This document shows, piece by piece, positions 1-64,000 of a stretch of DNA of 64,000 nucleotides (position 1 is its first letter; each line of letters opens with the position of its first letter). The stretch lies in the NCBI RefSeq assembly GCF_012274265.1, contig NZ_JAANYY010000003.1, positions 618,975 to 682,974 of the forward strand. Direction: 5' to 3'. The position numbers and the translations under genes were made by a program. The notes under the pieces are model-generated. The model saw only the letters and a program-made list of their open reading frames with translations, made no database searches and was not told the DNA's origin. This DNA comes from Sphingopyxis microcysteis (lineage in GTDB: Bacteria > Pseudomonadota > Alphaproteobacteria > Sphingomonadales > Sphingomonadaceae).

Positions 1-1
1 C

Positions 2-424
2 AATGCCAAAATGTCGAAATCGGACCCGAGCGATGCGAGCCGCATCAACCTGGTCGATGATGCCGACACGATCATGGCCAAGATCCGCAAGGCCAAGACC
101 GACGCCGAACCGCTGCCGTCGGAGGTCGCGGGGCTGGAAGGGCGCGCCGAGGCACGCAACCTCGTGTCGATCTATGCCGCGATGGCCGATGAAAGCGTCG
201 ACGACGTGCTGGCGCGCTTCGCCGGACAGGGGTTCGGCGCGTTCAAACCTGCTTTGGGCGAACTGCTCGTCGAAAGCCTGCGCCCGATCGCCACGCGGCT
301 GACCGAACTCAAGGCCGACCCGGCGGCGATCGATGCGGCGCTGGAGGATGGCGCGGCGCGCGCGGCGGCGCTCGCGCGGCCGACGATCGACGCCGCCTAT
401 GCGGCGTTGGGGCTGTGCCGCTAA
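2..424 (+). CDS. trpS: Tryptophan--tRNA ligase, C-terminal part (5' end outside window)
   Basis: The frame is already open at base 2 and reads N-A-K-M-S-K-S-D, the KMSKS signature of class I aminoacyl-tRNA synthetases. It is followed by about 130 residues that fit the C-terminal helical, tRNA-binding part of bacterial TrpS (for example [12 protein letters not shown] right after KMSKS). The enzyme charges tRNA-Trp in the cytosol. The Rossmann fold and HIGH motif lie upstream of the window, so this is a 3' fragment cut by the window edge and not a pseudogene. The stop is TAA. An ATG inside KMSKS at base 11 is not a start. Tryptophan specificity is judged from the C-terminal pattern only. Confidence 0.85.
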
Positions 425-578
425 TCGTCTGACCGGGCTTGCTTATTGGCAGCGGCACCCGATATCGGATAGGGAACCATGATGCGACGAGCCGGGTTCA
501 ACCAAGGTTAAGTCGCATCGGCGCAGTCATGGTATAAAGCGCCAGAGATGTGCGCCCCCGAATCACGGAGCCAAGACG

Positions 579-1295
579 ATGAGCAATTCGACCCTTCGCC
601 ACCTCGGCCTTCGCCGCTTGGGACTCGCCGCGATGACCGGCGCCGCGCTGGCGCTCGCCGGCTGCGCGACGCCGTTCAAGGCCGATGTCGCGCGTTTCCA
701 GACCCAATTGCCCGCGCCGCAGGGCCAGAGCTTTGTCGTCGAGGCGAACAACCCGGCGCTCGCCGGCGGCATCGAATTTGGCCAATATGCCAATCTGGTC
801 GCGGGCGAGCTGACGCGATACGGTTATCGCCCCGCCGCACCCGGCGAGCGCGCCGATCTGGTCGTGCGGATGGACTATGGCGTCGACAAGGGGCGCGAAC
901 GCGTCGTGTCGAGCCCCGGTTTCGGCGACCCCTGGTATGGCGGCTATCGCGGCTATTATGGCGGCGGCTTCTATCGCCCGGTGATCGTCACCGGGCGCGG
1001 CGGGCGCCGCTACGTCTATGGCTATCGCGACCCCTTCCTGTGGGGCGGGTTCGGACCCGGCTTCGGCGGCTATAATGATGTCAGCAGCTATACGGTCTAT
1101 ACCAGCGGGCTGAACCTGCAGATCAACCGCGCCGCCGACGGATCGCGCCTGTTCGAAGGCCATGCCGAGGCGCAGTCGCGCGACAACAATTTGCAAACCA
1201 TCGTCCCCAATCTGGTCGAGGCGATGTTCACCGGCTTCCCCGGCAATTCGGGCGAGCGGGTGCGGATCACCGTGGCGCCGCCCGAAAAGGGGTGA
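579..1295 (+). CDS. DUF4136 lipoprotein
   Basis: A 238-residue protein with a positively charged N-terminus, a hydrophobic stretch and a lipobox LAGC with the acceptor cysteine near residue 29, so it is predicted to be an outer-membrane or periplasmic lipoprotein. The body matches the DUF4136 pattern of Sphingomonadales: a two-part beta-rich domain interrupted by a Gly/Tyr-rich segment (GGYRGYYGGGF, residues about 120-160). Its function is unknown. The ATG at 579 is preceded by a GGAG-type ribosome site. The gene stands alone and ends at a strong intrinsic terminator. Confidence 0.8.
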   Translation: MSNSTLRHLGLRRLGLAAMTGAALALAGCATPFKADVARFQTQLPAPQGQSFVVEANNPALAGGIEFGQYANLVAGELTRYGYRPAAPGERADLVVRMDYGVDKGRERVVSSPGFGDPWYGGYRGYYGGGFYRPVIVTGRGGRRYVYGYRDPFLWGGFGPGFGGYNDVSSYTVYTSGLNLQINRAADGSRLFEGHAEAQSRDNNLQTIVPNLVEAMFTGFPGNSGERVRITVAPPEKG

Positions 1296-1320
1296 GATTG
1301 CTGCACGGCTGAAAAAAACG

Positions 1321-1354
1321 GCCCGCCTTTCGGATGAAAGGCGGGCCTTTTTTG
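1321..1354 (+). terminator. Rho-independent terminator after the DUF4136 gene
   Basis: A perfect 11-bp stem (GCCCGCCTTTC at 1321-1331 pairing with 1336-1346) with a 4-nt GGAT loop is followed by a run of T residues. It starts 25 bases after the lipoprotein stop. The A-run before it could also let it work on the opposite strand, downstream of dnaA. Confidence 0.9.
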
Positions 1355-1404
1355 TTTTGGCGTGTGGAGCAATGTCGGGTTGCGACCGGAAGTTGCCGCG
1401 CAAT

Positions 1405-1486
1405 CATCGTCATCCCGGACTTGATCCGGGATCCATTCACGCACCGTCGGAAGAATGGATCCCGGATCAAGTCCGGGATGACGATG
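1405..1486. repeat. Long palindromic repeat, GTCATCCCGG family
   Basis: Two perfectly complementary 34-bp arms (1405-1438 and 1453-1486) surround a 14-base loop. The core GTCATCCCGGACTTGATCC recurs in diverged form near 39.4 kb, and shorter relatives lie near 23.3, 41.8, 42.7 and 61.9 kb. It fits the REP-like dispersed palindromes common in sphingomonad genomes. Confidence 0.85.
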
Positions 1487-1607
1487 GTGTGGAAACGACC
1501 GACGGAAGAAAGACGTCGCCCCCGCCTTCGCGGGGGCGACGGTATGGGTACGTCCGCTCCCTCCCCCCCAAAAAAAAGCCGTCGATACCCCGCGCCGCCT
1601 CCAGCGC

Positions 1608-1651
1608 TGTGGACAATCCCGGGGATAACCCCGGCATCACCCTGTGGATCA
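1608..1651. promoter_or_regulatory. Pair of DnaA-box-like sites at the dnaA 3' end
   Basis: Read on the minus strand, 1616-1608 is TTGTCCACA and 1651-1643 is TGATCCACA. Each has one mismatch to the DnaA box TTATCCACA. The second overlaps the dnaA stop codon, and a small palindrome GGGGATAACCCC lies between them. Two sites are suggestive only. Confidence 0.4.
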
Positions 1652-3007
1652 GCTGTTCAAACTGCGCCGGATCGCGGCGATTTCGGCGTCGAGTTCGCTG
1701 TCGGCGACGCGCAGCGCCTCGACCGTGCGCACCGCGTGGATCACCGTCGAATGATCGCGTCCGCCGAAACGGCGGCCGATCTCGGGATAGGAGCGCGGGG
1801 TGAGCTCCTTGGCCAGATACATCGCGACCTGCCGCGGGCGCGCGACCGCGCGGACGCGGCGTTTCGACGCCATCTCACTCTTGTCGAGCCGGTAATGCGC
1901 GCACACCGCGCGCTGGATCTCGTCGATCGTGATCCGCGGGCGCGCGCTGCGGACATTTTCGGCGAGCCGATCCTCGGCAAGCGCGAGGTCGATCGTCATG
2001 CCGGTGAGCGCGGCATAGGCGAGCAGCTTGTTCAGCGCGCCTTCGAGCTCGCGGATATTGCGCGTGAAATGCTTGACCAGATAGGCGACGACCGCGTCGG
2101 GCACCTCGACCATCGGCATCGCGGCGAGCCGCTGGCGGATGATGCGTTCGCGCAGGTCATCCTCGGGCGCCTCGATGTCGGCGACCAGCCCGCCCGACAG
2201 GCGCGACAGCAGCCGCGCCTCGACCCCCTCGAGCATCGACGGCGGGCGATCGGCGGTGACCACCAGCCGCTTGCCCGCGGTCATCAGATCGTCGATCGTG
2301 TGGAGCAATTCTTCCTGCGTCGAATTCTTGCCGATGACGAACTGGAGGTCGTCGAGCAGCAGCAGGTCGGCGGCGCGGAGCCGCGCCTTGAACGCCATCA
2401 TGTCGCCGCCGCGCATCGCGCCGACAAATTCGAGCATGAATTTTTCCGCCGACATCAGGATGATGTCCGCGGTCGGATGCGCCGCGGCATAATCCTGCGC
2501 GATCGCCTGGAGCAGGTGGGTCTTGCCCTGGCCGGTACCCGAGCAAAGGTAGAGCGGGTTGAACTGCGGTGCTTCGACCATCGCCATGCGCCGTGCGGCA
2601 TTGGCGGCGAGAATGTTGCTGCGTGCAATGACGAAACGGTCGAACGACAGCCGCGGGTCGAAACCGAGCAGCGCCGGATTGGCGGCGGGCGGCGGCGGGT
2701 CGAACGCCGGGAGCGGCGGGCTGGCGAGGATGGCAGCACGTTCGCTGGCCCCAGCACCACCCCGCACGGTGACACCGCGCACCGCAGGCAGTTGCTGACG
2801 CCATGCAAGCTCGAGCCGGTCGCCGAAGCGTTCGTTGATCCAATTGGCCGAAAAACGGCTGACGGTTTCGAGCGTCACCACCCCCGACATCGCGCAATAA
2901 TCGCCAAAGCGGACGGGTTTCAGCCAATGGTCGAAGGTGCGCACGCCGAGGTCGCGGCGCAAGCCTTCGGCAACGCGCGGCCACAGCGCTGCGGCATCGC
3001 CGCTCAT
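1649..3007 (-). CDS. dnaA: Chromosomal replication initiator protein DnaA
   Basis: DnaA binds 9-mer boxes at the origin and opens the DNA as an ATP-bound oligomer. Visible parts, in order: N-terminal domain I (LWPRVAEGLRRDLG and the FDHWLKP motif), a short Pro/Ala-rich linker, the AAA+ domain with Walker A GTGQGKTH and Walker B LLLDDLQF, and domain IV with a DnaA-box-binding helix-turn-helix including GGRDHSTVIHA. The ATG at 3007 has AAGGACAG just upstream and gives 452 residues, the usual family length. An in-frame ATG at 3112 would add 35 residues unlike DnaA. The gene is monocistronic and faces away from the GANTC-rich region shared with rpsT. Confidence 0.95.
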   Translation of the reverse strand: MSGDAAALWPRVAEGLRRDLGVRTFDHWLKPVRFGDYCAMSGVVTLETVSRFSANWINERFGDRLELAWRQQLPAVRGVTVRGGAGASERAAILASPPLPAFDPPPPAANPALLGFDPRLSFDRFVIARSNILAANAARRMAMVEAPQFNPLYLCSGTGQGKTHLLQAIAQDYAAAHPTADIILMSAEKFMLEFVGAMRGGDMMAFKARLRAADLLLLDDLQFVIGKNSTQEELLHTIDDLMTAGKRLVVTADRPPSMLEGVEARLLSRLSGGLVADIEAPEDDLRERIIRQRLAAMPMVEVPDAVVAYLVKHFTRNIRELEGALNKLLAYAALTGMTIDLALAEDRLAENVRSARPRITIDEIQRAVCAHYRLDKSEMASKRRVRAVARPRQVAMYLAKELTPRSYPEIGRRFGGRDHSTVIHAVRTVEALRVADSELDAEIAAIRRSLNS

Positions 3008-3450
3008 CGCCCTGTCCTTCGCATCATAGCCATCCCGATTCCCGCTGTCTGTCACGCCCGCACCGCCCCCGCTGAACCCCCTGCCGCCCAGCGCTTCACG
3101 GAGCCGCTTCACACGCCGATTCGTCGCCCGCGCGATGACGCAGGCATCCTGCCCGGGACCGAAGGCCCGAAGAAGTGCGAATCATGTCGATGTGGCGGCC
3201 ACCGGCGAAGGCCGACGACGCACCTGTCTAGTCAGGGCAAAGCGAGTCGAGCAAGGGGCGGTGGTGTAAAAATACTGAAATAAAAATCTTGACTCGGCAG
3301 GGGCGCCAGAATCACGTCAAAGTCGCATTTTTAATATATTTATCAGATACTTAAATGTGACATTCGCGTTGCAGATCAACGAATCGCCGTAAATCCGTCA
3401 CTTACCGCGCTGCAACACATTTGCCATCGTCCGGTCACAATATCGGGCAC
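3008..3450. promoter_or_regulatory. AT-rich dnaA leader/promoter region with a GANTC cluster
   Basis: This gap between dnaA and the rpsT terminator has no credible gene. The part from about 3270 to 3420 is strikingly AT-rich for this genome. GANTC sites (the CcrM methylation target) occur at 3180, 3245, 3292, 3309 and 3381, far more densely than expected at this GC content. In Caulobacter, methylation state affects dnaA transcription, and a similar control is inferred here. No clear array of DnaA boxes is visible, so I do not call an origin. Confidence 0.6.
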
Positions 3451-3490
3451 AAAAAAAGACCCGCGGGCGCGATGCCGGCGGGTCTTTTTT
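3451..3490 (-). terminator. Terminator of rpsT
   Basis: On the minus strand the stem AGACCCGC/GCGGGTCT with an intervening GC-rich loop is followed by a T run. The sequence shown is flanked by A7 on one side and T6 on the other, so it may act in both directions. It sits about 20 bases past the rpsT stop. Confidence 0.85.
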
Positions 3491-3512
3491 GTTCCCTTTC
3501 GGGACAGCGAAA

Positions 3513-3776
3513 TCAGGCGATCGCGTTGACGCTCTTGGTCAGGCGCGAGAATTTGCGCGCCACGGTGTTCTTGTGCAGCACACCCTTGGCAACGCCGCGC
3601 GCCATTTCGGGCTGCGCCGCCTTCAGCGCGGTCGCCGCGGCGTCCTTGTCACCGGCGATGATCGCGTTCTCGACCTTCTTCACCAGCGTGCGAATGCGCG
3701 AAACGCGATTCTTGTTCACGATGGTGCGCGCGGTGTTGCGGCGGATGCGCTTTTTTGCCTGGGGCGTATTGGCCAT
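3513..3776 (-). CDS. rpsT: 30S ribosomal protein S20
   Basis: An 87-residue basic protein starting [14 protein letters not shown] and ending in [10 protein letters not shown], diagnostic of S20, a primary 16S rRNA-binding protein of the small subunit. The ATG at 3776 is preceded by a GAGGAA ribosome site 5-10 bases upstream, which decides against the in-frame ATG at 3794. rpsT next to dnaA is a typical alphaproteobacterial arrangement. Two GANTC sites (3836 and 3853) lie in its upstream region, and a GTCCGG/CCGGAC inverted repeat around 3861-3895 could form leader structure. Confidence 0.97.
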
Positions 3777-3963
3777 AAATTCCTCGGTTTTCAAACGGTC
3801 TAAGTCGGTCGGAGCACAGCGTCACCGGAGCAGCCGAATCGCGCGTAACGTGCGAATCAATGTCCGGATACGGCCGGTTCCGGAACACCGGACCCTGCTC
3901 GAAGGGTGCGCCCATAGCCAGCAAGGCCGCTTTGGTCAATGCATATTGCACGGATTTCCCGCA

Positions 3964-4776
3964 TCAACGCTGGCATTTGGGGCAGTAGAAGGTCGATCGC
4001 CCGCCCTGGACGAAGCGCGCGATCGTGCCGCCGCATTCGCAGCCTTCGCCCTCGCGGCCATAGACGCGCCAGTCCTTGGCGAAATAGCCAAGCTCGCCAT
4101 CGGGCTGTTTATAGTCGCGCAGGGTCGACCCGCCCGCCGCGATCGACGCCTCCAGCACCGCCTTGATCGCGGGGACCAGCACCGCGAGTTTGGCGCGCGA
4201 AACGTCGGCGGCAGGCTTTGCCGGGTGGATGCGCGCCATGTTGAGCGCCTCGCACACATAGATGTTGCCGAGCCCCGCAACGATCGTCTGGTCGAGCAGC
4301 ATCGCCTTGATCGGCGCGCGCCGCCCCGCAAGCGCCTTCGCGAGATATGCGGCGTCGAAACTGTCCGATAGCGGCTCGGGGCCGAGGGTGACGAAGGCGG
4401 GAAAAGCGGTGAGCGGATCGCCGGCGACCAGATCGACCGACCCGAACCGCCGCGGATCGTGGAGCATCAGCCGCTGCCCCGCGGCGGTATCGATCAGCAG
4501 ATGGTCGTGCTTGCCGGGTTCCCCCGCGCCGATCCGCCAGCTCCCCGACATGCCAAGGTGAAAGATCATATGGTCGCCGCGGTCGGTCGCGATGATGCCA
4601 TATTTGGCGCGGCGCGACAGGCCGGTGACGATCGATCCGGTCAGCCGCTGCGCCAGATCGACGGGGAACGGACGGCGCAGGTCGGGACGCAGCGTCGACA
4701 CGCGCACCAGCTGCTGGCCGCTGAGGTGCGGCGCGAGGCCGCGGACGGTGGTTTCAACCTCGGGAAGTTCGGGCAT
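3964..4776 (-). CDS. mutM: Bifunctional DNA-formamidopyrimidine glycosylase/AP lyase MutM (Fpg)
   Basis: MutM excises 8-oxoguanine and ring-opened purines and then cleaves the AP site. The protein begins MPELPEVETT; after Met removal Pro1 is the catalytic nucleophile, with Glu2 beside it, and this fixes the ATG at 4776 rather than an upstream one at 4815. The central H2TH region (LLDQTIVAGLGNIYVCEAL) and the C-terminal zinc finger (CECG...CPKCQR) are complete. The length of 270 residues is normal. It is divergent from ubiE and upstream of rpsT on the same strand. Confidence 0.96.
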   Translation of the reverse strand: MPELPEVETTVRGLAPHLSGQQLVRVSTLRPDLRRPFPVDLAQRLTGSIVTGLSRRAKYGIIATDRGDHMIFHLGMSGSWRIGAGEPGKHDHLLIDTAAGQRLMLHDPRRFGSVDLVAGDPLTAFPAFVTLGPEPLSDSFDAAYLAKALAGRRAPIKAMLLDQTIVAGLGNIYVCEALNMARIHPAKPAADVSRAKLAVLVPAIKAVLEASIAAGGSTLRDYKQPDGELGYFAKDWRVYGREGEGCECGGTIARFVQGGRSTFYCPKCQR

Positions 4777-4870
4777 ATCGCGCATCGGGCTACGCGCCAT
4801 TTGCTTGCGCTTCAACCCTTGGCTAAAGGCCGATCAGACTTCGCTTCTCCCCCGCAAAGGCGCCGCCACG

Positions 4871-5608
4871 ATGACCACCCCCGATACCGTCAGCTTTGGC
4901 TATGAACAGGTTCCCGCGACCGAAAAGACCGCCAAGGTCGGTGAGGTGTTCAGCCGCGTCGCGCGCAAATATGACATTATGAACGACGCGATGTCGGGCG
5001 GGATGCACCGGCTGTGGAAGGACCGCTTCGTGCGCCGGGTGAAGCCGCGCGAAGGCGAGGCGATCCTCGACATGGCGGGCGGCACCGGCGACATCGCCTT
5101 TCGCATGGAGCGCTTCGGCGCCAGCATCACCGTTGCCGACATCAATCCCGACATGCTGGGCGTCGGGATGGAGCGCGCGGCGGGGCGCGGGATCGACACG
5201 CTGGTCTGGTCCGAGCAGAATGCCGAGACGCTGTCGTTCCCCGACCAGTTTTTCGACGCCTATACGATCGCTTTCGGCATCCGCAACGTCACCGACATCC
5301 CGGCGGCGCTGAAGGAAGCGCACCGCGTGCTGCGCTACGGCGGGCGCTTCTTCTGCCTGGAATTTTCGACCAACGAATGGCCGGGCTTCGCGCAGGCCTA
5401 TGACGCCTATTCGCACCATCTGGTGCCGAAGCTCGGCAAGCTGATCGCTGACGACGAGGACAGCTATCGCTATCTGATCGAATCGATCCGCCGCTTCCCG
5501 CCGATGCCCGAGTTCGCGAAGATGATCCGCGAAGCAGGCTTCACCGCGGTGAAGGTCGAACCGATCCTCGGCGGGCTGGTGGCGATCCACAGCGGGTGGA
5601 AGGCTTGA
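4871..5608 (+). CDS. ubiE: Ubiquinone/menaquinone C-methyltransferase UbiE
   Basis: A SAM-dependent C-methyltransferase of the quinone ring, acting in the cytosol on the octaprenyl or decaprenyl benzoquinol intermediate. The 245-residue sequence carries the N-terminal signature VFSRVARKYDIMNDAMSGG, the SAM-binding motif ILDMAGGTGDIA and the C-terminal GGLVAIHSGWKA typical of UbiE. The ATG at 4871 opens directly on MTTPDTVSFGY. It overlaps the start of ubiB, so the two ubiquinone genes form one unit. Confidence 0.96.
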   Translation: MTTPDTVSFGYEQVPATEKTAKVGEVFSRVARKYDIMNDAMSGGMHRLWKDRFVRRVKPREGEAILDMAGGTGDIAFRMERFGASITVADINPDMLGVGMERAAGRGIDTLVWSEQNAETLSFPDQFFDAYTIAFGIRNVTDIPAALKEAHRVLRYGGRFFCLEFSTNEWPGFAQAYDAYSHHLVPKLGKLIADDEDSYRYLIESIRRFPPMPEFAKMIREAGFTAVKVEPILGGLVAIHSGWKA

Positions 5609-7149
5609 CCCGTCCCGTCACCCATATCCTGCGCCTGCTGAAATGGGGCCGTATCCTCGCGCGCCACGGGGCGCTGCGCGGGATCGAGACCGCGCCGCAG
5701 ACGCCGCCGGGGGTCAAGCGCCTGTGCCGGATCGCGCGCTTCGGCACCGGCCAGCCCAAAATCCCCGACTATGCCGCCGCGTTTCAGGCAATCGGCCCCG
5801 CCGCGGTCAAGCTGGGCCAGACGCTCGCGACGCGCCCCGATCTGGTCGGCGAGGAGGCCGCGCGCAACCTGCTGAGCCTGCAGGACGCGCTGGCGCCGGT
5901 GCCGTTCGACCGCATCCGGCAAGAAATCGAGTTCGTGTTCGAAGCGCCGCTGGAGAGCCTGTACCGCGAATTCGATCCCGACCCGGTGGGATCGGCGTCG
6001 ATCGCACAGGTGCACCGCGCGGTGACCACCGACGGTCGCCAGGTCGCGGTGAAGGTGCGCCGCCCCGGCATCGACAAGCAGTTCGCGCGCGACATCGAAA
6101 CCTATGAATGGGCGGCTGCGCATCTGGAGGCGCTGGGCGGCGAAGCATCGCGGCTGCGCCCGCGGCAGGTGATCGCCAATTTCCGCCGCTGGACCTTGCG
6201 CGAACTCGACCTGCGCCGCGAAGCCGCCTCGGCATCCGAGCTCGCCGACGCGATGGTCGGGGTGCCGACCTATGAAGTCCCCGCGATCGACTGGGACCGC
6301 ACGACCAGCCGCGTGATGACGCTGAGCTGGATCGACGGCATCAAGATTTCGCGCCGCGATGCGCTGATCGCGGCGGGTCACGACATGGAGGCGCTGGCGC
6401 GCAACCTGGTTCACGCCTTCCTGCGCCAGGCGATCGCCGAGGGCTTTTTCCACGCCGACATGCATCAGGGCAATTTGTTCGTGAAGGCCGACGGCACGAT
6501 CGCCGCGGTCGATTTCGGCATCATGGGGCGGATCAACCGGCAGGCACGCTACTGGCTCGCCGAGATCCTCTACGGCCTGACCACGGGCAATTACCGCCGC
6601 GTCGCCGAGATCCATTTCGAGGCGCAGTACGTCCCCGATTATCACAATGTCGACGAATTCGCGACGGCGCTGCGCGCGGTCGGCGAACCGATGCGCGGCA
6701 AGCCGGTGAGCGAGCTTTCGGTCGGGCAAATGCTCGACGGCCTGTTCGCGATCACCCGCGATTTCGACATGCAGACGCAGCCGCACCTGCTGCTGCTGCA
6801 AAAGACGATGGTGATGGTCGAAGGCGTCGCGACGATGCTGAACCCGCAGATCAACATGTGGGACGTGTCGGGACCGTTTGTGAAGGAATGGATCCGGGAC
6901 GAACTCGGCCCCGAGGCGGCGCTCGCCGATGGCCTCCGCGAACAGGGCAAGACGCTGGCGCTGATCCCCGACATCATCCGCCGCCTCGACGAACAATTGC
7001 CGCGCAAGGGCGCCGCGCCGCCCGCGCCGCCGCTGCCCGACATTCCGCTGATGTGGGAACGAGGTGAGCGGCGGGTGTGGTGGCGTTATGCGCTGACCGC
7101 GGTGGTCGGAGCGGCGGCGGGTGCGGGCGTGCTCCAGTGGCTCGGTTGA
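5596..7149 (+). CDS. ubiB: Ubiquinone biosynthesis protein UbiB (ABC1/ADCK-type atypical kinase)
   Basis: UbiB is a membrane-associated atypical kinase/ATPase required for the ubiquinone pathway. Visible features are the KxGQ segment (AAVKLGQTLATRPDL, about residue 70), a lysine-containing nucleotide-binding strand VAVKVRRPG, the catalytic loop HADMHQGNLF, the metal-binding VDFGIMG, and a C-terminal hydrophobic segment WWRYALTAVVGAAAGAG serving as membrane anchor. The GTG at 5596 is listed; a TTG at 5605 that overlaps the ubiE stop as TTGA gives MTRPVTHI and is equally plausible. The stop codon overlaps the -35 box of the following ccdAB promoter. Confidence 0.94.
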   Translation: MEGLTRPVTHILRLLKWGRILARHGALRGIETAPQTPPGVKRLCRIARFGTGQPKIPDYAAAFQAIGPAAVKLGQTLATRPDLVGEEAARNLLSLQDALAPVPFDRIRQEIEFVFEAPLESLYREFDPDPVGSASIAQVHRAVTTDGRQVAVKVRRPGIDKQFARDIETYEWAAAHLEALGGEASRLRPRQVIANFRRWTLRELDLRREAASASELADAMVGVPTYEVPAIDWDRTTSRVMTLSWIDGIKISRRDALIAAGHDMEALARNLVHAFLRQAIAEGFFHADMHQGNLFVKADGTIAAVDFGIMGRINRQARYWLAEILYGLTTGNYRRVAEIHFEAQYVPDYHNVDEFATALRAVGEPMRGKPVSELSVGQMLDGLFAITRDFDMQTQPHLLLLQKTMVMVEGVATMLNPQINMWDVSGPFVKEWIRDELGPEAALADGLREQGKTLALIPDIIRRLDEQLPRKGAAPPAPPLPDIPLMWERGERRVWWRYALTAVVGAAAGAGVLQWLG

Positions 7150-7182
7150 CACGCAGACACTATGCGCATATTTTTTGCGCAT
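7146..7182 (+). promoter_or_regulatory. ccdAB promoter and palindromic operator
   Basis: A consensus-like -35 TTGACA (7146-7151), a 17-base spacer and -10 TATTTT (7169-7174) place the expected transcription start at about 7181, the A of the ccdA ATG. This implies a leaderless mRNA; no Shine-Dalgarno is seen. The inverted repeat ATGCGCA/TGCGCAT (7162-7168 and 7176-7182) flanks the -10 box, a natural operator for autorepression by the CcdA-CcdB complex. Autorepression is known for the family; this site is inferred. Confidence 0.7.
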
Positions 7183-7438
7183 GAATAAGGTCCATCGTTT
7201 CACTGCCAGTCGAAAGCCGACCAACGTCACGCTGCCCGCCGACCTCGTGTCCGAAGCAAAGCGGCTTGGCATCAATGTTTCGCAGGCGTGCGAAGCCGGA
7301 CTGGTCGATCAAGTTCGAAAAATGCTGGGCGAGGAATGGAAGCGCGAAAATCGGGAAGCCATGGAATCGTCCAATGAATATGTGCGCAAACATGGCCTGC
7401 CGCTGGCGCGATACCGGGATCGCTTGTGGCGCAGCTAG
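7181..7438 (+). CDS. ccdA: CcdA-type antitoxin
   Basis: An 85-residue protein with a CcdA-like arrangement: a short N-terminal ribbon-helix-helix DNA-binding part (KPTNVTLPADLVSEAKRLGI, residues about 13-35) and a charged helical C-terminal tail (EEWKRENREAMESSNEYVRKHG) that wraps the toxin. It ends by overlapping ccdB by 13 bases, the usual antitoxin-first order. The ATG at 7181 sits at the predicted transcription start. The pair is inserted between two housekeeping genes, ubiB and coaBC. Confidence 0.88.
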   Translation: MNKVHRFTASRKPTNVTLPADLVSEAKRLGINVSQACEAGLVDQVRKMLGEEWKRENREAMESSNEYVRKHGLPLARYRDRLWRS

Positions 7439-7722
7439 ATGTGTTCCAAACCGATCAGGGTGAATATCTGCTCGACTTCCAGTCGAACACGCTCGACCAT
7501 TTGAACACGCGATTCGTGATCCCGCTCGTCCGTCCGGACGACGGCCCCAAGCTTGCCGAACGGCTCAATCCGATCTTTTCCATCAATGGGGAACCCATGG
7601 CGCTCTACACGCAATTTGCGTTGACGGTGCCAGTGAGCGAGTTGAAGAATTTTGTGACATCTCTGTCGGATCAGCATTATCTCGTGATGTCGGCGATCGA
7701 CATGCTGATCACGGGCTATTGA
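7426..7722 (+). CDS. ccdB: CcdB-type toxin (gyrase poison family)
   Basis: A 98-residue protein with the CcdB fold pattern: an N-terminal beta region (MAQLDVFQ...YLLDFQSN), the conserved FVIPLV strand, and a C-terminal helix (HYLVMSAIDMLITGY). CcdB traps DNA gyrase on DNA through its C-terminal residues. In F-plasmid CcdB these are Trp-Gly-Ile; here the end is Ile-Thr-Gly-Tyr, so gyrase activity is uncertain although many chromosomal homologues also differ. The GTG start at 7426 overlaps ccdA. Confidence 0.85.
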   Translation: MAQLDVFQTDQGEYLLDFQSNTLDHLNTRFVIPLVRPDDGPKLAERLNPIFSINGEPMALYTQFALTVPVSELKNFVTSLSDQHYLVMSAIDMLITGY

Positions 7723-7726
7723 GATT

Positions 7727-9046
7727 ATGACCAAACCCCGCATCCTGCTCATCGTCGGCGGCGGCATCGCTGCTTACAAGAGCATCGAGCTTGTCCGCCT
7801 GCTTCGCAAATCGGGCATGACCGTGCGCTGCGTCATCACCCGCGCGGGCGAGCAGTTCGTGACGCCGCTGACGCTCGCGGCGCTGAGCGAGAACAAGGTT
7901 TACACAAATTTGTTCGACCTCAAGGACGAGGTCGAGATGGGGCATATCCAGCTGAGCCGTGAGGCCGATCTGGTCGTCGTCGCGCCCGCGACCGCTGATT
8001 TGCTGGCGAAGATGGCGGCGGGCATCGCCGACGACCTCGCCACCACGCTGCTGCTCGCCACCGACAAGCCGGTGCTCGCGGCGCCCGCGATGAATGTGCG
8101 GATGTGGTTGCATCCCGCGACGCAGCGCAATGTCGCGACCTTGCGCGGCGACGGGGTGACGGTGCTGGACCCGGACGAGGGCGAGATGGCGTGCGGCGAA
8201 TATGGGCCGGGGCGCTTGCCCGAACCGGCGGCGATTTTTGCGGCGATCGAGAGCCGCCTCTCGAATCCGCTCGCGTCGAGCGCAGTCGAGGCGCCGCCCC
8301 TGCCCTCACGTGTCTCGACTTCGCTCGACACGAACGGAAGCTTGGACCATCAACCCGATTTCGCGCCTGAAAATCACCGCCCGCTCTTTGGCCGCCGCAT
8401 CCTGATTACCGCAGGCCCGACGCACGAGCCGATCGACCCGGTGCGCTACATCGCCAACCGGTCGAGCGGCAAACAGGGTTTTGCGATCGCCGCCGCCGCC
8501 GCCGAGGCGGGCGCCGAGGTGCTGCTGATCGCGGGGCCGGTGCCGCTACCGACCCCGCCGGGGGTGATCCGCGTCGATGTCGAGACCGCGGTCGAAATGG
8601 CCGAAGAGGTTCGGCAGGGACTGCCGGTCGATGCCGCGATCATGGTCGCCGCCGTCGCCGACTGGCGGGCGGCCGACACATCGGCGCAAAAGATCAAGAA
8701 GGACGGCAGCGGCGCGGTGCCGCCGCTGGCGCTGGCCGAAAATCCCGACATCCTTGCCGGGGTCGCCCGATCGCCCGACCGCCCGCCGCTGCTGATCGGC
8801 TTCGCCGCCGAGACCAACGACGTCATCGCGCACGCCGAAGCGAAGCTGGCCAAAAAGGGGTGCGACTGGATCGTCGCCAACGACGTTGCCGCCGACCCGA
8901 TGGGCGGCGAAAGCAACCGCGTGCATATCGTTAGCAAAAACGGGATAGACAGCTGGGACCGACTGCCGAAAGCCGCCGTCGCCCGCAAATTGATGGAAAA
9001 GATCGCCGATGAGCTCGATGCGCGTAGCCCCCGCCACTCCGATTGA
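7727..9046 (+). CDS. coaBC: Bifunctional phosphopantothenoylcysteine decarboxylase/phosphopantothenate--cysteine ligase
   Basis: CoaBC makes 4'-phosphopantetheine from 4'-phosphopantothenate in coenzyme A synthesis. The N-terminal CoaC flavoprotein half shows [14 protein letters not shown], the catalytic His in [11 protein letters not shown] and the PAMNVRMW motif. The C-terminal CoaB ligase half shows [21 protein letters not shown] and KIKKDGSG. Between them (about residues 178-207) lies an unusual linker encoded by a palindromic repeat that is found elsewhere as intergenic DNA. The frame is kept and both halves look complete, so the gene should be functional. Confidence 0.95.
8269..8336. 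repeat. Palindromic repeat inside coaBC, TCGACTTCGCTCGA family
   Basis: The right part (about 8310-8336, GTGTCTCGACTTCGCTCGAC followed by ACGAACGG) matches the right arm of the intergenic repeats at about 18.6 and 39.5 kb. The left part (about 8269-8290, GTCGAGCGCAGTCGAG) is its imperfect complement. The element is translated in frame into the linker between the CoaC and CoaB domains. Confidence 0.8.
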
Positions 9047-9557
9047 AATCCGCATCCAGCGGCTGCCCAATGGCGGCGGCCTGCCGCTGCCCGCCTATGC
9101 CTCGGGCGGCGCGGCGGGGATGGATGTCGTTGCGGCGGAAAGCCTGACGATCCGCCCCGGCACCCGCCATGCGGTGGCGACCGGGTTCGCAATGGCGATC
9201 CCGCCCGGCTATGAAGTGCAGGTGCGCCCACGCTCGGGCCTGGCGCTCAAACATGGCATCACCTGCCTCAACACGCCCGGCACGATCGACAGCGATTATC
9301 GCGGCGAGGTCAAGGTGATCCTCGCCAATTTGGGTGAGGATAATTTCGAAGTGAAGCGCGGCGACCGCATCGCGCAGCTGGTTCCGGCGCCCGTCCAGCG
9401 CGCGAACTTTGCCGAAGTGACGACGCTCGACGAAACGGCGCGCGGCGCGGGCGGTTTCGGATCGACCGGGGTCGAGAGCGAGCCCGTCGACGAAACCGCC
9501 GACGCTGCAGGGCTGGCCTCGCTGTCGGGGATCAAGACCCGCCGATCGAGCGAGTAA
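9009..9557 (+). CDS. dut: dUTP diphosphatase (dUTPase)
   Basis: Hydrolyses dUTP to dUMP, keeping uracil out of DNA and feeding thymidylate synthesis. All five trimeric-dUTPase motifs are present: [44 protein letters not shown] and [10 protein letters not shown]. After motif V, where the family normally ends, there are about 28 extra residues ([14 protein letters not shown]...), giving 182 in all. The ATG at 9009 overlaps the end of coaBC by 38 bases; another ATG at 9018 is possible. It abuts the next gene directly. Confidence 0.93.
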
Positions 9558-10307
9558 TTGCTGACCGACGCCGAACTTGACCGCTATGCGCGCCAGATCA
9601 TCCTGCCCACGTTCGGCGGCGCGGGGCAGGCGAAGCTGAAGGCCGCGCATGTCGCGGTGATCGGCGCGGGCGGCATCGGCTGTCCGGCGATCACCTATCT
9701 CGCGGCGGCGGGGGTCGGCAGGCTGACGATCATCGACGATGATGTGGTCGAATTGTCGAACCTCCAGCGCCAGCCGCTGTTCACCGATAACGATATCGGC
9801 GCGGGCAAGGCCGATGTGGCGGCGGACGCGGCGCGGCGGATCAACCCGCATGTCGAGGCGGCCGCAGTGTCCAATCGGTTGGACGAGGCGAACGCCTCCA
9901 CGCTGCTGACGAACGCCGACCTGATCCTCGACGGGTGCGACAATTTTGCGACCCGGCTGGCGGTCAACCGTGCCGCCGTCGCCTTGCGGGTTCCGCTGCT
10001 CAGCGCCGCGATCGGGGCGTTCGAGGGGCAGGTCGCGCTGTACCAGGGCTGGCGCGCGGACAGCCCGTGCTACGCCTGCCTGGTCGGCGACGATCCCGAC
10101 CGGCCCGGGATCAACTGCGCCGAAACCGGGGTTATGGGCGCGCTGGCGGGCATGATCGGGACGATGGCGGCGCTGGAGGCAGTGCGCGCGCTGACCGGCT
10201 GGGGCTCGACCTTGACGGGGCGGCTGGCGATCATCGATATGCTCGACCGGCGCTGGCGCGAGGTGGCGGTGCCCAAGGATCCGGAGTGTCCGATATGCCG
10301 GGGCTGA
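9558..10307 (+). CDS. ThiF/MoeB/HesA-family E1-like adenylating enzyme
   Basis: A 249-residue ThiF-fold protein that would adenylate the C-terminus of a ubiquitin-like sulfur carrier (ThiS or MoaD type). It has the nucleotide-binding GAGGIGC (residues 36-42), the SNLQRQ arginine motif, two zinc-binding CxxC pairs (CYAC at 171-174 and CPIC at 244-247), and NCAETGV with Cys187 at the position of the family's catalytic cysteine. The carrier partner is not in the window, so ThiF versus MoeB cannot be decided. The start is TTG at 9558, directly after the dut stop. The next gene overlaps its end by 13 bases. Confidence 0.88.
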   Translation: MLTDAELDRYARQIILPTFGGAGQAKLKAAHVAVIGAGGIGCPAITYLAAAGVGRLTIIDDDVVELSNLQRQPLFTDNDIGAGKADVAADAARRINPHVEAAAVSNRLDEANASTLLTNADLILDGCDNFATRLAVNRAAVALRVPLLSAAIGAFEGQVALYQGWRADSPCYACLVGDDPDRPGINCAETGVMGALAGMIGTMAALEAVRALTGWGSTLTGRLAIIDMLDRRWREVAVPKDPECPICRG

Positions 10308-10660
10308 ACATCATCGTCGCATCGGCCGATGGCGAGCGCTTTTACGCCGCGCTCGAGGCAGCGACGGCAGCGGCCGCGCTCGGACGGTCGGCGCGCATTT
10401 TCCTGCAAGGACCAGCCGCGGCGCTGCTGCGCACGCCCGTCGCCTTTGCCGGCGATGCGCCGCGCCGCGCGGCGGGGCAGCCCGATCTGGTGTCGCTGAT
10501 CGCCGAGGCGATGGCGATGGACGTGCGGCTGGTCGTCTGTCAGTCGGGCATGGCGCTGACCGGCATGACCGCGAGTGAACTGGTGCCGCAGGTGCGCGCC
10601 GGCGGGCTGGTGAGCTTCATGGCCGAGGTCGGCGATGGCGACCGGTTGGTGGTGTATTGA
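10295..10660 (+). CDS. DsrE-family protein
   Basis: A small (121 residues) alpha/beta protein of the DsrE/DsrF-like fold (LNIIVASADGERFYAALEAATAAAALGRSARIF), with a cysteine in VRLVVCQSGMALTGM at the usual position of the sulfur-carrying or conserved cysteine. DsrE proteins take part in sulfur relay or bind small ligands. The overlap with the E1-like gene and its two zinc knuckles make a shared sulfur-handling role a reasonable inference. The ATG at 10295 lies inside the end of the upstream gene. Confidence 0.75.
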   Translation: MPGLNIIVASADGERFYAALEAATAAAALGRSARIFLQGPAAALLRTPVAFAGDAPRRAAGQPDLVSLIAEAMAMDVRLVVCQSGMALTGMTASELVPQVRAGGLVSFMAEVGDGDRLVVY

Positions 10661-10667
10661 ATATTTG

Positions 10668-10806
10668 ATCCTCCCTGTGGCGAAGCCATGGGGAGGGGGA
10701 CCGCTTGCGAAGCAAGTGGTGGAGGGGCAGCAACGACAGCGCAAATGCCCCTCCGTCAGCGCTTCGCGCTGCCACCTCCCCACGCCTTCGGCGCAGGGAG
10801 GATCAA
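10668..10806. repeat. Large imperfect inverted repeat, CTCCC/GGGAGG family
   Basis: GATCCTCCCTGTGGCGAAGC at the left end is mirrored by a GCGCAGGGAGGATC-type right end, with internal hairpins (CTTGCGAAGCAAG, CGCTTCGCGCTGCC) in between. It fills the gap between the convergent DsrE and methyltransferase genes. Comparable but not identical elements lie at 15.3-15.5 and 48.9-49.1 kb. Confidence 0.75.
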
Positions 10807-10810
10807 GCGG

Positions 10811-11530
10811 TCACGGATTATCGCACACCGTAATCGCATCGGGCTCGGGCCGTTTCCCTTCGGGCACAAAGCGCGCCAGATAGCCCCCCGCATGCTGCTT
10901 GTCGTCATAGGACACCAGCTTGTACCCGACCGCCTCGAACTCGCAGACGAGCAGGCGGAAGGGCGTGCCATGGTCGGCGATCGGGCGGTCGCCGTCGACG
11001 ACGATCACCTGCCCGCCCGCGCGCAGCGCCGGACGCAGCCGCCACAGAAAGGCGTAAGGCTCGCCGATCTCGTGATACATATGGACCATGAACACGCGGT
11101 CGAAACTGGCCGCGGGCAGCCGCGGATCGTCGACCGCACCGAGTTTCAGCGACACATTGTCGAGCCGTTCGCGCGCGACGCGGTCGGCGAGCCGTTCGAT
11201 CACGTCGGGAATGATGTCCTGCGCCAGCACGCGACCGCCCGCGCCGACGCGCTGCGCGAGGCGCACGGTATAATAGCCGTCGCCCGCGCCGATGTCGGCG
11301 ACGGTCATCCCGGGACGGACATCGGCCGAGTCCATGACGTCCTCGGCTTCGTTGACGCGGTCGCGCGCTTCCTCGGTCGACCATTTGGTCGATACGGTCG
11401 GTGCCACCGGGCGGTCGGCGGGTGGAAATTCGCGCGCCGTCATGGCGCGGTCGCCGCTATCGTCCCATGGCGCATCGCAGCCGCCGAGCAGCGGCAAGAA
11501 TGCGAGCAGGACGACAGCGCGGCGGATCAA
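10811..11530 (-). CDS. Class I SAM-dependent methyltransferase with lipoprotein signal
   Basis: A 239-residue protein with a Rossmann methyltransferase domain: motif [17 protein letters not shown] (near residue 77), an acidic end of strand 2 (LAQDI), and [12 protein letters not shown]. The N-terminus ([18 protein letters not shown]) has a lipobox with Cys18, so export and lipidation are predicted, which is odd because SAM is a cytosolic cofactor. The TTG start at 11530 overlaps the prfB stop (TTGA), so it is co-translated with release factor 2. It lacks the NPPY motif of PrmC and is therefore probably not the RF methylase. The substrate is unknown. Confidence 0.75.
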
Positions 11531-12654
11531 TCGATGTCCTCCACCTCGACCTTTTCGCCCGTGACTTTTTGCGACAGCGCCGCGGCCATGAACGGGTCGA
11601 GCGCGCCGTCGAGCACGTCGCCGGGCGCGGTCGAGGTGACCCCGGTGCGCAGATCCTTGACCAGCTGATACGGCTGGAGGACGTAGGAGCGGATCTGGTG
11701 GCCCCAGCCGATTTCGGTCTTCGCCTGATATTCGCCCGATGCCGCCGCCTCGCGCTTTTGCAGCTCGGCCTCATACATCCGCGCTTTCAGCATCCCCATC
11801 GCGGTCGCGCGGTTCTTGTGCTGCGAACGGTCGTTCTGGCTCGCAACGACGATACCCGTCGGGATGTGCGTGATGCGCACCGCCGAATCGGTCGTGTTGA
11901 CGTGCTGCCCGCCCGCGCCCGAGGCGCGGTAGGTGTCGATCTTGAGGTCGCTCTCGGCGATTTCGATGTCGATATTGTCGTCGATCACCGGATAGACCCA
12001 CACGCTCGAAAAGCTGGTGTGGCGCCGCGCCGAACTGTCGTAGGGCGAAATGCGGACGAGGCGGTGGACGCCGCTTTCGGTCTTGGCATAGCCATAGGCA
12101 TTCTCGCCCTTGACCAGCATCGTCGCCGATTTGATGCCCGCCTGTTCGCCCGCCTGATATTCGACGAGCTCGACCTTCATCCGGCGCTTTTCGGCCCAGC
12201 GGCTGTACATGCGCTGGAGCATTTCGGCCCAGTCCTGGCTTTCGGTCCCGCCCGCGCCGGCATGGACTTCGATATAGCAGTCGTTGCCGTCGGCCTCGCC
12301 CGCGAGCAGCGCCTTGATCTTGTCTTCCTCGGCCCGTTCGGCGAGCGCGGCGAGCGACGCGACGGCCTCGTCGACCATCGCCTCGTCGCCTTCCATCTCG
12401 GCAAGCTCGATCAGCTCGGCGGTGTCGGCGCACTCGGTCTCGATCGCCCGCGTCGCGGTGATCGCCTCGTCGAGCCGGCGGCGTTCGCGCATCACATCCT
12501 GCGCGGCCTTGGCATCGTTCCACAGCGTCGGGTCCTCGACCTTGGCATTGAGTTCGTCGAGCCGCCGCACCGCGCGGTCCCAGTCGAGAAAACGGCGTAG
12601 CAGCGCCAATGCGGCGCCAATCTTGTCGATATGATCCTGCGCTTCGGCGCGCAT
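11527..12654 (-). CDS. prfB: Peptide chain release factor 2
   Basis: RF2 ends translation at UGA and UAA. The 375-residue protein has the GGQ peptidyl-hydrolysis motif in [16 protein letters not shown] and the codon-recognition loop as [10 protein letters not shown]; the alphaproteobacterial form has SPY where E. coli has SPF. The region matching the E. coli programmed frameshift (LLRRFLDWD) is continuous here, so no +1 frameshift is needed. The ATG at 12654 follows AGGAGCAAGGAC. Its own stop is TGA, a codon it decodes. It follows the PBP1A gene on the same strand. Confidence 0.96.
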
Positions 12655-12726
12655 GTCCTTGCTCCTGAAATATGTTGGTTTCGCCCTTACGGCCTGAAAG
12701 GTCGAAGGGGAAGCGGGCCCGCAGCG

Positions 12727-15243
12727 TCAGATAATGCCGCCACGATCCTCCAGAAAATCGCTGTCGCTACGTCGGCCGTTACCCTGCTGGACGGGCGCGT
12801 CCTGACGCCGCGGGGTCCGTGCCGGCTTGATTTCTTCTTCGCGGATCGTCCGACGCGGTTCGCTTTCGGGTTTGAACGCTTCCCAGATGATCGACGCCTT
12901 GGGGTCGGTGCCCGGCCAGCTGCCATAGACGCGGCGACCCGACTGGCGATCGATGCGCACCATCCGCACGCCCTTGGGCGCGGCGAACGGAATCGGCTGG
13001 CGGTCGGCGAGAGCGGCGAGTGCAAAATCCTTGAAGATCGGCGCCGCATAGCTGCCGCCCTGCGCATAGCCGCCCATGCTGCGCGGCTGGTCAAAGCCGA
13101 TATACATGCCCGCGATCACATCGGGGGTGCCGCCGACGAACCACACGTCGTTCGGCCCCGTCGTCGTGCCCGTCTTGCCGAACAAGGGCACGTTGAGGTC
13201 GCGCAGCCGCACCGCGGTACCGCGCTGGACGACGCCCTCGAGCATGTGGACGACCTGATAGGCGGTCATCGGGTCCATCAGCTGCTTGCCCGACTTGGCG
13301 AAGCGCGGCATCGGACGCCCGTCCCAATCCTTCTTGTTACAGCCTTCGCACGGCTTCCAGTTGGCCGGGAAAATCACCTTGCCGCGGCGGTCCTGCGCAT
13401 AGTCGATCACGCGCGGCTTGAGTTCGCGGCCATGGTTGGCGAGCATCGCATAGGCGTTGGTGATTTTTTCCACCGTCGTCGATCCGGCGCCGAGCGCGGT
13501 CGACAGATAGGGTTCGTGCTTGCCGATTCCCATCGTCTGGATCGTCTCGACGATCGGCTCCATGCCGATCTGGCTCGCGGCCTTGACCGTCATCAGGTTG
13601 CGCGACTGTTCCAGACCCCAGCGCATCGTATGTTCGCCGCTGCCGCCCGAGCCGCCGAAGTTGCGGAAGCATTTATTGCCGAAACGCGCGCCCTGATAGA
13701 CGCAAAAGGGCCCGTCGACGATCATCGTCGCGGGGGTCATGCCATTGTCGAGCGCGGCGGCATAGACGAACGGCTTGATCGTCGAACCCGGCTGGCGTTC
13801 GGCCTGCGTCGCCCGGTTGAACGGCGACAGCTTGACGTCGAAACCGCCCTGCATCGCATAGATGCGGCCCGAATGCGGGCTTTCGACGATCATGCCGCCC
13901 GACACTTCGGGAATGTTGCGCAGCGCGTAGCTCGACCCGCCGGTCGATTTGACGACGATCAGGTCGCCGGGGCGCATCGCCGAAAAAGCGCTGCCGCCCG
14001 TCTTGCGATAGCCCATGGTCGCGGCGCTGGCGGGCAGCGTGCCGGTGTCGCCATTGGCAAAGCCGATCTGTGCCGCCGCCGCCGATTTCGACAGCACGGC
14101 CGCGACGCGCCAATTGTCGTAATCGATCCCGATAAAGCTCGACGCGAGGCGGCTCTGCCACTGGTCGTCGGCCTCGATGCGGGCGATCGGCCCCGACCAG
14201 CCCTTGCCCGCGTCGTAGCGTTGAAGCCCCTTGCGCAGCGCCATCGTGGCGCCTGCCTGCATCTTGCCGTCATAAGGCGTGCGGACCCAGAGGCCGCCGG
14301 CATAGACGCTGAGCGGGCCGTCGTCGGCGGTTTCGCCGAACTGAGCGATCAGCTGGCGCCGCACCTCTTCCATATAATAGCCGCCGACCTGCGCGATCGC
14401 GGTGTTGCCGCTGTTGGTCAGGCCCAGCGGCATCGCGCGCGCGGCGTCGCGCTGCGCCGCGGTGATCCAGCCATTGTCCTCCATCGACCCCAGCACGAAA
14501 TTGCGCCGCGCCAGCGCCTCGCGCTCGAAGCGGGTGCGCCCATATTTTTCGGGCGCCTTGGGCAGGATGGCAAGGAACGCCATCTCGTGGAGCTGGAGCT
14601 GGTCGACATCCTTGTCGAAATAGGCGCGGCTTGCCGCCTGCACCCCGAAGCTGCGGCGACCGAGCGGGATTTCGTTGAGGTACAGTTCGAGGATCTGTTC
14701 CTTGGTCAGCGCATCCTCGATCCGCATCGCGAGGATCGCTTCGCGCACCTTGCGGCGATAGCTGAGTTCGTTGGTGAGCAGCAGATTCTTCGCCACCTGC
14801 TGGGTGATCGTCGAGGCGCCGACCGGGCGACCGCTGTTGGTGAGGTTGGTGACGATCGCCGAGGCGATGCCCGGATAGTCGATGCCGCCGTGGCTGAAGA
14901 AGGTCTTGTCCTCGGCGGCCAGAAAGGAGCGCACCAAAAGCTGCGGATATTCGCTATATTCCAGCTGGACCCGCCGGTCGCGGGCATAGGCATGCACCGG
15001 CTTGCCTTCGCCGTCGCGGACCATCGTCGGCAGCGCCGGTTCATAGTCGCGCAGCTGGTCGACCGACGGCAGATCGCGCGCAAAGATCGCCCAGATCAGC
15101 GCGATCCCCAGCAAACCGGCGAGCGCCAGATAGCCAAGCCAGCGGAACCAGCGCCGCGTCCACATGTCGCGAAACCAGCCAATCACCGCGTTACTATCGC
15201 GGCGAAGACGCAAGCGGAAATGGGACGTGCTGTCGGCGACCAT
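12727..15243 (-). CDS. mrcA: Penicillin-binding protein 1A (glycosyltransferase/transpeptidase)
   Basis: A bifunctional class A PBP that polymerises and cross-links peptidoglycan in the periplasm. A cytosolic N-tail is followed by one membrane segment (about residues 35-55), the GT51 domain with the catalytic glutamate in AAEDKTFFSHGG (Glu111) and GASTITQQVAKN, an OB-like insert, and the transpeptidase domain with SxxK (Ser487-Thr-Ile-Lys490), SRN (547-549) and KTG (690-692). The 838-residue length is normal. An Arg/Pro-rich tail follows the catalytic domain. GAGG lies about 10 bases before the ATG. Confidence 0.96.
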   Translation of the reverse strand: MVADSTSHFRLRLRRDSNAVIGWFRDMWTRRWFRWLGYLALAGLLGIALIWAIFARDLPSVDQLRDYEPALPTMVRDGEGKPVHAYARDRRVQLEYSEYPQLLVRSFLAAEDKTFFSHGGIDYPGIASAIVTNLTNSGRPVGASTITQQVAKNLLLTNELSYRRKVREAILAMRIEDALTKEQILELYLNEIPLGRRSFGVQAASRAYFDKDVDQLQLHEMAFLAILPKAPEKYGRTRFEREALARRNFVLGSMEDNGWITAAQRDAARAMPLGLTNSGNTAIAQVGGYYMEEVRRQLIAQFGETADDGPLSVYAGGLWVRTPYDGKMQAGATMALRKGLQRYDAGKGWSGPIARIEADDQWQSRLASSFIGIDYDNWRVAAVLSKSAAAAQIGFANGDTGTLPASAATMGYRKTGGSAFSAMRPGDLIVVKSTGGSSYALRNIPEVSGGMIVESPHSGRIYAMQGGFDVKLSPFNRATQAERQPGSTIKPFVYAAALDNGMTPATMIVDGPFCVYQGARFGNKCFRNFGGSGGSGEHTMRWGLEQSRNLMTVKAASQIGMEPIVETIQTMGIGKHEPYLSTALGAGSTTVEKITNAYAMLANHGRELKPRVIDYAQDRRGKVIFPANWKPCEGCNKKDWDGRPMPRFAKSGKQLMDPMTAYQVVHMLEGVVQRGTAVRLRDLNVPLFGKTGTTTGPNDVWFVGGTPDVIAGMYIGFDQPRSMGGYAQGGSYAAPIFKDFALAALADRQPIPFAAPKGVRMVRIDRQSGRRVYGSWPGTDPKASIIWEAFKPESEPRRTIREEEIKPARTPRRQDAPVQQGNGRRSDSDFLEDRGGII

Positions 15244-15330
15244 AGGGCCAAGCCTCTAAAGCGTGGATCGCCGAAAGGGAAGCATGCTTGCGGCGGAGTG
15301 GCAAAGCGGGTGCCGGTAGAGTGCGACGAT

Positions 15331-15464
15331 CCCCTCCCGCAAGCGGGAGGGGCAGCTAAACTTGCGAACTTGTTCGCTAGTTGCAGCGGGGTGGGTGATG
15401 GCGATGCCGGGGGCTCGCGTTACTTGCGCCCACCCCTAACCCCTCCCGCAAGCGGGAGGGGAAT
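15331..15464. repeat. Inverted-repeat element ending in CCCGCAAGCGGG hairpins
   Basis: CCCCTCCCGCAAGCGGGAGG, itself a hairpin, occurs at both ends of a stretch of about 130 bases with a GC-rich centre. The right-hand copy lies inside the 3' end of the TetR gene and supplies its last codons and stop. Confidence 0.8.
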
Positions 15465-16068
15465 TCGCCAAATCGAGCATGGCGAAGCGCAGCATCGCCG
15501 CGACATCGGCCATTACAGCGTCCTCCGAAACCTTGTCTTCCTCATAGAGCATTTCGTCGGCGGCAAAGCCGAGCTCGACCGCCAGCCGGAGCCGCGACCA
15601 CAGCAGCTGTCGGTCGGGCGCCGCCAGATGCGCGGCGCAGGCGTCGGCCAGCCGGTCGGTCACATGCCGGTGCGATTCGAGCCGGACATGGACGAGCCGC
15701 GGCGAGGCGTGGAGCGCGCGCAAGATCCACACCGCGCCCGGCTCGGCGCGCGTCACCGCGGCATTTTCCGCGAGCAGGTCGCCGATATGGTCAGCCATCG
15801 CCGCGATCCCGGCGGGCGCGTGGCGCGCCAGCCAGGCCTCCAGCACCGCGTTCTGCCGCTCCATCAAGCGTCGCCCGAGCGCCTCCAGCACCGCATATTT
15901 ATCGCTGAAATAGCGGTAGAGCGCGGGCGGGGTCAGCCCGGCGCGCGCGGCGATCATATTGGTCGAAATCCGTTCGATCCCGACCTCGGCAAGCAATTCG
16001 CCCGCGACGTCGAGCAGGCGGGCGCGGGTCAGATGCGCACGATCCTGTCGCGGCGGGGCAGCGATCAT
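15436..16068 (-). CDS. TetR-family transcriptional regulator
   Basis: A 210-residue regulator with an N-terminal helix-turn-helix (RARLLDVAGELLAEVGIERISTNMIAARAGLTPPALYRYFSDK split over residues 14-56) and a helical ligand-binding domain. The ATG at 16068 overlaps the upstream gene by ATGA, so it is the third gene of an operon with the FAD oxidase and the PLP enzyme and probably controls it. The last residues (ANSPPACGRG) and the TAG stop come from a palindromic repeat, so the original C-terminus may have been replaced. Confidence 0.88.
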   Translation of the reverse strand: MIAAPPRQDRAHLTRARLLDVAGELLAEVGIERISTNMIAARAGLTPPALYRYFSDKYAVLEALGRRLMERQNAVLEAWLARHAPAGIAAMADHIGDLLAENAAVTRAEPGAVWILRALHASPRLVHVRLESHRHVTDRLADACAAHLAAPDRQLLWSRLRLAVELGFAADEMLYEEDKVSEDAVMADVAAMLRFAMLDLANSPPACGRG

Positions 16069-17213
16069 CGCGCCCGGCCGCGCGCGCTGACCGGCCAGAT
16101 GTCGGTCAGTGTATCGCCCGCGACGACATGATAGCTGTCGTAGAGATTCACCGTGGGATCGCAGTGCGGCACGGTCAGGCTGACCGGATCGCCGGGGGCG
16201 AGCTCAGCGCCGATGCCCGGCGCGATCAGCGCCGCATGCTCGTCGCCCATGAAGGCAAAGAAGGCGGTTTCGGGCGCGCCGCGCTGAACCACCGCAACGC
16301 CGCCGTCGGTCGAAAGCGATTTATACCCGGCATCGATGGTCACCAGCCCGTCATGGTTGGCGCTGACCACCCGGGCATCGACCGACAGCGAAACCGCGAA
16401 TGGCGATTCGCCGCCCGCACCGGTCAGGTCACAATCGAGATATTGTTTGTCCATAAACACATAGCTGCCCGCCTGAAGTTCGGTGAAGACGCCGAGTTCC
16501 AGGTCGATGCGGTGGGTTCCCGTCCCCGATCCGGTGACGATGGCTGGCGCAAAGCCCGCATCGGTCAAGGCCGCGATCACCGTCTGCAGATAGGCGGTGC
16601 GCTCGACGATCGCGGCGCGGCGATCGGCAAAGCTTTCGATATGCTGCTGCGACCCGCAGTAAAATTGTACCCCGCGATAGGCGAGGTTCGGTGCGGCGGC
16701 GATGGTCCGCGCCAGGGCGACGGCGGCATCGGCCGACGCGACGCCGGTGCGCGCGATGCCGGGGTCGATGTCGATGATCACGTCGAGCCGCGCGCCTGCC
16801 GCGGCGAGCGCGGCATCGATGCGCGTCGCGACACCCGGATGGTCGACTACCGCCATCAGCCCTTCGGCGCGGCACGCGAGCGCCGCGAGCCGGTCGATCG
16901 CGCGCGGCGCCGCAACCGGTGAGGTGATGAGGATGCCCGTCACCCCGCCGTCGCTCAAGGCCTCCGCCTCGCCGATCTTGGCGCAGCAGATGCCGACCGC
17001 CCCCGCACCGATCTGCCGCTTGGCGATTTCAACGCTCTTGTGGGTCTTGGCATGGGGGCGCAAGGCGACACCCTTGTCTGCGGTCAGCGCCGCCATCGCC
17101 GCGATATTGCGGCCGAGCGCATCGGCATCGAGCACCAGCACCGGGGTGTTGAGGTCGGCGCGCGACCCTTGCTGGCCGATCAGATGCGCGTGGAGATCGC
17201 GGTCGGTGGTCAT
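16065..17213 (-). CDS. DSD1-type PLP-dependent enzyme (D-threonine aldolase / D-serine dehydratase-like, alanine racemase fold)
   Basis: A 382-residue fold-type III PLP enzyme. The N-terminal barrel has the PLP lysine in RPHAKTHKS, and the C-terminal beta domain ends with VPHCDPTVNLY, where the His and the residues around Cys-Asp match the metal-binding site of D-threonine aldolase and D-serine dehydratase relatives. It probably cleaves or dehydrates a D-hydroxy amino acid; the substrate is not known. The ATG at 17213 overlaps the upstream FAD gene by ATGA; a longer in-frame start at 17408 would add 65 residues read from inside that gene and is rejected. Confidence 0.82.
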   Translation of the reverse strand: MTTDRDLHAHLIGQQGSRADLNTPVLVLDADALGRNIAAMAALTADKGVALRPHAKTHKSVEIAKRQIGAGAVGICCAKIGEAEALSDGGVTGILITSPVAAPRAIDRLAALACRAEGLMAVVDHPGVATRIDAALAAAGARLDVIIDIDPGIARTGVASADAAVALARTIAAAPNLAYRGVQFYCGSQQHIESFADRRAAIVERTAYLQTVIAALTDAGFAPAIVTGSGTGTHRIDLELGVFTELQAGSYVFMDKQYLDCDLTGAGGESPFAVSLSVDARVVSANHDGLVTIDAGYKSLSTDGGVAVVQRGAPETAFFAFMGDEHAALIAPGIGAELAPGDPVSLTVPHCDPTVNLYDSYHVVAGDTLTDIWPVSARGRAR

Positions 17214-18463
17214 GCGAACAGGCTTTCCAGATGCGGGTTGAGGAATTTTCCGCCGGGGTCGGCGGCGCGGCGGACCGCGGTATAGCGCCCCGCCATCGGA
17301 TAGAGCGCCGCGACATCGGCGCGGCCCAGCGTGTGGCGCTTGGCCCAATGAGGACGCCCGCCATGGCCGCGAAAGATCGTCTCGGCCTCGGCGAACAGGT
17401 TTCGCCACGGCATTTTGGCATATTGATGCATCGAGATCGCCGCGACCGGCCCCGCGTTCATCGGGCTCATCCAGATGTCATCGGCGGCGACGGTGCGAAA
17501 TTCGAACGGAAAGGTGACGGGCAGGCGCTTGCGGCGAATCCACCCCACGACTTCAAAGAGGGTGTCGAGCCCCGCCGCGCGCGGCATTTCATACTCCATT
17601 TCCTCGAAGCGGATGGTGCGGTCGGATGGAAAGACAAGGTGAGCGGGCCCGCGGCGGCGCCCCGAAATGCCGCTTTTCATCATCAACCGCTGGAGCGAGG
17701 GGGTCAGGAAGGGCAGCCGCGCCGCGACGTTCAGGATACGGCGGAAACTCGCCTCCTCCATATCGGTCGTTGTCGGCGGCGGCTCGCATGGATCGCACGG
17801 GTCGAGCGTTTTCAGGATCACATCGTCGCTGTGCGGAAAGAACCAGAATTCGACGTGGCGGTGTTGCTGCGCCAGATCGTCGTAGCTTTCGCGGATTTCG
17901 GCCCAACGGCGCTTTTCGATCCGTTCGGCAAGGTGGAAGGCCGGGACGACCGCAACCTCGATCTCGGTCGCGACCCCGAACAGCCCGAGCGACAGCCGCT
18001 GCGCCTGAAAGAGGTCGGGATTGGTGGTCGCATCGCACCAATGCGCCGCGCCATCGGCGCCGATCAGCCGGAAGCCGCGCGCAAAGGTGGCGAGCGAGCC
18101 GAGTTCGACCCCGGTCCCGTGCGTCCCGGTCGCCATCGCCCCCGCGAGCGACTGCGGATTGACGTCGCCCTGGTTGGCGAGCGCCAGCCCTTCATCCCAC
18201 AAGGCCGCGGTCAGGCGCCGGATGCTCCAGCCCGCCGGGATGCGCGCCGTCTGGCGGTCGGCTGCGACCTGCAACTCGCCCGCCATATCGTCCAGACTGA
18301 CAATCAGTTCGCCCGATTCGCAAAGCGGCATGAAACTGTGCCCGGCCCCAGTGACGCGCAGCTTGTGCGCGCTGCGGACCAGCGCCGCCAGTTCGTCCTC
18401 GCTCTGCGGACGGACGATTTGCGCGGGCGCGGTGACGCTACCCGACCAGTTGCTCCAGCCCAT
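17210..18463 (-). CDS. FAD-linked oxidase of the aldonolactone oxidase (ALO) family
   Basis: A 417-residue flavoprotein with the PCMH-type FAD-binding domain (VTGAGHSFMPLCESGELIVSL split around residues 37-58, and TGTHGTG) and the C-terminal ALO domain with RPHWAKRHTL, the conserved HWxK region. Relatives oxidise sugar lactones (L-gulono-, D-arabinono-lactone) or polyols such as xylitol. The partner DSD1-type enzyme and TetR gene follow with 4-base overlaps, so the three act together on an unidentified substrate. The ATG at 18463 starts MGWSNWSGS, a typical ALO-family N-terminus. Confidence 0.85.
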   Translation of the reverse strand: MGWSNWSGSVTAPAQIVRPQSEDELAALVRSAHKLRVTGAGHSFMPLCESGELIVSLDDMAGELQVAADRQTARIPAGWSIRRLTAALWDEGLALANQGDVNPQSLAGAMATGTHGTGVELGSLATFARGFRLIGADGAAHWCDATTNPDLFQAQRLSLGLFGVATEIEVAVVPAFHLAERIEKRRWAEIRESYDDLAQQHRHVEFWFFPHSDDVILKTLDPCDPCEPPPTTTDMEEASFRRILNVAARLPFLTPSLQRLMMKSGISGRRRGPAHLVFPSDRTIRFEEMEYEMPRAAGLDTLFEVVGWIRRKRLPVTFPFEFRTVAADDIWMSPMNAGPVAAISMHQYAKMPWRNLFAEAETIFRGHGGRPHWAKRHTLGRADVAALYPMAGRYTAVRRAADPGGKFLNPHLESLFA

Positions 18464-18509
18464 AACTCTCTCCCGCCATCGGCATGGAAGCTGGATTCGG
18501 GAGAAAAGT

Positions 18510-18521
18510 TAGTCAAGACTA
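18510..18521 (-). promoter_or_regulatory. Candidate TetR operator overlapping a -35 box
   Basis: TAGTCAAGACTA is a palindrome with 5-bp arms and a 2-base centre, lying 47 bases upstream of the FAD-oxidase start in one of the few AT-rich stretches nearby. On the minus strand it includes TTGACT, a possible -35 element. Binding by the operon's own TetR is inferred from position only. Confidence 0.4.
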
Positions 18522-18564
18522 TATTTATCAGCCCGACGGCGGCTTGCGAGCGGAAGCAGCCGCT

Positions 18565-18683
18565 CAATCCAGTCCCCGTTCGTATCGAGCGAAGTCGAGA
18601 TACGCGTGGCTTGGCGTAAGCGGTCGGCGTGTCTCGACTTCGCTCGACACGAACGGAAATAGGAGACGTCTGGAATCCACCCC
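18565..18683. repeat. Dispersed repeat copy 1 (about 119 bp), TCGACTTCGCTCGA family
   Basis: Internal inverted arms (CGTATCGAGCGAAGTCGAG and its complement) sit inside a longer unit from CAATCCAGTCC to GGAATCCACCCC. It is almost identical to 39481-39599. Part of it also occurs inside coaBC. Confidence 0.88.
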
Positions 18684-18768
18684 CAGCCGACCCCACCCGC
18701 AAAAGGCTTTCCTGAACTTTGGACGATCGCGCGGGCCCGCGCGCCGACCCAAACCCGACGTCCGACCC

Positions 18769-20031
18769 TCAGCGCGCCGCGATCTGCCGCGCGAAATGGA
18801 TCTGGACCGCATCGCGCACCCCGCGCGCGACCTTCTTCTGTCCCGCCGCCGACGCCAGAAACTCGGCGTCCTCCTTGTTCGAGATGAAGCCGGTTTCGAA
18901 CAGCACCGACGGCGTGTCGGGCGCCTTCAGCACCACGAACGAGGCGAAGCGGTGCGCGTTGGTGCGAAATTTGATCGCTTCGCCCGCTTCGCGCTGGAGC
19001 AGGCGGGCAAAATCGGAGGCGACATTCATCGTCTCGCGCTGGGTCAGGTCGATCAGGATCGACGACACATCGCCGCTGTGCGCGCCAAGATCGACGCCGT
19101 TGATGACATTCGCCTTGTTCTCGCGCGCCGCCAGCCGCGCGGCTTCGCGGTCGGACGCGACTTCGGACAAGGTGTAGATTGACGCGCCATTGGCAGCCTG
19201 ATTTTCGGCGGCATCGGCGTGGATCGAGATGAACAGATCGGCTTTCAACCGCCGCGCAATACCAAAGCGTTCCTCGAGCACCAGATACCGGTCGTCGCCG
19301 CGCGTCAGCGCCACGCGAACGCGGCCCGAAGCGAGCAGATCGTCACGGATCGCGCGCGCCAGCGCCAGCGTGATGTCCTTTTCGCGCTTGCCGCTGTGCG
19401 GGCTGATCGCGCCGGGGTCATGTCCGCCATGACCGGCGTCAATCACCACCAGTGGTAGGCGGCTGTTATTCGGCCCCTCGATCCGCGGCAACGCCACGCT
19501 GGGTTTGGGTTTGCCGATCGGGACGCTGACGCTGTAGCGCTTTTCAGGTGGCTTGGCGCGAAATCCGGCCGGCGGTTGCAATTCGGTGCGCGGGCCGCGC
19601 GATACGCGTGCAAATTCGTCGGCGGACACCGGGCGGAGGTGAAAGGTCAGGCTGCGGCCGTCGGCAGCGAAGCGCGCGCCCGTCACCACCGCGGGACGCG
19701 CAAGGTCGAGCACGATGCGGGCGGTCCCGGCGTCCTTCTGGCCCTGTCGCACCGCGCGGACCAGCCCCGCGCCTTGCGTCGAACGACCCGGCTGCGCGCC
19801 CGCGATGTCGAGCGCGATGCGGTCGGGACCGGCCAGCAGAAAGGTCGAGGCACCCGCCACCAGATCGTCGAAGCGCAGCGTCACGTCCGAATCGCCGATT
19901 TCAACCGCACCGACCGACCCCGCCAGCGCCGCTGCCGGGTTCATCATCACCGCGATCAGGACGAACAGCAGGCTCATGACGCTTTTATGCCGCCGCCCGC
20001 GCGCGCTGGTCCAGTGCTTATTCGAAAACAT
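18769..20031 (-). CDS. N-acetylmuramoyl-L-alanine amidase, AMIN plus Amidase_3 (AmiC type)
   Basis: Cleaves the amide bond between MurNAc and the stem peptide during cell separation, in the periplasm. After a signal-anchor-like N-terminus (SVMSLLFVLIAVMMNPAAALA) comes an AMIN domain (GAVEIGDSDVTLRF), a Pro-rich linker, and a zinc-dependent Amidase_3 domain with VVIDAGHGGHDPGA, the zinc Glu region (GKREKDITLALA), SIHADAA and the late catalytic FETGFISN. The ATG at 20031 follows a GGGGG stretch at ribosome-site spacing; an in-frame ATG 36 bases upstream is less likely. It is divergent from the RNase E gene. Confidence 0.93.
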   Translation of the reverse strand: MFSNKHWTSARGRRHKSVMSLLFVLIAVMMNPAAALAGSVGAVEIGDSDVTLRFDDLVAGASTFLLAGPDRIALDIAGAQPGRSTQGAGLVRAVRQGQKDAGTARIVLDLARPAVVTGARFAADGRSLTFHLRPVSADEFARVSRGPRTELQPPAGFRAKPPEKRYSVSVPIGKPKPSVALPRIEGPNNSRLPLVVIDAGHGGHDPGAISPHSGKREKDITLALARAIRDDLLASGRVRVALTRGDDRYLVLEERFGIARRLKADLFISIHADAAENQAANGASIYTLSEVASDREAARLAARENKANVINGVDLGAHSGDVSSILIDLTQRETMNVASDFARLLQREAGEAIKFRTNAHRFASFVVLKAPDTPSVLFETGFISNKEDAEFLASAAGQKKVARGVRDAVQIHFARQIAAR

Positions 20032-20638
20032 GTGGCCCCCAGCCGTGGAATGTCGTGAACCCGGCATTAGCCATTGGGGGTCAAACCCCCGTCAACCGGC
20101 AGGGTTAACCGGCAATTCAGCATATGTTGGGCCTGCGCGGGACTTGCACGCGCGCGCCGGCGTCCCATCTTTCTGCCCGGCCGCTGTTGCCGTCGGCCCG
20201 TGCCGATGCTAGCACAGCGCCACTGACGGTGTCGTTCCCGGTGCCGTCCGGCCTTTTGAGGGGAAGGCCTGCTCCGCAAAAACTGCGGAACATGGCCGCC
20301 TTGGCGCCGGATATGCGGGGATCGGCGACCTGCCGTCAGTCCACCCGGTTGACCGGACAGTCGGGGCGATCGCCACACGCACGCCCTGCCCGCCCGCTCA
20401 ACACCGTAAACAGGTTGATGCCGCATGAGGCTTGCCATGCCCTCTTTCTATCCCGACGCGGGCCTTTGCGCCCCGGTCGTCGCCGGATGGAACGACTGCA
20501 TGCGCGTCCACGATCGGACGCAGGCCACGCGCAGCAATAACGTCTTTTGTCTTTCCACCCTTTTCCGCCGCGACCGTCCCTCGAGGAGGGCCGCGGGAAT
20601 TTTTGATGGCGCGCCGAGGCGCGCTTGGAGTGTAACTA
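20032..20638 (+). promoter_or_regulatory. Long RNase E leader / divergent promoter region
   Basis: About 600 bases separate the amidase and RNase E starts with no credible gene. Possible structures include TCCGCA/TGCGGA (20273-20289) and a GCGCGC hairpin just before the ribosome site TTGGAG at about 20625. Long 5' leaders through which RNase E regulates its own mRNA are known in E. coli; a similar leader is inferred here. No riboswitch pattern is recognised. Confidence 0.5.
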
Positions 20639-23287
20639 ATGACCACGCGCATGTTGATCGACGCGCGGCACCGGGAAGAAACCCGGGTCGCCGTCACCAA
20701 GGGAAACCGCATCGAGGAGTTTGATTTCGAGTCCGCCGAGCACAAGCAGCTCAAGGGCAATATCTATCTGGCCAAGGTAACCCGTGTCGAACCGTCGCTG
20801 CAGGCGGCGTTCGTCGAATATGGCGGCAATCGCCACGGCTTTCTGGCGTTCAGCGAAATCCACCCCGACTATTACCAGATTCCGAAGGAAGACCGCGACG
20901 CGCTGCTGCGCGAAGAGGCCGAGCATGCCGCCGCCGCCGCGCAGCGCGCCGAGGACGACCTCGATGAGCTGGAAGGCGATGTTGCCGACGTCGAATATCA
21001 TGACGACGAAAATGGCGACGCCCCCGCGCCGGAAACCATCGGCGAAGGGGCCGATGACGATAGCGACGACGGCGCGGAAAATGGCGACGGCGAAGAGGGC
21101 GACGAAGGCGGCGATGCCGCAGACGACACCGAGGGCAAGGACGGCCGCGGCGACCGCAAGCGCCGTGGGCGCGACGGGCGCAAGGGCGGCCGCGGCCGCG
21201 GGCGCAGCCGCCGCAACGACGACGAGGAAGGCGAAAGCCGGATGTCGCTGCGCCGCCGCTACAAGATCCAGGACGTCATCCGTCGCCGTCAGGTGATGCT
21301 GGTGCAGGTCGTCAAGGAAGAACGCGGCAACAAGGGAGCCGCGCTCACCACCTATTTGTCGCTCGCCGGCCGCTATTGCGTGCTGATGCCGAACACGATG
21401 CACGGCGGTGGGATCAGCCGCAAGATTTCGAACGGCGCCGATCGCCGCAAGCTGAAGGCGATGATCGACGAGCTCAACCTGCCGCCGACGATGGGCTGCA
21501 TCGTCCGCACCGCCGGGATGAGCCGCACCAAGGTCGAGATCAAGCGCGACTTTGATTATCTCGCCCGCCTGTGGGACGAAATTCGCGAAAAGACGCTGGC
21601 GTCGAGCGCCCCGGCGCTCGTCCATTCGGACAGCGACCTCGTCAAGCGCGCGATCCGCGACATCTATCACAAGGACATCGAGGAAGTGCTCGTCGAAGGC
21701 GACGAGGGCTATAAGGCCGCCAAGCAGTTCATGAAGCTGCTGATGCCGAGCCACGCGCGGCGCGTGAAACAATATGCCGACCCGGTGTCGCTCTATCAGC
21801 GTTACGGCGTCGAGGATCAGCTCGCGGGGATGCTCAATCCCGTCGTGCAGCTGAAATCCGGCGGTTACCTGGTGATCAACCCGACCGAGGCGCTGGTGTC
21901 GATCGACATCAACTCGGGCCGGTCGACGCGCGAGCATAATATCGAGCAGACCGCGCTCAACACCAACCTCGAAGCCGCGCATGAAATCGCCCGCCAGCTG
22001 CGCCTGCGCGACATGGCCGGGCTCGTCGTGATCGACTTCATCGACATGGATCATGGCTCGAACGTCCGCAAGGTCGAGCGCGCGATGAAGGACGCGCTGA
22101 AAAACGATCGCGCGCGCATCCAGGTCGGACGTATTTCGGGTTTCGGCCTGATGGAAATGAGCCGCCAGCGACTGCGCACCGGCGTGCTCGAAGCATCGAC
22201 GCGCCCCTGCCCGCATTGCGAAGGCACCGGCCTCGTTCGCACCGCCTCGTCGGCGGGCCTCAGCGCGCTGCGCCTGATCGAAGAGGAGGCCGCGCGCGGC
22301 AAGGGCAGCCGCATCACCCTGCGCGCCAGCCAGGAAGCGACCTTCTACCTGCTCAACGAAAAGCGCCGCGAACTGCGCGACATCGAAGAACTTTACGGCG
22401 TCACCGTCGAAATCCTGCCCGACGGCGAGACCGAGGGTGCGCGGATGGCGGTCGAGGTCAGCGGCCCGCCGCCGGTCGCCCGCCGCAGCTTTGCCCCGAT
22501 CGCGCCAATCGAGGATGACGACGACGACATCCCGGAGGACGAGGATGACGAGATCGAGGACGAGGCCGCCGACGAACGCCCCGCGCGCTCGCGCGATCGC
22601 GAGGAAGGCGAAGGCGACGGTGAAGGCCGCAAGCGTCGCCGTCGGCGTCGCCGTGGCCGCCGCGGTCGCCGCGACGAGGAAGGCAATGAAATTGCCGACG
22701 GCAGCGACGACGGCGAAGCCCGTGATGGCGACGCCGAGGGCGAGGACAATGGTGAAGCCGAGAGCGAGAGCGACGCGGCACCCGCAGAGGCGACCGCCGA
22801 AACCGACGCCGACACGGCCGACGCCAAGCCGCGCCGCCGCCGGGGCGGACGCGGACGCAAAAAGGCCGACGCGGTCGATGCCGCCGACGAAGCGGCAGTT
22901 GCGGACGAACCCGCTGCGCCGGTCGAAGCCGAGGTAACCGAACCGGTCGCCGAGGAAGCGCCGGCAGCCGAGGAAAAGCCGAAGCGCAAGCGCGCACCGC
23001 GCAAGACCAAGGCCGCCGCAGCCGCGGAGGCCGCCGAGGCTGCCGAAGCGGCGCCCGAAGCGGTTGAACCGGAGCCTGTCGCCGAAACTGAAACCGAAGC
23101 CGAACCCGCCAAGCCCGCGCCGAAAAAGCGCGCCAGCCGCGCGAAAAAGGCGGTTGCCGCCGAAGCGGCGCCCGAGGCGTCCGCAACGCGCGAGGCTGAA
23201 CCGGTCGCGGCCGATGCCGAAGACAATGGTGTCGGCCCCGACGGCGAACCGCGCCGCGGCTGGTGGCAGCGCACCTTCGGCAACTGA
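20639..23287 (+). CDS. rne: Ribonuclease E (RNase E/G family)
   Basis: The endonuclease that starts mRNA decay and processes rRNA and tRNA, and the scaffold of the degradosome. The N-terminal S1 domain (residues 35-215) is split by a long acidic-then-basic insertion (about 100-200, rich in Asp/Glu then Arg/Gly), as in other alphaproteobacteria. Next come the 5'-sensor and DNase-I-like parts with the catalytic Asp in VVIDFIDMDHG, the Zn-link CPHCEGTG, and a 300-residue disordered tail of alternating acidic and Arg/Lys-rich blocks that should bind RNA and partner proteins. It ends in RRGWWQRTFGN. The length is 882 residues. Confidence 0.95.
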   Translation: MTTRMLIDARHREETRVAVTKGNRIEEFDFESAEHKQLKGNIYLAKVTRVEPSLQAAFVEYGGNRHGFLAFSEIHPDYYQIPKEDRDALLREEAEHAAAAAQRAEDDLDELEGDVADVEYHDDENGDAPAPETIGEGADDDSDDGAENGDGEEGDEGGDAADDTEGKDGRGDRKRRGRDGRKGGRGRGRSRRNDDEEGESRMSLRRRYKIQDVIRRRQVMLVQVVKEERGNKGAALTTYLSLAGRYCVLMPNTMHGGGISRKISNGADRRKLKAMIDELNLPPTMGCIVRTAGMSRTKVEIKRDFDYLARLWDEIREKTLASSAPALVHSDSDLVKRAIRDIYHKDIEEVLVEGDEGYKAAKQFMKLLMPSHARRVKQYADPVSLYQRYGVEDQLAGMLNPVVQLKSGGYLVINPTEALVSIDINSGRSTREHNIEQTALNTNLEAAHEIARQLRLRDMAGLVVIDFIDMDHGSNVRKVERAMKDALKNDRARIQVGRISGFGLMEMSRQRLRTGVLEASTRPCPHCEGTGLVRTASSAGLSALRLIEEEAARGKGSRITLRASQEATFYLLNEKRRELRDIEELYGVTVEILPDGETEGARMAVEVSGPPPVARRSFAPIAPIEDDDDDIPEDEDDEIEDEAADERPARSRDREEGEGDGEGRKRRRRRRRGRRGRRDEEGNEIADGSDDGEARDGDAEGEDNGEAESESDAAPAEATAETDADTADAKPRRRRGGRGRKKADAVDAADEAAVADEPAAPVEAEVTEPVAEEAPAAEEKPKRKRAPRKTKAAAAAEAAEAAEAAPEAVEPEPVAETETEAEPAKPAPKKRASRAKKAVAAEAAPEASATREAEPVAADAEDNGVGPDGEPRRGWWQRTFGN

Positions 23288-23310
23288 TTGCGCCAACGCA
23301 TCTCATGAGA

Positions 23311-23340
23311 TCGTCATCCCGGTACCTGCCGGGATGACGA
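23311..23340. repeat. Short hairpin of the GTCATCCCGG family
   Basis: A 12-bp stem TCGTCATCCCGG/CCGGGATGACGA with a 6-base loop, 23 bases after the RNase E stop. It is a minimal copy of the palindrome family and may help end transcription although no T run follows. Confidence 0.75.
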
Positions 23341-23436
23341 TTAAACGCCATGCAGCTTGCATCTCGCGCGCTGCCCCCCAATAGTCATCGCATGGCTTCA
23401 GTTGCGGTTCAGGCGTACAACGCAAGACAGTCGGCG

Positions 23437-24840
23437 ATGACAGTCTCCCCGCCGCGAACCGCGCTGCGGGCGCATCGATCGCGCCCGCTTTTCCGCATCA
23501 TCCTGACCCTGCTCGCGATGCTGGCGGTCGCGATGCGCCCGGCGATGGCGCAGTCGATCCTGCGCGACGCCGAAACCGAGGCGCTGTTTCAGGACATGAT
23601 GGACCCGCTGCTCGTCGCAGCAGGGCTGCAACCGGGGCAGGTGCGCGTCCACCTGCTCGGTGATCGCAGCATCAACGCCTTCGTTGCGGGAAGCCAGGAC
23701 GTTTATGTCTTTGCCGGGTTGATCGAGGCCGCCGACACCGCCGAAGAGGTGCAGGGCGTGCTCGCGCACGAGCTTGGCCATGTCATCGGCGGCCATGCGA
23801 TTCGCGTCAACGAAGGCGCAAAGGCCGCAACCGGGATTTCGCTGCTCAGCCTGCTGCTCGGCGCCGCGGCGATCGCGGCGGGCGCGGGCGAGGCCGGCAT
23901 GGGGGTGATGATGGCGGGGCAGCAGGCCGCGCTCGGCAAGTTCCTGGCGTTCAGCCGCGTCCAGGAATCGACCGCCGACGCCGCCGGCGCGCAATATCTG
24001 TCCAAGGCGGGGATCAGCGGGCGCGGCAGTCTGGCATTCTTCAAGAAATTGCAGAATCTGGAATTCCGCTATGCGGTCAAGCAGGACGACGATCAGGCCT
24101 ATGGCCGCACCCACCCGATGTCGGGCGACCGCATCCAGACGCTGCGCGAGGTCTATGTCATCGATCCGGCGTGGGCGAAGCCCGCCGACCCGGTGATCGA
24201 AAAACGGTTCCAGCGCATCAAGGCCAAGCTGTCGGGCTATATGACCGACCCCGACCGGACGCTGCGCAAATTCCCCGAAACCAACAGCAGCATCCCCGCG
24301 CGTTATGCCCGCGCCTATGCCTGGCACCGCAGCGCCTATCCGCAAAAGGCGCTGTCGGAGGTCGACGCATTGCTCAAGAGCGATCCGAACGACCCCTATT
24401 TCCTCGAACTCGAAGGGCAGGTACTGCTCGAATCCGGGCGTCCGAAGGAGGCCATTCCCGCGCTGCGCAAGGCAGTGACACTGTCGCGGTCGCAGCCGCT
24501 GATCAGCGCCACGCTGGGGCATGCGTTGATCGCGACCGAAGACCCGGCCAATTTCGCCGAGGCCGAACAGGTGCTGAAAACCGCGGTCGCGCTCGATAAC
24601 CAGAACCCCTTTGCCTGGTATCAGCTGGGGATTGTTTACGCGAACAAGGGCGATCAGGCGCGCGCCGCGCTCGCCTCGGCGGAACGCTATACGTTGCAGG
24701 GTGGACAGGCGTCGCTGGCGCTGCGTAATGCCGAAATGGCGATGCAGGGTCTGGCGCAGAATACGCCCGACTGGATCCGTGCACAGGATATTGCGCTGGT
24801 TGCGCGCGCCGAGGTGGAACAAGAGCGCAAACGACGCTAG
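23437..24840 (+). CDS. M48-family metalloprotease with TPR region (BepA/YfgC-like)
   Basis: A secreted zinc protease like BepA, which handles outer-membrane protein assembly. The ATG at 23437 gives a basic start and a hydrophobic stretch ending MRPAMAQS, a clear signal peptide; ATGs at 23350 and 23392 would lengthen the N-region without benefit. The zinc motif HELGH is at residues 111-115, with the third ligand in the RVQESTADAAGAQYL segment. From about residue 270 the sequence forms TPR-like helical pairs (ALSEVDALLKSDPNDPYFLELEGQ split). The length of about 467 residues fits BepA. Confidence 0.88.
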   Translation: MTVSPPRTALRAHRSRPLFRIILTLLAMLAVAMRPAMAQSILRDAETEALFQDMMDPLLVAAGLQPGQVRVHLLGDRSINAFVAGSQDVYVFAGLIEAADTAEEVQGVLAHELGHVIGGHAIRVNEGAKAATGISLLSLLLGAAAIAAGAGEAGMGVMMAGQQAALGKFLAFSRVQESTADAAGAQYLSKAGISGRGSLAFFKKLQNLEFRYAVKQDDDQAYGRTHPMSGDRIQTLREVYVIDPAWAKPADPVIEKRFQRIKAKLSGYMTDPDRTLRKFPETNSSIPARYARAYAWHRSAYPQKALSEVDALLKSDPNDPYFLELEGQVLLESGRPKEAIPALRKAVTLSRSQPLISATLGHALIATEDPANFAEAEQVLKTAVALDNQNPFAWYQLGIVYANKGDQARAALASAERYTLQGGQASLALRNAEMAMQGLAQNTPDWIRAQDIALVARAEVEQERKRR

Positions 24841-24895
24841 ATTCGCCAGCAATTTGCGGGGACGCATCGCCAAAATCGATGCATAAGGGCAACAA

Positions 24896-26500
24896 GTGAC
24901 TGACAATAAAGACGAATATTACCAGCCGTGGCTGCGCGATGCGGAGCCGACCCCGACGGCCGCACCGCGGCCGCCGGTCGGCGCAGACGACGGGCTGGCG
25001 AAGCCGCGCGACATCCCGCCGGTCGGCATCGACCTGTCGCGCTACGCCGCCGACGCACCCGCCCCGCGCAAACCCGTCGTTACCTCGGCCCAGGTCAAGG
25101 CCGGTGCCGCAGGTGTCTGGCAGGCGCTGCGCGACGGAGCCGACGCCTTTGCCGACTGGACGATCCGCGTCGGCGACCGCGCCGACATTCCGGCGCGCGT
25201 CGAGGCGATGGAGATTCCCCGGCGCACGCGCGACCTCACCGCCAGGACCGCCGCGCTGACGGCCAGGGCGGCGCGCGCGATCGGGCGCGGGTCGGCGCAG
25301 GCGGGCCGCGCCACGGCGCGGGCCAGCGGCGCGGCGTGGGACAAGATGGCGCTCGGCGACAAGGCCCGGAAGCTGTCGAGCGACGCGGGCCGCGGGCTCG
25401 GCGAGGTCGCGGACCGGACGAAGGCCGGCGTCGGCCAGATCGCCAAGGCGGGAAGCGAAAGCATCCGGGGCAGCATCGGCGAAGCCGCGACAAAGCTGCG
25501 CCCGAGCCCGCGCGAAGAGATGACGCCGCCGCCCTCGGGCCTGGAGCAATTGCTCGCCCGCGAGGAAGCCGCGGCGCGCGCCAAAGACCAGTCGGCACCC
25601 GACCTGCCGCTGTTCGCGGGCGAAGCGGCACGCGCGCCCGTATCGGTGGCGACGGCGATGGCCGAAGGCGACGATCGATCGCCAATGGTCGCGCCGCCAG
25701 CAAGGAAGCCGACGGCGACCAGACCGATGGCCGCGCCGCGCTTGCCACAAATCGGGGGGATGGGGATGGACGGCGGATCGACACGGATCTGGGGCATCGC
25801 GCTTGGCGGGCTGTTACTGCTTGTCGCCACATTCTGGCTCGGCGGCCGCTTTGGCGGCGGGATGAGCAAGAGCGAGGTCGAGGGCGTAGTCGCCGATTAT
25901 ATCAAGGCGAACCCGCAGATCATTCCCGAGGCGTTGGAAGCACAGCGCAACAGCGAAATCGCCAAGGCGATCGACGCCGTCCGTCCGGCGCTGGAAAAAC
26001 CCTATGCCGGGGCGTGGGCGGGCAATGCCGACGGCGATGTGACGCTGGTCGTGTTCACCGATTATGCCTGCGGTTTCTGCCGTGCGAGCGTGCCCGACGT
26101 CGACCGGCTGATCCGCGAAGACAAAAGGCTGAAAGTCGTGTTCCGTGAACTGCCGATCATCGCGCCGCAGAGCCGCGATGCCGCGATCATGGCGCTCGCC
26201 GCGGCGCGCCAGGGCAAATATGACGCCTTCCACCACGCGATGTTTGCGGCGAGCTCGCTCGACAAGGCCGCGATTGCCGCCGCCGCCGCCAAGGTCGGGG
26301 TCGTTACCGACGGCACCGCCGACGCGACCGCAAACGAGGCTTTGTTCCAGCGCGAGATCGACAGCAACCTTGCGATCGCCACCCAGCTGCAACTGAACGC
26401 CACCCCGACGTGGATCGTCGGCGACCAGCTGTTCCAGGGGCAGATCGGCTATGACGCATTGAAGCAGGCGGTCGCCAAGGCCCGCGCGGCCCAGAGCTGA
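24896..26500 (+). CDS. Membrane-anchored DsbA/ScsC-like thioredoxin-fold protein with long cytosolic N-terminal region
   Basis: A 534-residue protein in three parts. Residues 1-295 are Ala/Arg/Pro-rich, with repeated amphipathic helices (TARTAALTARAARAIG) and no recognised domain. Residues about 298-320 form a single membrane segment (IWGIALGGLLLLVATFWLGG). The rest is periplasmic: a ScsC/Com1-type N-terminal helix (EVEGVVADYIKANPQIIPEALEA split) and a DsbA domain with CGFC at 392-395 and the cis-Pro loop NATPTWIVG. It should oxidise or isomerise disulfides outside the cytosol. The GTG start at 24896 is near the upstream protease gene, and the sulfotransferase gene follows 11 bases later. Confidence 0.82.
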   Translation: MTDNKDEYYQPWLRDAEPTPTAAPRPPVGADDGLAKPRDIPPVGIDLSRYAADAPAPRKPVVTSAQVKAGAAGVWQALRDGADAFADWTIRVGDRADIPARVEAMEIPRRTRDLTARTAALTARAARAIGRGSAQAGRATARASGAAWDKMALGDKARKLSSDAGRGLGEVADRTKAGVGQIAKAGSESIRGSIGEAATKLRPSPREEMTPPPSGLEQLLAREEAAARAKDQSAPDLPLFAGEAARAPVSVATAMAEGDDRSPMVAPPARKPTATRPMAAPRLPQIGGMGMDGGSTRIWGIALGGLLLLVATFWLGGRFGGGMSKSEVEGVVADYIKANPQIIPEALEAQRNSEIAKAIDAVRPALEKPYAGAWAGNADGDVTLVVFTDYACGFCRASVPDVDRLIREDKRLKVVFRELPIIAPQSRDAAIMALAAARQGKYDAFHHAMFAASSLDKAAIAAAAAKVGVVTDGTADATANEALFQREIDSNLAIATQLQLNATPTWIVGDQLFQGQIGYDALKQAVAKARAAQS

Positions 26501-26511
26501 CGACGACGGGC

Positions 26512-28326
26512 ATGGCGACGGTCACCCATGATGCCGCGCTCGCCAATGCGCGCCGTCTGCTGGTCGCCGAACCCGCAAGCGCGCTGGCGCAGGCGCAGGC
26601 GATCATCGAGGCGGTGCCGACATCCGCGGCCGCGCACCGGCTGGCCGCCCAGGCGCTGCGCGCGCTGAACCGCGTCAGCGAAGCCCAAGCCGCGTCGCTT
26701 GCGGCGGTCGGCGCCACGATCCACGATGAAGCGATGGTCGATGCGGCGCTCGCGCTGGCCGAAAATCGCCTGCCCGATGCCGAGGCGGCGCTGCGCCAGC
26801 GGCTGCGCGAGGATGCGACCGATGTCGCCGCAATCCGGATGCTGGCCGAGGTCGCGGGGCGGATCGGGCGCTATGGCGATGCCGAAAAATTGCTCAACCG
26901 GGCGCTCGAGCTGGCACCGGGTTTCGGCGCCGCGCGCGCCAATCTCGCCACCGTCTATTACAAGCAGAACCGCTATGCCGAAGCGGCGGAAACGCTCGAT
27001 GCGGTGCTGGGCGAGGATCCCGACAATCCGGCACACGTCAATCTGAAGGCCGCGGCGCTGGGCCGGATCGGCGGCTATGACGAAGCGATCGCACTTTACG
27101 AACAACTGACCCGGCGCTTTCCGGATCATGCCAAGCTGTGGATGAGCTATGGCCATATGCTCAAGACCGTCGGGCGGCAGGACGACAGCATCGCCGCCTA
27201 TCGTCACGCACTGGCGATCGATCCGGGGCTGGGCGAGCTCTGGTGGAGCCTCGCCAATCTCAAGACGATCCGCTTCGGCGCCGATGATCGGACCGCGATG
27301 GAGGCGGCGCTCGCCGCGATCGATACGCGCGACGCCGGGCGCGACGACGACCGGCTGCACCTGCACTTCGCGCTCGGCAAAGCCTATGACGACGCGGGCG
27401 AGGCGGAACCCGCATTTCGCCACTATGCCGCGGGCAATGCGATCCGCGCCGCCCAGCTGGGCTATGACGCCGCCGACACCAGCGCGATCGTCGATGCCGC
27501 GATCGCGACCTGCACCGCCGATTTTTTCGCCGCCCGCGCCGATATGGGCGATCCCGCGCCCGACCCGATCTTCATCCTCGGGATGCCGCGCGCCGGATCG
27601 ACGCTGATCGAACAGATATTGGCCAGCCATTCGGCGATCGAGGGCACGATGGAGTTGCCCGACATTCCCGCGCTGGCGCTGGGGCTGGGGCGCGAGACGC
27701 AGGGCGAAGGACGGCATTGGGTTGCCGCGCTCGCCGACGCGCCGCCCGAGCGGCTGGCCGAAATGGGCGCGGCCTTCCTTCGCCGCACCGCGGTGCAGCG
27801 CAAGACCGGCAAGCCCTTCTATATCGACAAATTGCCGAACAACTGGCGCTATGTCCCGCTGATCCGCCTGATCCTGCCGCGTGCAAAGATCATCGATGCG
27901 CGGCGGCATCCGCTCGACTGTTGCTGGTCCAATTTCCGCCAGCATTATGCCAAGGGACAGGCGTTCAGTTACGACCTCGCCGACATGGGCGCCTATTACC
28001 GCGATTATGTCCGGCTGATGGCGCATATCGACGCGGTGCAGCCGGGCTGTGTCCACCGCGTCATCCACGAAGCGTTGCTCGACGACCCGGAGGCCGAAGT
28101 CCGCGCGATGCTGGGCTATCTCGGCCTGCCGTTCGAGGAGGCGTGCATGGCGTTCCACGCCAATGCGCGCGCGGTGCGCACCGCATCGAGCGAGCAGGTT
28201 CGCCGCCCGATCAATCGCGACGGGGTCGATCAGTGGCGCCCCTATGACGGCTGGCTCGCCCCGCTCAAGGCCGCCCTCGGGCCGGTCCTCGGCGCCTATC
28301 CGGCTCCGCCGCTCGGCTTCGACTGA
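26512..28326 (+). CDS. TPR-containing sulfotransferase
   Basis: A 604-residue protein with an N-terminal TPR superhelix (about residues 1-320, e.g. YGDAEKLLNRALELAPGFGAARANLA split) and a C-terminal sulfotransferase domain. The 5'-phosphosulfate loop is GMPRAGSTLIEQIL, the 3'-phosphate-binding region DARRHPLDCCWSNFRQHY, and the later VIHEALLDDPEAEVRAMLGYLG segment is typical of tyrosyl-protein-sulfotransferase-like bacterial proteins. It transfers sulfate from PAPS to an unknown acceptor. In sphingomonads such genes often sit beside TonB-dependent receptors, as here. Confidence 0.88.
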   Translation: MATVTHDAALANARRLLVAEPASALAQAQAIIEAVPTSAAAHRLAAQALRALNRVSEAQAASLAAVGATIHDEAMVDAALALAENRLPDAEAALRQRLREDATDVAAIRMLAEVAGRIGRYGDAEKLLNRALELAPGFGAARANLATVYYKQNRYAEAAETLDAVLGEDPDNPAHVNLKAAALGRIGGYDEAIALYEQLTRRFPDHAKLWMSYGHMLKTVGRQDDSIAAYRHALAIDPGLGELWWSLANLKTIRFGADDRTAMEAALAAIDTRDAGRDDDRLHLHFALGKAYDDAGEAEPAFRHYAAGNAIRAAQLGYDAADTSAIVDAAIATCTADFFAARADMGDPAPDPIFILGMPRAGSTLIEQILASHSAIEGTMELPDIPALALGLGRETQGEGRHWVAALADAPPERLAEMGAAFLRRTAVQRKTGKPFYIDKLPNNWRYVPLIRLILPRAKIIDARRHPLDCCWSNFRQHYAKGQAFSYDLADMGAYYRDYVRLMAHIDAVQPGCVHRVIHEALLDDPEAEVRAMLGYLGLPFEEACMAFHANARAVRTASSEQVRRPINRDGVDQWRPYDGWLAPLKAALGPVLGAYPAPPLGFD

Positions 28327-28342
28327 GCGCGCAAGCAAATTC

Positions 28343-28358
28343 GTTGCCTTTTGGCAAC
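28343..28358. promoter_or_regulatory. Palindrome before the TonB receptor gene
   Basis: GTTGCC-TTTT-GGCAAC is a perfect 6-bp palindrome 16 bases after the sulfotransferase stop and about 110 bases before the receptor start. It may be an operator or a weak hairpin; no T run follows it. Confidence 0.3.
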
Positions 28359-28467
28359 AGCAGACGACATTTTCGACCAACGACGCACCGGGTCAGCGAA
28401 CAAGGCTTGCGCTCTTGCTGCGCTGCGTCATGTTCGCGTCATACAGCTGTCATTTGAGGGGGGTCTC

Positions 28468-30852
28468 ATGGTCAAGTTCTCAGCCGGTCTGGTACGGAGC
28501 AGCGCGCTGCTGCTCGCCGGGACCATCCTGTGCACGTCGGGCGCGGCGCTGGCGCAGGAAGCGGCAATAGACGACGATCGCGACATTGTCGTCACCGCGT
28601 CGAAACGCGAGCAGAATCTGCAGGATGTGCCGCTGGCGATCACCGCGATCGGCACCGAGCGGCTCGACGAGCTGCAGGTCAAGGAATTCCAGGATGTCGT
28701 CAAATTCCTGCCGTCGGTGACCATCCAGACCGCGGGCCCGGGTTTTGCGCAGGTCTATTTCCGCGGCGTCGCCTCGGGCGAGAACGCCAACCACTCGGCG
28801 TCGCTGCCGACGGTCGGCACCTATCTCGACGAAATGCCGATCACCACGATTCAGGGCGCGCTCGACATCCACGCCTATGACCTGGCGCGTGTCGAGGCGC
28901 TCGCCGGGCCGCAGGGCACGCTCTATGGCGCCAGTTCGATGGCGGGCACGATCCGCCTGATCACCAACCAGCCCGATACCAGCGGCACCTACGGCTCGAT
29001 GGGCCTTGAGCTCAACACGGTGGCGAAGGGCGGTATCGGCGGGGTCGCCGAAGGCTTCGTCAACGCCGCGCTCAGCGAAAAGGCGGCGCTGCGCCTTGTC
29101 GGCTGGTACCGCCATGACGCGGGCTATATCGACAATATCGCGGGCAGCCGCACCTATGCGACCAGCGGGATCACCCAGTCGAATGCCAATCTGGTCGAAA
29201 AGGACTATAACGACGTCGATACCTATGGCGCGCGTCTGGCGCTGGGCATCGAACTCGACGACGACTGGACGATCCGCCCGAACCTGATGGGCCAGATCCA
29301 GAAGGCGAACGGCAGCTTTGCGCAGGAGCGGTCGAGCGCGGTCACCGGCAAGTTGCAGACGGTGCAATATAATCCCGAGCGCGGCGACGACAAATGGATC
29401 CAGGCCGCGATGACGATCGAGGGCAAGATCGGCAGCTGGGACCTCACCGTCACCGGCGGGCATATGCGCCGCAAGACCGAGACCGAAAGCGACTATTCGG
29501 ACTATGCCTATTTCTATGACGCGCTCTATGGCTACGGCGCCTATTTCACCGACAATAACGGCGATCCGGTCAACCCGAACCAATATATTCAGGGCATCGA
29601 CCGCTATAAGCGCAGCTTCGCCGAAATCCGCGTCGCGTCTCCCGCCGATGCACGCATCCGCTTTATCGGCGGCCTGTTCTGGCAGCGCCAGTCGCACAAT
29701 ATCGAGCAGAATTACATCATCGACAACATCGGCGACGCGATCACGGTCACCGGCACCGACAGCAATATCTGGCTGACCAAACAGCTGCGCATCGACCGTG
29801 ACTATGCCGCGTTCGGCGAAATCAGCTTTGACATCACCGACCAGTTGACGCTGACCGGCGGCGGCCGTGTCTATAAGTTCGATAACAGCCTCGTCGGCTT
29901 TTTCGGCTATTCGGCAGGGTACAGCAGCCGCACCGGCGAAGCGGCGTGCTTTGCCCCGACGATCATCGCGGGGTCGCCGTGCACCAACCTCGACAAGAGC
30001 ACCAGCGACACCGACTTCATCCACAAGCTGAGCCTGAACTACAAGGTCAACGACGATGTGATGCTGTACGGCACCTGGTCGCGCGGTTTCCGCCCGGGCG
30101 GGATCAATCGCCGCGGGACGCTCGATCCCTATGGGCCTGACACGCTCGACAATTATGAATTCGGCTGGAAAACGTCGTTCGGCCCGGTCCGTTTCAACGG
30201 CGCCGTGTATCAGGAGGATTGGAACAACATCCAGCTGTCGTTCCTGGGCGCCAACGGCCTCACCGAAATCCGCAACGCCGGCATCGCCCGGATCCGCGGT
30301 ATCGAAGCGGACCTCAACTATCGCGCCGGCGGCTTTACGCTGAACCTCGGCGCCAGTTACAACGACGCGACGATCCGCCGCGATTTCTGCCGCATCGCCA
30401 ATGCGACGTTCGATTGCACGATCAACCCGCCGGGTCAGACCAACGCCCTGCTCGCCCCGGCCGGTTCGCGCCTGCCCGTTACCGCCAAATTCAAGGGTAA
30501 TGCCATCGCGCGCTACGAATTCCCGATCGGCGGCATGGACGGGCATTTCCAGTTCGCGGTCAATCATATCGGCAAACGCCGGTCCGACCTGCGTCCGTTC
30601 GAAAATGACATCGTCGGCAATTTCAAGGCCTATACCACCGCCGACATCAGCTTCGGCGTCAAGGGCGAGGGCTGGGATGCCGAGCTGTTCGCGACCAACT
30701 TGTTCAACAGCAACGGCGTGATCAACAGCGCGGTGCAGTGCGGCGAGTCGATCTGCGGCGACCCCGGCGGGGTCAGCAGCACTGGCGGCGTCTTTTACGA
30801 CAATATCGTGCGTCCGCGCCTGATCGGAATCAAGGTCAGCAAGGATTTCTGA
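28468..30852 (+). CDS. TonB-dependent receptor
   Basis: A 794-residue outer-membrane receptor. The ATG at 28468 follows TTTGAGGGGGG and gives a signal peptide ending SGAALAQE; the longer frame from 28351 adds 39 residues without a signal pattern. A TonB box (DIVVTASKRE) comes next, then the plug domain (NLQDVPLAITAIG and ARVEALAGPQGTLYGASSMAGTIRLIT split), then a 22-strand barrel ending in RPRLIGIKVSKDF with the terminal aromatic residue. The ligand is not evident. The downstream APC permease starts 5 bases after its stop, so both probably take up the same nutrient. Confidence 0.92.
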   Translation: MVKFSAGLVRSSALLLAGTILCTSGAALAQEAAIDDDRDIVVTASKREQNLQDVPLAITAIGTERLDELQVKEFQDVVKFLPSVTIQTAGPGFAQVYFRGVASGENANHSASLPTVGTYLDEMPITTIQGALDIHAYDLARVEALAGPQGTLYGASSMAGTIRLITNQPDTSGTYGSMGLELNTVAKGGIGGVAEGFVNAALSEKAALRLVGWYRHDAGYIDNIAGSRTYATSGITQSNANLVEKDYNDVDTYGARLALGIELDDDWTIRPNLMGQIQKANGSFAQERSSAVTGKLQTVQYNPERGDDKWIQAAMTIEGKIGSWDLTVTGGHMRRKTETESDYSDYAYFYDALYGYGAYFTDNNGDPVNPNQYIQGIDRYKRSFAEIRVASPADARIRFIGGLFWQRQSHNIEQNYIIDNIGDAITVTGTDSNIWLTKQLRIDRDYAAFGEISFDITDQLTLTGGGRVYKFDNSLVGFFGYSAGYSSRTGEAACFAPTIIAGSPCTNLDKSTSDTDFIHKLSLNYKVNDDVMLYGTWSRGFRPGGINRRGTLDPYGPDTLDNYEFGWKTSFGPVRFNGAVYQEDWNNIQLSFLGANGLTEIRNAGIARIRGIEADLNYRAGGFTLNLGASYNDATIRRDFCRIANATFDCTINPPGQTNALLAPAGSRLPVTAKFKGNAIARYEFPIGGMDGHFQFAVNHIGKRRSDLRPFENDIVGNFKAYTTADISFGVKGEGWDAELFATNLFNSNGVINSAVQCGESICGDPGGVSSTGGVFYDNIVRPRLIGIKVSKDF

Positions 30853-30856
30853 CCGG

Positions 30857-32185
30857 GTGACGGGCAGCGTGACCAACGACGAAAGGCCGGGCCAAAAGCT
30901 CGGCCTTTTGATGTGCGTCGCGCTCGGCATGGGCAATATGATCGGGGCGGGGGTGTTCCTCCTGCCCCGCGATCTGGCGCCGCTCGGCTGGAACGCGGTC
31001 ATCGGCTGGGGGGTGTCGATTGCGGGTACGCTCTGCTTGGCGGTCGCGTTCGCGCGGCTCGCGAAAAGGCTGCCGCGGGGCTGCGCCACTTACACCTATG
31101 CCGCCGCCGCCTTTGGCCCCGGCACAGGGTTCATCGTCGCCTGGAGTTACTGGATCAGTTGCTGGACCGTCGTCGCCACGCTCGCCGTGGCAGCGATCAG
31201 CAACTTGTCGATCCTGATGCCATCGCTGGGCAACGCCGGAGCGGGGACGGCGGTGATCGCAATCGCGTTCATCTGGCTCTTCACCCTCGTCAACCTGTTG
31301 GGGGTACGCCGCGCGGGCAGCGCGCAATTGCTCACCCTCGGACTCAAGCTGATTCCCGTCGTCGGCGCGGTACTCGTCGCGCTATGGCTGTGGGGAACCG
31401 GCGACGCCGCGACGCCGACGATGACCGGGACAAAGCCAGTCAATCTCGGCAATATCGGCACCGCCGCAACGCTGACCCTGTTCGCCCTGCTCGGTTTCGA
31501 GAGCGCCTGCATCGTTGGCGACCGGGTGCGCGACCCCGAACGAACGGTGCCGCGCGCAACGCTGATCGCCGCGGCGGCGACCGGGCTGCTTTATCTGCTG
31601 TCATGTACGACGGTGACCTTGCTGTTGCCGCTCGCGACGCTCGAGGGGTCGAACGCCGCCTATGCGACCTTTTTCAGTGCGCTCGTCAGCCCGTCGGCGG
31701 GGCAAGCCGTCGCGCTGTTCGCCGCGGTTGCGGCGCTCGGAGCGCTCAATGGCTTCGTGCTGCTGCAAGGCGAAATCCCGCGCGACCTCGCGCATCGCGG
31801 CCTATTGCCCGCCGCATTTGCCAAGGACAATCGTTTCGCGGTGCCTTGGGTAACGCAGATCGTGTCGAGCACACTCGCCAGCATTGTCGTCTATGCCAAT
31901 TATTCGCGCGGTCTGGCCGAATTGTTCAAATTCATGGTGCTGGTGACCACCTCGACCGCGATCATCTTTTACATCGTCGGCGCGCTCGCCGCGCTCAAAC
32001 TGGAATATGAAGGCGCGATCAAGGTTTCGCCGGTCTTTGCGATACTGACGATCCTCGGCTTCCTCTACAGCTGCTGGGCCTTTTACGGCGCCGGGTGGAA
32101 CGCCGGGCTGTGGAGCGTCGGGCTGACCGCAGCGGGATTGCCGATCTATCTTGCAATGCGGCGTGTCAGCCCTGCCGCAGTCTGA
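30857..32185 (+). CDS. APC-family amino acid permease
   Basis: A 442-residue inner-membrane transporter of the amino acid/polyamine/organocation family with about 12 hydrophobic segments. The first helix has the family signature GMGNMIGAGVFLLPRDLA, and FALLGFESACIVGDRVRDPERTVPRA split marks helix 6 and the following loop. The GTG at 30857 is listed, and another GTG at 30869 is possible. It follows the receptor gene by 5 bases, suggesting co-transcription and import of an amino acid or small peptide-derived compound. Confidence 0.88.
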   Translation: MTGSVTNDERPGQKLGLLMCVALGMGNMIGAGVFLLPRDLAPLGWNAVIGWGVSIAGTLCLAVAFARLAKRLPRGCATYTYAAAAFGPGTGFIVAWSYWISCWTVVATLAVAAISNLSILMPSLGNAGAGTAVIAIAFIWLFTLVNLLGVRRAGSAQLLTLGLKLIPVVGAVLVALWLWGTGDAATPTMTGTKPVNLGNIGTAATLTLFALLGFESACIVGDRVRDPERTVPRATLIAAAATGLLYLLSCTTVTLLLPLATLEGSNAAYATFFSALVSPSAGQAVALFAAVAALGALNGFVLLQGEIPRDLAHRGLLPAAFAKDNRFAVPWVTQIVSSTLASIVVYANYSRGLAELFKFMVLVTTSTAIIFYIVGALAALKLEYEGAIKVSPVFAILTILGFLYSCWAFYGAGWNAGLWSVGLTAAGLPIYLAMRRVSPAAV

Positions 32186-32230
32186 TCCTTGCCCCGAATC
32201 GCATAATCGCCTAAGGGCGCCATCCCGCTG

Positions 32231-32250
32231 GCCCGAATGTGGGCTTTTTT
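32231..32250 (+). terminator. Terminator-like hairpin after the permease
   Basis: GCCC-GAATGT-GGGC followed directly by TTTTTT, 45 bases past the permease stop. The 4-bp stem is short but the T run is clear. Confidence 0.5.
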
Positions 32251-32429
32251 GGAGACGTAATGTGTCGGATCGCCGAATTTGTCAGGGTTTGAACCCCTGC
32301 GGCATCCGCCCGCTGTCGTAGCGCGTTTTTCCTGACGCGGTGCGCTCGGGCGCTGCCGCAACTTCCAACCTACCAACGTCAAACTCAGCCACCGGGCGCC
32401 GTGCGTCCGCGGGCCGTAGGCAGATATTT

Positions 32430-34418
32430 ATGTTGCACGACAGCCACTGGGCGCGCGCGCTCGCGCGCGCCGTCGCCGCGGATCATCCCGGCAAGACAAA
32501 GACCGGCCGGGCTCTGCTCGGATGGGCCCGCGCGCGTGCCGCTGCGCTCGGGTTCGAAAATAATATCATCGCGCGCGCCGCGCTGCTCGGGCCGATAACT
32601 CCGGCACCCGACGCGCGCGAGGACGAAAGCCTGCTGCAGGCAAACCGGCTGGCGGACGCGCTCGACCTCGCCGCCGAAGAGCGTGCCCTGCTGCTGCTCG
32701 TCACTGCGATGGAGCGCGCGCAGCTAACGCGCAGCCTTGCCAAACTGATCGACGCCGAAGTGCTCGACATCGAGGCGTTGGTGGGAGCGCTGACGGGGCT
32801 CGCCCCGCACGCCATTCGCACAGCAGAAGTGGTGCGGCTCGATCTCGTCGGACGCTGGACAAGCAAGGAGGGCAAAGTCGAGTTCGGCCTCTGCTGGTCG
32901 TTCGAGCGACTGCTCGACGCCAAGGCAGGACAGCATGACAGCCTGATCGATGGCCTGGTCGGTCGCCGCCAGGTCGCGCGCCACGCGATCGCCGACTTTC
33001 CCGCGCACCAGGGCGACGCCGAACTGGCGCTGGCGCTGCTGCGCGGAGCGATGACAAGCGGCGCGCGCGGGATCAACATCCTGATCCACGGTCCGCCGGG
33101 GACAGGAAAGACCGAGCTCGCCCGAACGCTCGCCGCGGCACTCGGCGAGCCGCTGCACGGCGTCGGTGAAGCCGATAGCGACGGCGATGAGCCCAGCCGG
33201 TTCGACCGCGTCGCCGCTCTTCGGCTGGCGCTGCGGACGCTCGAAAGGCGCGGGCGAGCGCTGTTGCTGTTCGACGAAATGGAGGATCTGCTCGGCAGCG
33301 CGCAAGTCGAACCGGATGGCCGAATTCGCAATCGGCAGGGATCGAAGCTGTTCGTCAACCGGCTGCTCGAAGACAATGTCGTCCCGGTGATCTGGACCTC
33401 AAACTGCATCGCCGACATCGATCCAGCGATCCTGCGGCGGTTCAGCCTGTCGATCCGGATGGACTTTCCGGGTATCGCGCACAGCCCGGCGATGCTCGAC
33501 CGAGTCAGCCGGGAGGAGCAGGTGGCCGTCGATCCGGCGCTGGCGGCGCTCGCCGCACATGCGCCTGAAGCCGCCTCGCTGTTCCGTATCGCGACGCGGG
33601 CTGCCGCGCTGGCGGGGGACGCCGAAAGCGCGAATCGCTTCGCCGGCTCGATTCTCGGCGCGATGCGCGGTGAGACGGTCGAGCCGCGGACGTCACGCGC
33701 TTTCGATGCGACTTTGCTGGCCGCAGACACCGACCTTCGGGCGCTGTTCGCCAGCCTGGCAAGCCAGGACGGCCCTGCCGATTTCTCGCTGCTGCTGACC
33801 GGCGAGCCCGGGACGGGCAAGACCGAAGCGGTGCAGGCGCTGGCGCGGCAGCTCGGACGACCGCTGCATATCAAGAGGGCGTCGGACCTGATGTCGAAAT
33901 GGGTCGGCGAGACCGAGAAAGCGATCGCGCGCGCCTTTGCCGAGGCGCGGCGACAAGGCGCGATGCTGTTCTTCGACGAGGTCGATTCGCTGCTTGCTGA
34001 CCGGCATACCGCGTCGCAAAGCTGGGAAATCAGCCAGGTCAACGAGCTGCTGACATGGATGGAGGATCATCCGCTGCCCTTTGCGGCGGCGACCAACCAT
34101 GCGGCAAAGCTCGACCCCGCCTCGGCGCGGCGCTTCGTGTTCAAGGTCGAGATGCGCGCGCTCGACGTGGCCCGCGCGCGGCGGGCGTTCGCGCATTTCT
34201 TTGGAAGCGAGGCGCCAGCGGCGCTCGACGCGCTGGTCGGTCTGACGCTCGGCGACTTCGCCGTCGTGGCGCGCCAGCTGCGCTTTACCGGCGTGATCGA
34301 CGATCGGGCGCTGGTCGACCGGCTGCGGCGCGAACGCGCGGCCCGTCCAGCGCTGCCGCAGCCGATGGGATTCGGGTCACACGTGCCATTTGGGCGCGAA
34401 GAAACCCCGGTCGCGTAG
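32430..34418 (+). CDS. Tandem AAA+ ATPase (two AAA domains) of unknown role
   Basis: A 662-residue protein starting at ATG 32430 (the in-frame extension from 32340 has no family-like sequence). Residues 1-195 are helical and unassigned. The first AAA domain has Walker A GPPGTGKT (221-228) and Walker B ALLLFDEMEDLL (about 277-288). The second has Walker A GEPGTGKT (458-465), a pore-loop-like SKWVGETEK and Walker B MLFFDEVDSLL (about 512-522), followed by SARRF near the sensor/arginine-finger area. The second domain looks like classical Cdc48/katanin-type AAA. The substrate and partner are unknown. Its 3' end overlaps the convergent FAD gene by 42 bases. Confidence 0.8.
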   Translation: MLHDSHWARALARAVAADHPGKTKTGRALLGWARARAAALGFENNIIARAALLGPITPAPDAREDESLLQANRLADALDLAAEERALLLLVTAMERAQLTRSLAKLIDAEVLDIEALVGALTGLAPHAIRTAEVVRLDLVGRWTSKEGKVEFGLCWSFERLLDAKAGQHDSLIDGLVGRRQVARHAIADFPAHQGDAELALALLRGAMTSGARGINILIHGPPGTGKTELARTLAAALGEPLHGVGEADSDGDEPSRFDRVAALRLALRTLERRGRALLLFDEMEDLLGSAQVEPDGRIRNRQGSKLFVNRLLEDNVVPVIWTSNCIADIDPAILRRFSLSIRMDFPGIAHSPAMLDRVSREEQVAVDPALAALAAHAPEAASLFRIATRAAALAGDAESANRFAGSILGAMRGETVEPRTSRAFDATLLAADTDLRALFASLASQDGPADFSLLLTGEPGTGKTEAVQALARQLGRPLHIKRASDLMSKWVGETEKAIARAFAEARRQGAMLFFDEVDSLLADRHTASQSWEISQVNELLTWMEDHPLPFAAATNHAAKLDPASARRFVFKVEMRALDVARARRAFAHFFGSEAPAALDALVGLTLGDFAVVARQLRFTGVIDDRALVDRLRRERAARPALPQPMGFGSHVPFGREETPVA

Positions 34419-35984
34419 GATCACCGCTGCCGCATTGTGCCCCGGCGCGCCGGTGACGCCGCCGCCGGGGTGGGTGCCCGCACCGCACATGTAGAGGTTC
34501 TTCACCGGCCCGCGATAGGCGCCGTTGCCGAGTACCGGGCGCGCCGACCATAGCTGGTCGAGGCTCATATTGCCGTGCATGATGTCGCCGCCGACGAGGC
34601 CGAACTTGCGTTCGAGCCCCTTGGGGCTGAGGATCTGGCGACCGAGGATCGAGGCGCGGAAGCCGGGGGCGTGCGCTTCGACGGTGTCGATGATGCAGTC
34701 GGCGGCGGCATCCTCTTCGGCGTCCCAATCGCGACCATCGGGCAGCTCGGGCGCAAATTGCTGGCAGAACAGGCTGGCGACATGGCTCCCCGGCGGCGCG
34801 AGGCTGTCGTCGACGGTCGAAGGAATAAGCATTTCGACGATCGGTTTCTTCGACCAGCCATGTTCCTTCGCGTCAAGGAACGCCTTGTCCATATAGTCGA
34901 GCGTCGGGGCGATGATGATCCCCGACTGATGATGCTCGCCGGGTTCAGGGAGACAGGTGAATCTGGGTAGCTCGCTGAGCGCGACATTCATCCGGAACGT
35001 CCCGCTGCCCGCCTTGAACGCCTTGATCCGGCGGCGGAATTCGGGGGCGATGTCGGCTTCGTCGAACAGGCGTTCGTAGAGCAGTTTCGGGCCAACATTG
35101 GCGATGACGCGCGCCGCCGCGATTTCCTCGCCGCCGACCAGCTTGACGCCGACCGCTTTGCCACCATCGACCAGCACCCGCGATACGGGCGATTCAAGGC
35201 TGATCTCGACGCCCAGCTGGGTGCAGACCTTCGCCATCATCTGGGTGATCGCGCCCATCCCACCGACGCTGTGGCCCCACGCGCCCTTTTTGCCATTCAC
35301 CTCGCCAAAGACGTGGTGGAGCAGGACATAGGCGCTGCCGGGCGTGTCGGGGCTGGCGTAGTTGCCGACGACGGCATCGAAGCCGAACGCCGCCTTGACC
35401 GCCTCGCTTTCGAACCAGCTGTCGAGGAAGGTGCGCGCCGATTTGGTGAAGAGTTCGAGCACGTCGCGCTGCTGCGACAGGCTGAGTTTGGCGAGGCCGC
35501 GCCCCTGCCGCGCTGCATCGATCAGGGTCTTGAAGCCGTCGCCGACATTGGGAGGCGATTTGAGCGCGAGGTCGCGGAGGACATCGGCAACCCCCTCCAA
35601 CATGTCATAATATTCGGGAAGCCGCGCCGCGTCGTGCGCCGAGAAACGCGCGAATTCCTTTTGCGTGCGCTCCAGCCCGCCGCCGAGCTTCAAATAACCG
35701 CCATCCTCCTGCGGCAGGAAATTGCTGATCGGCCGCTCGATGACGCGGTAGCCATGATCGGCGAGCTTCATGTCGGCGATCACCTTGGGCTGAAGCAGGC
35801 TGACCGTGTAGCTCGCGACCGAATTGCGGAACCCCGGCGCGAATTCTTCGGTCACCGCGGCGCCGCCGACTACGTCGCGCGCCTCGACAATCCGCACCTT
35901 CAGCCCCGCCCGCGCGAGGTAGAAGGCGCACACGAGGCCATTGTGGCCGGCGCCGATGATCAGGGCGTCATAGTGCTTGGTCAT
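34377..35984 (-). CDS. FAD-dependent NAD(P)/FAD oxidoreductase (phytoene-desaturase/amine-oxidase-like)
   Basis: A 535-residue flavoprotein starting MTKHYDALIIGAGHNGLVCA with the dinucleotide-binding GxGxxG, an acidic residue at VEARDVVGGAAVTEE, and the C-terminal FAD-contacting CGAGTHPGGGVTGAPGHNAA that marks phytoene dehydrogenase-like proteins of the NAD(P)/FAD-dependent oxidoreductase type. The ATG at 35984 overlaps the Rieske gene stop by ATGA, so both act in one pathway. No carotenoid genes are near, so a carotenoid role is not suggested. The substrate is unknown. Confidence 0.85.
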   Translation of the reverse strand: MTKHYDALIIGAGHNGLVCAFYLARAGLKVRIVEARDVVGGAAVTEEFAPGFRNSVASYTVSLLQPKVIADMKLADHGYRVIERPISNFLPQEDGGYLKLGGGLERTQKEFARFSAHDAARLPEYYDMLEGVADVLRDLALKSPPNVGDGFKTLIDAARQGRGLAKLSLSQQRDVLELFTKSARTFLDSWFESEAVKAAFGFDAVVGNYASPDTPGSAYVLLHHVFGEVNGKKGAWGHSVGGMGAITQMMAKVCTQLGVEISLESPVSRVLVDGGKAVGVKLVGGEEIAAARVIANVGPKLLYERLFDEADIAPEFRRRIKAFKAGSGTFRMNVALSELPRFTCLPEPGEHHQSGIIIAPTLDYMDKAFLDAKEHGWSKKPIVEMLIPSTVDDSLAPPGSHVASLFCQQFAPELPDGRDWDAEEDAAADCIIDTVEAHAPGFRASILGRQILSPKGLERKFGLVGGDIMHGNMSLDQLWSARPVLGNGAYRGPVKNLYMCGAGTHPGGGVTGAPGHNAAAVILRDRGFFAPKWHV

Positions 35985-37147
35985 GCTTTGCTCCATCCCG
36001 CGCGCGGGGCTTGTTCGAGGCGGGATTCGGGGATCAGGTCGCGCATTCGCGCGCAGAAATGCTTGAGGCACACTTCCTTGTCGCTGAGCGGCCCCATGGT
36101 GAAACTTTGCGACGCCATCCCCTGCTGGACGCGGGTGATCAGCAACGTGTCCTCGGCATTGACCTGGCGGTTGATGCGCCAGTTGAGGTAGCGCGCGGCG
36201 CGCATCTCGCGGCGCGCATCGGGAAGCACGTATGAAATTTCGCGGATCAGGCAGCTGGTCGGGCCGGTCGGCAGCCATTGCATGAAATCGACCTGATCGG
36301 GATAGATGTCGAACGCGACATTGGGCCAGAGCTTGAAATAGAGCCAGTGGCGCTGGTTCGCTTGCGGCAGATGCGGCACCGGCGGCAGCAGCCGCTGATA
36401 CATGCGCTCCGACCAATTCACCGACGGCCGGTCGATCAGATCGCCCCACATGCGATCAACATAATCTGTCGCCTCGACGCCATAGCTTTTGCCGAACAGC
36501 CGGGTGAGGCCGGGATGGGCGACGGGGATGTGGAGGCCGTCGGAATAATTGTCGCCGACATTTTTCCAGTTCACGTCGCGCGGGCGGAGCGTGACACGGC
36601 CGAGCGCGCCGAGGTCCTCGAAGCGATAGGGCGCGACCTGCTCCTCATAGGGCGCCATCATCGTGGCGACCGTAGGGCCGCCATCGTCGGTCAGGCGCAC
36701 GAACCAGAAACCGCGCCATTGCTCGAGGCCGACCGGCACCAGCGACGCCTTTGCCTTGTCGAGCGTCGGATAACTCGCGCTGTCGGGCACCCCGGTTAGT
36801 CGCCCGTCGAGGTCGTAGGTCCAGGCGTGATAGGGGCAGACGAGTTTTTTGGCGCAGCCAGCGCTGCCATCGACCAGCCGCGAGCCGCGGTGGCGGCAGA
36901 CGTTGGTGAAGGCGCGAACGATGCGGTCGGCACCGCGCACGACGATCACGCTTTCGCCGCAATAATCGATGCTGTGCCAGTCGCCCGCGTTCGGAATGTC
37001 GCTGTCGTGGCACACGACCTGCCAGCTGGGGCGGAAGATTCGCGCCATTTCGGCGGCGTAGAAATCGGGGTCGCTGTAGGTCCACGCCGGGAGCGACCAG
37101 CCGTCGAGTTCGTCGATGTTGTCCAAAGTGTCGCGCAGCGTTGCCAT
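35981..37147 (-). CDS. Rieske-type aromatic ring-hydroxylating / choline-monooxygenase-like oxygenase, alpha subunit
   Basis: A 388-residue oxygenase with a Rieske 2Fe-2S site (Cys84-x-His86 ... Cys104-x2-His107 in VCRHRGSR and CPYHAWTYDLDG) and the mononuclear iron motif DNYSDGLHIPVAHPGL near residue 205. Relatives hydroxylate aromatics or quaternary amines such as choline and carnitine. The ATG at 37147 is 33 bases from the divergent TetR start. No reductase or ferredoxin gene is adjacent, so electrons must come from elsewhere. The BetI-like neighbour hints at a quaternary amine, but that is only an inference. Confidence 0.88.
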   Translation of the reverse strand: MATLRDTLDNIDELDGWSLPAWTYSDPDFYAAEMARIFRPSWQVVCHDSDIPNAGDWHSIDYCGESVIVVRGADRIVRAFTNVCRHRGSRLVDGSAGCAKKLVCPYHAWTYDLDGRLTGVPDSASYPTLDKAKASLVPVGLEQWRGFWFVRLTDDGGPTVATMMAPYEEQVAPYRFEDLGALGRVTLRPRDVNWKNVGDNYSDGLHIPVAHPGLTRLFGKSYGVEATDYVDRMWGDLIDRPSVNWSERMYQRLLPPVPHLPQANQRHWLYFKLWPNVAFDIYPDQVDFMQWLPTGPTSCLIREISYVLPDARREMRAARYLNWRINRQVNAEDTLLITRVQQGMASQSFTMGPLSDKEVCLKHFCARMRDLIPESRLEQAPRAGWSKA

Positions 37148-37180
37148 GAATCGATCCTTGTTGTACAAACGTATAACAAG
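37148..37180. promoter_or_regulatory. Divergent promoter/operator between Rieske oxygenase and TetR genes
   Basis: Only 33 bases separate the two starts. Near the middle TTGT-N11-ACAA (within TTGTACAAACGTATAACAA, 37160-37178) forms a partly symmetric AT-rich site, a plausible TetR operator controlling both directions. Confidence 0.5.
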
Positions 37181-37771
37181 ATGCAGCCCGCTCGCCAAGC
37201 CTTTACGCGCGAAAGCGCCGATGCCCGCCGGACTGATCTGATCGAGGCGACCGCGGCGGTGTTGGCGGAGCATGGGCTGGCGGGAACCAATGTGCGGGCG
37301 ATCTGCGCGAAAGCGGGGGTGTCGCCGGGGCTGCTGCGCCATTATTTCGGCGGGATCGACGATCTGGTCGCGGCGACCTATCAGGCGACGAGCGACCGGA
37401 TGGACGCGATTTTCGCCGCCGCGGTCACGGGCGCTGGTGCCGATCCGCGCGCCCGGCTGACCGCGTACCTCACCGCCAGCTTTCGCCCGCCGGTGACCGA
37501 TCCCGAACTGCTGGGGGCATGGACGGCCTTCTGGGCGCTGGCGCGCAGCGATGCCCGGATGGCGGAAATTCACGCGGAAAGTTACGCCGGGTACCGCGCG
37601 CGGCTGGGCGAGCTGCTGACCGCTTGCGGCGCGCGCGATGCCGAGCGGCTGGCGATCATGCTGACCGCGATGGTCGACGGGCTATGGCTCGAGCTGTCGC
37701 TCGACGCGGGCAGCTTTGGCGCCGAGGCGGCGGTGGCGATGATCGAGCGGGCGGTGGCGGCGTTGGTGTAA
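37181..37771 (+). CDS. TetR-family regulator, BetI-like
   Basis: A 196-residue regulator with the helix-turn-helix RRTDLIEATAAVLAEHGL and VRAICAKAGVSPGLLRHYFGG, whose LLRHYF pattern and C-terminal TAMVDGLWLELSLDAGSF are like BetI, the choline-responsive repressor. It is divergent from the Rieske/FAD pair and probably represses it. The ATG at 37181 is chosen because the frame upstream runs through the Rieske gene. The ligand is unknown. Confidence 0.87.
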   Translation: MQPARQAFTRESADARRTDLIEATAAVLAEHGLAGTNVRAICAKAGVSPGLLRHYFGGIDDLVAATYQATSDRMDAIFAAAVTGAGADPRARLTAYLTASFRPPVTDPELLGAWTAFWALARSDARMAEIHAESYAGYRARLGELLTACGARDAERLAIMLTAMVDGLWLELSLDAGSFGAEAAVAMIERAVAALV

Positions 37772-37777
37772 AACTTC

Positions 37778-37892
37778 CCAAGCGCCGTTCGCCCTGAGCT
37801 TGTCGAAGGGCCGTTCTTTCTTCCTGCGGCGTCAAAGAGAAGAACGGTGCTTCGACAAGCTCAGCACGAACGGATTTGGGGGTAGCGCTTGG
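37778..37892. repeat. Composite palindrome filling a convergent gap, GAGCTTGTCGAAG family
   Basis: Outer arms CCAAGCGC/GCGCTTGG (37778-37785 and 37885-37892) enclose inner 34-base arms (about 37785-37818 and 37841-37874) with only a few mismatches, each containing CTGAGCTTGTCGAAG or its complement. It occupies the whole gap between the convergent TetR and M20 genes and may terminate both transcripts. Confidence 0.85.
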
Positions 37893-37893
37893 C

Positions 37894-39267
37894 CTACTTC
37901 GACAAATCCCTGAGCAAACTGTCCCAATGCGCCAGCGCAGGGGCGATCGCGTCGACCGGCACCCGTTCGTTGAGGCCATGCGCGAAGCTGTCGCTGGCTT
38001 TCGAGAACAGTCCGGCGACGCCATAGCTCGGCACGCCCTGCATCCGGAAATGATAGCTGTCGGTCGCGCCCGCGCTCATCGACGGGATGATCGGCAGGCC
38101 GGGCGCGCGGGCGTGGACCGCTTTCTTGACCGCCGCCATGACGTCGGGGCGCAGCGGCGAGGCGTCGCTGGCGCTGGCGTCGGGATCGGTGTTCACCTTG
38201 ACCGCGGGATCGGCAATTACGCGTTCGAGCTCGGCGCGCACCGTTTCGACCGGCACGCCGGGGAAGATGCGGCAGTTGATGTTGGCGGTCGCGCGCTGGG
38301 GCAGCGCGTTTTCGGCGTGGCCGCCCTTGACCAGCGTCGGGACGCAGGTGGTGCCGATCTGGCCGACATATTCGGGGTCGGCGCGAATCTTGGTGATCGC
38401 GTCCGCATCCTCCGGGTTGGCGGCGAAGGCTTTCAGCGCGGCGCCCATATTACCGCCGACCTGGTCGGCGACGATCGGCATGCCGATTTTGGTTAGCTCG
38501 TTCTGCTGCGCCGCGAATTTATAGGCGCCGACCTTTTCGAGCGCCGCAGCGAGCTGGACGATCGCATTGACCGGCGACGGGCGCGAACTGTGGCCACCGG
38601 GGTTGGTGACCTCGAGCGTGAAGTCGGCATAGGTTTTTTCGCCCGCCTGCAGCCCGTAATATTGCGGCTTGCCATCCTCGCCGAGCGTCCCGCCACCGCC
38701 GTCGCCGTTCAGGGCAAATTCGGCGTCCTTATATTTGGCGGCGAGCGCGCGCGTCGTCACCATCTGGGTTTCTTCGTCGCCCGTCAGCAACAGGATGATC
38801 GAGCGCTGCGGCTTGAAGCCGTCCTTTTTCAGCTGCGCCATCGTCGCGACCATCATCGCGATGTCGAACTTGTTGTCCTCCGACCCGCGGCCGAAAATAT
38901 AGCCATTTTCCTCGACCGGCACGAAGGGATCGCGCGTCCAGTCCTTTGGGTCGGCCGCGACAACATCCATATGGCCGAGCAGCAGGATCGGTTTCTTCTT
39001 TGTCGTGCCAGTCAGCGTCGCGGCGAGGGTTGCGGTTTCGCCCATCGGGGTGATTTCGATGTCGCTGTCGGCAAAGCCCGCGGCCTTCAGCACCCCGGCA
39101 TAGTACGCCGCCAGTTCGGGCACCTTGCCGCGTCCCTCGACCGTCGGAATCGCGATGCTGTCCTTCAAGATCTGCTTGGCCGCGTCGGCATCGGCAGGTT
39201 TGGCGTGGACGGGCGCGGCGGCGAGCAGGGCGGCGGCGAGGGCGAGCGGGGCGGTAAAGTTGCGCAT
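37894..39267 (-). CDS. Secreted M20/M25/M40-family metallopeptidase
   Basis: A 457-residue zinc peptidase with a signal peptide (MRNFTAPLALAAALLAAAPVHAK). The first metal ligand is in LLLGHMDVVAAD, the bridging Asp in the GRGSEDNKFDIAMM region, the catalytic Glu pair in LLTGDEETQ, and GGHSSRPSPVNAI marks the dimerisation/lid domain. Such enzymes trim dipeptides or aminoacyl conjugates; this one acts in the periplasm. It is monocistronic. Confidence 0.9.
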   Translation of the reverse strand: MRNFTAPLALAAALLAAAPVHAKPADADAAKQILKDSIAIPTVEGRGKVPELAAYYAGVLKAAGFADSDIEITPMGETATLAATLTGTTKKKPILLLGHMDVVAADPKDWTRDPFVPVEENGYIFGRGSEDNKFDIAMMVATMAQLKKDGFKPQRSIILLLTGDEETQMVTTRALAAKYKDAEFALNGDGGGGTLGEDGKPQYYGLQAGEKTYADFTLEVTNPGGHSSRPSPVNAIVQLAAALEKVGAYKFAAQQNELTKIGMPIVADQVGGNMGAALKAFAANPEDADAITKIRADPEYVGQIGTTCVPTLVKGGHAENALPQRATANINCRIFPGVPVETVRAELERVIADPAVKVNTDPDASASDASPLRPDVMAAVKKAVHARAPGLPIIPSMSAGATDSYHFRMQGVPSYGVAGLFSKASDSFAHGLNERVPVDAIAPALAHWDSLLRDLSK

Positions 39268-39379
39268 GGCAACGGGTTATGGCGGGTCATGGGCAGACGG
39301 CAAGTGGCAATCGCCAGTGCCGCACCGCGACCGGATGCCGTACGGCAAGATACGGCCGGAAACCGCCCCATCCATCATC

Positions 39380-39453
39380 GTCACCCCGGACTTGATCCGG
39401 GGTCCACGACTTCAGCGCCGCAGTGGATCCCGGATCAAGTCCGGGATGACGAA
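39380..39453. repeat. Palindromic repeat, GTCATCCCGG family
   Basis: Arms of about 30 bases (TCGTCACCCCGGACTTGATC and a near-perfect complement ending GGGATGACGA) with a few mismatches, close kin of the element at 1405-1486. Confidence 0.8.
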
Positions 39454-39480
39454 TGTCCTTAGACGACCGGTAGCGGCCGT

Positions 39481-39599
39481 CAATCCAGTCCCCGTTCGTA
39501 TCGAGCGAAGTCGAGATACGCGTGGCTTGGCCTGAGCCTTCGGCGTGTCTCGACTTCGCTCGACACGAACGGAAATAGGAGACGTCTGGAATCCACCCC
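39481..39599. repeat. Dispersed repeat copy 2 (about 119 bp), TCGACTTCGCTCGA family
   Basis: Runs from CAATCCAGTCC to GGAATCCACCCC and differs from the copy at 18565-18683 by only a few bases in the loop region. The two copies have the same orientation. Confidence 0.88.
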
Positions 39600-39628
39600 A
39601 AAGTGGACGTCTGCGCAACATGGACAGA

Positions 39629-40285
39629 TCAGCCCGCCTGCCACCCCTTCGGCGCCGCCGTCTTGGGCTTGAACCGGCACAGGTCAGTGACGGGACAGCG
39701 CCAGCATTCGGGCGTCCGCGCTTTGCAGATGTAGCGGCCGTGGAGGATCAGCCAGTGGTGGGCGCCGACGCGGAAGGGGGCGGGCGTGCCCTTTTCCAGC
39801 GTCTTTTCCACCGCCAGCACCGTCTTGCCGGGCGCCAGCCCGGTGCGGTTGCCGACGCGGAAGATATGGGTGTCGACGGCAAAGGTTTCGGCGCCGAATG
39901 CGCAGTTCATCACGACATTGGCAGTCTTGCGTCCGACCCCCGGCAAGCTGGTCAAGACGTCGCGGTCGGCGGGGACTTCGCCGCCATGGTCGCGGACCAG
40001 GATTTCGGAGAGCGCGATGACGTTTTTCGCCTTGCCGTTGAACAGCCCGATCGTCTTGATATGCTCCTTCAGCCCCTCCTCGCCGAGGTCGATCATCGCC
40101 TGCGGCGTCGTCACCTCCTGAAAGAGCTTGCGCGTCGCCTTGTTCACCCCGACGTCGGTCGCCTGCGCCGACAGCACGACCGCGACGAGCAGCTGGTAGA
40201 TGTTGCCAAATTCGAGCTCGGTTTCCGGACTGGGGTTCAATTCGGCAAGCCGACGGTAGAATTCGAAGATGTCGGCGCGTTTCAT
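39629..40285 (-). CDS. nth: Endonuclease III
   Basis: A DNA glycosylase/AP lyase for oxidised pyrimidines. The 218-residue protein has the helix-hairpin-helix LPGVGRKTANVV with the catalytic lysine, the catalytic aspartate in VDTHIFRV, and the 4Fe-4S loop C-x6-C-x2-C-x5-C (CKARTPECWRCPVTDLC). The ATG at 40285 gives the usual start MKRADIFEFYRRL; the in-frame extension upstream is not conserved-looking. It stands alone between repeats and a divergent small gene. Confidence 0.95.
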   Translation of the reverse strand: MKRADIFEFYRRLAELNPSPETELEFGNIYQLLVAVVLSAQATDVGVNKATRKLFQEVTTPQAMIDLGEEGLKEHIKTIGLFNGKAKNVIALSEILVRDHGGEVPADRDVLTSLPGVGRKTANVVMNCAFGAETFAVDTHIFRVGNRTGLAPGKTVLAVEKTLEKGTPAPFRVGAHHWLILHGRYICKARTPECWRCPVTDLCRFKPKTAAPKGWQAG

Positions 40286-40508
40286 CCGATAGACCCCAAA
40301 GCGCGCCCGAACGATGCGGCGCGGCGCCTGCCCTAGCGCGGCCACGGGGGCAACTCCAACCCGGGAAATTTGACTCGAACCGGCGACAGGCGCAGCCTTC
40401 GCGCACCCGATGCCGAGTCGCGCTGCGACTGGCGTGGGGGGGCATCGACAGCGGGGACCGGACAAGAGAGCCAGGGGGGTTCTCGTTCCGGCGTTGGAGG
40501 ATCTGACC

Positions 40509-40952
40509 ATGTCCAAATTGTTGAAAACGGCCGCTTTGGCCGTCACCCTGTCGTGCGCCATTCCCGTACCCGCGTCGACGCAAAATTATCCGCTGGCCCC
40601 GGGCAATTATACCGAAGTCGCGATGATCGACGTCGCCGACGGCGGCGGCATGCAATATGCGACCTATCTGGCGAACGAATGGCGCAAGGCGCAGGAATTC
40701 GCCAAATCGAAAGGCTGGATCGTCAGTTACGCGGTGTTCAATAATGTCAATTCGCGACCGGGCGAGCCCGACCTGTATCTGTCGGTCACCTTCCCGAGCT
40801 TTCCCGACGCCGCCGAAGATGAAAAACGCGATCAGGCCTATCGCGATTTCATGAAGCGCACCGACACGCAAATGATTGCCGAATCGGGCGACCGCGCGAA
40901 ATTTCGCACCGTATTGGGCAGCTTTTTGCTGCGCGAGTTGAAGTTCAAATGA
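40509..40952 (+). CDS. Small secreted protein of unknown function
   Basis: A 147-residue protein with a signal peptide (MSKLLKTAALAVTLSCAIPVPAST) and an alpha/beta body rich in aromatic and charged residues (NYPLAPGNYTEVAMIDVADGG, LYLSVTFPSFPDAAEDEKRDQAY split). No family is recognised with certainty; the pattern resembles periplasmic dimeric alpha-beta-barrel-type proteins. The ATG at 40509 follows a GGAGG site. It is likely monocistronic. Confidence 0.7.
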   Translation: MSKLLKTAALAVTLSCAIPVPASTQNYPLAPGNYTEVAMIDVADGGGMQYATYLANEWRKAQEFAKSKGWIVSYAVFNNVNSRPGEPDLYLSVTFPSFPDAAEDEKRDQAYRDFMKRTDTQMIAESGDRAKFRTVLGSFLLRELKFK

Positions 40953-40965
40953 TCGGATAAGCGTG

Positions 40966-41002
40966 CTGCGGGTGGCGAACCGGACCGGTCCGCCGTCCGC
41001 AG
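40966..41002. terminator. Imperfect hairpin between convergent genes
   Basis: CTGCGG-x-GGCG-type arms pair across the ACCGGACCGGT centre with two mismatches. It lies between the small secreted gene and dapB, which converge. There is no T run, so terminator function is uncertain. Confidence 0.35.
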
Positions 41003-41015
41003 CCTGCCCCGAACG

Positions 41016-41741
41016 TCAAAGCCCCAGCACCTGCGGCATCGTGTAGCGTCCCGGTTTCTGATGGATCAGCCACAGCGCCGCGCGGACCGCGCCGCGGGCG
41101 AAGATCATGCGGTTTTCGGCGCGGTGCGACAAAGTGATCATCTCCTCCGGTCCGGCAAAGATCACATCATGGTCACCCGCGACGGTGCCGCCGCGCAAGG
41201 ACGCGAAGCCGATCTTGCCATGGCCGCGCGCGCCGGTCAGCCCGTCGCGGCCGCGTTCGGAACATTTGGCGAGGTCGATGCCGCGCCCGGCGGCGGCGGC
41301 CTGTCCGAGCAGGAGCGCGGTGCCGCTGGGCGCGTCGAGCTTCATCCGGTGGTGCATTTCGACAATCTCGATGTCATATTCGGGGTCGAGCCGCGCCGCC
41401 GCCTCGCGCACCAGATGCGCGAGCAAGGTGACACCGAGCGACGTATTGCCGGTCTGGAGCACCGCGATATCGGCGGCGGCATCGTCGATCAGATAATGAT
41501 GGCGTTCCTCGAGCCCGGTGGTGCCGATGACGATCGGCTTTTTGGCCGCGACGCAGGCGTCGAGGGTGGCTTCGAGCGCCGCGGGCGAGGAGAAATCGAC
41601 GAGGACGTCGGCGTCGGCGGCGAGTTTCACCACATCGCCGCCCTTGTCGATGCCGCAGCGCCGCTGTCCGGCTTCGGAAATCGCCGCGGCGAGCGCGACG
41701 CCCATCCGTCCTTCGCTGCCGATAATGCCGATGCTGGTCAT
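41016..41741 (-). CDS. dapB: 4-hydroxy-tetrahydrodipicolinate reductase
   Basis: Reduces hydroxy-tetrahydrodipicolinate to tetrahydrodipicolinate in lysine and diaminopimelate synthesis. The 241-residue protein has the Rossmann start SIGIIGSEGRMG, GTTGL, the catalytic EMHHRMKLDAPSGTAL with His-His and Lys, and GARGHGKIGFASLRGG. It is about 30 residues shorter than E. coli DapB because the region after the nucleotide-binding loop is compact, as in other short DapB proteins. Confidence 0.94.
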   Translation of the reverse strand: MTSIGIIGSEGRMGVALAAAISEAGQRRCGIDKGGDVVKLAADADVLVDFSSPAALEATLDACVAAKKPIVIGTTGLEERHHYLIDDAAADIAVLQTGNTSLGVTLLAHLVREAAARLDPEYDIEIVEMHHRMKLDAPSGTALLLGQAAAAGRGIDLAKCSERGRDGLTGARGHGKIGFASLRGGTVAGDHDVIFAGPEEMITLSHRAENRMIFARGAVRAALWLIHQKPGRYTMPQVLGL

Positions 41742-41811
41742 ATGCCGTCCCCTGATGCGCGCCTCCCCTTAGCCCTTTGCGGCCCGCGAAGTCGAGATGC
41801 GCTTATTCCCG

Positions 41812-41871
41812 TCATCCCGGCGGAGGCCGGGATCTCACCGGCGAGACCCCGGCCTGCGCCGGGGTGACGAA
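41812..41871. repeat. Palindromic repeat, GTCATCCCGGCGGAGGCCGGG type
   Basis: Two GC-rich arms (CGTCATCCCGGCGGAGGCCG... and GCCTGCGCCGGGGTGACG) form an imperfect hairpin in the gap between divergent dapB and the sirtuin gene. It belongs to the same family as 42655-42734. Confidence 0.75.
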
Positions 41872-41911
41872 AAGGGGTGAAGGTGTCGATGCAGCTGGAT
41901 AGAGAGGCCGG

Positions 41912-42616
41912 ATGAGCCAATTGAACAACATCGTCATCCTGACCGGCGCCGGCGTTTCGGCGGAAAGCGGCATCGACACCTTTCGCGATGCGGGCGGATT
42001 ATGGGAACAGCACCGCGTCGAGGATGTCGCGACGCCCGAAGCTTTTGCGCGTGATCCCGATCTGGTGCTGCGCTTTTACGACATGCGCCGCGAGGCGATC
42101 CAGACCAAGGTGCCGAACCCCGCGCACGAAGCACTCGCGCGGCTCGACGCCGAATGGCCCGGCGAATTGCTGATCGTGACGCAAAACGTCGACGACCTGC
42201 ACGAACGCGCCGGGGCGAAGCGACTGATCCATATGCATGGCGAGCATCTGAACGCCTGGTGCACCGCGTGCGACGCGCGGATGCCGTGGACCGGGACACT
42301 GCTCGACCGGCCCGCCTGTCCGGCATGCGGCGCAGGAGGCACGCTGCGCCCCGACATCGTGTGGTTCGGCGAGATGCCGTACCGGATGGACGAGATATAC
42401 CATGCGCTGAACCGCGCCGACCTGTTCGTGTCGATCGGCACCTCGGGGGCGGTCTATCCGGCGGCCGGATTCGTGCGCGAGGCGCGCCAGTCGGGGGCGC
42501 GGACGCTGGAACTCAATATGGAACCGAGCCAGGGGAGTTACTGGTTCGCCGAGGCGCGGCACGGCCCGGCGACGCGGCTGGTGCCTGAATGGGTGGAGGA
42601 GGTTTTGGGGGGTTAG
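41912..42616 (+). CDS. cobB: NAD-dependent protein deacylase, sirtuin (CobB)
   Basis: Removes acetyl and related acyl groups from lysines with NAD+. The 234-residue protein carries GAGVSAESGIDTFRD, the catalytic histidine in MHGEHLNAWC, TQNVDDLHERAG, the zinc cysteines (CTACDARMPW ... CPACGAGGTLRPDIVWFGE) and SIGTSGAVYPAAGF. The YxxR acyl-binding residues of CobB appear as FYDMRREAI. GAGAGG precedes the ATG at 41912. Confidence 0.95.
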   Translation: MSQLNNIVILTGAGVSAESGIDTFRDAGGLWEQHRVEDVATPEAFARDPDLVLRFYDMRREAIQTKVPNPAHEALARLDAEWPGELLIVTQNVDDLHERAGAKRLIHMHGEHLNAWCTACDARMPWTGTLLDRPACPACGAGGTLRPDIVWFGEMPYRMDEIYHALNRADLFVSIGTSGAVYPAAGFVREARQSGARTLELNMEPSQGSYWFAEARHGPATRLVPEWVEEVLGG

Positions 42617-42654
42617 CTGCGGCGGGAAACGACCGGAAGCGGACCTTTGTTCCA

Positions 42655-42734
42655 TCGTCATCCCGGCGAAGGCCGGGATCTCACCCTATCGGTTTTCCGC
42701 ACCGGCGAGATCCCGGCCTTCGCCGGGATGACGA
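42655..42734. repeat. Palindromic repeat with perfect 28-bp arms
   Basis: TCGTCATCCCGGCGAAGGCC...CTC at 42655-42682 pairs exactly with 42707-42734. It sits between the convergent sirtuin and tadA genes. The flank GGAATCCACCCCAAAG just after it matches the right end of the 119-bp repeats. Confidence 0.85.
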
Positions 42735-42779
42735 ATAAGGGACGGTCGGGAATCCACCCCAAAGCGCCCCCCCCCCTCT

Positions 42780-43298
<519 letters not shown>

Positions 43299-43376
43299 TC
43301 ACTCCGGTCCTGCCGCCCCCGATTTTGCGGGACGCATCCGGACGCCGAACCGAAATTTTGTACGAGGACAAACAGC

Positions 43377-43670
43377 ATGTCGCGCATCTGCGAACTGACC
43401 GGCAAGGGTCGTATGGTTGGCAACAATGTCAGCCACGCCAACAACAAGACCAAGCGGACCTTTCTGCCCAACCTGCAGAATGTGACGTTGCTGTCGGATG
43501 CGCTGGGCAAGGGCGTGAAGCTGCGCGTGTCGACCCACGGCCTGCGCACCGTCGAGCATAATGGCGGTCTCGACAACTGGCTGCTGAAGGCCGGCGACGA
43601 CCAGCTGTCGGTCGGCGCGCGCAAGGTGAAGAAGGAAATCGCGAAGAAGCTGGCCGAAAAGGCCGCTTAA
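43377..43670 (+). CDS. rpmB: 50S ribosomal protein L28
   Basis: A 97-residue basic protein with the L28 signature [21 protein letters not shown] and [15 protein letters not shown], followed by the alphaproteobacterial C-terminal extension ([18 protein letters not shown]). An AGGA element lies 7-13 bases before the ATG at 43377. A strong hairpin terminator follows. Confidence 0.97.
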
Positions 43671-43692
43671 GCGCATTTCCATCGCTGACGCC

Positions 43693-43726
43693 AAAAGGCG
43701 GCCGGGTTTACCGAGCCGCCTTTTTG
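43693..43726. terminator. Bidirectional terminator between rpmB and the phytase-like gene
   Basis: AAAAGGCGGC at 43693-43702 pairs with GCCGCCTTTT at 43715-43724, giving A-run and T-run flanks that can stop transcription from both sides. The phytase-like gene on the minus strand reads its last codons through one arm of the hairpin. Confidence 0.85.
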
Positions 43727-44706
43727 CTGTCCAGCGTCGGGGTGGACGGCAGGTCCACCAGCTCGAATTGCAGCAGCAGGCTGCGCTGCCAGCGATTGAA
43801 ATTATTGTCGGAGACGAGCCAGAGCCAGGTGCGGTCGCCTTCGACCGTCACCGCGGCGCCTTCGTAATTTTCGGCGAGACGGCGCGGCACGATTCCGATC
43901 GTCCGCGAACGCAGGACGGCGTCCTTGGCGATCGGCGCCGGATCAAGCACCGCCACGACCGTCGTAAACACGGGATTGAAGCCAAGCCGACGATGGACAA
44001 GCAGGATGCGACCGTCGGGCAGGGCAACGGCATCGCTGACCAGCCCCTTGCCGCGCGAATCGTAAAAGAAGCGAATCGGTGGCGGCCCGGGCACCGCAGG
44101 ATCGCTCGTGTACAATAGCGCCTCGGTCCCGCGCGGGTCGTCGTCGGCATCTTCGGAGAAAATCACCGTCCGCCCATCGCCGAGGCGCGCCATCGCCTCG
44201 GCACCGCGATTCGCGGGCCAGCGCGGTTCGGGCAACCGGCGGCGCGATTCGATGGCGGTCAGGTCGGCGTTCAGCCGCCAGATCTGGTTGATCCCTTCGA
44301 GCGCGATCCACGCCTTGCCGTTCACCGGATCGACAAACAGCGCCTCGGTATCCGCCATCGCCTTGCTCGCGCGGCGACCGTCGGGGGTCGGGAGCGGACG
44401 GATGTCGACCGCGGTGATGCCGCCACGGGCGCCCATAACGAGCCGCGTCGTATAGCCATTATCCCCGATCAGCCTGAACGTGCCGGGGCCGGTCCGCGCG
44501 AGACCTGAAAATCCGCCGAAATAGCTGTGCGGGCTGACGAGATGCCAGCCGCGCACGAAGCGCATGGTGCCGCGCGTCTCTGCCGCCAGTTCCAGCGGGT
44601 GCGCAGCGGCGCGCTGGGTGAGGTTGTCGACGGGAAAGCGCTGCACCGTTCCCGGCACCGGGCCGAGCGCAACAAAGATCAGGGCGGCGTAAATCAGGCG
44701 GCGCAT
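43708..44706 (-). CDS. Secreted protein of the phytase-like esterase (DUF in beta-propeller) family
   Basis: A 332-residue exported protein (signal MRRLIYAALIFVALGPVPGTVQ) with a beta-propeller-like pattern of repeated strands: GGFSGLARTGPGTFRLIGDNGY, ADTEALFVD, GINQIWRLNADLTAIE, NRGAEAMARLGDGRTVIFSED split, and NYEGAAVTVEGDRTWLWLVSDNNF split. These are the hallmarks of the esterase-like activity of phytase family. The substrate is not known. It ends inside the terminator shared with rpmB. Confidence 0.8.
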   Translation of the reverse strand: MRRLIYAALIFVALGPVPGTVQRFPVDNLTQRAAAHPLELAAETRGTMRFVRGWHLVSPHSYFGGFSGLARTGPGTFRLIGDNGYTTRLVMGARGGITAVDIRPLPTPDGRRASKAMADTEALFVDPVNGKAWIALEGINQIWRLNADLTAIESRRRLPEPRWPANRGAEAMARLGDGRTVIFSEDADDDPRGTEALLYTSDPAVPGPPPIRFFYDSRGKGLVSDAVALPDGRILLVHRRLGFNPVFTTVVAVLDPAPIAKDAVLRSRTIGIVPRRLAENYEGAAVTVEGDRTWLWLVSDNNFNRWQRSLLLQFELVDLPSTPTLDSKKAAR

Positions 44707-44868
44707 CGGCGCGGGTTAGGGGGGCGGCGCGCGAAAGGGAAGCATTACGGGCGGCGAAGCTGAACGCCAGCCAACAGGCGCGTTCAGGGTCGGCTCAATG
44801 CGAATCGCGCATAACCCCTCCATCGACAACGCCCAGAAGGGCCCAACGACGAAAGAAGGAGAACGACG

Positions 44869-45276
44869 ATGAAAAAGATGGTGACCCTCTCGATCGCCGC
44901 CCTGATGTCCACCGCGACGCTGGGGATGGCGGCTCCCGCCGCAGCACAGAACGGTTATTATGACCGTGACGGCTATTCGAGCTATTACAGCGGCTACGAC
45001 CGCGACGACCGCCGCTATGACCGTCGTTACGATCGCCGCGCCGACCGCCGCGACTACCGCCAGGACCGCCGCTATTACAACCAGCGGTACAACAACCGCA
45101 ATTATCGCCAGTGCGACAATGGCACCGGCGGCACGATCATCGGCGCGATCGCCGGTGGCCTCGCCGGCCATGAAATCGCCGGCCGCGGCGACCGCACCGT
45201 CGGCACGATCATCGGCGGCGCTGTCGGCGCCATCGCTGGCCGCGCCATCGACAAGGGGAATGACGGCTGCCGTTAA
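44869..45276 (+). CDS. Glycine-zipper 2TM domain protein, secreted
   Basis: A 135-residue protein with a signal peptide (MVTLSIAALMSTATLGMAAPAAAQ after MKK), a Tyr/Arg/Asp-rich middle (RDDRRYDRRYDRRADRRDYR) and a C-terminal glycine zipper (GGTIIGAIAGGLAGHEIAGRG, GTIIGGAVGAIAGRAID). Such proteins resemble outer-membrane SlyB/RcnB-like small proteins; the role is unknown. GAAGGAG lies about 7 bases before the ATG, and a terminator follows. Confidence 0.82.
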   Translation: MKKMVTLSIAALMSTATLGMAAPAAAQNGYYDRDGYSSYYSGYDRDDRRYDRRYDRRADRRDYRQDRRYYNQRYNNRNYRQCDNGTGGTIIGAIAGGLAGHEIAGRGDRTVGTIIGGAVGAIAGRAIDKGNDGCR

Positions 45277-45316
45277 GGGTAGTCCCGACCTCCAATAAAT
45301 TTCCTTCCCTCCTTTA

Positions 45317-45350
45317 CCCCGTCCGGCCACCGCCGGGCGGGGTTTTCTTT
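45317..45350 (+). terminator. Terminator after the glycine-zipper gene
   Basis: CCCCGTCCGGC pairs with GCCGGGCGGGG around a short CAC-type loop and is followed by TTTTCTTT. It lies about 40 bases past the stop. Confidence 0.85.
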
Positions 45351-45467
45351 GTCCGATCGGCGCGCAAAGGGGGCGGGGTTGCCTTGAACGCCGCCAAAGC
45401 CTAGGTTCTCATCCAAGTGCACATCCGCAGGTGACGGATGCGTGAGTAGAGACAGGTAATACTAGCC

Positions 45468-46571
45468 ATGCGGCAAATGGCAGCGCCATCCGGGCGACCG
45501 CCGCGGCCAAGTTCGAGGACGGGGCCGACGGCAAAGACGCGAACCAAGGCGGAAGCCGCCACGCGTCCCGCGAATTTCGTACGACCGCGCAGCTATGCCG
45601 CGATCGACCTTGGCACCAACAATTGCCGGTTGCTGATCGCCCGCCCGCAGGACGGCGAGCTGGTCGTCATCGACGCTTTTTCGCGCATCGTCCGGCTGGG
45701 CGAAGGGTTGCACGGCAGCGGGCGGATCAGCGATGCGGCGATGGATCGCACCGTCGCGGCGCTGGCGATCTGCGCCGACAAGCTCCGCCGCCGCCATGTG
45801 TCGCTGTCGCGCGCGGTCGCCACCGAAGCGTGCCGCCGCGCGGCGAACGGCGCCGAACTGGCAGAGCGGGTGCGGCGCGAAACGGGCATCGTCCTCGACA
45901 TTATTTCCGCCGCGGAAGAAGCGCGACTCGCAGTGCTCGGCTGTCACAACCTGATGGAACCCGGCGACGGTCCGGCGCTGATATTCGACATTGGCGGCGG
46001 CTCGACCGAGCTGATGCGCGTCGACGTATCCGACAATGACGTCAAAATTCGCGACTGGATCAGCGTGCCATGGGGGGTGGTGTCGCTGACCGAACATGCG
46101 CCGCTGCCCGATGACAGCTTGGCGGGCCGTCAGGCCGCCTATGCGCATATGCGCGAGGTGACGCGCACCGCCTTTGCCGCCTTTGCCGGGCGCGCCGAAC
46201 AGTTCGCGGGGCAAAAGCTGCGCTTGCTGGGCACCAGCGGGACGGTGACGACGCTGGCCAGCGTGTTCCTGAACCTGCCGCGATATGATCGCCGCGCGGT
46301 CGACGGGTTGGTCGTGCCGGCCGATGCAATGCGCGGCATCAGCCGCCGCCTGGCCGACGCCAGCATCGCCGACCGCGCCGAGATTGCCTGCATCGGCCGC
46401 GAGCGCGCCGACCTGGTCGTTGCCGGCTGCGCGATCCTGGAAAGCATCATCGACCTGTGGCCCGCAGCCCGCGTCGGGGTCGCCGACCGCGGCATCCGCG
46501 AGGGAATTTTGCGGACGCTGGCGATGCAGGGACGCGACGTCCCGGTGACCCGCCGCGAGTATCGCAAATGA
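45468..46571 (+). CDS. Ppx/GppA family exopolyphosphatase / pppGpp phosphohydrolase
   Basis: A 367-residue protein of the actin-fold ASKHA superfamily that hydrolyses polyphosphate or pppGpp. The first phosphate loop is AAIDLGTNNCRLLIA, the second DIGGGSTELMRV, and EEARLAVLG marks the catalytic Glu region. It has only the core two domains plus a short helical tail, as in alphaproteobacterial forms. About 40 N-terminal residues are Pro/Arg/Thr-rich and disordered. It overlaps rlmE. Confidence 0.9.
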   Translation: MRQMAAPSGRPPRPSSRTGPTAKTRTKAEAATRPANFVRPRSYAAIDLGTNNCRLLIARPQDGELVVIDAFSRIVRLGEGLHGSGRISDAAMDRTVAALAICADKLRRRHVSLSRAVATEACRRAANGAELAERVRRETGIVLDIISAAEEARLAVLGCHNLMEPGDGPALIFDIGGGSTELMRVDVSDNDVKIRDWISVPWGVVSLTEHAPLPDDSLAGRQAAYAHMREVTRTAFAAFAGRAEQFAGQKLRLLGTSGTVTTLASVFLNLPRYDRRAVDGLVVPADAMRGISRRLADASIADRAEIACIGRERADLVVAGCAILESIIDLWPAARVGVADRGIREGILRTLAMQGRDVPVTRREYRK

Positions 46572-47311
46572 GCGGCGGCAGCGGCAAGAGCGGCGGCGGC
46601 GCCAAGGGTTCGAGCGGTCGCGGCGGGCTGCACGTCCGCGTCAAGACCGCGAAAAGGCGCAGCACGTCGTCGACGCGCTGGCTGCAGCGCCAGCTTAACG
46701 ATCCCTATGTCCGCCGCGCGCAGGCCGAGGGCTATCGGTCGCGCGCCGCCTACAAGCTGATCGAACTCGACGACAAATTCGGCTTCATCAAGAAAGCCCG
46801 CGCCGTCGTCGATCTGGGCATTACCCCGGGCGGCTGGTCGCAGGTCGTGCGCAAGGCAAACCCGCGGGCGCGCGTTGCGGGCATCGACCTGCTGGCGTGC
46901 GAGCCGATCGAGGGCGTCGCGATCCTCGAGATGGACTTCATGGACGATGCCGCCCCCGACGCGCTGATCGAAGCGCTGGGCAGCGCGCCCGACCTGGTGA
47001 TTTCGGACATGGCGGCGAACACCGTCGGCCACCAGCAAACCGACCATCTGCGCACGATCGCGCTGGCCGAAACCGCCGCTGATTTCGCGGTGCAGAACCT
47101 GCTGCCCGGCGGTGCGTTCGTGGCCAAGGTGTTTGCCGGGGGCGCCGATCACACGCTGCTGAGCTTGCTCAAGAAGCATTTCACCACGGTCAAGCACGCC
47201 AAGCCTCCGGCGAGCCGCAAGGGATCGCCCGAGCTTTATGTGATCGCGCAGGGGTTCAAAGGCCGCGGCGATCCGAAAACGGCAGAAAACCCGGGCGAGC
47301 AAGACGACTGA
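46568..47311 (+). CDS. rlmE: 23S rRNA (uridine-2'-O-)-methyltransferase RlmE (FtsJ/RrmJ)
   Basis: Methylates the 2'-OH of U2552 in 23S rRNA of the large subunit. The 247-residue protein has the FtsJ signatures RAQAEGYRSRAAYKLIE with the catalytic Lys, VVDLGITPGGWSQV, LVISDMAANTVGH with the catalytic Asp, VAKVFAGG with Lys and SRKGSPELYVIA with Glu. A Gly/Ser/Lys-rich N-tail of about 25 residues precedes it. The ATG at 46568 overlaps the phosphatase stop by ATGA; upstream in-frame starts lie inside that gene. Confidence 0.95.
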   Translation: MSGGSGKSGGGAKGSSGRGGLHVRVKTAKRRSTSSTRWLQRQLNDPYVRRAQAEGYRSRAAYKLIELDDKFGFIKKARAVVDLGITPGGWSQVVRKANPRARVAGIDLLACEPIEGVAILEMDFMDDAAPDALIEALGSAPDLVISDMAANTVGHQQTDHLRTIALAETAADFAVQNLLPGGAFVAKVFAGGADHTLLSLLKKHFTTVKHAKPPASRKGSPELYVIAQGFKGRGDPKTAENPGEQDD

Positions 47312-47426
47312 GCGCGCCTTGCGCCAAGTTCATTGCCGGGTCATTCAATCGCGCATAGATACGATGATGGCGATCGGATCATTCGGGATCCGGCGCCGGT
47401 CGCATAGCCATTCCCAAGGACGATCC

Positions 47427-48896
47427 ATGACGCATCGGTCGCGCAAATCCATTGCCCTGCTTACCCTTTCCGCCTTTGTACTGGCATCGTGCGGGGGCGG
47501 CGGCGGTTCGAGTACGGGGAGCAATGGCGGGCCGGTGACCGTTACCCCGACCCCCTCGCCGACCCCGGCCCCGACCGGAGGCTGCGGCCTTGCCGCGCGG
47601 CAGGGCTTTGCCAAGGCGGTGATCGACGAATGGTATCTGTTCCCCGGCGACGTCGCGACCGGGGTCAATCCCGCGAGCTTCGGCAATGTCGACGCCTATA
47701 TCGACGCGCTGGTCGCGCCGGCGCGCGCGCTCGGCAAGGATCGTTTCTTTACCTACATCACCTCGATCGCCGAAGAGAATGCGTTCTTTGCCAGCGGATC
47801 GAGCGCGGGGTTCGGCGTCCGCCTGACCTATGACCCGAGCGCCAATGTCGTCGTCATCGCCGAAGCCTATGAAGGCGCGCCCGCGATCGCCGCGGGCATC
47901 GACCGCGGCACGCGCATCGTGGCGATCGGCACCACGGCCAGCAACATGCGCACGATCGCGAACATCGTCGCGGCCGAAGGCACGCAGGGGATCACCAACG
48001 CCCTCGGCCCCAGCGACCCCGGCGTCACCCGCATCCTGCGCATTCAGGACAGCGCCGGCACCCGCGACGTCACCGTCGCCAAGGCCGAATATTCGCTCGA
48101 CCCGATTTCGGATCGTTATGGCGCCAAGATCATCAGCGAGAGCGGGCGCAATTACGGTTATCTGAACCTCCGCAGCTTCATCTCGTCGGCGAACCCGCAG
48201 CTGCGCACCGCCTTCCTGAACTTCCGCAATCAGGGGGTGACCGACATCATCATCGATTTCCGCTACAACGGCGGCGGGCTGGTTTCGACCGCCGAACTGA
48301 TGGGCGATCTGATGGGCGAGGGGCGCAGCGGGTCGCTGTTTTCGCAGACCGTGTTCCGCCCGTCGAAAGCCGTGGAGAATGACGAGCATCGCTTTGCCCC
48401 GACCGCCGAATCGATCGCCCCGACGCGCATCGCCTTTATCGGCACCGGATCGACCGCATCAGCGAGCGAGTTGGTGATCAATTCGATGCTGCCTTACCTC
48501 GGTACCAACATGACGCTGGTCGGCAGCAATACCTTCGGCAAGCCGGTCGGCCAGATCGCGCTCGACAAGGCCGAGTGCGACGACCGGATGCGCGTCGTCG
48601 CCTTTGCCACCGCCAATTCGACCGGGGCGGGCAATTATTACAATGGCCTCGCACCCCAGATTTCGAACAGCTGCGCCGCGGGCGACGATTTGAACCTGCC
48701 GCTGGGCGATGCACGCGAAGCGTCGGTGCGCGCTGCGATTGACTTTTTGGCCACCGGCAGCTGTACGACGCGGATCGCCGAAGCGAGCGTCGGGGCGGCC
48801 GCGCAGCGCAGCAGTACGCGGGTGCAGGCGGAACCCGAAATGCTGGTCCCCGCGCGGCCAAGCGTTGCGCAGCGCGAATTGCCGGGGCTGTTTTAG
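47427..48896 (+). CDS. S41-family C-terminal processing peptidase, lipoprotein
   Basis: A 489-residue serine protease of the tail-specific type. It begins with a lipoprotein signal (LTLSAFVLASCGGGGGSS, acceptor Cys22) and a Gly/Pro/Thr-rich linker, then an N-terminal helical part, a PDZ-like domain (GFGVRLTYDPSANVVVIAEAYEG split) and the S41 domain with YNGGGLVSTAEL and the nucleophile Ser in GTGSTASASELVI. The ATG at 47427 follows AAGGACG; the longer frame from 47319 lacks a signal. It works in the periplasm on unknown substrates. Confidence 0.88.
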   Translation: MTHRSRKSIALLTLSAFVLASCGGGGGSSTGSNGGPVTVTPTPSPTPAPTGGCGLAARQGFAKAVIDEWYLFPGDVATGVNPASFGNVDAYIDALVAPARALGKDRFFTYITSIAEENAFFASGSSAGFGVRLTYDPSANVVVIAEAYEGAPAIAAGIDRGTRIVAIGTTASNMRTIANIVAAEGTQGITNALGPSDPGVTRILRIQDSAGTRDVTVAKAEYSLDPISDRYGAKIISESGRNYGYLNLRSFISSANPQLRTAFLNFRNQGVTDIIIDFRYNGGGLVSTAELMGDLMGEGRSGSLFSQTVFRPSKAVENDEHRFAPTAESIAPTRIAFIGTGSTASASELVINSMLPYLGTNMTLVGSNTFGKPVGQIALDKAECDDRMRVVAFATANSTGAGNYYNGLAPQISNSCAAGDDLNLPLGDAREASVRAAIDFLATGSCTTRIAEASVGAAAQRSSTRVQAEPEMLVPARPSVAQRELPGLF

Positions 48897-49157
48897 GGTC
48901 GGCGCGATGCGCCCTTTGCCCTCCCCCTAGATGGGGGAGGCAGCGAGACTTGCCAGCTTGCTGGCTTAGTCGCAGCGGTGGGGGTGCGCTCTCGGCCTGA
49001 CGCGACGGTGCATGCACGCACCGTCACCCCCATCCAACTTCGCCTAATCGCTTCGCGATAAGGCTGCATATCCTTCCCCCATCAAGGGGGAAGGGCGATC
49101 TGCCCGACAAACGGCGATTGACCATCTGATCGAAACCAAGCTAACGGGCGGCAAGCG
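48897..49157. other. Intergenic region with a large inverted repeat before the B12 riboswitch
   Basis: No gene is present. Most of it is one inverted-repeat element (48918-49096), and the remaining bases lead into the riboswitch and should contain the operon promoter, which I could not pinpoint. Confidence 0.6.
48918..49096. repeat. Large inverted repeat, CCCTCCCCC/GGGGGAAGGG type
   Basis: CCCTCCCCCTAGATGGGGGA at the left and CTTCCCCCATCAAGGGGGAA at the right are each hairpins and together form the ends of an element of about 175 bases with internal palindromes (GCACGCACCGTCACCCCCAT region). It has the same overall design as the elements at 10.7 and 15.4 kb. Confidence 0.7.
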
Positions 49158-49320
49158 ACAGGTTCCTCGGCGACGGGGACTAAGAGGGAACGGGAAAACC
49201 CCGGCTGCCCCTGCAACTGTACGCGGCGAGCCATCGGCCACATGCCATTGGGACTTTCAGTCCCGAGAAGGCGGCCGGACGGCGCTGACCCGCAAGCCAG
49301 GAGACCTGCCCGTCGCCGTC
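49153..49320 (+). promoter_or_regulatory. Cobalamin (B12) riboswitch
   Basis: The 5' GGTTCCTCGG with AAGAGGGAAC downstream, the GCCCCTGCAACTGT segment, GCCACATGCCATTGGGAC, and the B12 box AGCCAGGAGACCTGCC (49296-49311) occur in the order and spacing of adenosyl/methylcobalamin riboswitches. Bases 49321-49470 then provide an expression platform before btuB. When cobalamin binds, expression of the downstream uptake and assembly operon should fall. Confidence 0.93.
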
Positions 49321-49470
49321 GTCTTTCGCGCGGGCAGGGTGCACCGGGCGGACGGGGGTGAACCCGCATGACGACAAAGTGGACCGCGTTCGCGCGGGGA
49401 CGCTGTCGTGCGCCCGGTGGCCCAGACATCGATCCCGCGTGCGTGCGGTGTTGTCGATGAGGTTACCCAG

Positions 49471-51420
49471 ATGAATTGCGTTTTCCGTCACTCCGTTTCG
49501 CTCGCCGCGCTGGCGGCGTCATCCCCCGCACTCGCCGAGGAAGCGGCGCATGCCGTCGCTGCCGACGGCGACAGCATCGTCGTGACCGCGACGCGCGCGC
49601 CGCTGACCCTCGACGAGATCCCCGCCGCGATCGCGGTGCTCGACAAGGATGCGATCGACCGCGCGCAGGACATTGGCGTCACCGAATTGCTGCTGCGCAC
49701 CCCCGGCGTCAGCATCTCGCGCAACGGCGGTTATGGCACCGCGACGTCGTTGCGCATCCGCGGCGCCGAGTCCGAACATACGGTCGCCGTCATCGACGGG
49801 GTGAAGCTGAACGATCCGTCGTCGACGGGCGGCGGGTTCAACTTCACCAACCTGCTCGTCGGCGACATTTCGCGGATCGAGGTGCTGCGCGGCCCCCAAT
49901 CGATCCTGTGGGGCAGCCAGGCGATCGGCGGGGTGGTCAATATCGTGACCGCATCGCCCGAAAAGAGGCTGGAAGGCAGTTTCGACCTCGAGGCCGGATC
50001 GCGCGACACCGTCAGCGCGCGCGCCGCAATCGGTGGTCGCACCGGGCCGCTCGCTTGGCGCATCGGCGGGCAGCGTTTCACCACCGACGGCATTTCGTCG
50101 CACGGAAAGGCGTTCGGCGGGGTCGAACGCGACGGTTATCGCAACCATAGCGTATCGGGCCGCGCCGAACTGACGCTCGCCGACAATGTCAGCGCCGAGG
50201 TGCGCGGTTATTATTCCAGCGGCCGCGTCGAATTTGACGGCTTCAACGTCGACAGCAACGATTATGGGCTGAACAAGGAATTCGTCGGCTATGCGGGGCT
50301 GAATTTCGACCTCGTCGGCGGGCGTTTCCGCAACCGCATCGCCTATGGCCACACCGACACAAACCGCGACAATTTCAACCCCGACCGCGCGCGGCCGCGC
50401 AGTTTCGAAGCCGACGGCAAAAACAAGCGCTGGGAATATCAGGGCAGCTTCGCCCTCTCCGACCGCATCTCCGCGATCTTCGGAGCCGAAAACGAACGAT
50501 CGGATTTCCGCAGCCGCTCGCCTTCGGCTTCGCTCACGGTCCCGCTTCCGGCTTTCGCGCGCGGCAAGGCCGAGCTGACCAGCGCCTATGGCCAGCTCAG
50601 CGTCGAACCGGTGGACGGGCTGATCCTGAACGGCGGCGTCCGTTACGACGACCACGACCGCTATGGCGGCCAGACGCTGTTTGCGGCGGGCGGCGTCTGG
50701 CGCCTCCCGACGGGGACGGTGCTCCGCGCCAGCTATGGCGAAGGGTTCAAGGCGCCGTCGCTGTTCCAGCTGTTCAGCGAATATGGCAATGTGGCGCTCG
50801 ATCCCGAGGCCGCGGATGGTTGGGAAGCGGGGATCGAGCAGTCGCTGTTCGATCGCAAGCTGGTCGTCAGCGCGAGCTGGTTCGACCGCACGACCACGAA
50901 CCAGATCATCTACAACAGCTGTTCGGGCACTTCGACCAACCCGCTGTGCTTTGTTCCGGGCGATCCGACGACGCGGCGCTTCGGCTATTATTCGAACGTC
51001 GCGCGCAGCAAGGCGCAGGGCGTCGAAGCCGCCGCCGCGCTGACGCTGGGCGGGCTGGTCCTCGACGGCAATTATAGCTGGATCGCGAGCGAGGACCGAT
51101 CGCCGGGTACCGCCAATTTCGGCAAATGGTTGCCGCGCCGTCCGCGCCAGACCGCCAATGCCTCGGTCAGCTATGGCTTCGACTTCGGACTCGACATCGG
51201 CGCGGCGCTGCGCTGGTCGGGCAAAAGCTATGACAATGCGAGCAACGCGACGCGGCTCGACGACTATACGCTCGTCGATTTGCGCGCCGAGTTCGCGCTG
51301 TCGGACGCGGTGAAACTGTTCGCGCGCGCCGAGAATGTCTTCGACGAGCAATATATGACGGCATTCCGCTACGGCTCGATCGGGCGCAGCATCTACGCCG
51401 GCATCCGGGGGCGCTTCTGA
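49471..51420 (+). CDS. btuB: TonB-dependent vitamin B12 receptor
   Basis: The outer-membrane cobalamin transporter. The 649-residue protein has a signal peptide, the TonB box in SIVVTATRAPLTL, the plug (LLLRTPGVSISRNGGYGTATSLRIRG split, IEVLRGPQSILWGSQAIGGVVNIVT split) and a barrel ending in SIYAGIRGRF. The riboswitch and the cobalamin genes downstream identify the substrate. The ATG at 49471 follows GATGAGG. The stop overlaps the next start (TGATG). Confidence 0.95.
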   Translation: MNCVFRHSVSLAALAASSPALAEEAAHAVAADGDSIVVTATRAPLTLDEIPAAIAVLDKDAIDRAQDIGVTELLLRTPGVSISRNGGYGTATSLRIRGAESEHTVAVIDGVKLNDPSSTGGGFNFTNLLVGDISRIEVLRGPQSILWGSQAIGGVVNIVTASPEKRLEGSFDLEAGSRDTVSARAAIGGRTGPLAWRIGGQRFTTDGISSHGKAFGGVERDGYRNHSVSGRAELTLADNVSAEVRGYYSSGRVEFDGFNVDSNDYGLNKEFVGYAGLNFDLVGGRFRNRIAYGHTDTNRDNFNPDRARPRSFEADGKNKRWEYQGSFALSDRISAIFGAENERSDFRSRSPSASLTVPLPAFARGKAELTSAYGQLSVEPVDGLILNGGVRYDDHDRYGGQTLFAAGGVWRLPTGTVLRASYGEGFKAPSLFQLFSEYGNVALDPEAADGWEAGIEQSLFDRKLVVSASWFDRTTTNQIIYNSCSGTSTNPLCFVPGDPTTRRFGYYSNVARSKAQGVEAAAALTLGGLVLDGNYSWIASEDRSPGTANFGKWLPRRPRQTANASVSYGFDFGLDIGAALRWSGKSYDNASNATRLDDYTLVDLRAEFALSDAVKLFARAENVFDEQYMTAFRYGSIGRSIYAGIRGRF

Positions 51421-51968
51421 TGGCGGCGCTGTCGCAGCGCGGCGCGTCGGCGCTATGGGTCGCCCTCCTCACCGCCGCGAGCACGGCGACGACGCTGGCG
51501 CTCGCCTGCGCGACGCCCTTTCCGTCGCTCGCGGCGCTCGCGGCGGTGCATATGCGCCGCCCGGGCGGCGTGGCGCTGATGCTGCTGGCGTGGCTGGCGA
51601 GCCAGTGCGTCGGCTTTTTCCTGCTCGGTTATCCGCGCGACGGCAGCACGCTGGCGTGGGGCTTTGCGCTCGGCACGGCGGCGGCGGGGTCGGCGCTGGC
51701 GGGCTATGCCGCGGTGCGCGCGCTGAATTACCGATCGGTCGCGGCGCGACTGAGCCTGGCTTATGCGGCGGGTTTTGCCGCGTATAAGGGGATCATCGTC
51801 GGCTGGGCGTTGGTGCTCGGCGGGCTGCATACCGCGACGGCACCCGACCTGCTGGCCGAGCAATTTGTCCGCAATGGCGCGATCTTGATCGGGCTGTACG
51901 CGCTCTATCGCCTGCTCGTCGCGGTGGGGGTTCCGCCACCGCCGCTGCCCGTAGCGAGCGCGGCCTGA
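51420..51968 (+). CDS. Small polytopic membrane protein in the cobalamin operon, function unknown
   Basis: A 182-residue protein with five to six hydrophobic segments (around 12-30, 45-70, 78-100, 110-135 and 150-172) and few charged loops. It lies second in the riboswitch operon, one base overlapping btuB, while no BtuCDF or other inner-membrane cobalamin transporter is seen. Its size and topology resemble ECF S-components, the substrate-binding membrane subunits for vitamins. An inner-membrane B12 or cobinamide transport role is therefore a reasonable inference, not shown by any motif I recognise. Confidence 0.65.
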   Translation: MAALSQRGASALWVALLTAASTATTLALACATPFPSLAALAAVHMRRPGGVALMLLAWLASQCVGFFLLGYPRDGSTLAWGFALGTAAAGSALAGYAAVRALNYRSVAARLSLAYAAGFAAYKGIIVGWALVLGGLHTATAPDLLAEQFVRNGAILIGLYALYRLLVAVGVPPPPLPVASAA

Positions 51969-52375
51969 TGCTGACGCGCGTCGATCCGGGTCCCGCGGTG
52001 GTGGTGTGCAACAGCTGTCGCCACAGCCGCGAGGCGCAGGTCGACGCGGGCGGCGTGCGCGGCGGCGCGCGGCTGGTCGCAGCGCTGCACGACGCGAAGG
52101 CCGCCGACCCGCGCTACGCGGAAATTGCGGTGCAGGAGATGGCGTGTCTGTTCGCGTGCCAGGACTTTTGCACCGTCCACCTGCGCGCGCCGGGAAAGAT
52201 CGCCTATGTGCTGGGTCGCTTCGTTGCGGGCGAATATACGGCGCGCGCGATCCTTGACTATGCGGTCCATTATGCCGCGAGCGAGCATGGCCGCGTTCCT
52301 TATTCGCTGTGGCCCGAGGGCGTCAAAGGCCATTTCATCACCCGCACGCCGCCGCCAGGATATGTCGCCGAATGA
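51968..52375 (+). CDS. DUF1636 metal-binding protein (thioredoxin-like ferredoxin family)
   Basis: A 135-residue protein matching DUF1636: CNSCRHSREAQVD near the start and CLFACQDFCTVHLRAPGKIAYVLG in the middle supply four to five cysteines, consistent with an iron-sulfur or zinc site. Members are repeatedly found in cobalamin operons and are predicted metal-binding proteins; no reaction is known. It overlaps the upstream gene by one base and cobT by ATGA. Confidence 0.82.
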   Translation: MLTRVDPGPAVVVCNSCRHSREAQVDAGGVRGGARLVAALHDAKAADPRYAEIAVQEMACLFACQDFCTVHLRAPGKIAYVLGRFVAGEYTARAILDYAVHYAASEHGRVPYSLWPEGVKGHFITRTPPPGYVAE

Positions 52376-53388
52376 CCAGCTTTACCTCGCCCCAGGGCTT
52401 CGCGGCGGCGCTGGCCGATCTCAGCGAACCCGATCCGTATGCCGTGGCTGATGCCCAGATTCGGCAGGCCGAACTCACCAAGCCGGCGGGCTCGCTCGGG
52501 AAGCTCGAGGATCTCGCAATCTTTTTCGCGGGCTGGCGTCGCAAGGCACGGCCGCGGATCGACCGCGCGCGCGCAATCATTTTCGCAGGCAACCACGGCG
52601 TCACCGTGCACGGGGTCAGCGCTTTCCCGGCGAGCGTGACCGCGCAGATGGTGGCGAATTTTGCGAGCGGCGGCGCGGCGATCAACGCGCTGGCGGGTGC
52701 GGCGGGGCTGGAGCTGGCGGTCGTCGCGCTCGACCTCGACCGGCCGACCGCCGATTTCACCGTCGCGGCGGCGATGACCGAGGAGGAGTGCCTCGATGCG
52801 CTGAACCGCGGCGCCGCGGCGGTCGATGCCGAGCTCGACCTGATCGTGCTGGGCGAAATGGGGATCGGCAATTCGACCGCGGCAGCAGCGCTCTGCGCGC
52901 GCAGTTTCGGCGGCGACGCGTCGGCGTGGGTCGGCCCCGGCACCGGGGTCGATGGCCATGGCGTCGCGCGCAAGGCCGAGGTGGTCGCGCGCGCCCTCGC
53001 CTTTCATGGCAGGGCGCCTGTGACGGCGTTCGAGACGCTGCGCCGCGTCGGCGGGCGCGAGATTGCGGCGATCGCGGGCGCGATTGTCCGCGCCCGCCAA
53101 TTGAGGATTCCGGTCCTGCTCGACGGTTTCATCTGCAGCGCGGCGCTTGCCCCGCTCGCCGCCGACAATCCGGCGATCGCGGCGCATTGCATCGCGGGCC
53201 ATTGTTCGGCCGAGCCGGGGCACCGGCGCCTGCTGGGTCTGCTCGGGCTCGATCCGCTGCTGGCGCTGAACATGCGGCTCGGCGAGGGCAGCGGCGCGGC
53301 GGTGGCGGCGAACATCATCCGCAGCGCGCTCGCTGCGCATGACGAGATGGCGACCTTTGCCGAAGCGCAGGTGTCGGGGTCGCTGTGA
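52372..53388 (+). CDS. cobT: Nicotinate-nucleotide--dimethylbenzimidazole phosphoribosyltransferase
   Basis: Activates dimethylbenzimidazole to alpha-ribazole phosphate for the lower cobalamin ligand. The 338-residue sequence has AKLTKPAGSLGKLEDL-type start (QAELTKPAGSLGKLEDLA), the FAGNHGVTVHGVSAFP phosphate-binding region, GEMGIGNSTAAAAL and GGREIAAIAGAIVRARQLRI, all diagnostic of CobT. The ATG at 52372 overlaps the DUF1636 stop. Naming follows Salmonella; Pseudomonas calls it cobU. Confidence 0.95.
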   Translation: MTSFTSPQGFAAALADLSEPDPYAVADAQIRQAELTKPAGSLGKLEDLAIFFAGWRRKARPRIDRARAIIFAGNHGVTVHGVSAFPASVTAQMVANFASGGAAINALAGAAGLELAVVALDLDRPTADFTVAAAMTEEECLDALNRGAAAVDAELDLIVLGEMGIGNSTAAAALCARSFGGDASAWVGPGTGVDGHGVARKAEVVARALAFHGRAPVTAFETLRRVGGREIAAIAGAIVRARQLRIPVLLDGFICSAALAPLAADNPAIAAHCIAGHCSAEPGHRRLLGLLGLDPLLALNMRLGEGSGAAVAANIIRSALAAHDEMATFAEAQVSGSL

Positions 53389-53954
53389 GCGGCTTTGCGC
53401 TCCATCTGCTGCGCCACGGGGCGCCCGACACCCCGGGGCTGCTCATGGGACGCACCGATGGCGCACCGACGGCGGCGGGGATCGCGGCATGCGCAGCGCA
53501 GACGGCGGGGCTGGGCATCGAACGGCTCCTCGCGTCGGACTTGATGCGCAGCCGCGCTGCGGGCGAAGCAATCGGCCGCGCCCTCGCGCTGCCACTCACG
53601 ATCGATCCACGCTGGCGCGAACTCGATTTCGGCGACTGGGACGGGCGCGCGAGCTGCACGGTCGATCAAGACGCGCTCGGGCGATTCTGGGACGATCCCG
53701 ACGCGAATCCGGCGCCCGGCGGCGAGCGCTGGTCGGCGCTGGTCGCGCGCGTGGCGGCCGCGCTGGCCGATCTGGCGCCGGTCCCGACGCTGGTCGTCGC
53801 GCACGGCGGTTCGATGCGCGCGGCGCTGCATATCCTCTGCGGCTTCGACCGGCGCCAGCTGTGGACCTTCGACCTGCCCTATGCGGCGCGGCTGTCGCTC
53901 CACGTCTGGCCGGGCGAGCCGATGAGCGCGCAAATCGTCGGACTGACGCCATGA
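53385..53954 (+). CDS. cobC: Histidine phosphatase, probable alpha-ribazole phosphatase
   Basis: A 189-residue phosphoglycerate-mutase-fold phosphatase with the catalytic HLLRHGAPD (RHG) motif, the second His in VVAHGGSMRA and Arg-Glu around WRELDFGDWDG. In a cobT-cobS operon it most likely removes phosphate from alpha-ribazole phosphate or adenosylcobalamin phosphate. The GTG start overlaps the cobT stop (GTGA). The exact substrate is inferred from context. Confidence 0.88.
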   Translation: MSGFALHLLRHGAPDTPGLLMGRTDGAPTAAGIAACAAQTAGLGIERLLASDLMRSRAAGEAIGRALALPLTIDPRWRELDFGDWDGRASCTVDQDALGRFWDDPDANPAPGGERWSALVARVAAALADLAPVPTLVVAHGGSMRAALHILCGFDRRQLWTFDLPYAARLSLHVWPGEPMSAQIVGLTP

Positions 53955-54697
53955 AGGGCTTGCTGATCGCGATCCAGTTCCTGACCCGGCTGCCGACGCC
54001 GCGCATCGCGGTGTCGGGCGAAGAGTTCGCCGCGTCGATGCGCTGGTTCCCCGCGGTCGGGCTGATCGTCGGCGCGCTCGTTGCGGGTGCAGGCTGGGTC
54101 GGCGGGCGCATCGATCCGTGGACGGGCGCGCTGTTCGCGCTGCTGGTCTGGGTTGTGGTCACCGGCGCGCTGCACCTCGACGGGCTGGGCGACATCGCCG
54201 ACGCGAGCGGCGCGGCGCACAAGGCCCGCGGACGGCTGTCCGCCGTCGAGGACCGCGAACGCTTGCTAGCGGTGCTGGCGGACCCGCACGCTGGCAGCTT
54301 TGCGGTCGTCGCGATCGCGCTGCAACTATTGGCCAAGCTGGTGCTGCTCCGCGCATTGATCGATGGCGAGTCATTCATCGCCATCGCGCTGATCCCTTTC
54401 GCAGCGCGCATCGGCCCGCTCGTCTGGTCGCGCGCGCTGCCCGACCTGCACGCGGGACTGGGGTCGCGGTTCCGCAATGTCGTGCGTCCCGTTGATTTCG
54501 CGATCTGGAGCGCGCTGCTACTGACGGCGGCATGGGCGTCACCGTCGTTGCTGGCCGCGCCGCTGGTCTTTCTGCTGTGGGGCTGGTGGCTGAAGCGCCA
54601 GATCGGCGGCATTTCGGGCGACGGCCATGGCGCGGGGATCGAGCTCGGCGAAAGCGCGCTGCTCGCTGCGGCGCTGCTGGTCGTGCATCTGGCATGA
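53951..54697 (+). CDS. cobS: Adenosylcobinamide-GDP ribazoletransferase (cobalamin synthase)
   Basis: Joins adenosylcobinamide-GDP with alpha-ribazole to make cobalamin. It is a 248-residue inner-membrane protein with about six hydrophobic segments, starting LLIAIQFLTRLPTPR and holding the conserved DGLGDIADASGA, the acidic cytosolic active-site loop of CobS, and the GGISGDGHGAGIELGE region near the C-terminus. The ATG at 53951 overlaps the phosphatase stop. The Pseudomonas name is cobV. Confidence 0.95.
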   Translation: MKGLLIAIQFLTRLPTPRIAVSGEEFAASMRWFPAVGLIVGALVAGAGWVGGRIDPWTGALFALLVWVVVTGALHLDGLGDIADASGAAHKARGRLSAVEDRERLLAVLADPHAGSFAVVAIALQLLAKLVLLRALIDGESFIAIALIPFAARIGPLVWSRALPDLHAGLGSRFRNVVRPVDFAIWSALLLTAAWASPSLLAAPLVFLLWGWWLKRQIGGISGDGHGAGIELGESALLAAALLVVHLA

Positions 54698-55662
54698 GCG
54701 ACGCATGGACCTGGCACGGCGGCGCACTGGCAGCGGCGCAGCGCCATTTCGGCGGTAGCGACTGGGTCGACCTGTCGACCGGGATCAACCCGCATCGCTG
54801 GCCGGGCGCCGCCGACATGGCGTTCGACTGGCAGCGCCTGCCCGACCCCGCGGCGCTGGCGGCACTCGAAGCCGCCGCGGCGTCGTATTTCGGCGCCGAT
54901 CCGCGCCATGTCTGCGCGGTGCCGGGCAGCGAGATCGGGCTGCGGCTGGTCGGCGCGATGATCGGCGGTCCGGCGGCGCATATCGCCCCCGGATACCGCA
55001 CCCATGGCGCGATGATCGCGGGCAGCGCGGCGGTCTATCCCGAAGCAGCGCGCGAAAGTCGCGGCACACTGATCCTCGCCAACCCGAATAATCCCGACGG
55101 GCGCGTCATCGACGGCGAGGCGATGCTCGGCCTGCTGCGTGACCGCGACGGCTGGCTGTTGGTCGACGAGGCGTTCGCCGACACCGATCCGGCGCACAGC
55201 GTTGCGGCGGCGGTCGGCGACGACCGGCGGCTCGTCGTCTTTCGCTCGTTCGGCAAATTTTTCGGGCTTGCGAGCGTCCGGCTGGGCTTTGTTATCGCGC
55301 CACCCGCGATGATCGCGGCGCTGCGCGACCGGCTGGGCGCATGGCCGTTGTCGGCGGCGGCGATTGCGATCGGCACCGCCGCCTACGCCGACCACGAATG
55401 GATCGCCGCGGCGCGCGCGCGGCTGCCGCGCGACGCCGCCGCGCTCGACGCGGTTCTGATCCGCCATGGGCATCAGCCCATCGGCGCCTGCCCCTTGTTT
55501 CGGCTGATCGCGGTCGACGACGCGCGCGCGCTGTTCGAACGGCTCGCACGGCGCGCGATCCTGATCCGCCCCTTCGACGACCAGCCACGGTGGCTGCGCA
55601 TCGGCCTGCCCGCCGACGGCGCTGCGCTGGCGCGGCTCGACGCGGCGCTCGTCGATGGCTGA
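54694..55662 (+). CDS. cobD: PLP-dependent aminotransferase-fold, L-threonine-O-3-phosphate decarboxylase-like
   Basis: A 322-residue fold-type I PLP enzyme that should make (R)-1-aminopropan-2-ol phosphate for the cobalamin side chain. It shows WVDLSTGINPHRWP, the substrate loop NPNNPDGR, the PLP aspartate in LVDEAFAD and the Schiff-base lysine in FRSFGKFFGLASVRLGF. The histidinol-phosphate aminotransferase family is its closest look-alike, but the operon decides for CobD. It overlaps cobS by ATGA and cbiB by 8 bases. Confidence 0.9.
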   Translation: MSDAWTWHGGALAAAQRHFGGSDWVDLSTGINPHRWPGAADMAFDWQRLPDPAALAALEAAAASYFGADPRHVCAVPGSEIGLRLVGAMIGGPAAHIAPGYRTHGAMIAGSAAVYPEAARESRGTLILANPNNPDGRVIDGEAMLGLLRDRDGWLLVDEAFADTDPAHSVAAAVGDDRRLVVFRSFGKFFGLASVRLGFVIAPPAMIAALRDRLGAWPLSAAAIAIGTAAYADHEWIAAARARLPRDAAALDAVLIRHGHQPIGACPLFRLIAVDDARALFERLARRAILIRPFDDQPRWLRIGLPADGAALARLDAALVDG

Positions 55663-56593
55663 GCCCATCGCGCTCACTGCGCTGGCGCTCGACGCGGCGT
55701 TCGGCTGGCCGCGGCGGCTCTATCGCCATATCGGCCACCCGGTCGGGCTGTTCGCGCGGATCATCGCCGCCTGCGAGACGCGGTGGAACCGTCCGAAGCG
55801 CAGCGATCGGCGACGTCGCGCCTTTGGCGTGCTGACCCTGCTGCTGCTGTTGATCGTCGCCGCGGGTCCGGCGGGGGCAATCCAATATGGGTTGCTCGCG
55901 TTCTTCGGTGGCTGGGGCTGGGTCGGCATTGCTGTGCTGGCCTGGCCTGCGCTCGCGCAGCGCAGCCTGTTCGACCATGTCCGCGCGGTCGTCGAGCAGC
56001 TGGACCGCGGCGACCTGCCCGCGGCGCGCGGCGCGGTCGGCGCGATCGTCGGCCGCGACACCGCGCCGCTCGATCGGGCCGGGGTCGCGCGCGCTGCGAT
56101 CGAAAGCCTTGCCGAGAGTTTCTGCGACGGGGTCGCCGCGCCGCTGTTCTGGCTGCTGCTGCTCGGGCTGCCGGGTATCTGGGCCTATAAGGCGGTGAAC
56201 ACCGCCGACAGCCTGATCGGCCACCGCGAGGTGCGCTGGCGTGCCTTCGGCTGGGCGGCGGCGCGCGGCGACGATCTGGCCAACTGGATCCCGGCGCGGC
56301 TGTCGGGCGCCCTGATCTGCCTTGCCGGTCGCGGCGGGTGGGGCGTGATGGGACGCGACGCGCGGCGCCACGCGTCGCCCAACGCCGGCTGGCCCGAGGC
56401 GGCAATGGCGGGCGCGTTGGGGCTTCGATTGGCGGGGCCGGTCGCCTATGACGGGGTGATGCACGACAAGCCCTGGATCGGCGACGGCCGCCACGACGCC
56501 GACAGCGGCGACATTGACCGCGCGCTCGCGCTCTATCTCCGCGCCTGCCTGTTGTTGTGGGGAATTGCAGGGGTCGCCGCATGGCTGCGCTGA
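55655..56593 (+). CDS. cbiB: Adenosylcobinamide-phosphate synthase
   Basis: Couples aminopropanol phosphate to adenosylcobyric acid at the membrane. The 312-residue integral membrane protein has [38 protein letters not shown] and [14 protein letters not shown], strong CbiB signatures, and ends with two hydrophobic helices. It lies between the CobD-like gene and cobQ and overlaps both. Also called cobD in the Pseudomonas naming. Confidence 0.95.
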
Positions 56594-58038
56594 TGGTGCA
56601 AGGTACCGGGTCGGACGTCGGCAAGTCGGTGCTCGTCGCGGGGCTGTGCCGCGCCTTTGCCAACCGCGGGCTGACGGTGCGCCCGTTCAAGCCGCAGAAT
56701 ATGTCGAACAATGCCGCGGTGACGATCGACGGCGGCGAAATCGGGCGCGCGCAGGCGCTGCAGGCGATGGCGTGCCGGACCGCGCCGCACAGCGACATGA
56801 ACCCGGTGCTGCTGAAGCCGCAGGCCGACCGCACGTCGCAGCTGATCGTCCATGGCCGGGTGCGCGGGACGCTGGGCAGCGGCAATTTTCGCGAAGCGCG
56901 CGGCGCGCTGCTGACCGAGGTCATGCGAAGCTACGAACGATTGCAAGCGCAGTGCGACATCGTGGTGGTCGAGGGCGCGGGATCGCCCGCCGAGATCAAC
57001 CTGCGCGTCGGCGACATCGCCAATATGGGCTTTGCCCGCGCCGCCAATGTCCCCGTCATCCTGATCGGTGACATCGACCGCGGCGGCGTGATCGCGTCGG
57101 TCGTCGGTACCCGCGCAGTGATCGATCCCGCGGATGCGGCGATGATCCGCGGGTTCCTGATCAACAAGTTCCGCGGCGATCCGGCGCTGTTCGACGATGG
57201 CTATCGCGAGATCGAAAAGCGCAGCGGCTGGCCGGGTTTCGGCGTCATTCCCTGGCTCGGCGCCGCAGCGCGGCTGCCGAGCGAGGATGCCGTGATCCTC
57301 GAACGCCCCGCCGACCCGCGCGAGGCGCGGCGGATCATCGCCTGCCCTATCCTGCCGCGCATTTCCAATTTCGACGACCTCGATCCGCTCAAGCTCGAGC
57401 CCGGGGTCGAGGTGGTGATGGTGCCGCCGGGGCGTCCGATCCCCGCCGAGGCGGCGATCATCGTCCTGCCCGGATCGAAAGCGACAATTGCAGATCTCAA
57501 GGCGCTGCGCGCCGAGGGTTGGGATATCGACATCAGGGCGCATCACCGCCGCGGCGGGATGATCGTCGGGCTGTGCGGCGGCTACCAGATGCTCGGGCGG
57601 CGGATTGCCGACCCGCTGGGGATCGAGGGCGCGCCCGCGGCGGTCGACGGGCTGGGGTTGCTCGATGTTGAAACGACGCTTTCGCCCGCCAAGACGCTGC
57701 GCCATGTCACCGGATCGGCGCTCGGTGCTGCGCTCGAAGGCTATGAAATGCATATGGGCGAAACGCGCGGGTCAGGCACGGACCAGCCCTTTGCGATGCT
57801 GGCCGATGGCGCGCGCGACGGCGCGGTCGGCGGCGATGGCCGCGTGATCGGATCCTATCTCCACGGCCTGTTCGCCTCGGCCGAGCTGCGCCGCGCATTG
57901 CTGGCGCGCATCGGGGTGGCCGGCGGCGGGCGCGACTATGCTGCCGATGTCGACGCGGCGCTCGACGACATCGCGGCCGAGTTGGCGGTGCATGTCGATC
58001 TCTACGGCCTGCTGGCGCTTGCCGGGGTGCGCGGATGA
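56581..58038 (+). CDS. cobQ: Cobyric acid synthase
   Basis: Amidates adenosylcobyrinic acid a,c-diamide at four positions using glutamine and ATP. The 485-residue protein has the N-terminal P-loop-like ATPase domain ([20 protein letters not shown] split, [15 protein letters not shown]) and the C-terminal class I amidotransferase domain with the cysteine in [12 protein letters not shown] and the histidine in GSYLHGLF. Its presence implies the cell can use cobyrinic-type precursors, yet no corrin ring genes are in the window. Confidence 0.95.
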
Positions 58039-58565
58039 CCGGCAGCAGCCTGTTCGTCCTCGGCGGGGCGCGGTCGGGCAAGAGCCGTTATGCGCAGGCG
58101 CGCGCCGAGATGCTGGGCGGCCGCCATCATTTTGTCGCAACCGCCGAAGCGTTCGACGATGAGATGCACGAGCGTATCGCGCGGCATCAGGCCGACCGCG
58201 ACGCGCGCTGGCAAACCGTCGAGGCGCCGCGCGACCTGCCCGCGGTACTCGATGCGCTGAACGCGCCCGATGCGGTGGTGCTGGTCGATTGCCTGACATT
58301 GTGGCTGTCGAACCTGCTGCTCGCCGACGCCGATCCGGGTCTGGCCGAAGGCGAATTATGCAGGGCAATCAAACAGTTCTCCGGTCAGATCATCCTGGTA
58401 TCCAACGAGGTCGGGCTGGGGATCGTCCCCGCCAATGCGCTGGCGCGGCGTTTCGGCGACGCCGCCGGCCGGCTCAATCAGGCGGTCGCCGCGACCGCGG
58501 CCGAGGTCGTGCTGCTCACCGCCGGGCTGCCGTTGACGCTCAAGCCGCGCGCCATCGGGCCATAA
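58035..58565 (+). CDS. cobU: Adenosylcobinamide kinase / adenosylcobinamide-phosphate guanylyltransferase
   Basis: Phosphorylates adenosylcobinamide and attaches GMP, the step before CobS. The 176-residue protein opens with the P-loop [15 protein letters not shown], has [19 protein letters not shown] and the WLSNLL segment, and ends with [23 protein letters not shown] and LNQAVA, all CobU signatures. It overlaps cobQ by ATGA and is the last gene of the operon. Pseudomonas naming is cobP. Confidence 0.95.
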
Positions 58566-58679
58566 CGCGCCGATTCGCGCATCGACCGCCCGCAAAACCG
58601 GGACTTGGCGAACGCCGTATCATGCGGCTATGGCAGCGCATTGATCGGGAATCGCCCGGTCGAGACCAGGAGAGAATTT

Positions 58680-58955
58680 ATGAATCACGCCGAACTGTCG
58701 GACGCCGTCGCCGCGTCGCTGGACCTCAGCAAAGCCGACGGGCGCAAGGCCGTCGACGCCGTCTTCGCCGCGATCGCCGATGCCGCCGCCAAGGGCGACG
58801 AAGTTTCGGTCAACGGCTTTGGCAAGTTCAAGGTCAAGGCAACCCCGGCCCGCGAAGGCCGCAACCCTTCGACCGGCGCGACGATCCAGATCAAGGCCGC
58901 CAAGAAGCTGACCTTTGGCCCGGCAAAGGCCGTCAAGGACCGCCTGAACGGCTAA
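58680..58955 (+). CDS. HU-family DNA-binding protein
   Basis: A 91-residue histone-like protein that bends DNA as a dimer. It has the helical N-half (ELSDAVAASLDLSKADGRKAVDAVF) and the beta-arm region (GFGKFKVKATPAREGRNPSTG) with the conserved RNP segment. AGGAGAG lies 5-10 bases before the ATG at 58680. HU and IHF are hard to separate by eye; the sequence fits HU. Confidence 0.93.
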   Translation: MNHAELSDAVAASLDLSKADGRKAVDAVFAAIADAAAKGDEVSVNGFGKFKVKATPAREGRNPSTGATIQIKAAKKLTFGPAKAVKDRLNG

Positions 58956-58992
58956 TCCACGGCTGATCGATTGCGGCTCAACGCCGTACGCA

Positions 58993-59022
58993 GGGCTCCG
59001 CTGAACCATCGGCGGAGCCCTT
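58993..59022 (+). terminator. Hairpin terminator after the HU gene
   Basis: GGGCTCCGC pairs with GCGGAGCCC around a 10-base loop and is followed by TTGT, about 40 bases after the HU stop. The T run is short. Confidence 0.6.
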
Positions 59023-59210
59023 GTGCTATGGACGACCGACGCCGAAGCGAAGCATCGTCACAGCGCACCGCACTGCAGCCACAGCGTGCCGCCTGGTTCT
59101 GTCGATCGGGATAAGCCCAGCCGCAAGGCGGAATGCAGCGGCATGGCCGACCGCCCGGAAATCGCATCGCCTCCCCGAAGGAGGCGGAACTTTACATAAT
59201 TTGAGAAAAC

Positions 59211-59285
59211 TGGAGCGGGCGAAGGGATTCGAACCCTCGACCCCAACCTTGGCAAGGTTGTGCTCTACCCCTGAGCTACGCCCGC
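59211..59285 (-). tRNA. tRNA-Gly (anticodon GCC)
   Basis: On the minus strand the sequence folds into a cloverleaf: acceptor GCGGGCG/CGCCCGC, D-loop AGCTCAGGGGTAGAGC, anticodon arm CAACC-TTGCCAA-GGTTG with anticodon GCC, and T-arm GAGGGTTCGAATCCCTT. CCA is encoded at 59213-59211. It reads GGC and GGU glycine codons. The flanks hold no gene. Confidence 0.97.
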
Positions 59286-59477
59286 TCTGGCGGCTGGAAA
59301 CCGGTCGGTTCCAGCGGGTGAGGCGGGCGATTAGCACCGGCTTTTTGACTCGGCAAGCCCTGTTTGCGTTTTTTGCCGAAGGGTTGGCATATCGCCCGCA
59401 ATTCCCACATAAGCAGGACAAGAGTCTCTGCGGTCGGCGCGCCGACGCCCGGGGACGCGTAACAGGAGCATGATTTC

Positions 59478-60389
59478 GTGGCCACATTGGGTCTGAATCC
59501 GCAAGAAAAGGAAGCCGTCGAAGCGTTCCGTCGCGACGTCGTCGAACCGTCGATGACCAGCCTCGTGATCCTCGATTTCTGGGCCGAATGGTGCGGGCCG
59601 TGCAAGCAGCTGACCCCGATCCTCGAAAAGGTCGCCGCCGATTATGCCGACAAGGGCGTGTTGCTCGCCAAGATTGACGTCGATGCGAATCGCTTCATCG
59701 CCAGCCAGTTCCAGGTCCAGTCGATCCCGACCGTTTATGCGATTTTCCAGGGCCAGCCGGTTGCCAACCTCACCAACGCGCGCACCGAAAGCCAGCTGAA
59801 GTCGATGCTCGACCAGCTGCTCGCGCAGCTGCCGATCGAAAGCGAAGCGACGGCACGCGCGGTCGAGATCGCGCCGCTGATCGACATGGGTGAAACCGTG
59901 CTGGCCGAAGGCGACGGCGAGCGTGCCGCGAGCATCTTCGGGCAGATCCTCGAAATGGCGCCCGACAATGCTGCGGCACATGGCGGGTTGATCCGCGCCT
60001 TTGTCCTCGCAGGCGATCTGACCAGCGCGCAAGGTGCACTCGACATGCTGCCCGCTGAAATCGCCGACGACCCCGCGATCGCGCAGGCGAAAAGCGCACT
60101 CGCACTGGCCGCCGACGCCCCCGATGCGGGCGAACTGGCGGCGCTTGAAGCCGCTCTTGCGGCGAATCCTGCCGATCATCAGGCGCGCTTCGACCTCGCC
60201 AGTGCGCAGATCGGCGCGGGGCAACGCGACGCGGCTGCCGACAATCTGCTCCATATCGTCGCCGCCGACCGCGAATGGCAGGAGGACGCGGCGCGCGCCA
60301 AGCTGCTGTCGCTGTTCGAAGCCGTGGGGCTGGAGGATCCGTGGGTGACGGCGCAGCGCCGCCGCCTGTCGCTCGTGCTGTTTGGTTGA
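59478..60389 (+). CDS. Thioredoxin-domain protein with TPR tail (CnoX/YbbN-like co-chaperone)
   Basis: A 303-residue protein with an N-terminal thioredoxin domain (active site WCGPC at residues 38-42, cis-Pro in SIPTVYAI) and a C-terminal helical TPR-like half (ALAEGDGERAASIFGQILEMAPDNAAAH split). CnoX protects clients under oxidative stress and passes them to GroEL; the intact CxxC suggests redox activity too. The GTG start at 59478 follows AGGAG. It overlaps the next gene by one base (TGATG). Confidence 0.9.
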   Translation: MATLGLNPQEKEAVEAFRRDVVEPSMTSLVILDFWAEWCGPCKQLTPILEKVAADYADKGVLLAKIDVDANRFIASQFQVQSIPTVYAIFQGQPVANLTNARTESQLKSMLDQLLAQLPIESEATARAVEIAPLIDMGETVLAEGDGERAASIFGQILEMAPDNAAAHGGLIRAFVLAGDLTSAQGALDMLPAEIADDPAIAQAKSALALAADAPDAGELAALEAALAANPADHQARFDLASAQIGAGQRDAAADNLLHIVAADREWQEDAARAKLLSLFEAVGLEDPWVTAQRRRLSLVLFG

Positions 60390-61039
60390 TGAACGCGGAG
60401 GCGCCCCTGACCATTCAGCGGATCGCGATTTTTCCGCTGCCCGGCGCGGTGCTGTTTCCCGGGCTGCACCTGCCGCTGCATATTTTCGAGCCGCGCTATT
60501 CGGCGATGGTGCAGGAGGTGCTGGCGCGCGATCGCCAGATCGGGATGATCCAGCCGCGTATGCTGCCGGGCGAGGAAAGCCGCGAGCCGCCCGCGCTCTA
60601 TGACGTCGGCTGCGTCGGGCGGATTGTCGATGTCGAGGCGCTCGACGAAGGACGTTTCAATCTTGTGCTCGAAGGCGTGGCGCGGTTTCGCGTCCGCCGC
60701 GAACTCGATGTCACCACTCCCTTTCGTCAGGTCGAGGCTGAAATCGAAGCCGAGATCGAGGATGATGCGGTGCTGTCGAGCGTCGAGCGCGCCAGTCTGG
60801 AACGCGAGGCAAAGCGCTTTGCGACAAGGCAGGGTTATGTCGTCGATTGGGATTCGGTCGGGCAGCTCGATGATGCGACGCTGGTCAACGGCATCGCGCA
60901 GGTTGCGCCGTTCGACGCCGCCGCCAAACAGGCGCTGCTGGAAGCGACGCCGATCGACGCGCGCGCCGAGCTGGTCGTCCAGCTGATGCAGTTTTTCGGT
61001 CGCTACGATGGCGACGACGGCCGCGCCACGCTGCAATAG
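60389..61039 (+). CDS. LON-substrate-binding (LON N-domain) protein
   Basis: A 216-residue protein consisting of a stand-alone Lon protease N-terminal domain: IFPLPGAVLFPGLHLPLHIFEPRY, GCVGRIVDVEALDEGRFNLVLEG split. It has no ATPase or protease part. Such proteins are widespread in proteobacteria beside thioredoxin-TPR genes, and their function is not established. The ATG at 60389 shares a base with the upstream stop, so the two are translationally coupled. Confidence 0.9.
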   Translation: MNAEAPLTIQRIAIFPLPGAVLFPGLHLPLHIFEPRYSAMVQEVLARDRQIGMIQPRMLPGEESREPPALYDVGCVGRIVDVEALDEGRFNLVLEGVARFRVRRELDVTTPFRQVEAEIEAEIEDDAVLSSVERASLEREAKRFATRQGYVVDWDSVGQLDDATLVNGIAQVAPFDAAAKQALLEATPIDARAELVVQLMQFFGRYDGDDGRATLQ

Positions 61040-61046
61040 GCGGCAT

Positions 61047-61748
61047 TCAATGCGATTTGCGCGGCGCCGCGTGGCGCGCGATGTCGGCGATCGCGCGGCG
61101 CACGATATGGCGGTCGCTTTCGCTTAGTCGCTCGCTCGTTGCGGTCGCCGTCAGCTGGTGGCGGACCAGCGCCTGTTCGGCAGCGACGCGCGCCTCGATC
61201 CGCGCATTCGTGTGTCGTGCCGACCGCGACATTGTCGCGCGGCGCCGCGTCGCCCAATCGGCAACCAGGCGATCGGCGGCGAGCATCGCCAGCCCGTCGG
61301 CCGCGCGCTGCTCGGTCGCGGCTTCGGCGGCGGGATCGATCAGCCAGTCTTCGGCGCCATCGGCCTGCAAGGCATCGAGCGGCAAGGTTGCGGTGACATG
61401 CCGCCGCCCCGCCGTCCGCTGGTCGCCATGGAGGCGAAGGCGCAGCGCCTGCAGTTCGGCGCGCAGCTGCCAGTTCACATAGGTGGTGAAGCGCGCACGG
61501 GCGGGATCATAGCGTTCGGCGGCGCGGTGCAGCGCGATCGCGCAGACCTGCGCTGCATCATCGGCGACATCGGAGAGGCCGTAGCGGCGGGTGAAATAGC
61601 GGATGCGCGGCGCTGCCAGCTCCGCGAGGCGCGCGAAGGCTCGGTCGGCGCGCGTCCGTGCCCGCGCGCCCGGTGCCATATCGAGCGCGGTTCGCGCCTG
61701 GATATAGTCCGTCACCGCTGTTTCGAGTGCATCGCTTTTTGCCGACAT
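61047..61748 (-). CDS. Sigma-70 region 2-like protein
   Basis: A 233-residue protein with a clear sigma-70 region 2 pattern: LAELAAPRIRYFTRRYGLSD, DDAAQVCAIALHRAAERYDPAR and ARFTTYVNWQLRAELQALRLR, the core-polymerase and -10-binding part of sigma factors. The C-terminal 120 residues are Ala/Arg-rich helices without a recognisable region 4 helix-turn-helix, so it may be a specialised sigma factor, an anti-sigma-like decoy or a phosphorelay-linked variant. It converges with the LON-N gene. Confidence 0.7.
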   Translation of the reverse strand: MSAKSDALETAVTDYIQARTALDMAPGARARTRADRAFARLAELAAPRIRYFTRRYGLSDVADDAAQVCAIALHRAAERYDPARARFTTYVNWQLRAELQALRLRLHGDQRTAGRRHVTATLPLDALQADGAEDWLIDPAAEAATEQRAADGLAMLAADRLVADWATRRRATMSRSARHTNARIEARVAAEQALVRHQLTATATSERLSESDRHIVRRAIADIARHAAPRKSH

Positions 61749-61872
61749 GGTCCGTCCCCATCGTGCCGCGGCGGGGGTGCCGCGGTGACAAGGATAAGGA
61801 AACAGGGTGAGCGGTGGGCTGCTGGAGGGCTAGGTAGAAATACGTACCGCGGCCGAACAAGGCTTAGATGTT

Positions 61873-61902
61873 CCGTCATCCCGGCGAAGGCCGGGATGAC
61901 GG
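61873..61902. repeat. Short hairpin of the GTCATCCCGG family
   Basis: A perfect 12-bp stem CCGTCATCCCGG/CCGGGATGACGG with a 6-base loop CGAAGG, in the 290-base gap between the sigma-like gene and ubiH. Confidence 0.8.
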
Positions 61903-61920
61903 ATGAACAAAACCGGTTCG

Positions 61921-62041
61921 AGTCTGTCCTGTTCAAACGGAAACGTAGCCCTGAGCCTGTCGAAGGGCGCTTATCGCCGATAAGCGCCCTTCGACAGGCT
62001 CAGGGCTACGGTGATATGATTCTGCTTTATCAGGACAGACT
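61921..62041. repeat. Nested palindromic element next to the ubiH stop
   Basis: Outer perfect 11-bp arms AGTCTGTCCTG/CAGGACAGACT (61921-61931 and 62031-62041) enclose an inner perfect palindrome with 33-base arms and a single centre base (61944-62010, containing CCTGAGCCTGTCGAAGGGC). The right outer arm ends one base before the ubiH stop codon. Confidence 0.9.
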
Positions 62042-63283
62042 TTAGACTTCCGCCCCCGCGAGCAGCTTGGGCAGATCGCCGGCCTCGCCGCGCGCTTCGT
62101 CCATGAAGAAACGCTTGAGGATCGGCAGCCGCTGCACCGCGCCGAGCCCGGTGCGGCGCACCGCGGCGGCGGTGCGGCCGGGAATACCGAACAGCCGGGT
62201 GAGCCCGTCGGTCGCGAGGCTGACCATCATATTGTCGAGCCCGCGCCAGCGCTGATAGCGCGCGAGAAGCGCCGCATCGCCGAGGTCAAGCCCGAGCCGG
62301 GCGCCCTCGACGAGCACTTCGGTGAGCGCCGCGACGTCGCGGAGGCCAAGGTTGAGTCCCTGTCCCGCGATCGGATGGATGCCGTGCGCGGCGTCGCCGA
62401 CGAGCGCGATTCGCTCGGCGACGATCGACGCGCTGTGGTGGAAACCGAGCGGATAGGTCATCCGCGGCGCGACGAGTTCCATCGCGCCAAGCACCCCGCC
62501 GGCGCGCTTTTCGAGTTCGGCGACAAAACCGCGGTCGCCCAGCTTGGCGAATCCGGGGCCGTCCTTTTCGGCGACGGTCCACACAAAGGCCGAGCGGTGC
62601 CGACCTTCGCCGTCATCGACCAGCGGCAGCAGCGCGAAAGGGCCCGAGGGGTAGAAGATTTCGTGCGCGACATGGCCATGCGGCCGCTCATGCGCAACGG
62701 CGCCGATCATTGCGTGATGGTGGTACGACCAGCTCGCGATACTGAACCCCGCCGCATAGCGCGTCGGCGAGCGGCGGCCTTCGGCGACGATCAGCAGCGG
62801 CGCAGCCAGCCTCGTCCCGTCGGCGAGCGTCAGCGTGACGCCATGGACGCCAATGTCGCGCGTCGTGACGGTGGCGGGCATATGCAGCCGCACCAGCGGT
62901 GCATCGGCCAGCCCCGCGGCGAGTGCCAGACGCAGCTGGCGGTTCTCGATCATCGTGCCGAGCGGCGGATCGCCATCGGCGGTGACGAAATCGAGCTCGC
63001 CGCCACGGCCGCTGTCGGGCGCGCCATCGCCGACCTTGATCGCGCGGATCGGGCAGCCGTGACCGGTCAGCCGCTCCGCAATCCCCAGCACCTCGAACAT
63101 CTGCCAGGTCGCGCTCGCGATCGCCGAGGCGCGGCCATCGAATCCCGGTGCGATCGTCGCCACCGGGTCGGCGGGATCGACGATCTGGACCGACAGGCCA
63201 TGGTGCGACAGGGCAAGGGCAAGCGCCTGGCCGACGAGGCCGCCGCCGGAGATCAGGACATCGCTGCGCAGCGTTTCGCTCAT
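62042..63283 (-). CDS. ubiH: UbiH/UbiF-family FAD-dependent ubiquinone hydroxylase
   Basis: A 413-residue flavin monooxygenase that hydroxylates the ubiquinone ring. It shows the FAD-binding VLISGGGLVGQALALALSHHG, DGRASAIA, and the C-terminal LVGDAAHGIHPIAGQGLNLGLRDV, the UbiH/UbiF family pattern. The precise ring position cannot be told from sequence. The ubiE and ubiB genes lie about 55 kb away in the same window. It is divergent from ftsK. Confidence 0.9.
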   Translation of the reverse strand: MSETLRSDVLISGGGLVGQALALALSHHGLSVQIVDPADPVATIAPGFDGRASAIASATWQMFEVLGIAERLTGHGCPIRAIKVGDGAPDSGRGGELDFVTADGDPPLGTMIENRQLRLALAAGLADAPLVRLHMPATVTTRDIGVHGVTLTLADGTRLAAPLLIVAEGRRSPTRYAAGFSIASWSYHHHAMIGAVAHERPHGHVAHEIFYPSGPFALLPLVDDGEGRHRSAFVWTVAEKDGPGFAKLGDRGFVAELEKRAGGVLGAMELVAPRMTYPLGFHHSASIVAERIALVGDAAHGIHPIAGQGLNLGLRDVAALTEVLVEGARLGLDLGDAALLARYQRWRGLDNMMVSLATDGLTRLFGIPGRTAAAVRRTGLGAVQRLPILKRFFMDEARGEAGDLPKLLAGAEV

Positions 63284-63404
63284 GGGGCTGCCCTAGCGCG
63301 CGGCAGGGCGGTTGGAAAGGCCGTGCGCGCGCCGGGCCGCGCTTGACGGCGACTCCCCCCCATGCGCATATCGCCGTGGTTAACTGACAGGGACCGTGAA
63401 GAAC

Positions 63405-64000
63405 ATGGCTAGCCGCAAGGCCGCACCGGTAAAGGCCGATTGGCGCACCGTTTTCCGCCAGAGCATCGCGCGATCGCTGGTGATCGCCGCGGCGGCGGCG
63501 CTTGGGCTGTTCACGCTGTTCCTGGCGCTTGCGCTCGCCACCTACGACAGCACCGATGCGGCGCTCAATACCGCCGCCGACGGCGCCGCCGCCAACTGGA
63601 TGGGCAGCACGGGAGCGTGGTTCGCCGATCTGGGGCTGTCGATCGGCGGGATCGGGATCGCGTTGCTGCTGCCGCTGCTCGGCCTGCTCGCGTGGCGGCT
63701 GTGGACGGGCGAACCCCAACCCTATTGGCCGCGCCAGCTCGCGTACAGCTTCGTCGGCATCCTCCTCGTCGGGCTGGGCGCCGAACTCTGGTCGCCCGCA
63801 ACGGGGGCGCCGATGCCCGCGGGCTGGGGCGGCATCATCGCACTGCTTGTCGGCGGCGCGATCACGCCGCTGTTCGCCGCCGCGGGCGAACCCGCCGCCG
63901 CGCTGATCCGCATTGCCGCCATCCTGCTGCTGGTCACCGCGGGGCTGTGGCTCGCGTGGCGCGCGCTGCGGCTGGAAAAGGGATGGGCCTCGCGCTTCCG
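63405..64000 (+). CDS. ftsK: DNA translocase FtsK, N-terminal part (runs out of window)
   Basis: From the ATG at 63405 (GTG at 63396 also possible) the frame is open to the window end. It encodes a basic N-terminus (MASRKAAPVKADWRTVFRQ) and four hydrophobic segments (around residues 25-45, 75-95, 110-130 and 140-185), the membrane domain of FtsK that sits at the division septum. The linker and motor domain would follow downstream. ubiH beside ftsK is a recurring sphingomonad arrangement, which supports the call; no ATPase motif is reached. Confidence 0.8.
   Translation, partial: MASRKAAPVKADWRTVFRQSIARSLVIAAAAALGLFTLFLALALATYDSTDAALNTAADGAAANWMGSTGAWFADLGLSIGGIGIALLLPLLGLLAWRLWTGEPQPYWPRQLAYSFVGILLVGLGAELWSPATGAPMPAGWGGIIALLVGGAITPLFAAAGEPAAALIRIAAILLLVTAGLWLAWRALRLEKGWASRF

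Follow-up and report, generated by a model that had tools for sequence, protein, structure and literature searches.

A REP-like palindrome read in frame in the CoaBC linker of Sphingopyxis microcysteis, an apparent recurrent landing site for genomic repeats

RESULTS

The coaBC gene and its interdomain linker

The stretch of DNA analyzed here, referred to as the window, comprises 64,000 nucleotides of the Sphingopyxis microcysteis genome; the closest named records by sequence, L111 and L112 (94% and 92%), agree with this genus. It carries coaBC, with a palindromic repeat that we designate T1 lying between the two domains of the encoded protein, and two further T1 elements. The features are as follows.

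7727..9046, + strand: coaBC (phosphopantothenoylcysteine decarboxylase/phosphopantothenate-cysteine ligase), 439 amino acids, intact frame
7739..8251, + strand: CoaC half, Pfam Flavoprotein, residues 5-175 (Pfam scan)
8255..8374, + strand: interdomain linker, variable, 40 codons here against 21 in 46 of 77 same-genus genes (linker comparison)
8267..8337, no strand assigned: T1, REP-like inverted dimer, translated in silico as a 24-residue peptide (repeat matches and frame)
8267..8294, - strand: T1 left arm, one hairpin unit (CCGCTCGCGTCGAGCGCAGTCGAGGCGC), with the C-G version of covarying pair 8-27 (covariation)
8310..8337, + strand: T1 right arm, second hairpin unit (arm comparison)
8390..8932, + strand: CoaB half, Pfam DFP, residues 222-402 (Pfam scan)
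18576..18656, no strand assigned: T1 element, 81 nt, outside recognized genes; three frames read through it, none with a Pfam domain
39492..39572, no strand assigned: T1 element, 81 nt, outside recognized genes; one 111-codon frame reads through it, with no Pfam domain

The coaBC frame is open throughout its 439 codons, and T1 occupies approximately residues 181 to 204, in frame between Flavoprotein and DFP; since the Pfam scan recovered both of these domains, the insert is flanked by both halves of the enzyme. The product has homologues in Mycobacterium smegmatis CoaBC (6tgv) and Escherichia coli CoaB (1u7u); the match to the CoaC homologue stops at query residue 172, that to the CoaB homologue starts at residue 220, and the insert maps to the place corresponding to loop 180-189 of the M. 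smegmatis protein. According to the available parts of the account of that protein (PMC7794376), CoaC forms the core of a dodecamer with CoaB dimers at its edges, and the loop that links the two makes tight contacts with each. To judge from the sequence, the repeat segment of coaBC is read as part of the CoaBC protein.

T1 is an abundant REP-like dimer

The 20-nt word GTGTCTCGACTTCGCTCGAC matches exactly at 8310-8329 and has an inverted partner, with three mismatches, at 8275-8294; corresponding arm pairs lie elsewhere in the window at 18584-18648 and 39500-39564. At up to three mismatches, this word has six matches in the window, against a mean of 0.01 in shuffled sequences, and a 24-nt T1 arm matches 149 times in the whole genome (3.46 Mb, 10 contigs), 77 times in forward and 72 times in reverse orientation, against no match for the reversed-pattern control. 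Copy number was counted in this genome alone; the other T1 carriers are G065 and G040. An earlier note on this DNA had placed a dispersed palindromic repeat in frame inside coaBC, with related arms near 18.6 and 39.5 kb, and had described the frame as intact and both halves as retained. All of this is borne out, as is the presence of many copies in the genome, and the span that it gave (8269-8336) comes close to the unit measured here.

Around the best-conserved 100 of the 149 arm matches, together with those of the window, 72 T1 places were recovered. The two arms face each other (a '-+' pair) in 68 of them; 65 of these 68 paired places span 72 to 83 nt and 67 fall within 65 to 90 nt, the coaBC copy measuring 71 nt. 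The copies at 18576 and 39492 have 30-nt arms that are 93% complementary, and their common sequence extends past the palindrome on both sides (18560-18680 and 39476-39592); a spacer peptide is also common to some further genomic copies (L215, L227, and L229). The shared flanking and spacer sequence hints at a longer subfamily. Just before the copy at 39492 lies another inverted pair (39378-39452; 30-nt arms, 93% complementary), which resembles a CGTC-class REP.

The T1 arm consensus is CCGTTCGTGTCGAGCGAAGTCGAGACACGC, with the ends CCGTTCG/CGAACGG. Arm positions 8 and 27 form a Watson-Crick pair in 129 of 134 arms (93.8 expected if independent), and positions 9 and 26 do so in 130 (71.5 expected); the pair versions seen are T-A and C-G; G-C, A-T, and C-G, and the left and right arms of an element frequently differ in version. 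The stem thus covaries inside each arm, and the unit is therefore a single hairpin and the element a dimer of two, in the style of REP dimers. The T1 family is REP-like by virtue of its 28-nt hairpin arms with a covarying 5-bp stem, its 149 matches, its inverted-dimer layout, and its location mostly outside genes, Pfam domains being present in 9 of 102 scanned read-through frames. The arm consensus lacks a GTAG or CGTC terminal tag, as these tags are defined in the text of PMC3733652.

Several means of mobility were considered. The RAYT-type Y1 transposase domain (PF01797) gave no match in this genome, the control being positive in 5 of 14 genomes; 15 of the 80 genus genomes have a match and 65, this one included, have none. 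RAYT was therefore rejected as the present mover of T1 in this genome. Flanking 3-nt matches of the kind left by target-site duplication were found at 2 of 67 T1 elements, with none longer, and the absence of such duplications led us to reject a classical MITE identity; base composition beside the ends of T1 is weakly biased (best column, 0.78 bits). Plasmid carriage was set aside because a single plasmid record, from Sphingobium, matched the repeat (four places; best match, 76.7% over 71% of the query).

Filled and empty linkers in the genus and beyond

A coaBC match was found in 79 of 80 same-genus genomes, and 77 linkers were extracted with both halves present. Forty-six of the 77 are 63 nt long and of a single type (ALANAPAPVPLTGQPDFAPAN), and 61 hold no recognized repeat; a dispersed palindrome arm, at no more than one error, is present in 15, and a decayed arm is present in one more. 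The 15 genus linkers of at least 120 nt are the same 15 that hold a repeat arm. The segment is absent from most same-genus linkers, which identifies it as an insertion, as the earlier note had anticipated. Its suggestion of a strain-specific event did not survive the same alignment, T1 being common to the linkers of three species (L031, which is our own, L032, and L033). In G064 and G075, coaBC is broken at or near the linker.

Two other families occupy the same segment. T2 (CCCCTCCCGC..GCGGGAGGGG) occurs in 11 linkers (L034, L036, L037, L039, L040, L041, L042, L046, L051, L064, and L104) and T3 (TTCGACAAGCTC; TTCGACAAGCTCAG..) in one genus linker, L035; the three families are mutually unrelated, and every insert is in frame. 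Words of T2 and T3 are present in all 18 genomes searched, namely, the 15 carriers, G035 with its decayed arm, and two noncarriers; T3 words are scarce in seven of the 18 (two to four matches) and number 24 + 23 in the T3 carrier, G069. The 66-nt linker of G035 (L088), in which a T2 arm is recognizable at four errors, is likely a T2 remnant left by an in-frame deletion between the arms, and the L090 linker may be a remnant.

Outside the genus, T1-like inserts occur in Allosphingosinicella vermicomposti (L148) and in two sphingomonad metagenome-assembled genomes (L150 and L170), the L170 insert being intermediate between T1 and T3 words. A family-wide search matched coaBC in 378 of 397 genomes, and from these matches 13 genes picked for length and 7 others were examined. 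Seven of the 13 hold a recognizable repeat, which is T1 in L246, T1-like in L239 and L241, T3 in L247, T2 in L248, T2-like in L237, and, by resemblance, a CGTC-like dimer in L238; the remaining six (L240, L242-L245, and L249) have no recognizable repeat. Among the 7 others, L253 could pass for a remnant; in L250, two half-units lie in direct orientation. The linkers of L182 and L250, palindromic or repeat-like in appearance, were left unassigned.

Length is divisible by three in all 155 extracted linkers, a set that includes duplicates of one gene, such as L102/L133 and L103/L143, as judged by identical linkers; one linker, L189, holds a stop. The latter, from Sphingomonas sp. TREG-RG-20F-R18-01, reads MLGR*MAD, which gives the impression of coaC and coaB as two neighboring genes. 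Linkers of 64 to 91 codons with no recognized repeat (L185, L243, L244, and L245) indicate that the family sets no fixed length for its linkers.

The linker compared with other coding sequence

In the catalytic halves of 84 genes, none of 1498 windows of 120 nt contained a T1, T2, or T3 arm at up to five errors. For 20 genomes, some of them chosen as insert carriers, 20 kb of sequence next to coaBC was compared in a control that is small rather than genome-wide: of 36 repeat arms, none lay inside any of 263 copies of 15 conserved genes. The coaBC gene itself has an insert in 9 of the 20 (G037, G069, G008, G062, G070, G013, G009, G026, and G027). UbiB, whose gene adjoins coaBC, matches over nearly its entire length in 78 of 80 genomes, extra sequence never exceeding 12 nt, and RNase E contained no repeat arm in 19 whole frames of 869 to 960 codons.

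Within our own genome, 104 frames run across a T1 place and extend at least 20 codons beyond it in both directions; the Pfam scan covered 102 of these, 20 of them as ORFs beginning at a start codon or at the edge of the stretch, and the other two are wrong frames over coaBC. Among the 72 recovered places, coaBC alone has domains on both sides of T1. Eight other frames have a Pfam domain after T1, which always precedes the domain, as follows.

L017: MFS transporter
L017, opposite strand: cyclase
L201: class-V aminotransferase
L205: Obg
L198: amidohydrolase (weak)
L007: ABC transporter
L213: lysine-decarboxylase-like
L196: signal peptidase

In these frames, T1 probably lies mostly in leaders and may form N-terminal additions; coaBC may thus not be the sole translated copy. 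A codon-composition filter was passed by 6 of the 72 places (coaBC, the L017 cyclase frame, L004, L018, L219, and L220), and the frames at L004, L018, L219, and L220 contain no Pfam domain.

Reading frame and silent sites

Of the three frames open across the left arm, nine T1-like alleles all use a single one, which yields variants of PFVSSEVE. In seven of the nine the right arm yields variants of STSLDTNG, and in the other two, L239 and L241, it is decayed but keeps the phase. The nine represent at least four lineages (Sphingopyxis; L148; L246; and L150, L170, L239, and L241, which are perhaps related), and agreement of four independent lineages on one frame would be expected by chance about once in 27. 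All 28 nt of the right arm in coaBC are identical to the genome arm consensus and to the arm in the two other species; the 30-nt identity across the three species is weak on its own, given that 14 of 390 codon-aligned 30-nt windows of the gene are equally identical.

T2 is read in phase 0 in nine alleles, here called T2a, and in phase 2 in L036, L041, and L248. In the T2a arms, 3 of 16 fourfold-degenerate columns are variable, against 124 of 189 in the flanks (P = 3e-4; eight of the nine rows), and in the T1 arms none of 13 is variable, against 77 of 215 (P = 0.004); both P values are optimistic, since arm columns were set by hand and columns share descent. Pairwise fourfold differences for T2a are 3-4% in the arms, 29% in the spacer, 34% in the tail, and 30% in the flanks. 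That silent sites change so slowly in the arms could be due either to a function of the hairpin or to palindromes correcting themselves. The T2a spacers of L042, L051, and L064 contain 19 to 21 nt that are the antisense of the D-arm of tRNA-Gln(CTG), the tRNA itself being at L231-L236; in G070, G009, and G043, that tRNA and coaBC are the sole sites of the D-arm word at up to two mismatches.

Separate insertions and exchange between species

The occurrence of T2 in two different phases implies separate insertions, giving at least two T2 events in the genus and, with T1 and T3, at least four insertions; the inserts of other genera (L246, L247, L248, L237, L238, and L148) are candidates for further events. 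On a quick tree of the two halves, built with the linker removed and with SH-aLRT support only, T2 needs 10 changes, of which at least 6 are forced by well-supported branches, and T1 needs three, of which at least 2 are forced, changes here including exchange and loss besides insertion.

The nearest relative in the set, G037 (UbiB, 97%), has T2 where this species has T1. Over 4.2 kb, the two are 92-100% identical in DNA in 24 of 28 windows; the low windows are the first 150 nt of coaBC (83%), two linker windows (71 and 83%), and one beyond (89%). The 150 nt before the linker are nearer to L032 (0.93) than to G037 (0.87), and the 150 nt after it are nearest to G037 (0.95). These patterns suggest that the linker allele has passed by homologous recombination. 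A loop variant, CCAGC, is common to the coaBC T2a copies of G049, G070, and G026, and exact copies of the variant, coaBC included, number one, three, and two in these genomes, respectively. Given this rarity, the arms of the three appear to be inherited and related by descent and not refreshed from the genome.

DISCUSSION

Genomic repeats appear to have landed in the coaBC linker again and again, and the T1 element there may be tolerated or useful. We consider it highly probable that a T1 dimer entered the linker and was kept in frame and that the linker is a recurrent sink for several repeat families. A REP-like dimer of two inverted 28-nt units would have entered in a common ancestor of S. 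microcysteis and two relatives, and its retention would be due to the outcome staying in frame. The linker presumably joins two domains whose folding and assembly are independent of its length; inserts that come to a multiple of three, with the loss of a few old bases, and read as a mild, soluble peptide would survive there, and insertions in most other genes would be removed. The families probably also move from one species to another when a section of coaBC is replaced by homologous recombination. Silent sites in the arms would then evolve more slowly than those of the gene, either because a DNA or mRNA hairpin matters or because palindromes correct themselves in replication. The central reading of the earlier note, a mobile palindrome absorbed by the CoaBC linker, is supported; as for movement, what is seen is no more than a gain over empty relatives; no mobilizing enzyme was found, and homologous transfer of the allele is also suggested.

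Several observations fit this account less comfortably. The C-terminal part of RNase E is disordered and has no Pfam domain, but RNase E carries no insert in 19 genomes, so tolerance alone may not explain the coaBC inserts. The T1 element measures 71 nt but the net gain in linker length is 57 nt, which implies that approximately 14 nt were lost or that the ends were altered. This genome lacks a PF01797 match that could account for movement of the repeat, and the tight contacts of the M. smegmatis loop, as described in the available parts of PMC7794376, are unlike those of a free linker.

An alternative that we judge doubtful is that the hairpins in coaBC are kept for a function in mRNA or DNA, such as slowing ribosomes so that CoaC folds first, or transcript protection or pausing, and that the linker is reoccupied since this is useful. 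In both T1 and T2a, which are separate insertions, silent sites are conserved in the arms only, with spacer and tail diverging like the flanks; the CCAGC-variant arms were inherited and not refreshed; and different families, all of them hairpins, recur at one place. However, 61 of 77 genus linkers do without a recognized hairpin, template-switch correction of palindromes during replication would likewise keep the arms perfect, and the fourfold P values are optimistic for the reasons given above. An extended form of the proposal, which we offer only tentatively, is that the linker is a true REP-type hot spot across the sphingomonads in which at least four unlike families settled separately and that the translated hairpins are maintained as nucleic acid structures inside the coding sequence of an essential gene, where their effect would perhaps be to time translation between the domains.

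It is improbable, in our estimation, that the linker DNA is a preferred insertion target by virtue of its sequence or structure, regardless of tolerance. Most inserts of any family (T1, T2, L035, L150, L170, L241, L246, and L248) start 9 to 15 nt into the linker, as such a preference would predict, and the flanks of T1 copies have the weak bias noted above; on the other hand, L148 starts at the linker border, L239 starts 51 nt in, and L247 starts 34 nt in, target-site duplication is wanting beyond the two 3-nt matches, and no target word common to the insertions was noticed by eye. We give very little credence to a single old insertion in a sphingomonad ancestor that was lost many times and drifted from family to family: the T1-like inserts do agree in position and frame between lineages, but the T1, T2, T3, and CGTC-like inserts are mutually unlike and each matches a repeat type, T2 is found in two frames, the empty linkers have a conserved sequence that repeated loss would not restore, and the genus members branching nearest the outgroups (L100-L103 and L105) have no inserts. 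Chance likeness or an assembly artifact, for which one could cite the GC-rich genome and the simple repeat core, can be all but dismissed in view of the shuffled and reversed controls and of inserts in independent assemblies of several species, including the single-contig genome G069.

The preferred reading, a recurrent sink whose inserts are kept in frame, bears on a wider question. Protein-coding palindromes are best known from Rickettsia, where their presence is readily excused by the relaxed selection acting on a small intracellular genome; the sphingomonads present the same phenomenon in an enzyme held to be essential. In addition, related species carry the one linker in natural versions that are empty, filled, swapped, or partly deleted (T1 in this species, T2 in G037, and the likely remnant L088), a series suited to studying the conversion of repeat DNA into protein, the frames that survive, and any effect that a coding-sequence hairpin may itself exert.

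Comparison with known systems

Among known systems, the palindromic elements (RPEs) of Rickettsia are alike in being dispersed palindromes of several families lying in frame in protein genes, in the portions of PMC10969869 and PMC3733652 available to us, and T1 in coaBC appears, from its sequence, to share their signature of an in-frame insert that leaves the domains intact and is absent from relatives. As described in those portions, RPEs are approximately 150 bp long and hit many unrelated genes, whereas T1 measures about 80 bp, only one of the 72 places examined has recognized domains on both sides, and one linker is hit by several families. MITEs are likewise short, noncoding, and dispersed, with inverted ends, but T1 has no target-site duplication, its stem covaries within the arm, and its left and right arms often differ. 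REPINs and BIMEs, which are moved by RAYTs, resemble T1 in being inverted REP dimers with a variable spacer and differ in that our genome has no match to the Y1 transposase domain.

Other close parallels are the GTAG and CGTC classes of REPs, including intragenic ones, characterized in the consulted parts of PMC3733652 as 20- to 40-nt hairpins with a conserved end tag that often form inverted dimers and are mostly intergenic. T1 shares with them a hairpin unit with a conserved end and the inverted-dimer arrangement; it differs in that its unit ends in CCGTTCG/CGAACGG, neither GTAG nor CGTC. The intragenic cases in that source include tRNA synthetase and TruB genes of S. alaskensis and recB of two Xanthomonas species, in which different REPs lie at about the same site. 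Its main text makes no mention of coaBC or pantothenate, and the parts covered contain no case of a linker that houses several families in different genera. Our literature search, mostly of listings and excluding supplements, met no palindromes in the coaBC linker, and a search with the repeat sequence was also empty. Palindromes within proteins are thus already known; as far as the literature searched extends, what is new is that a single linker has been used repeatedly by unlike repeat families.
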